Shown piece by piece: positions 1 through 21,658 of a DNA stretch of 21,658 nt. Below the pieces are notes generated by a model. It did no database searches. It was not told the DNA's origin and saw only the letters and a list, made by a program, of their open reading frames with translations. The DNA comes from a virus. How positions within the stretch are numbered: position 1 is the stretch's first letter; every line of letters begins with the position of its first letter. Where the stretch lies: positions 4,622 through 26,279 of the IMG/VR virus record IMGVR_UViG_3300001450_000232. One strand, given 5' to 3'. A program made the position numbers and the translations under genes.

Positions 1-2669
1 GGTCCTGAACCTGAGGCTATTTCTGTAGGTCTAGGTCCATATTGATCTACATCCCAATCAGTTCCATCAGCACTTTCTGATGCTGCTATTAATGCTGTTC
101 CTGCAGCTGCTTCTGAGGAATAATTATAAGTTCCACCAGGAGATATAATCACATTATGTTTAGGTGTTTTATGTGCTCCTTTAATACCTACATGACTATA
201 ATCACTAAATAAACAACTTCCAAAAGTAGTAAAAGGTTTTAAATAGGGTTCAAATGTTAAATATGCAGATGCATCATCTCCTGGGTTAGCATCTCCATAA
301 GGATTAGTTGCATATGCTTCTCCTTCAGCGAAACCATTAAAATCATTAGATGAAGCACTATACATTACAGTATTATTTGCTGTTATTGGGTCTATAAAAT
401 TTACTTTTCCTGGATATGCTGGAATTCCATCAAGTCCTGGTGTTGTTTTAGATGGGTGTTTTTCATACCAAGAATAAGCTTGTTTAAAACTTTTATCTGT
501 GTTTTTAGCCTCTTTAAAAGTAATAATATGTAAATCAGGTCTTTTAAAACATTCATCCATAAAGATTTTTAAACTTGCTGAAACATCTCCCGCCATACTT
601 TCAGATGCCCAAAATAAATCTTTTTGTCCCCCTTGTTCAAACCACCATCTTGCTGAAGGATTTTTAAAGTTTACTTTAAAAGTACCTGTTAGCATTCTAC
701 CAGACAGATGTCTTGAACTTAAATTTCCACTAAGATCTTTATATTGGGATAAACCATCTCCATACATGTCAATAGGAACAAATCTTGAATTATAATATCT
801 CATTCCCCCAGGAAAAGGATCCATACCCATATATCCTGCATATCCTGGACCTGTTTGCCAATTTCCATTTACTTGGGGACTAGGGTGTTCAGGGAATGTA
901 TTTTGGTTTTTTCCTATTCCCATACCTGCTGCTTTAAAACCCGTATGAAGATTAGCTGCTTCTCCTCCTCCCTCATCACTTGCTAAATAGAAAAAACCTC
1001 CTCCTTTTCCTGTTTCTCTAGACGCTGCGCCCCCCGTTCCTTCATATAAGACTGCAGTAGCTTTATCTTCTTTTTCTATTTCTTTCCAATTTTGAGCTAT
1101 TAAATTATCACGTAAAGTTGTGTAGATTGCTTTTTCTGTTGGGTGTCCATAAGGATTATCTGTAGCATGATAATCTGTTAACCACCTTCCATCTTCTCCA
1201 AAATGTATTCCTGTTCCTGGGAAATGTCCTTGAGGCATTAGATTTGAAGATTCTGTTGTGTAACTTGCAACTTCTGAAAAATATCCTTTATTCCAATGTA
1301 CATTATAACTTGTATCTAAGTTGTTAGGGTGTTCATAATCTAATAATTTAATTTTAAATTCAGAAGCCCAAGGAAAAGTTGATTGCATTAATTTTGCAAA
1401 TACTGCATCTTCTCCTTTTTTTCTTATTTCTTGTACAAAGAAAGAATCATCTTCAGAATTAAAAACTACTGCTTTATCTAATCTTACATAAGAAAAATCA
1501 GGACCTGGTCCTGGAAACACCTCGTTTTCTTGATATCCAAATATTGAATTACCTACAAAAATAGCATTTGAATAAGTTGCAATCACAGGATCTGTTCCAT
1601 GGCTAATATCCCCTTCTGATTTTCTTCTAGGTATTATAGCTGATCTAGTTATTTCAGTATCTGTCCAAGGATTAGCTAATACCGGTAAACCTGTCCCATC
1701 ATAATTATATGATCTTGAAACATAAGTTATTATAGTTTCTGATCCTAAAGGCCCATTATGTGATAAATGTTTAGGTGGACCATTAAGCCCTTTAGGGTCA
1801 ATTGGATTTAACATTATAGGTTTAGGAATATGAAAATCACCAAATCTTTCTATATGATCTTGTTTTTGAGTATAGGGATCTATTTTATAATGACGAGAAG
1901 GAGTTAAAGGAACATTATTTGAGATTTCAGAAAAAGGAGCATGGTTATGTAAATCTTTTCCATAATATTCAGATCCTGTATAAAATAAAGCTTCTTCAAA
2001 TGTAGATGTAGATGCATTTCTTTGTAAACATAATTTATCTATTTGACCCCCAACATTTACCCCATCTAGCGTATATCCTGAGGGGTAAACAATAGGGTTT
2101 GAAGCTGCATCGTCTACGTATAGTCCAATTCCCCCCTGTGAATTAGGAGAATGAGGATCCCACACCCAACTAGCGTGTTTTGGAGGGTATTTTTCCCACT
2201 CTTCTAAATCTTCATTAAATTCATTAATCCATCTTAAAGATTTAGCATATACATCATATAAAGTTGTTCCTATTCCACTAGCTGAATGTGGTTCAACAAC
2301 ATTTCCTATTGTTTCTTTAAAAGGACCTGTACATTTATAATAATTAAAACCTGCTCTTTCTCCAGATCTTATTATAAAATTCATTCCATCTATATAATTA
2401 TCTACATATCTATTTTGTAAGGGACCTAAATGTTTCCCATCTTCCATTTCATCTGTAAATTCATTGTAATATAATCCTATTAATTTAGTTCCTTCCCATC
2501 TAGGTCTTGTCCATCCTTTTGAAGATAATAAACTATCTTCAAAACATACATTAAAGAATCTACTACCTACAACAGGGGCTTCTATTGGGGGGTTAACTGA
2601 TGGTGCAGCAGGAACTGAACTTTCTCCCATAGGGGCACTATAGTTTCCTTTATTAAACGGTCCAGGCAT
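1..2669 (-). CDS. Large putative virion protein, 3' end outside window
   Basis: The frame is open from ATG at 2667-2669 to the window edge, giving 889 complete codons with no stop and no visible frameshift. The family is not recognised. The N-terminus is Pro/Ser-rich (MPGPFNKGNYSAPMGESSVP), followed by FFNVCFEDSLLSSKGWTRPR and WEGTKLIGLYYNE. That last segment resembles the W-x-x-PR-x-x-G-[ST]-K pattern I associate with phage virion proteins. The rest is rich in Gly, Tyr, Phe, Asn and Pro. There is a helical stretch near KAIYTTLRDNLIAQNWKEIE and a segment ARWWFEQGGQKDLFWASESM. There is no transmembrane segment or known enzymatic motif. No clear Shine-Dalgarno precedes the start. Its place after the baseplate genes suggests a fibre, spike or baseplate-peripheral protein, which is inference. 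Confidence 0.65.
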   Translation of the reverse strand, partial: MPGPFNKGNYSAPMGESSVPAAPSVNPPIEAPVVGSRFFNVCFEDSLLSSKGWTRPRWEGTKLIGLYYNEFTDEMEDGKHLGPLQNRYVDNYIDGMNFIIRSGERAGFNYYKCTGPFKETIGNVVEPHSASGIGTTLYDVYAKSLRWINEFNEDLEEWEKYPPKHASWVWDPHSPNSQGGIGLYVDDAASNPIVYPSGYTLDGVNVGGQIDKLCLQRNASTSTFEEALFYTGSEYYGKDLHNHAPFSEISNNVPLTPSRHYKIDPYTQKQDHIERFGDFHIPKPIMLNPIDPKGLNGPPKHLSHNGPLGSETIITYVSRSYNYDGTGLPVLANPWTDTEITRSAIIPRRKSEGDISHGTDPVIATYSNAIFVGNSIFGYQENEVFPGPGPDFSYVRLDKAVVFNSEDDSFFVQEIRKKGEDAVFAKLMQSTFPWASEFKIKLLDYEHPNNLDTSYNVHWNKGYFSEVASYTTESSNLMPQGHFPGTGIHFGEDGRWLTDYHATDNPYGHPTEKAIYTTLRDNLIAQNWKEIEKEDKATAVLYEGTGGAASRETGKGGGFFYLASDEGGGEAANLHTGFKAAGMGIGKNQNTFPEHPSPQVNGNWQTGPGYAGYMGMDPFPGGMRYYNSRFVPIDMYGDGLSQYKDLSGNLSSRHLSGRMLTGTFKVNFKNPSARWWFEQGGQKDLFWASESMAGDVSASLKIFMDECFKRPDLHIITFKEAKNTDKSFKQAYSWYEKHPSKTTPGLDGIPAYPGKVNFIDPITANNTVMYSASSNDFNGFAEGEAYATNPYGDANPGDDASAYLTFEPYLKPFTTFGSCLFSDYSHVGIKGAHKTPKHNVIISPGGTYNYSSEAAAGTALIAASESADGTDWDVDQYGPRPTEIASGSG

Positions 2670-2712
2670 TTTTTAATTTATTATACATATTAACTTATTT
2701 ATTATTTTATCA
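2670..2712 (-). promoter_or_regulatory. AT-rich gap with possible T4-type late promoter
   Basis: This is the only non-coding gap of any size in the window. On the minus strand AATAAATA occurs at 2696-2703, about 27 bases before the next ATG. It matches the NATAAATA late-promoter pattern described for T4-like cyanophages. A TATAAT lies at 2680-2685 but is too near the start for a usual leader. In sequence this AT-rich either match can occur by chance. I see no hairpin terminator. Confidence 0.25.
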
Positions 2713-2928
2713 TTAAGATTGACTACTATATACATTAGGTTCTGGAGTACAAGTTGCTGTAGATGTTTGAACAATCATATTACTTTGGGCTGCTGTAGGT
2801 CCTACATATTCCCATACTGATAGTGTTCCATTCCATTGCCACCCTATTGGAGGGTCAGATGAAACAGATGTTATACTACCCCACTCTCCGCGCCATATAT
2901 TAGGTTGTGTTATTATTTCAGTAGGCAT
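2713..2928 (-). CDS. Small Trp-rich protein, 71 residues
   Basis: This protein is not recognised. It is neutral to acidic, with four tryptophans (NIWRGEWGS, PPIGWQWNG, LSVWEYVG) in its first 42 residues and a Ser/Thr-rich tail with one cysteine. There is no signal peptide or membrane segment. The aromatic core suggests a small beta-fold, such as a decoration or fibre-tip-like element. The ATG is six bases after the giant gene's stop, and an AGGAAA element at 2942-2947 could act as a somewhat distant ribosome-binding site. A spurious frame is possible, but the compact fit between two virion genes on the same strand and the protein-like composition favour a real gene. Confidence 0.55.
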   Translation of the reverse strand: MPTEIITQPNIWRGEWGSITSVSSDPPIGWQWNGTLSVWEYVGPTAAQSNMIVQTSTATCTPEPNVYSSQS

Positions 2929-2934
2929 AATTTT

Positions 2935-5900
2935 TTAGTTTTTTCCTGTATTAGTTGCTGTTATATTGTAATTAGTTGTAAACTTACCACTACCTACAGG
3001 AGATACTGGTGATCTTGGTAATGTATTAAAAGTATTTATGAAAGGCACATTTCTTCCTATAGGCTGTGGTACATAATAATATGTTTTACTTGTTCTACAT
3101 CCATCAAATGTTAATATAGGATGCATATTATCCCATAAAGTTACATAATTAGTTTGACAACTACCAGGACTTCCATATTTACTTTGACTCATATGACGAT
3201 AATCACTTTGTGTAGCATGACCTTGTCCGTCTCTCCACATATTTTCATCTTCAACATCACTAATATTAATACAAGCATTATATACAGGTATATTTCCTTC
3301 TAAAGGAGGTGCAATTGGAATGATTGTTTCTCTTTCTAATCTTTCTATTGTAGGTATATTTCTTGCAAACTTTTGTCTTTCTAAGTAATGAGGTTCAATT
3401 AATAAACCTGTTTTTAGATTTGCTTTTGCAGGAACATGTTGTTCTACTATTTTAAATAAAGTATGGTCTAAATATTGTATTGTTTTTAAATAATCCCAGA
3501 AGTTTTGTCTATAGCTATTTAGGTATTTTTTAAAGTATGTTAATCTTAATTTTGTTAAATCTGGATAGTCTTCTCTTTTTTGGTGTTTTGGATCTCCAAT
3601 AAAATCATCCATTCTAAAAGCACCTAAAGTATAAACTATATCTTCATTTATTTCTTTTTGTGGTGAGAAAAATACTCCTAAATCATTATAATCTAAAGGT
3701 TGTCTATCCAAAGTTGAGTCTTCTGATTTAATATCAAAAGATAATATACTTCTATCTACTGAACCTGAATCTATTCTTACTTTTTCACTTGTAGTTGAAA
3801 TACCTACTGTGTCTGGAGTTAAATGTCTGTGAGTTTCATATACAGCTCCAAAAGATTGACTTACCATAATACTTCTTATACTTTGAGAAGGATAAAGATC
3901 AAATTCAGGATGGGGGTTGAAATTTTTAACATATCCTGTTCCATTATACTGTATATGTTGATTCATATATGAATCTGTTTCTATTTTATTATTACTTCCT
4001 AAAGGTAATCTTAAATATACATTATCCCAAGATGAACTAATAGTATTACCTGAATATTGAAAAGGGTCAAGTGCATGTTTTAATAGAGTATCATGAGTTA
4101 AATATTCTGTTGTGTGGAATTTTATTTCTTGGAATGATCCTGAATACGCTTCTGCTGCATGTGGGTGTCCTCCAAAATAAGCATGTGTAGCAGGAGTTGT
4201 ATTATCACAATTATTAGCTGCGTCTCCAAATGTTACAGCTCTTTCATATTCACTAAATAAGGCTGAAGATGTTGTATAAGTAACATTTCCTAAGAAATTT
4301 GATTGATAAGCTCCAAAGTCTACAAAATCAGCACTTCCTGATTTTCCTTCAGTTCCTATAAATATATTCCAAAAATCTCCATTAAATGCGGGAAATAACT
4401 CTGATGTAGCTCTTACGCTTCCATTAACTGTTAATGTTAAAGACCCCCATTGTTTATAATCATTTGAAGATGAAATATCAGCACCTACATAAGGTGTTAA
4501 TAATAAATGAGGATCATTTCCTGGGAAGTTTGGATTATATAAACTAAATAAATGTATATTAGTTTGTGCACTTCCTGTTGGACCACAACATAATTGAATA
4601 GGCGAAAGTCCTCTAGCATCATCTAATCTTCTAGGGTTTATTCTAAATTCTATTGTTTTCGAAGATGCTGTTACATGACAGTCTGTAATTATTTCTGGGG
4701 GTATTTCTGTTACTACTGTAGTATATGTAGGTAATACACACTCACATCTACTACTACTTATTGGTCCTGGTACAGGACATCCATATTCTATTGATGAAGA
4801 TGCAGGACAACATGTACATCCTTCAAATTCTATATCTCCTGGTAGTGGATCTCCTCCTGAAGCTATAGCTGCACATTTACAAGCTGCTCCATCTATTTGG
4901 CCTACTAAAGGAGCCATAATATTAGGGTTATTTGTTATAGGTGCTTGTATAATATCTCCAGGTATGTCTTCACATGTTGCTTTATATTCTGTGATATATA
5001 ATAATTTAGATGTGTCCATTCCTCTTTTAGTTGGATCAGGACACATATTATCTACTACATCCATAAAAGGAACTGTAGAGAAATCTGAAGTAACAACATT
5101 ACCATTTATTAACCAAGGGGTCCCAAAACCATTAATTGGATCCTCGTGTAATATCATTAAGGCATTTATTAATGATTCCCAATTAGCATATACTGCATTA
5201 GTCACTCCATTTGTTATCCCCTCTATCCAACTAGTACCATTAGTTTCATTTATATAGTCTGTGTTTACATAGATGTTTGAAGGTCTTACAAATATACCTT
5301 CTCCACTACAATTATTATTTCCTGGATTAAAAGGGGTTATTGGAGGTAAATTATTTCTAAGAACTGCAGGTTGTGCTTCAAGAGGACCACAGGTACAACC
5401 TCCATGATCTGTAGTATTATCATAACTAGTATTCACATAAAAATAACCAGAAATGTTAGTAGAATGACCATTAGTTGGTGGGAGTGCACATACTACATTT
5501 CCTTGTGCCTGTGTATTTATTGTAATTTGAGTACCATGAATCAACCAATCGCAAAAAGCAAAAGGATCAGCATTATCTTCAACTCCTGAGAAATAAGGAC
5601 TTTCTACTCCTCCCCCACCATTATTAAAAGGAAAGTATTGGAATATGTTTTCTGTAGTAATTATATCTTCTCCTCCTGTTTGGTATTGTGTATTAGCTAA
5701 TTCTACAGATGCTGTTGTTTCATGGTATGTTGAGGATAATGATAAATCAGTACCCGATGATACTACTGAACTTCCTGCCCAATTTTCGTCCCAATGTTCC
5801 CCTGTTAGTCCCATTTCTGATATTTTAGCATTTAAAAAATCAAACCAAGTAGTATAATAATTTATATCTGTTGGGTATTCATATACTGTTGATGATGGAT

Positions 5901-8900
5901 CTATTATTGAATTTTGATAAAATCCTTGAATAGTAAACAATCCATATTTATTTCTTAAAGCTGAATTTGGTCCTAAACATAATAAATTATTTACATCATA
6001 AGTTATACTTGTAGTTTCACTTACTTCATTATTAGATTCTAATTCAATACATTGGGGTGTTGCTGAAGAATCTAGATCAATATAAAATTCATATTCTTTG
6101 TTTGGGTGATTTGAATGGTATGAATGTAGATTGTGAGCATTTGATTTAGGTGAAGGAGCTGGAGAGATATCATTTTTATCTAGAAATCCTGGTCGTGTAT
6201 GGTCTCCAATTTGTGAATCACCATATTGTACATAATATAATTCATTTTCTATAACATTAAAGGGAGTTGCATAAGGAAAAGCAGGTTGTGCACTTTGTGA
6301 TCCTACAGTAGCCGCCATTATTGCTGCGTCTCCTCTTATTGCATTTATATCGTCAATTAAATTTTCCCAAGAATACCATGTTTTAGGTAGTGTGGTACCC
6401 ATACTTTGTCCTCCAGATGCTTCATCACAAGTACAATTATCAAGTGCTGCTGTTCCACCTCCTCCAGGTGGACATTGAGTTGATACCGTACATGAAGTTG
6501 TTGCAATTAAATCATAATAAGCATAATTTGTGTGTGTTTTTATATTTTGATGAGATACACCATTATTTGGAATGGATGTTAAATTACTACTCCAATCATG
6601 GTTAGGTTCTATTTTGCTTTCATAATTTTCAATATTATTAGTGTTTTGTGGGTTAGGTATCCATGGTCCTCCATTATTTGTACCATCAGTATAAAATTTA
6701 TTATAACCATAAAATGAATTATCATATCCATATAATCTAATGTAGTGAGGAGTAGCATATCCTCCTCCTGAGTTAGGAGCTCCTCCTGTTGGTCCTTTCA
6801 TTACAGCAGGGCATTCTATTATTTTAGAATCTATATGACGTCTTCCTTGTAAATCACCATCACCATCTCCATCCCAATCTAACCAATAATCTGGATTATT
6901 AATACCATAATCTACACCTTCCCATTTATCAGTTTGATAATCCATATCCGAAGAAAGAATTGTAGAATTATAAAAACCGGGTCCTCCATAAAGATCATTA
7001 GATTTATCACTATTAAATCCTATTCCTGAAAAATATTTTAAAATATTAGTACTTGAAGGCATTTGCCATGGTCGAGCTGATGGATTGTTTTGTCCATACC
7101 ATTCCCATGCTATTTTTAATTGTTCACGATGAGCTACTACAGAATCTATATATACGGATTGATTCCACTTTGATCCTCCATTCATCTGATTATCAGTATT
7201 TGGTTCCGCCCATGGACCTCTTAAAGAGGTAGAAGATCTACCACCAGTATTTGGAATGGCTTTATCGTATGAAGTATTACTATTACCATCAAAATTCCAT
7301 ATTATATCTGATTCTATTGGTAAATCTATTCTGTGTGTAGAATCTGCCTTTCCTGCATTTGCTTGGGTATAAAGATCTCCGGCGTGACTAGTAGAATATT
7401 GGTATGGTCCTCCATATCCCAAATGTACACTATTTTGAGTAGCTAATATACAATTTTCAGCACTACCATAATAAAGAATACCTGTTATATTAGGGTCTCC
7501 AAATTGAGCTGATGTAGAAGATCCTACTAAAGGTTCATTACTACTTATATCAATAGGAGATGAAGAAGGTGATAAAAATATAATTATTCTATACATAAAT
7601 TGAAGATCTGTATTAGGATAATTTGATGTATCTCCATAATGTGGATGAGAAAATAAATGTCCTACTACAGCTTCTAATCCTGAATTACCTACTTGGGTTA
7701 ATTCTTCTCCTACTTGAAAACTTCCTATTTTTTCGTTTGCATATACTGTATAAGAAAGTGCTTCTCCTAAACCACCATAATATCCTGCGTTAGGTTCTCC
7801 ATCACCATAACCCCCAATTAAATTTGGGAAAATATTACGACTTGGGTACATATAACTAGTTCCCTTAACATACCATATTCCTCCTGGTTCTAAAGCTATA
7901 GATGATGTTTTTACTGTTGTAGTGTATTCTGTAGCTAATTCAAATTTTAAAGTACTTATATCAGTTGTTTTTAAGGTTGGATCTATTGAAACATAATCCA
8001 TAAAATGATCAAGACTTGCAAAAGCTCCTTGTGGTAAAGGAATTATATGTTCTCCAAAAGGAGTTATAATAAAGGGTTCATTTATTGTAGCTCCTGATGT
8101 TCCTCCTGATATTTGTCCATAACTACTTAAAGTTCCTGCTGTTACTTCTAAAACTATTACTGGGGGGATTGCTATAAGTTGATTAGGTGTTAGTTCTTTT
8201 ATTGTTGCTATTAAACCTCCATTACCTGATTGAGTTACTGATTCTCCTATTTCAAATAAACCATCTTGAGTAGATCCTTCTACTTTAAATTGATCTACTG
8301 TTAGTGAACTTAAAACAGCACCACTAGTATCTCCTATAATGTCTAATTCTTTATCTAAAGTACCACTAGTTATATCTATTATAATTGCTATATCATCAGT
8401 TCCAGAATTTATTTCTATAATAGTAGCATTAAAACTTCCATTGTTAGGTTGATTTACTGGTTCATTTAAACTAAAAATATTTGTAAGAGAGGAACCTGTT
8501 ATTGTTATTTCTGTATTATCATTTATTATTAAAGTATCAGGACATTCTTCAGCACATAAACATTCGTCTGCTATTATATCTCCTCCTATTTCTGTGTCTG
8601 TCCAATCATCACTTAAAGATACTGAATTTCCTAAATTTATAGCTCTATCTATAAAACCTGTATATGTTGTAAAAGGTGTTTGGTTTGGATCTATTAAAGG
8701 ATCTATAAAGAAATTATCTACTGAAAAAGTATAATTGAATGTTCCTTTACCTAATCCATCATCTTCTTTACATGTTATTACTGATACACCTATATCACTT
8801 TCCCAATCAGCACATAATGTTTCTCCTACTACAATATCTATAGCATTCTCAAGTTCTACTTGTGTAAGTGGGTTTTCTTTAATAGATTCCTCAGTTACAT

Positions 8901-11900
8901 TCCATCCATATTGTTGTAAACCACCATATCCATATTGTGGGTCATATCCTACAGGATATTCTCCTTGTCCCGCCGTATATGCCCAAGTTGCTCCACAATA
9001 AGGGTTTACATTTACTCCAAAATAACCATTTAAAGCATCAAGATTTATAGCTCTATTAGCCCCTGGTAGTAAAATCTCATGGCTAGGTTCTAACATACCT
9101 GGATTTTCATTCACACTACCTGTTAATATTGCTCCTAACACATGTAGGGGGAAGGCTAATTGTGATTTGTAAAAATAAGTTGATCCATCTGCTCCTAGCA
9201 ATTTATTACCACCTGAACTTAATCCTACTGGAGCTGAAGGATACATCATATGAATCAAATCTCCTTGGTTTTCATATTCTGGCGCAGATCTATCTACAGT
9301 TTCTAAATATGTGTGAATATATAATTCATAATCACTTCTCCAAACTTCTTTTCCTTGTTTATTTCCTTCAATTTCTGCTTGAGTACAACTAATATCAGCA
9401 AATGTAGGAGTGATAGAGGATGCAAAACCTGTATATTGATCTTGGTCAGTTGTGTGTGCCCCTGACTCATCATAGAAATTAAAACATAAAGCCTTATCAG
9501 TTGCGTTTTCTAATGAAGGTGCTGGACCCCTCCATGCATTACCCTCTCCTGATAATCCTGAGGTTGTGTTAGGAGCATGATCATCATACAATCCTAAACC
9601 ATCATTAATTATATCTTTTAAAGGTACAGCTTGTCCTCCTATTGTTATAGTATTACCACCAGTCCATACCTCGTTTTTTATTGATATTGCTCGGCCATCT
9701 GATGTTGTGTCCATAGGAAGTACATACCAATTATGGCCTGAAGCTTGCTCAAGATCAGCACTTTCATCCCAAGGTTGGGCAGCTGATATAGTATCATTAG
9801 TACTATAACACGTACTAATAGAACCTGATCCTTGTGCTGAAGGAGTAAAACCATCTGCTTCAAAAGCATTTTGTAAATAGTTTCCTATATTTGAAAAAGG
9901 TAATCTAGCTATATCTAACCATCTTTCATGAGAAGAAATCATATGATAAACTTGTCCTGTAAATGCAGCTCCTTGTTGAACTACCCAATTTTCTACAGTT
10001 TGCATTGCTGATGTAGCCTGGCTAACAGTCATAGAAGTACCATCATAAAAACAATATATTGATGCATCTATAGGACATTGTTCTTGGAGTATCTGATTTA
10101 GTGAGTCTTCTGAGATATTAAATTTAAGAGTATTTATATCTATATCTTGAAGATTACCTAAAGTTGGATCAGATGTACTAATATCAGAATAATAATCCAT
10201 AAACTCTTGTATAGGAGTTATTTGAGATATTGCATCTCCTTCAAAAGCCCCATTACTTGTTGCTGGGTTTAAAATTAATGTTTTACTATCACAAGGTCCT
10301 TCTGCTTCTGTTAATATTAAAGCTGTTGTTAAAAGAGAAAACCTAACACTATTTGCATCTTCTTCTACATTATGACCATCTGCATTTAATTGTTGTAAAA
10401 ATGATTGGTAATTAATATATAAAGTATCATCAAAAGGTATGACATTTGGATCTTTTTTAAAGCCCATAACCCTTCTTATATATCCATTGTTTGGTCCCAA
10501 ACAAGGACTTTCTACTGTTTCGTTATTTGGTAAGGGTTCAAAAGTTTCATAAAAATATTCATCAATATTATACCCATAAAATCCATTAGAATATGTAGTA
10601 AAATAATCTAAAAATTCAGTTGAATTTTGGAATGTTCCATTCCCTATAGGATTTTGTATAAGACCACAACCTGTTGGAGTTACTGTTGTTGTTGTTGTTG
10701 TTTTTTCACAAAAACCAGTACATTCATTGTAAAAGTATCCGTCATTTTCATCACATGTATTTGTTGATGTATTAAATTCTCCTCCCCCAACTGAAGTTGT
10801 GCAAAGACAATAATCTGTGTATACATAAATATTTTGTCCTTCTCCAAATACCTCAGATTCTACATTAGCAAAAGTACGCTGTGGTCCAGTAAGAGTAATT
10901 CCTAATATAGATTCTATATCTGTTATTAAAGCTTCCCAATTATAATAAGTATTTCCATCTATAGAAGCATAAGTAGAGTTGGTTAAAGCATCTATCGTAA
11001 TATGAGTTATAAATAAGTTTTCTGCACTTCTATTCCCATCTATACAAACATCTGGTGTTCCTGATGTTGTGGTATCACCATATAAAAAGGTATCAAAATT
11101 TAATGTTGGGTTGTTTGTTGAGATATGAGACATTTGCATTAAAGCTGCACTTGCTCCTACACCTATTACTCCTGTATCTGTTTTACCTGTACAAGTATCA
11201 GTATTTGAAGATCCAATACCTTCAGTGCTAAATATTATATTTTGAGTGTATAAATCTTCTAAATTAGTATAAGTTGTTCCATCAATAGTTACCCCTCCAC
11301 TATCTACATTACTAAAAATAGTTTCATCTATAAATGTGTTTGAAGGAAAAGGACCAACTATATCACACCCAAAAGATGCTATTTGTCCTGAATTCCATCC
11401 TTCCATATTAATTACATGGTCTCCTGCTGTTAGGTTTATTTTATATACCCACCAATTATTAAAGTTTTCTCCTGCATCTGAATTTTTTTCTACTACTATT
11501 TCACCATCAACAAGAAATCTAATTCTATTATCCCCTCCTAGTCCTATTAAATATTCTCCATCTGCAGGAACTGTTATACATTCAGAAAATCCTATCCATT
11601 GGTTTAATGGATTCATAAGTTGAGTATTACCACCACTAGGATTATAAGTATCTGTATCATCCCATACCCCTATTTGGTTTAATCTTCCATCACTTGTATT
11701 TTGAGAAGGATTTCCAAAATACGTATTTGTAATATTACCATGGAAGTTTGATGAAAGTGGATCTGCAAAAAATTTAGCTCCATTTTTACCATAAACTGTT
11801 GATTGAGCTCCATTTTGTAGGGTAGATGTTGAGTTTACTGTTGGTGGTACTTGTAGTAATTGTGTTGATGTAGATGTTCCACCACCTGCCCCAGCATTTG

Positions 11901-14900
11901 TTCCCCCTGTAAATTCCCGTTTAAGTGGAGATAATTGAGTATAAATACAAGGACCACCACTAGCATTTTGTTGTAATGTAGATGTTCCTGACATTTGAGT
12001 ATTTCCACTTGTTCCTACTTGGTTTTGTGATATTTCTACTCTATTTGGTCCTGTACTATAGTAAGCGTTAAATTCTGAATTTTGATTTATATCATTTGCT
12101 AAGTTTTGTATTTGTGTTAAAACAGTATTACCATTTATTGTAAAAGTATGTAATGTTCCATTAATATCTTGTAATATTAATGTTTTTCCAATTAAATCAT
12201 TAGTACAAGTATCAATTGTACCATCTGTCCCTCCTGTAAGACCATAAGTACTAGTATTACCAGGAGAAGCATCTACACAATTACGTCCAGGTGTTTCAGG
12301 ACTTCCTCCAGTAATATAACTCATAAGAGTACCTGTTATTGGAGTATTAGCTGCTAATGATTCATCTGTTGTTGATATTAAACATAGTATATTTTTTCCC
12401 CCTTGATCATCATATACAGCATTAAAGTTATTATTAGCATTTATATCATTTGCTAAATTCTGGGCTTGATCTATATTACTACTTCCTGATATTGTAAATG
12501 TATGTGTTGTTCCAGATGAATCTTCTAATATTACTGTTAAACCATTATATATACTAACAAAACTATCATCATTACACCACGATACACCCCCTGTTGCTGG
12601 ATTACCTCCTTCTCCACCTGAACTTGGAAAATATAATGGGGCATCTGCTTCTTTTCCTGGTCCATCTAATACAGTAAAATCATCACACCCACAAGAAGAT
12701 GAAGGTGGAAATTCTGTAAGTACATCTGGAGTTATTAATTCTGAAAATATAGTATCTGTATTTACTCCAGGTATTGCAGGATTTTCATATCCTGCAGTAT
12801 TTAATTCATTTATAAAATTATTATATATTTTATAACAATTTCCTGTTATTCCTCCTGTGTGTTCACAATTTGAACTTAAATAATTTATTACTTCTAATCC
12901 TGTTAAGTAGGCAGATGCATTAATACTTGGACTACTCCAATATATATTTCCACCTCCATCTTCAGAACTATTTAAAACATTTATATCTCCATTATATGTG
13001 TTTAGATTCTCATCCCATATAAAAGCTCCTTCTGCACCAGGTATTGCTAATAATAAGTCATTAGTAATATTAGAAGTTCCTGAATCCCCCATAAAGAGAT
13101 AATCAATTAATTGTTCTGCTGTTAAGTTTATATCTACATTTGCGTTTGATACGTGTAAAGTGAAATTTGCATTACATGAGCCTCCTTTAGCGTTTGAGTG
13201 TTTTACACATGTTGGGTCTACTTCAAAACATTCTAAAACAAATAATCCATAATCATTAACCCCTGTACATTGTTTTTCTCCTAAAAATAAAGGAGTTTTT
13301 GTAGGATTTACTGATTCAAAACTAAAAGTAGATATATCGTGACTACAATACCCATTTGTACAATCAGTTACAAAATCTAAAAACCCCTCTTCATCTTGAA
13401 ATAAACCATATGTTTCTATTCCATTAATTACCGTTGTTCCAGATCCATCAAATTTTATACCATTTTGTATTAAAATTTTACTATCACATGAATTTGTTCC
13501 TGGAACTACAGTTGTAACTGAAGTAGAATTATTAGCTCCTCCTCCTGCGTCTTCAGGCCCCCCCGATCCAAAATCATGTTTTGTTAAAAATTCTACTTGT
13601 GGGAATTGTTGAGGATTACCACAAGCAGGAGTAGTCATATCTTCAAAGAAAGTACCTTCTATAGGTGTATTACCTTCTATTCCCATTAAATGTTGTTCTA
13701 GTTTTATTACTAGATCTAAATTGTATTCATAATGATTATAATGGAATAAATCATTAGGTACTTCTAAAGAAGCACTAAATAAAGGATGTGCATCTATACA
13801 AGCTGTTATACTTTGAGCTGTTTCTAAACCACTTTGTGCATGTATTTCAAATTCAATACCTGATGAAAATATATGAGTAGACCCATCAGTTGCTTCTAAT
13901 TCTATTGTTTTTGGAAAAGGTTGATCAAAATTTTCACCAATAGTACCCATTGAACATACTATTTGTCCCTTTGCCTTACCAGGTTGACTTACAGATACTC
14001 CTGTGAATGCAGGATCATCAACATACCAAGGAGATTCTATAAAAAATCCATTTGCTCCAGAGTCTCCTTGTAAAGTATATGAGAATTTTTCATAATTAAA
14101 AGTTTTATATGTTGTTTCATCTGTTGTAGGTCCTCCATATTCTTTTATGTTTAATATAGTTTCTGGAACTCCATAACAACTCATTAATGCTCTAATTCCT
14201 CTTTCTGTTCCTTTAGTTTTTAAAAGAAAAGGTAAATTATGATATAATCTTTTCCATACTTCTTTAGTTATATCTCCCTTAGGTATTGAACTTCCTCCAT
14301 GATCACATTTAACAACGTCAGCTGTTATCATTTCTTGACCTGGAGGAGCTTCATATGTTCCAAAAGCACCTGTTTTTGTTTTAGAAGTTCCTATTATATA
14401 TTCAAATAATTCTTCATTTTCAAATTGATCAAAAGCTTCTATTCCTAAACTTTGTAATGCAGTAAATACTAAATCTTTTGATATTCCTTCAGTAAAGGAA
14501 TTGTTTGCATTTCTTATTTTACTTACATGATCTATATATATCCATATTTGGTCAAAATATTGACCAATCATATTAGTAAAAGTTACATATTGTTCATTTT
14601 CTTCTCTTTCAAGAATATGTTGAGGTAATGTTTTTTGTAAATTATAACCATTATCTCTATCAAATCTAGAAGCTGATAATATTTGTCCTCCATATTCTGT
14701 GCTATATTCATCTAGATTACCAAACCATTCTACAGCTTCATCTGATGTTGTAGGATACAAGTTAAAAGGTTTAACAAATACATCACAATCATCTAATCCT
14801 ACTACCATAAATGAAGAAGAGGGTACAAGAGCAACTGATCCTGTTAATTGTAGGTTTCCTATACCAAAATCAGGAATCTTAGGCCAAGCATAAGGATGGT

Positions 14901-15993
14901 GTTCATAATATAAGAATTTTTCATAATTATCAAAACTACTAATTAATTTAGCTCTTTTTGATTCTATGGTATTTCTATTATTTATAACAGCAGTTGAAGT
15001 TGATATAGTTCCTGTTATTGTTCCTATGTCTTCTATTTGGGCTTCGTATAATTCTACTAAACTTAATTTATATTTAAAATTTCTTAATCTTTCTTCTGCA
15101 CTACCAAAATGAGTAAAATTTTCAAAATGATATCCTGTTTCTAAAGAACCAGTACCTGTTTTTGTAAAATCTACTGATAGTTTTACACTTTCACTTAAAT
15201 GACTTAATACATTATATAATGAAGCTGAATTAGCTCCTTCTAAAAAACTATTATATGTTTTAAAAGCTGAAGGAACAGAATCATTTAAACGTGTATCTAT
15301 TCTAAAGTTGGGTCCTTTTATAGCTATATTTGGATCATCAGGAGCAGCAGTTCCTAAATCTATTACAAATTCTAATGGATCTATAACATCTTCACATATT
15401 CTTAAATTTGCGTTGTCTTCTACATCTTCTGGAAGGGGTTCATATAATTTTATTAATACACATTTTTCTTTTAAACTATATGCTATATTAATTCCTAATA
15501 TATTTTTATTACCCCCAAAATTAAGTATAAAATCTCTTTCAAAACCAGAAGCTCCAATTTCACTCATGTATCTTTCTACCATTGATTGAATTTGCTCATC
15601 ATCATAAGATTCAGAATATAATTTTAATTCTGTTCTAGATGGTGAGATTTCTTTAATGTAAAAGAATTTAGCAAAAGTATCTAATATTTTTTTTCTTTGT
15701 AAATTATACACACAAGAATACTGACCTTGGTTAAATCCTAATTCTTGAAGTTTTTTAGTAGGATCAACAAATATAGTATTTGTTAAATTTGGAGTTTGGG
15801 TATCTAAAATTTCTGGATATTGCCAATCCTCATAATCATCTATAGAATATAATAAAGTCCCCCCCATATCAAATATATGAAATTCTATATAGTCATTTAT
15901 TTTACCAAATTTTCTTTGTTGGGTTTTAGAAACAATCTTACCTTTGTCTCTAACATCTATTCTTGAAATATTATTTATTTTTATATTCTCCAT
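2935..15993 (-). CDS. Giant 4352-residue modular virion protein with nested insert
   Basis: One uninterrupted frame with a scaffold and a long insert. Scaffold: an N-terminal region (1-630) contains KFLYYEHHPYAWPK (359-372), a helical region near 455-535, and the block KTKGTERGIRALMSCYGVPE (592-611) leading to EYGG. The first strand of a LamG-like jelly-roll is at about 631-657. The rest of that fold runs from about 3773 to 3968 (ASSKTIEFRINP, WGSLTLTVNGSV, FNGDFWNIFIGTE, YSGSFQEIKFHTTEYL). The conserved tail is NFWDYLKTIQYLDHTLFKIV with GLLIEPHYLERQKF (4164-4209). Between them, about 660-3770 is a mosaic of repeated modules, a carbohydrate-binding-like jelly-roll (about 1398-1550), Gly/Tyr/Trp/Asn-rich stretches and eight C-x-C motifs. 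There is no signal peptide, membrane segment or recognisable enzyme. The start overlaps the previous stop (TAATG). The likely role is a baseplate-attached fibre or adhesin contacting the host surface, which is inference. It could also be a composite fibre produced by repeated recombination. The reading frame is certain; the function is not. Confidence 0.75.
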   Translation of the reverse strand: MENIKINNISRIDVRDKGKIVSKTQQRKFGKINDYIEFHIFDMGGTLLYSIDDYEDWQYPEILDTQTPNLTNTIFVDPTKKLQELGFNQGQYSCVYNLQRKKILDTFAKFFYIKEISPSRTELKLYSESYDDEQIQSMVERYMSEIGASGFERDFILNFGGNKNILGINIAYSLKEKCVLIKLYEPLPEDVEDNANLRICEDVIDPLEFVIDLGTAAPDDPNIAIKGPNFRIDTRLNDSVPSAFKTYNSFLEGANSASLYNVLSHLSESVKLSVDFTKTGTGSLETGYHFENFTHFGSAEERLRNFKYKLSLVELYEAQIEDIGTITGTISTSTAVINNRNTIESKRAKLISSFDNYEKFLYYEHHPYAWPKIPDFGIGNLQLTGSVALVPSSSFMVVGLDDCDVFVKPFNLYPTTSDEAVEWFGNLDEYSTEYGGQILSASRFDRDNGYNLQKTLPQHILEREENEQYVTFTNMIGQYFDQIWIYIDHVSKIRNANNSFTEGISKDLVFTALQSLGIEAFDQFENEELFEYIIGTSKTKTGAFGTYEAPPGQEMITADVVKCDHGGSSIPKGDITKEVWKRLYHNLPFLLKTKGTERGIRALMSCYGVPETILNIKEYGGPTTDETTYKTFNYEKFSYTLQGDSGANGFFIESPWYVDDPAFTGVSVSQPGKAKGQIVCSMGTIGENFDQPFPKTIELEATDGSTHIFSSGIEFEIHAQSGLETAQSITACIDAHPLFSASLEVPNDLFHYNHYEYNLDLVIKLEQHLMGIEGNTPIEGTFFEDMTTPACGNPQQFPQVEFLTKHDFGSGGPEDAGGGANNSTSVTTVVPGTNSCDSKILIQNGIKFDGSGTTVINGIETYGLFQDEEGFLDFVTDCTNGYCSHDISTFSFESVNPTKTPLFLGEKQCTGVNDYGLFVLECFEVDPTCVKHSNAKGGSCNANFTLHVSNANVDINLTAEQLIDYLFMGDSGTSNITNDLLLAIPGAEGAFIWDENLNTYNGDINVLNSSEDGGGNIYWSSPSINASAYLTGLEVINYLSSNCEHTGGITGNCYKIYNNFINELNTAGYENPAIPGVNTDTIFSELITPDVLTEFPPSSSCGCDDFTVLDGPGKEADAPLYFPSSGGEGGNPATGGVSWCNDDSFVSIYNGLTVILEDSSGTTHTFTISGSSNIDQAQNLANDINANNNFNAVYDDQGGKNILCLISTTDESLAANTPITGTLMSYITGGSPETPGRNCVDASPGNTSTYGLTGGTDGTIDTCTNDLIGKTLILQDINGTLHTFTINGNTVLTQIQNLANDINQNSEFNAYYSTGPNRVEISQNQVGTSGNTQMSGTSTLQQNASGGPCIYTQLSPLKREFTGGTNAGAGGGTSTSTQLLQVPPTVNSTSTLQNGAQSTVYGKNGAKFFADPLSSNFHGNITNTYFGNPSQNTSDGRLNQIGVWDDTDTYNPSGGNTQLMNPLNQWIGFSECITVPADGEYLIGLGGDNRIRFLVDGEIVVEKNSDAGENFNNWWVYKINLTAGDHVINMEGWNSGQIASFGCDIVGPFPSNTFIDETIFSNVDSGGVTIDGTTYTNLEDLYTQNIIFSTEGIGSSNTDTCTGKTDTGVIGVGASAALMQMSHISTNNPTLNFDTFLYGDTTTSGTPDVCIDGNRSAENLFITHITIDALTNSTYASIDGNTYYNWEALITDIESILGITLTGPQRTFANVESEVFGEGQNIYVYTDYCLCTTSVGGGEFNTSTNTCDENDGYFYNECTGFCEKTTTTTTVTPTGCGLIQNPIGNGTFQNSTEFLDYFTTYSNGFYGYNIDEYFYETFEPLPNNETVESPCLGPNNGYIRRVMGFKKDPNVIPFDDTLYINYQSFLQQLNADGHNVEEDANSVRFSLLTTALILTEAEGPCDSKTLILNPATSNGAFEGDAISQITPIQEFMDYYSDISTSDPTLGNLQDIDINTLKFNISEDSLNQILQEQCPIDASIYCFYDGTSMTVSQATSAMQTVENWVVQQGAAFTGQVYHMISSHERWLDIARLPFSNIGNYLQNAFEADGFTPSAQGSGSISTCYSTNDTISAAQPWDESADLEQASGHNWYVLPMDTTSDGRAISIKNEVWTGGNTITIGGQAVPLKDIINDGLGLYDDHAPNTTSGLSGEGNAWRGPAPSLENATDKALCFNFYDESGAHTTDQDQYTGFASSITPTFADISCTQAEIEGNKQGKEVWRSDYELYIHTYLETVDRSAPEYENQGDLIHMMYPSAPVGLSSGGNKLLGADGSTYFYKSQLAFPLHVLGAILTGSVNENPGMLEPSHEILLPGANRAINLDALNGYFGVNVNPYCGATWAYTAGQGEYPVGYDPQYGYGGLQQYGWNVTEESIKENPLTQVELENAIDIVVGETLCADWESDIGVSVITCKEDDGLGKGTFNYTFSVDNFFIDPLIDPNQTPFTTYTGFIDRAINLGNSVSLSDDWTDTEIGGDIIADECLCAEECPDTLIINDNTEITITGSSLTNIFSLNEPVNQPNNGSFNATIIEINSGTDDIAIIIDITSGTLDKELDIIGDTSGAVLSSLTVDQFKVEGSTQDGLFEIGESVTQSGNGGLIATIKELTPNQLIAIPPVIVLEVTAGTLSSYGQISGGTSGATINEPFIITPFGEHIIPLPQGAFASLDHFMDYVSIDPTLKTTDISTLKFELATEYTTTVKTSSIALEPGGIWYVKGTSYMYPSRNIFPNLIGGYGDGEPNAGYYGGLGEALSYTVYANEKIGSFQVGEELTQVGNSGLEAVVGHLFSHPHYGDTSNYPNTDLQFMYRIIIFLSPSSSPIDISSNEPLVGSSTSAQFGDPNITGILYYGSAENCILATQNSVHLGYGGPYQYSTSHAGDLYTQANAGKADSTHRIDLPIESDIIWNFDGNSNTSYDKAIPNTGGRSSTSLRGPWAEPNTDNQMNGGSKWNQSVYIDSVVAHREQLKIAWEWYGQNNPSARPWQMPSSTNILKYFSGIGFNSDKSNDLYGGPGFYNSTILSSDMDYQTDKWEGVDYGINNPDYWLDWDGDGDGDLQGRRHIDSKIIECPAVMKGPTGGAPNSGGGYATPHYIRLYGYDNSFYGYNKFYTDGTNNGGPWIPNPQNTNNIENYESKIEPNHDWSSNLTSIPNNGVSHQNIKTHTNYAYYDLIATTSCTVSTQCPPGGGGTAALDNCTCDEASGGQSMGTTLPKTWYSWENLIDDINAIRGDAAIMAATVGSQSAQPAFPYATPFNVIENELYYVQYGDSQIGDHTRPGFLDKNDISPAPSPKSNAHNLHSYHSNHPNKEYEFYIDLDSSATPQCIELESNNEVSETTSITYDVNNLLCLGPNSALRNKYGLFTIQGFYQNSIIDPSSTVYEYPTDINYYTTWFDFLNAKISEMGLTGEHWDENWAGSSVVSSGTDLSLSSTYHETTASVELANTQYQTGGEDIITTENIFQYFPFNNGGGGVESPYFSGVEDNADPFAFCDWLIHGTQITINTQAQGNVVCALPPTNGHSTNISGYFYVNTSYDNTTDHGGCTCGPLEAQPAVLRNNLPPITPFNPGNNNCSGEGIFVRPSNIYVNTDYINETNGTSWIEGITNGVTNAVYANWESLINALMILHEDPINGFGTPWLINGNVVTSDFSTVPFMDVVDNMCPDPTKRGMDTSKLLYITEYKATCEDIPGDIIQAPITNNPNIMAPLVGQIDGAACKCAAIASGGDPLPGDIEFEGCTCCPASSSIEYGCPVPGPISSSRCECVLPTYTTVVTEIPPEIITDCHVTASSKTIEFRINPRRLDDARGLSPIQLCCGPTGSAQTNIHLFSLYNPNFPGNDPHLLLTPYVGADISSSNDYKQWGSLTLTVNGSVRATSELFPAFNGDFWNIFIGTEGKSGSADFVDFGAYQSNFLGNVTYTTSSALFSEYERAVTFGDAANNCDNTTPATHAYFGGHPHAAEAYSGSFQEIKFHTTEYLTHDTLLKHALDPFQYSGNTISSSWDNVYLRLPLGSNNKIETDSYMNQHIQYNGTGYVKNFNPHPEFDLYPSQSIRSIMVSQSFGAVYETHRHLTPDTVGISTTSEKVRIDSGSVDRSILSFDIKSEDSTLDRQPLDYNDLGVFFSPQKEINEDIVYTLGAFRMDDFIGDPKHQKREDYPDLTKLRLTYFKKYLNSYRQNFWDYLKTIQYLDHTLFKIVEQHVPAKANLKTGLLIEPHYLERQKFARNIPTIERLERETIIPIAPPLEGNIPVYNACINISDVEDENMWRDGQGHATQSDYRHMSQSKYGSPGSCQTNYVTLWDNMHPILTFDGCRTSKTYYYVPQPIGRNVPFINTFNTLPRSPVSPVGSGKFTTNYNITATNTGKN
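3367..3504 (-). other. Conserved C-terminal scaffold motif (residues 4164-4209)
   Basis: NFWDYLKTIQYLDHTLFKIV, VPAKANLKTGLLIEPHYLER and QKF form a compact amphipathic block after the LamG-like domain. I associate this block with the same group of phage structural proteins as the N-terminal KTKGTERG motif. It indicates that both ends of the giant reading frame belong to one ancestral protein. Confidence 0.5.
4090..4677 (-). other. Remainder of split LamG-like domain (residues 3773-3968)
   Basis: The strand order fits a LamG-like jelly-roll: ASSKTIEFRINP, HLFSLYNPN, HLLLTPYVGADI, YKQWGSLTLTVNGSV, GDFWNIFIGTEG, YQSNFLGNVTYTTSSALFSE, then YSGSFQEIKFHTTEYLTHD. Such folds in phage virion proteins often bind sugars or act as trimeric decorations. 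The domain is complete only if the opening strand at residues 631-657 is added back. Confidence 0.55.
4738..4893 (-). other. Cysteine cluster at the exit of the insert (residues 3701-3752)
   Basis: Eight cysteines lie within 52 residues: C3705-x-C3707, C3726-x-C3728-C3729, C3739 and C3750-x-C3752. They sit immediately before the LamG-like remainder, which adds C3772 and C3802-C3803. The linkers are rich in Gly, Pro and Ser. The pattern would suit a disulfide- or metal-stabilised stalk. It matches no zinc finger I recognise. Confidence 0.5.
6853..6879 (-). other. Asp/Gly loop DWDGDGDGD (residues 3039-3047)
   Basis: Five aspartates alternate with Trp or Gly (D3039, D3041, D3043, D3045, D3047). 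This resembles the D-x-D-x-D-G calcium loops of EF-hand-like and thrombospondin type 3 repeats. The twelfth-position acid expected in a canonical EF-hand is absent, so calcium binding is only possible. Confidence 0.35.
7498..8487 (-). repeat. Module family E, three copies (F-x-x-G-E...Q-x-G-N-x-G)
   Basis: The copies are at 8308-8487 (residues 2503-2562), 8083-8262 (2578-2637) and 7498-7725 (2757-2832). The shared core is FSLNEPVNQPNNGSFNATI, FEIGESVTQSGNGGLIATI and FQVGEELTQVGNSGLEAVV. Each is followed by hydrophobic strands and an I-x-G-x-T/S-S-x-A closing turn (IIGDTSGAV, ISGGTSGAT, LVGSSTSAQ). Each copy is about 60 residues and looks like a small beta-domain. Copies 1 and 2 are directly tandem, while copy 3 follows a separate 120-residue stretch containing one F module. 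Confidence 0.75.
10684..10701 (-). repeat. In-frame ACA trinucleotide tract (poly-Thr, residues 1765-1770)
   Basis: Six ACA-type codons encode a run of six threonines (EKTTTTTTVTPTG) between a cysteine-rich segment and an F module. It looks like a flexible linker. The tract is prone to slippage in whole codons, so its length may vary between related phages. Confidence 0.6.
11341..11802 (-). other. Carbohydrate-binding-like jelly-roll in the insert (residues 1398-1551)
   Basis: Residues 1398-1551 read as one beta-sandwich: KNGAKFFADPLSSNFHGNIT near the start, then CITVPADGEYLIGLGGDNR, IRFLVDGEIVVEKN, NNWWVYKINLTAGDHVINME and GWNSGQIASFGCDIVGPF. The order (strand, GDNRIRFLVDG turn, TAGDHVINMEGWN turn) resembles PA14-like and related sugar-binding jelly-rolls, in which a distorted ligand is held near the G-D-N loop. 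The exact family is unproven. Confidence 0.45.
11968..13923 (-). repeat. Module family D, three diverged copies
   Basis: The copies are at 13639-13923 (residues 691-785), 12316-12567 (1143-1226) and 11968-12210 (1262-1342). The shared pattern is T-I/L-x-L-x-D/E-x-x-G-T/S-x-H-x-F, then Q-x-L-A-N-D-I-N with F-N-A, then G-N-T-x-I/M-x-G-T. Copies 2 and 3 are close (THTFTISG versus LHTFTING; QNLANDINANNNFNA versus QNLANDINQNSEFNA). Copy 1 is older and carries an extra loop (about 748-762). Related modules are, to my knowledge, common in marine-phage virion proteins. The repeat is clear in protein but not obvious in DNA. Confidence 0.75.
14014..14103 (-). other. First strand of split LamG-like domain (residues 631-660)
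   Basis: TFNYEKFSYTLQGDSGANGF followed by FIESPW is the kind of opening strand that starts a LamG/concanavalin-like jelly-roll after the EYGG motif. The expected next strand (SKTIEFRI) does not follow here. It appears only at residue 3778, about 3,120 residues later. Confidence 0.5.
14131..14220 (-). other. Conserved scaffold block KTKGTERGIRA...EYGG (residues 592-621)
   Basis: This block (KTKGTERGIRALMSCYGVPE, then LNIKEYGG) is the strongest anchor for the scaffold. I recognise its pattern from structural proteins of uncultured tailed phages, where it directly precedes a LamG-like domain. That recognition is from memory and untested. It fixes where the scaffold should continue and so where the insert begins. 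Confidence 0.5.
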
Positions 15994-17789
15994 TATCTCA
16001 TACTATCTATTTTTTTACCATGCCAATATCTATCCTTTATTCCAAAAGTTCCTGCTTTTGGTATCCACTCAAATCTAGATTCACTCCAAAAATACCTAGA
16101 AATTGGTTTAGTATGTGGGTTTATAGGAATTCCTATAGATGGTCTCCAATCTTGCCATCTTTTATAAACACCATTTTCTAATTTTGGTGTTTCATCTGTA
16201 TTTTTAATATATTTTAATCCCCAATACCAATCTCCTTTAGGAGAACTTACTCCTAATCTCATTAATTTTCCTGCTTCTCCTATACTATCATTTTTTAATA
16301 AATTACTAGGGTTAGCTCTAAATCCGGATGGTGGACTTTTTGGTTGTGGTTCTCCTGCTAATCCTTGCATTCCAGGTGCAGATATTCCTGCCATTCCTAA
16401 AGCTGAAGAAGTTGATATATTATCTGGGGAAGAAGGTGAAGAGGAGTCTTTTTGAGCTTTTTTATCTGAGTTTTTTACTCGATTAATAAATCTGTCAATA
16501 AGATTTTTACCTATAAGTTTATTTCTTTCTTCACTAGTAACTTTTTTATCCATTTCACCTGTTACTATATTTTTAAGTTTACTAGTATCTATTGTTAAGT
16601 TTTTAAGATCTCCATCGGGATCTACTTTTTCTAATATTTTTGTGTATCTTATAATAGTACGTCTAGTTTTTAATAAATCTGGAGTTACTTCGTTTAATCT
16701 AGATTGTGCGCTTATTTTTTCATCTGGAGTTAAATCTACTGCTCCTCTTGCTCCTAGATCACGTTGATATCTGTATCTAAGGCCTTCTAAATATTCTTCT
16801 TTAGCTAATAATTGGCGAGTTTCTTTATCTAAAGCAGCTATATAATCATTTACTGTTGGGTAATTAGAAGGATCTGCTATAAAGTCGTCTGGATCTAATT
16901 GTATTATTTTTTTATCTTCTGCTTGTTTTCTTTCTTCTTCATCTCCATAAAGATCTTCATTTTGGAATTCAGGACCTGAAGGTATTCCTTTAACTACATC
17001 TTCAGTAACTAATATGTATACTTCTTCGTCTGGAGTTTCTTCAAGATGGCCTTGTGTTCTTTTAAGAATAAGATAAGTATCAAATTTTTTAATTGCTCTT
17101 TTTCTACCCTGATCCATATAATAAATTGTAGGATTATCAGGTTGTTTTAAGAAAGAACCATTTTTAAATATTGGATGCTCTTTATCTAAATCATCTGTTT
17201 GAGCTAGTTCTATTTCTAATTCAGCTATTCTTTCTGTTAGTTCTATTATTTCTTCATCTCTTTCATCTTGGTAATTATTATAATGATCTAGACTTGATTT
17301 TATTAAATATTCATGTGAATCAATAGATCCTTCTTTAGGAATTGCATAAAAAACTTTTGCATGATCCTTCCAAAACTTTTTTAAATCAACTTCATCACTT
17401 CCTTTAGATTCGTGGAATTCAGAAAAACCTTTATCTATAACTTTATTTAAAGATTTACTACTATATACTGTTTTTTTTATTGTAATGGGATGAGATACAC
17501 TACCTATTTTATGTATATGATGAATTCCTTTTATTTGTTCTTCTAACATATAACCATAAGGATATTCTCCTACATATTCGTGTGTGTGAGAAGTTATTTC
17601 TCCTGTTTGGTTATTTTGTGAAAGATGCTCAAATATTTCAACTGTATCATCTTCATACACTACAAATTGATGAACATGGCCCTGCGTTCCATTAGATGTA
17701 ACCATCCTCTCAGTCGCCCCTTTAAATTTAACTACTTTTACTGGAAGTGCTGATTCTCCTTTTTCTATTAGTGTATTCTTATTTAACAT
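15993..17789 (-). CDS. Putative baseplate/fibre-associated protein with HxH clusters
   Basis: This 598-residue protein has no firm family assignment. The N-terminal 100 residues hold three histidine clusters: H38-V-H40, H68-T-H70 and H90-H91-I-H93. They are spaced at about 22-30 residues in beta-rich sequence. HxH motifs coordinate iron or zinc in T4 gp12 and gp37 fibres, so metal binding is possible, but this is inference. Residues 175-198 are a short acidic coiled coil (DERDEEIIELTERIAELEIE). Residues 212-241 (SFLKQPDNPTIYYMDQGRKR) look like a small repeat unit found in surface proteins. Residues 280-440 are highly charged and helical. A Ser/Pro/Gly/Met linker (448-495) leads to a Trp/Tyr-rich C-terminal domain (518-590). 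Both ends are coupled by one-base TAATG overlaps to the 381-residue gene and the giant gene, so it probably acts with them. Confidence 0.6.
   Translation of the reverse strand: MLNKNTLIEKGESALPVKVVKFKGATERMVTSNGTQGHVHQFVVYEDDTVEIFEHLSQNNQTGEITSHTHEYVGEYPYGYMLEEQIKGIHHIHKIGSVSHPITIKKTVYSSKSLNKVIDKGFSEFHESKGSDEVDLKKFWKDHAKVFYAIPKEGSIDSHEYLIKSSLDHYNNYQDERDEEIIELTERIAELEIELAQTDDLDKEHPIFKNGSFLKQPDNPTIYYMDQGRKRAIKKFDTYLILKRTQGHLEETPDEEVYILVTEDVVKGIPSGPEFQNEDLYGDEEERKQAEDKKIIQLDPDDFIADPSNYPTVNDYIAALDKETRQLLAKEEYLEGLRYRYQRDLGARGAVDLTPDEKISAQSRLNEVTPDLLKTRRTIIRYTKILEKVDPDGDLKNLTIDTSKLKNIVTGEMDKKVTSEERNKLIGKNLIDRFINRVKNSDKKAQKDSSSPSSPDNISTSSALGMAGISAPGMQGLAGEPQPKSPPSGFRANPSNLLKNDSIGEAGKLMRLGVSSPKGDWYWGLKYIKNTDETPKLENGVYKRWQDWRPSIGIPINPHTKPISRYFWSESRFEWIPKAGTFGIKDRYWHGKKIDSMR
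17511..17678 (-). other. Three HxH histidine clusters (residues 38-93)
   Basis: Within the 598-residue protein, GHVHQF, SHTHEY and HHIHKIG occur in series, each in a beta-strand-like setting. The pattern resembles metal-coordinating HxH motifs of trimeric phage fibres, where chains stack histidines around an axial ion. No metal can be inferred from sequence alone. Confidence 0.4.
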
Positions 17790-18934
17790 TATCTAACTAC
17801 TTTAAAATAATAATCTTCGTCATATATGTTTATACCCTCATTACTATCTACCCTAAATTGTAGTTTATAATAACGTTCAGGTTGTAATCCTTCCATCCAT
17901 AAATCAAAATACATTCCTTCTCCATCTGCACTTAATTTTGTATATGAAGTATCGAAGGGGATTATTATTTCCTCTGTAGTTGCGTCACGTAAACTATAAT
18001 AACTTGTAGTTGGTAAATATTGTGTATCTAAATAATTTGAAGATGTTACAAAAGTCCTATCTGGAAATCTTTTTCTTGTTGTTAATCTAAAACGTTGTTT
18101 TGATTTTCTTTGGAAAATATCTTGGTTATTATTTAATGCTAAAAATAAACTACTACTTAATACAGTACCACTACCTATAGAATAAGATGAATCATCCCAT
18201 TTAAAAGTTAATTTTGGTGGGTATATTGTATGTGTATCTACCGAATAATATTGTAGTTCACCAAAGCTAGCTGAACCATCACATTCTGTGGCGATAGGTT
18301 TTTTTATTATAAAACCTTCATTTTCTATTCCTGTTGGGTAAGTAGCTCCTTGATAATAACTTGCAGAAAAGAATTTAACTAAATCAGTTACATTTACATC
18401 TAAATCTAAATTATCTGCATTAGAAAAAGACGTTTCAGCTACAAAATTAGTCCCTGTCCACCAAGTTCCTCCTCCGGAGATAGGCATAAAATCACAACAA
18501 GAACCTGTTGAATTAGTAGCGAAACTTGAAGTAGCCCATATAGATCTTGCACTTGAACCTGTGTCTGTTCTCATATCCCAAGTCACACCATTAGATGAAG
18601 TAGGATTATTATGAAATCTACCTGTACCTTCATCCCATGATTGAGAAACTGCATAAACTTGTACTATGTGATTTGCATGTAATGATTTATGTTCTGCAGA
18701 AAATACTTCTAAATGTGTGTTGAAATCGTTTCCATTTAGTTTGTTTTCTATTATGTCTTTAATTTCAGTATTTTTAAATTTAATTAAAAATCTAGAAGGA
18801 TAGTAAATTTCTTTACCTGAGTCTTTTTCTTCTAATAATTCTAATATTTCATCTCTACCAGTATTTAAACCTGTTCTGTTAGGATGACTATATATAGTTG
18901 CGTCTTTTTCGGGAAATATAGAATAATATGCCAT
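17789..18934 (-). CDS. Virion protein with DNRLRE-like N-terminal domain
   Basis: The protein has 381 residues. Residues 7-52 (FPEKDATIYSHPN, then NTGRDEILEL, then PSRFLIKFK) and residues 97-120 (SQSWDEGTGRF, NGVTWD), followed by LDVNVTDLVKFF (178-189), follow the layout of DNRLRE-type beta-sandwich domains. These domains are common in carbohydrate-associated surface proteins. Residues 280-381 form a second part (LPTTSYYSLRDATTEE, IPFDTSYTKLSADGEGMYFD, LQPERYYKLQFRV). It reads like a conserved domain I associate with structural proteins of uncultured T4-like phages. C146 and C147 are adjacent. It occupies the slot after gp6 where T4 carries gp7 and gp8, but I see no similarity to either. The stop shares one base with the next start (TAATG). 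A role as a baseplate-peripheral or fibre-attachment protein is inferred from position. Confidence 0.7.
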   Translation of the reverse strand: MAYYSIFPEKDATIYSHPNRTGLNTGRDEILELLEEKDSGKEIYYPSRFLIKFKNTEIKDIIENKLNGNDFNTHLEVFSAEHKSLHANHIVQVYAVSQSWDEGTGRFHNNPTSSNGVTWDMRTDTGSSARSIWATSSFATNSTGSCCDFMPISGGGTWWTGTNFVAETSFSNADNLDLDVNVTDLVKFFSASYYQGATYPTGIENEGFIIKKPIATECDGSASFGELQYYSVDTHTIYPPKLTFKWDDSSYSIGSGTVLSSSLFLALNNNQDIFQRKSKQRFRLTTRKRFPDRTFVTSSNYLDTQYLPTTSYYSLRDATTEEIIIPFDTSYTKLSADGEGMYFDLWMEGLQPERYYKLQFRVDSNEGINIYDEDYYFKVVR

Positions 18935-18935
18935 T

Positions 18936-20831
18936 TTAGTATTGTGTTATTTTTCCTTGAATATCTGAATTAGGGTATCTTAATTCAAATATACTTGGAT
19001 CTAGCGAAGGATAAATTATTCCCTTTATAGTAGCATCATGTAAGTCATATTTGTAAGGTGAATATCCTAAATCTTGTCCTGCTATGTTTTCAAGTTTTAC
19101 TGTAGGGACTGATTGTACTCCTTCTACTGCTCCTATAGTATTATATATTTCAGAAATTATTATTGGTTGGTTTATTTGCCATTTATCTATTAGAAAGAAT
19201 TGTTTTAATTCTTTAATACAGTTCATTAATACTTCTTGATTATTAAAGTTTTTAAATGCAATAATTTCAAAATCTACACTAATATTAATAGGAAATGCAT
19301 CTTTAATATTAACAGCGTCTGTTAACATCCTATGTTGTTCTAAATAAGTTGCTAAATTAGTTTTAGTAGCTTCATTTAATGTTGTTATTTGTTTATTTTT
19401 ATTATAACCTAAAGTGTATAAATTTAACGCCATAGGATTAGGTATTCTTCCTGGACTAGAAACTAAAGGAGAAATTTGATCATCTTGTGTTATATAAGCT
19501 TTAGCTACCCTACCAAATTTAGCAGGCATAGATAAAGTTCTAATTAAATAATCTTCTTTAGTTACTGTTCTATTTTGAGAAGAAAAAGAAGCCATAGCAT
19601 TTTGTCTTATATCTTCAATAGTATCTCCTGATCCTCCTCCGGTTGCTGGTTGGGGGTTTGTAACTGCTATAGAATCTACAGAATATTGTTGAAGACCTGA
19701 ATCTAAATTTGGTGCTGTTTTTATATTTACTGTTCCTAATTCTTCTATAGTATTAGCAGATACATTTGCTTTTATACCAAAACTATTGCATCTATAATTT
19801 ACTGTTAGTTGTGTGTTTGTAGGAACTATTCCATAAGTTCCCGTATATAAAAAGTTAGAAGGATCATAGGCAAAATCTAATTTTGATCTTCCATCTTTAA
19901 TCATTAAACCAATATTATCTGGGTTTGGTATAATTTCTTCAGTTACTGAACCTGCTTCTCCTGCTCCAAATTGTATATTTAATACTTTATCTGATGTTAG
20001 TCGTGTTATAAATCTTCTTGGTACTTTTTTAACTTTTAAAAGATAAGGAGAAGTTTCATTATACCCATGTAATGCTGGGTCTTTAGAAGCTATATTTTCA
20101 ACTGCTTCAAAAACGGTATCTTGAGCTAAATAAGGTACTTCAGTCCATGTTTCACCATTAGAATCTACTATTGAATCTATTCCTATTATATATGGTTCAT
20201 TTATTTGAAATGATCTAAATTTTTCGTAATCGTTTGCAGAAAAACTAATTGTTTTAATTTCTCCAGAAAATGCCTTTACTTTCTTTTTAAGAAGATAATA
20301 TTCTGGTTTATCAGTACTGTTATTAATAGAATATATTGTTGTTTCTAATGGTTCAAATTCTGTGTCTAGTTTAAAATTAACATCTTTTTCTATTATAAAT
20401 TCAGGTCCTTCATTTGATATAAAAGATGATCCTTCTGCAATAGTAACAGCATATTTCATATCTGGTAAATAGCTATCATTAGGATCAGAAGGAACTAAAT
20501 GGTATATTTCTAATTCTACGGCTGAGGTATTTGTTGTTTTAGGTCTATACCCTAAAGAATAGGCTAAATTAAATAAATTTTCTTTTTCTTTAGCTAATAA
20601 TAAAAAGTTTTCTTGTAATTGTGTATTTTGATAATATGATAAAACGTCTCCTACATACGCCGCCATTTCCATAAACATCATTCCTGGAGATGCATCACTA
20701 AAATCATTATGAGTATCTGGAAAATATACTTTAGAAAACTCAACTAATTGACTTTTAAAATCATTAAATGTTTTATTAAGGTATTTTATATCTTTATCTC
20801 TTACTGTATTTGATGTTTTTGAAAAAGCCAT
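18936..20831 (-). CDS. 6: Baseplate wedge protein gp6 (baseplate J-like)
   Basis: This 631-residue protein compares with 660 for T4 gp6. Residues 43-98 have the N-terminal signature of the baseplate-J family: DFSDASPGMMFMEMAAYVGD, then SYYQNTQLQENFL, then LAYSLGYRPK. Residues 396-430 carry the second hallmark, ATGGGSGDTIEDIRQNA with NRTVTKEDY. In the C-terminal half, IKDAFPINISVDFEI (509-523) and the INQPIIISEIYNTIGAVEGV segment (553-572) match the usual late part of gp6 proteins. gp6 dimers link the wedges into the inner baseplate ring and, with gp25 and gp53, trigger sheath contraction. No convincing Shine-Dalgarno precedes its ATG. It begins one base after the gp25 stop, so translation probably depends on ribosomes arriving from gp25. 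Its own stop is followed by the same TAAAATG junction. Confidence 0.92.
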   Translation of the reverse strand: MAFSKTSNTVRDKDIKYLNKTFNDFKSQLVEFSKVYFPDTHNDFSDASPGMMFMEMAAYVGDVLSYYQNTQLQENFLLLAKEKENLFNLAYSLGYRPKTTNTSAVELEIYHLVPSDPNDSYLPDMKYAVTIAEGSSFISNEGPEFIIEKDVNFKLDTEFEPLETTIYSINNSTDKPEYYLLKKKVKAFSGEIKTISFSANDYEKFRSFQINEPYIIGIDSIVDSNGETWTEVPYLAQDTVFEAVENIASKDPALHGYNETSPYLLKVKKVPRRFITRLTSDKVLNIQFGAGEAGSVTEEIIPNPDNIGLMIKDGRSKLDFAYDPSNFLYTGTYGIVPTNTQLTVNYRCNSFGIKANVSANTIEELGTVNIKTAPNLDSGLQQYSVDSIAVTNPQPATGGGSGDTIEDIRQNAMASFSSQNRTVTKEDYLIRTLSMPAKFGRVAKAYITQDDQISPLVSSPGRIPNPMALNLYTLGYNKNKQITTLNEATKTNLATYLEQHRMLTDAVNIKDAFPINISVDFEIIAFKNFNNQEVLMNCIKELKQFFLIDKWQINQPIIISEIYNTIGAVEGVQSVPTVKLENIAGQDLGYSPYKYDLHDATIKGIIYPSLDPSIFELRYPNSDIQGKITQY

Positions 20832-20832
20832 T

Positions 20833-21264
20833 TTAGTTTAAATTTAATTCTATTGCATCCACTGAGTCTTCTCTTTTAATTTTATAAGCTATATGAATTT
20901 TAAATGTATGAATTTCAGGAGTAGTTTCCATACCTTGTCTTCCCATAACTAAATTTGTTAATTCAATTGCAGGAATATATCTTACTATTCCATCTTGTAT
21001 TTTGTTTGTTAATTGTTCTCTGTCAATTACCTGTTCAAATAGAAATTTTCTTATTCCTATTCCAAATCTAGGATTCATGAATCTTTCACCAGGGTTTGTT
21101 AATAATAAATTAAGTAAATTACTTTTGATTTGAGCCTTAGTTGTATACGAAGAATTAAATACAGCTTCACCATCAAATGGTAAAGTAACACCAATTGCTA
21201 CTCGTTCATTTTCTGGCATGTCTAAGGGATGTATCCCTCTATTTAATCTTTGTATAATAGCCAT
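20833..21264 (-). CDS. 25: Baseplate wedge protein gp25 (GPW/gp25 family)
   Basis: This 143-residue protein is close to T4 gp25 in length (132). Residues 56-77 carry the family signature, TNPGERFMNPRFG followed by IRKFLFE. It is the GER-x-x-x-P-x-FG...LFE pattern shared by gp25, P2 gpW and the type VI secretion protein TssE. A region starting near residue 82 (REQLTNKIQDGIVRYIPAIE) fits the helix and strand that follow in the family. In contractile tails gp25 joins the baseplate wedge to the inner ring where the sheath starts. The start is supported by a good AGGAAG site. gp6 follows after one base (TAAAATG). The neighbourhood of gp25 then gp6 is typical of T4-like and other contractile-tail loci. 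An old label of lysozyme-like for this family is not supported by any catalytic motif. Confidence 0.93.
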   Translation of the reverse strand: MAIIQRLNRGIHPLDMPENERVAIGVTLPFDGEAVFNSSYTTKAQIKSNLLNLLLTNPGERFMNPRFGIGIRKFLFEQVIDREQLTNKIQDGIVRYIPAIELTNLVMGRQGMETTPEIHTFKIHIAYKIKREDSVDAIELNLN

Positions 21265-21267
21265 TTA

Positions 21268-21658
21268 TTATCTTCCTTTTTTCTTGCTTATTGCTTTCAT
21301 TAAATCACTATAATCTCTTGTTACTGCTTTTGCTATAGGGTCAGGTATATTTGTTGTTTCTGTTATGCTAGGAGCCATAGCTGTTTGTGTGTTTGTGTCT
21401 CCTTGTGCTGTTTCATTTAATAAATCATTTAATGCTCCATTAGATGTGTAATTTTGTTGTGGGCGTTGTTTTATTGGTTCATTACCCATTATTTTTTCTC
21501 TTAAAGAATTTTTTGTTATTTCAGGGACTTCAACCATTCTTTCAGTATGTTCTGTGATTGATGGTTTTAATTCATCACGTAAATCTTCTTTAAGTGTTTT
21601 AATTTCTCTACGTAACGCATAATCGATTTCTTCTCTAACTACTTTTCTAATTAGATTT
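21268..21658 (-). CDS. Uncharacterised phage protein, C-terminal part (5' end outside window)
   Basis: The frame is open to the window edge, giving 129 visible residues before TAA at 21268-21270. An internal Met at 21537 would give an 89-residue protein. The 40 codons before it have no stop and encode a convincing charged, heptad-like helix (RKVVREEIDYALRREIKTLK), so I treat the gene as 5'-partial. The rest is polar and low in hydrophobic residues (Gln, Asn, Thr), and the end is basic (SKKKGR). There is no signal peptide or membrane segment. It sits immediately upstream of gp25, with three bases between its stop and the gp25 start. Its last codons contain the gp25 ribosome-binding site, so the two are in one operon. 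The family is not recognised. Position suggests a small virion or assembly protein, which is inference. Confidence 0.7.
   Translation of the reverse strand, partial: NLIRKVVREEIDYALRREIKTLKEDLRDELKPSITEHTERMVEVPEITKNSLREKIMGNEPIKQRPQQNYTSNGALNDLLNETAQGDTNTQTAMAPSITETTNIPDPIAKAVTRDYSDLMKAISKKKGR
21272..21277 (-). promoter_or_regulatory. Shine-Dalgarno site of gp25
   Basis: On the minus strand AGGAAG lies seven bases before the ATG at 21264, inside the last codons of the upstream gene. It is the best ribosome-binding site in the window. The downstream wedge genes have much weaker or misplaced ones, so this site may bring ribosomes into the coupled set that follows. Confidence 0.6.

Follow-up and report, generated by a model that had tools for sequence, protein, structure and literature searches.

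The window, by which we mean the whole stretch of DNA that was analyzed, comprises 21,658 nt of the IMG/VR record IMGVR_UViG_3300001450_000232 (positions 4,622 to 26,279). Its minus strand carries one co-oriented tail gene cluster (Table 1). A gp25-like and a gp6-like baseplate wedge protein are followed downstream by two uncharacterized proteins (381 and 598 aa), by P0001, a structural protein of 4,352 aa, and by a protein of 1,073 aa that extends beyond the end of the window. The open frame of P0001, noticed in a first-pass annotation made from the letters alone, is real, and most of it consists of a single insert within an otherwise ordinary protein.

Flavobacterium phage immuto and Microcystis phage Mel-JY01 have a similar gene order, with a protein of 1,265 aa (QQO92079.1) or 1,336 aa (WWT39511.1) instead of the one of 4,352 aa. 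Both proteins are annotated as 'hypothetical protein', and their N-terminal cores are around 30% identical to that of P0001. They stand in the same order after the gp25 and gp6 homologs as in the window, but have no giant insert. In the immuto homolog, no LamG segment is recognizable at this place, and the one in Mel-JY01 could not be aligned by profile. A search for the host among genome contigs found no relative.

Table 1. Features of the tail gene cluster and of P0001 in window coordinates, listed from the start of the minus strand.
Feature	Position	Strand	Remark
gp25-like baseplate wedge protein, upstream neighbor	20833..21264	-	phrog_261, E 3e-17
gp6-like baseplate wedge protein, upstream neighbor	18936..20831	-	phrog_219, E 3.8e-18
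P0001, whole gene (4,352 aa), structural protein with giant insert	2935..15993	-	open frame
N-terminal core, residues 1-630: beta-rich domain, then helical region	14104..15993	-	conserved in at least 556 viral loci
KR...KGT motif region, residues ~575-625	14119..14271	-	in register with P2 gpI motif, not significant
First LamG-like strands, residues 631-657, YEKFSYTLQG...FIESPW	14023..14103	-	
Insert, residues ~658-3773 (~3,115 aa), loop before KTIEFRI	4675..14022	-	
Module A, copy 1	13648..13953	-	iterated profile
Module B, copy 1	13240..13413	-	iterated profile
Module A, copy 2	12325..12603	-	iterated profile
Module A, copy 3	11980..12258	-	iterated profile
PA14 domain	11359..11721	-	just under Pfam cut-off here
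Module B, copy 2	10474..10644	-	iterated profile
Module B, copy 3	10048..10209	-	iterated profile
Block X, ~390 aa, unnamed fold	8734..9906	-	52-54% identical in L019/L021
Module D, copy 1	8308..8517	-	iterated profile
Module D, copy 2	8080..8289	-	iterated profile
Module B, copy 4	7912..8034	-	iterated profile
Module D, copy 3, partial	7651..7725	-	iterated profile
Cys-rich exit segment, residues 3726-3772	4678..4818	-	similar in L031, L021, L019
Rest of LamG-like sandwich, residues 3774 to ~4058	3820..4674	-	
C-terminal tail of core	2938..3819	-	

One core family with an empty or a filled loop

The two ends of P0001 had been read as parts of one ordinary protein of about 1,240 residues, and both indeed match one family of proteins of ~1,100-1,550 aa. 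In blastp searches, the match of the N-terminal end stops at residue 656 and that of the C-terminal end restarts at 3774, positions that lie few residues apart in the homologs. In our first viral contig set the two parts adjoin, mostly in proteins of ~1,100-1,350 aa. The joining loop reads FIKTNW-SSSLTDALSAS-AKTVEFQIK in the alignment of the insertless homolog L030, where P0001 has FIESPW (residues 651-656) and SSKTIEFRI (with KTIEF at 3779), 3,121 residues apart. Homologs without the insert, which the first-pass annotation had suggested looking for, thus exist in large numbers, with the two ends adjacent. Using profile anchors on both sides, we found the loop empty in 78 distinct marine viral contigs (86 table rows minus 8 contigs fetched twice), with a length of 2-28 residues, most often 11. 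It is filled in four complete members of one clade, with 2,693, 2,736, 2,914, and 3,121 residues. This count leaves out L011, L012, seven contigs with displaced anchors, and incomplete contigs. Among the anchored family members, no loop of intermediate size was found. The one candidate for an intermediate insert, L070, had on reading a loop of only ~30 residues, its extra length being elsewhere.

A search of IMG/VR with the core alignment retrieved relatives in at least 556 viral loci, and the N-terminal core matches six of 50,697 phage records. By sequence, the core has no significant family match in Pfam, PHROGs, or the PDB. Marine viromes are rich in this family, for which public libraries have no annotation. 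It offers a natural comparison of proteins with and without a giant insertion at a single residue.

The window and the contig 3300025168_000137 differ by one mismatch in 17,645 bp (99.994% identity) across both junctions, although the two records may share reads. The insert lies at the same residue in relatives that are 63-80% identical, including other species, from the metagenomes 3300020421, 3300025138, 3300017764, 3300017773, and 3300030060. The third-position GC is uniform at 0.09-0.11 (0.087 in the N-terminal part, 0.105 in the insert, 0.100 in the C-terminal part). Since the same junctions recur in independent assemblies, we reject a chimera, and an assembly artifact joining two genes is very unlikely.

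When the opening part of the insert served as the query, all matches fell within the insert clade. In a tree of the N-terminal core, rooted by midpoint only, the rows bearing the insert form one group (support 80/97), and 84% of the bootstrap trees need one change. The rows outside this group, among them the distant immuto, Mel-JY01, and L011, are without a giant insert, which is most simply explained by a single gain. To judge from these sequences, the loop was probably filled once, in one marine clade.

To describe the fold around the site, we relied on an AlphaFold2 model of the insertless L030 (1,111 aa, 21 rows), which has a mean pLDDT of 51 and most of its helical region below 50. Residues 590-877 are modeled as a beta-sandwich (pLDDT roughly 50-89), with strands 590-601 and 611-614 before the site, a loop at 615-627, and a strand at 628-636 after it. 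Foldseek matched this model in the PDB to agrin LG3 (1pz7; E 1.9e-6, TM 0.57 by target) and to the LG domain of SHBG, pentraxins, CBM40, and CBA120 tailspike 2 (range E 1.8e-6 to 2e-4). In BFVD it matched uncharacterized homologs and LamG-like phage proteins. The Pfam LamG profile had no sequence match in P0001 or in 21 homologs. The domain bearing the insert is thus predicted to share the fold of solved LamG/ConA-like lectins, which, unlike P0001, have no 3,100-residue chain within one loop. The first-pass annotation had placed the insert in a LamG-like loop after the first strand. The strands flanking the site do fall in the same sandwich segment of the model, not in separate folds, but two predicted strands, not one, precede the insert. 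Confidence in the model is only moderate: the first two strands have a pLDDT of 60-66 and the aligned ranges of the matches are not given, so we regard the LamG-like nesting as well supported, not proven.

Make-up and evolution of the insert

The repeats that the same annotation had reported are above chance: iterated profiles reach E-values down to 1e-38 for module A, 1e-26 for B, and 1e-31 for D. They delineate A repeats (three), B repeats (four), and D repeats (three), next to which the insert has a PA14 domain and large blocks without a name. At the DNA level there are no tandem repeats. PA14 (PF07691) scores above the gathering threshold in L031, L021, and L019, whereas the copy in the window has 22.2 bits for a cut-off of 24. 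No other named domain in the insert was significant, and tblastn of the insert against the 50,697 phage records gave no match. The architecture differs among the members that carry the insert, modules having been gained, lost, and reordered. An AlphaFold model of insert residues 1405-2450 had a pLDDT of 33 and was therefore left out of the fold search.

The insert is under purifying selection. Its dN/dS is 0.43-0.51 in all four pairs compared, values that would be inflated by misalignment of shuffled modules. The N-terminal core has 0.17-0.29 in three of the four pairs and 0.46 in the pair L021/L019, where insert and N-terminal core share the same evolutionary rate; the C-terminal core has 0.13-0.14.

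Two further stretches of the insert are conserved. Its exit (window 4678-4818, minus strand) has seven cysteines in 47 residues, largely kept across the clade, which could serve disulfide or metal binding. Residues ~1982-2040 (window 9870-10050, minus strand; IYCFYDGTSM...FTGQVYH...ERWLD) are also conserved in the clade; reading this stretch, for its DGTSM motif, as the beginning of a von Willebrand A domain was a guess that we dropped.

Identity of the core and possible role of the insert

To our knowledge, no phage protein with so large a nested insertion has been described, nor any member of the gp7/gpI/TssG group with an insert of several thousand residues. Targeted searches of the open-access literature found no phage protein with a nested insertion this large.

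The core gene lies downstream of homologs of gp25 (BW1) and gp6 (BW2), with two genes between, which is the position of a BW3 gene. After these homologs, T4 has gp7 and P2 has gpI. The most conserved stretch of the core, KRLYHNLPFLLKTKGTERGIRALMSCYG...LNIKEYGG, is in register with KR...HRxKGT...LG...EW of gpI, a correspondence that has no hhalign significance. T4 gp7, P2 gpI, and TssG (BW3) resemble the core in gene place, and the KGT region of gpI can be aligned with it in register, but none matches it significantly in sequence. Profile comparisons with T4 gp7 and P2 gpI, full-length included, revealed no significant similarity (hhalign probability below 5%); hence, we call the core gp7/gpI-like by position and motif, and not a member of that family. 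The TIGR02242 profile (phage tail domain) has a weak match in the immuto homolog (E 0.012). Altogether, kinship with gp7/gpI is suggestive, not significant.

The receptor-binding proteins of contractile phages are attached to BW3 (gp7/gpI/PA0619), at the periphery of the baseplate (PMC10811340), and (gp6)2-gp7 is the counterpart of (TssF)2-TssG (PMC6300606). We lean, with slightly better than even confidence, towards reading the insert as a built-in arm that binds host glycans and is mounted on a gp7/gpI-type (BW3) baseplate wedge core. The core would be a contractile-tail baseplate protein, most likely a wedge protein of this type at the edge of the baseplate, which would normally carry receptor-binding proteins. 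It would include a lectin-like (LamG) jelly roll folding around the insert, in which one short loop is filled by 2,700-3,100 residues of repeated modules, including PA14, a carbohydrate-binding type. The chain of small domains would leave and re-enter the LamG loop, projecting as an arm from each wedge, with about six copies per baseplate. By binding glycans on the surface of the host, these arms may provide an additional receptor-binding structure.

The core might instead be a tail structural protein unrelated to gp7/gpI, its KGT motif being coincidental and the arm sitting elsewhere on the tail. The lack of a significant profile match to T4 gp7 or P2 gpI fits this reading, which is compatible with the function of an arm, but the register of the motif, the placement of the gene behind gp25 and gp6, and the weak match to TIGR02242 make it somewhat unlikely. 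The main rival concerns the function, and we judge it unlikely: the insert would serve as a structural collar or as a docking platform, keeping separate tail fibers in place or bracing neighboring wedges. It has a precedent in the cyanophage A-1(L), where a domain of ~100 residues inserted in the wedge protein gp31 contacts and grips the long tail fiber (PMC10966104), and the downstream genes, including one for a putatively LamG-containing protein, keep the same order. The A-1(L) domain is ~30 times smaller and belongs to a different wedge protein. Against this rival, the 3,100 aa of the insert, its PA14 domain, and its mostly faster evolution fit surface recognition better. Domain insertion into tail proteins is already known, and the giant insert extends it. 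Finally, the insert could be removed after translation, by an intein-like process or by proteolysis, leaving the ordinary form of 1,240 aa as the mature protein. The junction does close neatly to the insertless sequence, but Pfam and PHROGs revealed no intein or protease family, the ends of the insert, on reading, lack intein splice-site residues, and the module content is conserved, with shuffling, all of which makes such a removal very improbable.

Inserts at other sites and in a second tail protein

Other members of the core family carry inserts of 71-326 residues at other places. In L009, L014, and L070 they fall within the LamG segment, in seven members directly behind it, and further ones lie in the C-terminal tail. 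The loop filled in the insert clade takes around ten times as many residues as these. None of the inserts at other loops had a significant match to the profiles of modules A, B, D, or PA14, and we thus do not equate them with the same modules. The member L009 (7454-14206) reaches 2,251 aa without the giant insert; its LamG segment is interrupted by separate insertions of ~130 and ~330 residues.

The downstream protein that we read as LamG-like has 666 aa in the genome of the window and 898 aa in the close relative L002 (69-74% identical). The extra length comes largely from a stretch with a copy of module A (E ~2e-29), placed after the strand DFSINFNLK (L002 7573-10266). Hence, two different tail proteins have loops that hold the same type of module in at least one case, and its absence from the 666-aa relative indicates a fairly recent gain or loss. 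We would tentatively go further, at somewhat less than even confidence, and propose that a wedge protein was turned into a receptor-binding arm: ~3,000 lectin-like residues in one loop of a lectin domain, covalently joined with no separate fiber attachment, and with modules moving between the LamG loops of different tail proteins. These findings point to loops where phages may test new surface modules, which bears on the evolution of host range.

The protein following the giant gene (L054 4069-7290, minus strand; window 3-2669) is of similar length here (1,073 aa) and in L002 (1,076 aa). Its relatives in insertless phages, which match mainly at ~350-515 and ~970-1040, often have only 300-630 aa, so this protein also seems expanded in the insert clade. 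Most of the gap between the two genes is filled by an open frame of 71 aa (window 2713-2928, minus strand; MPTEIITQPNIWRGEWGSITSV...).
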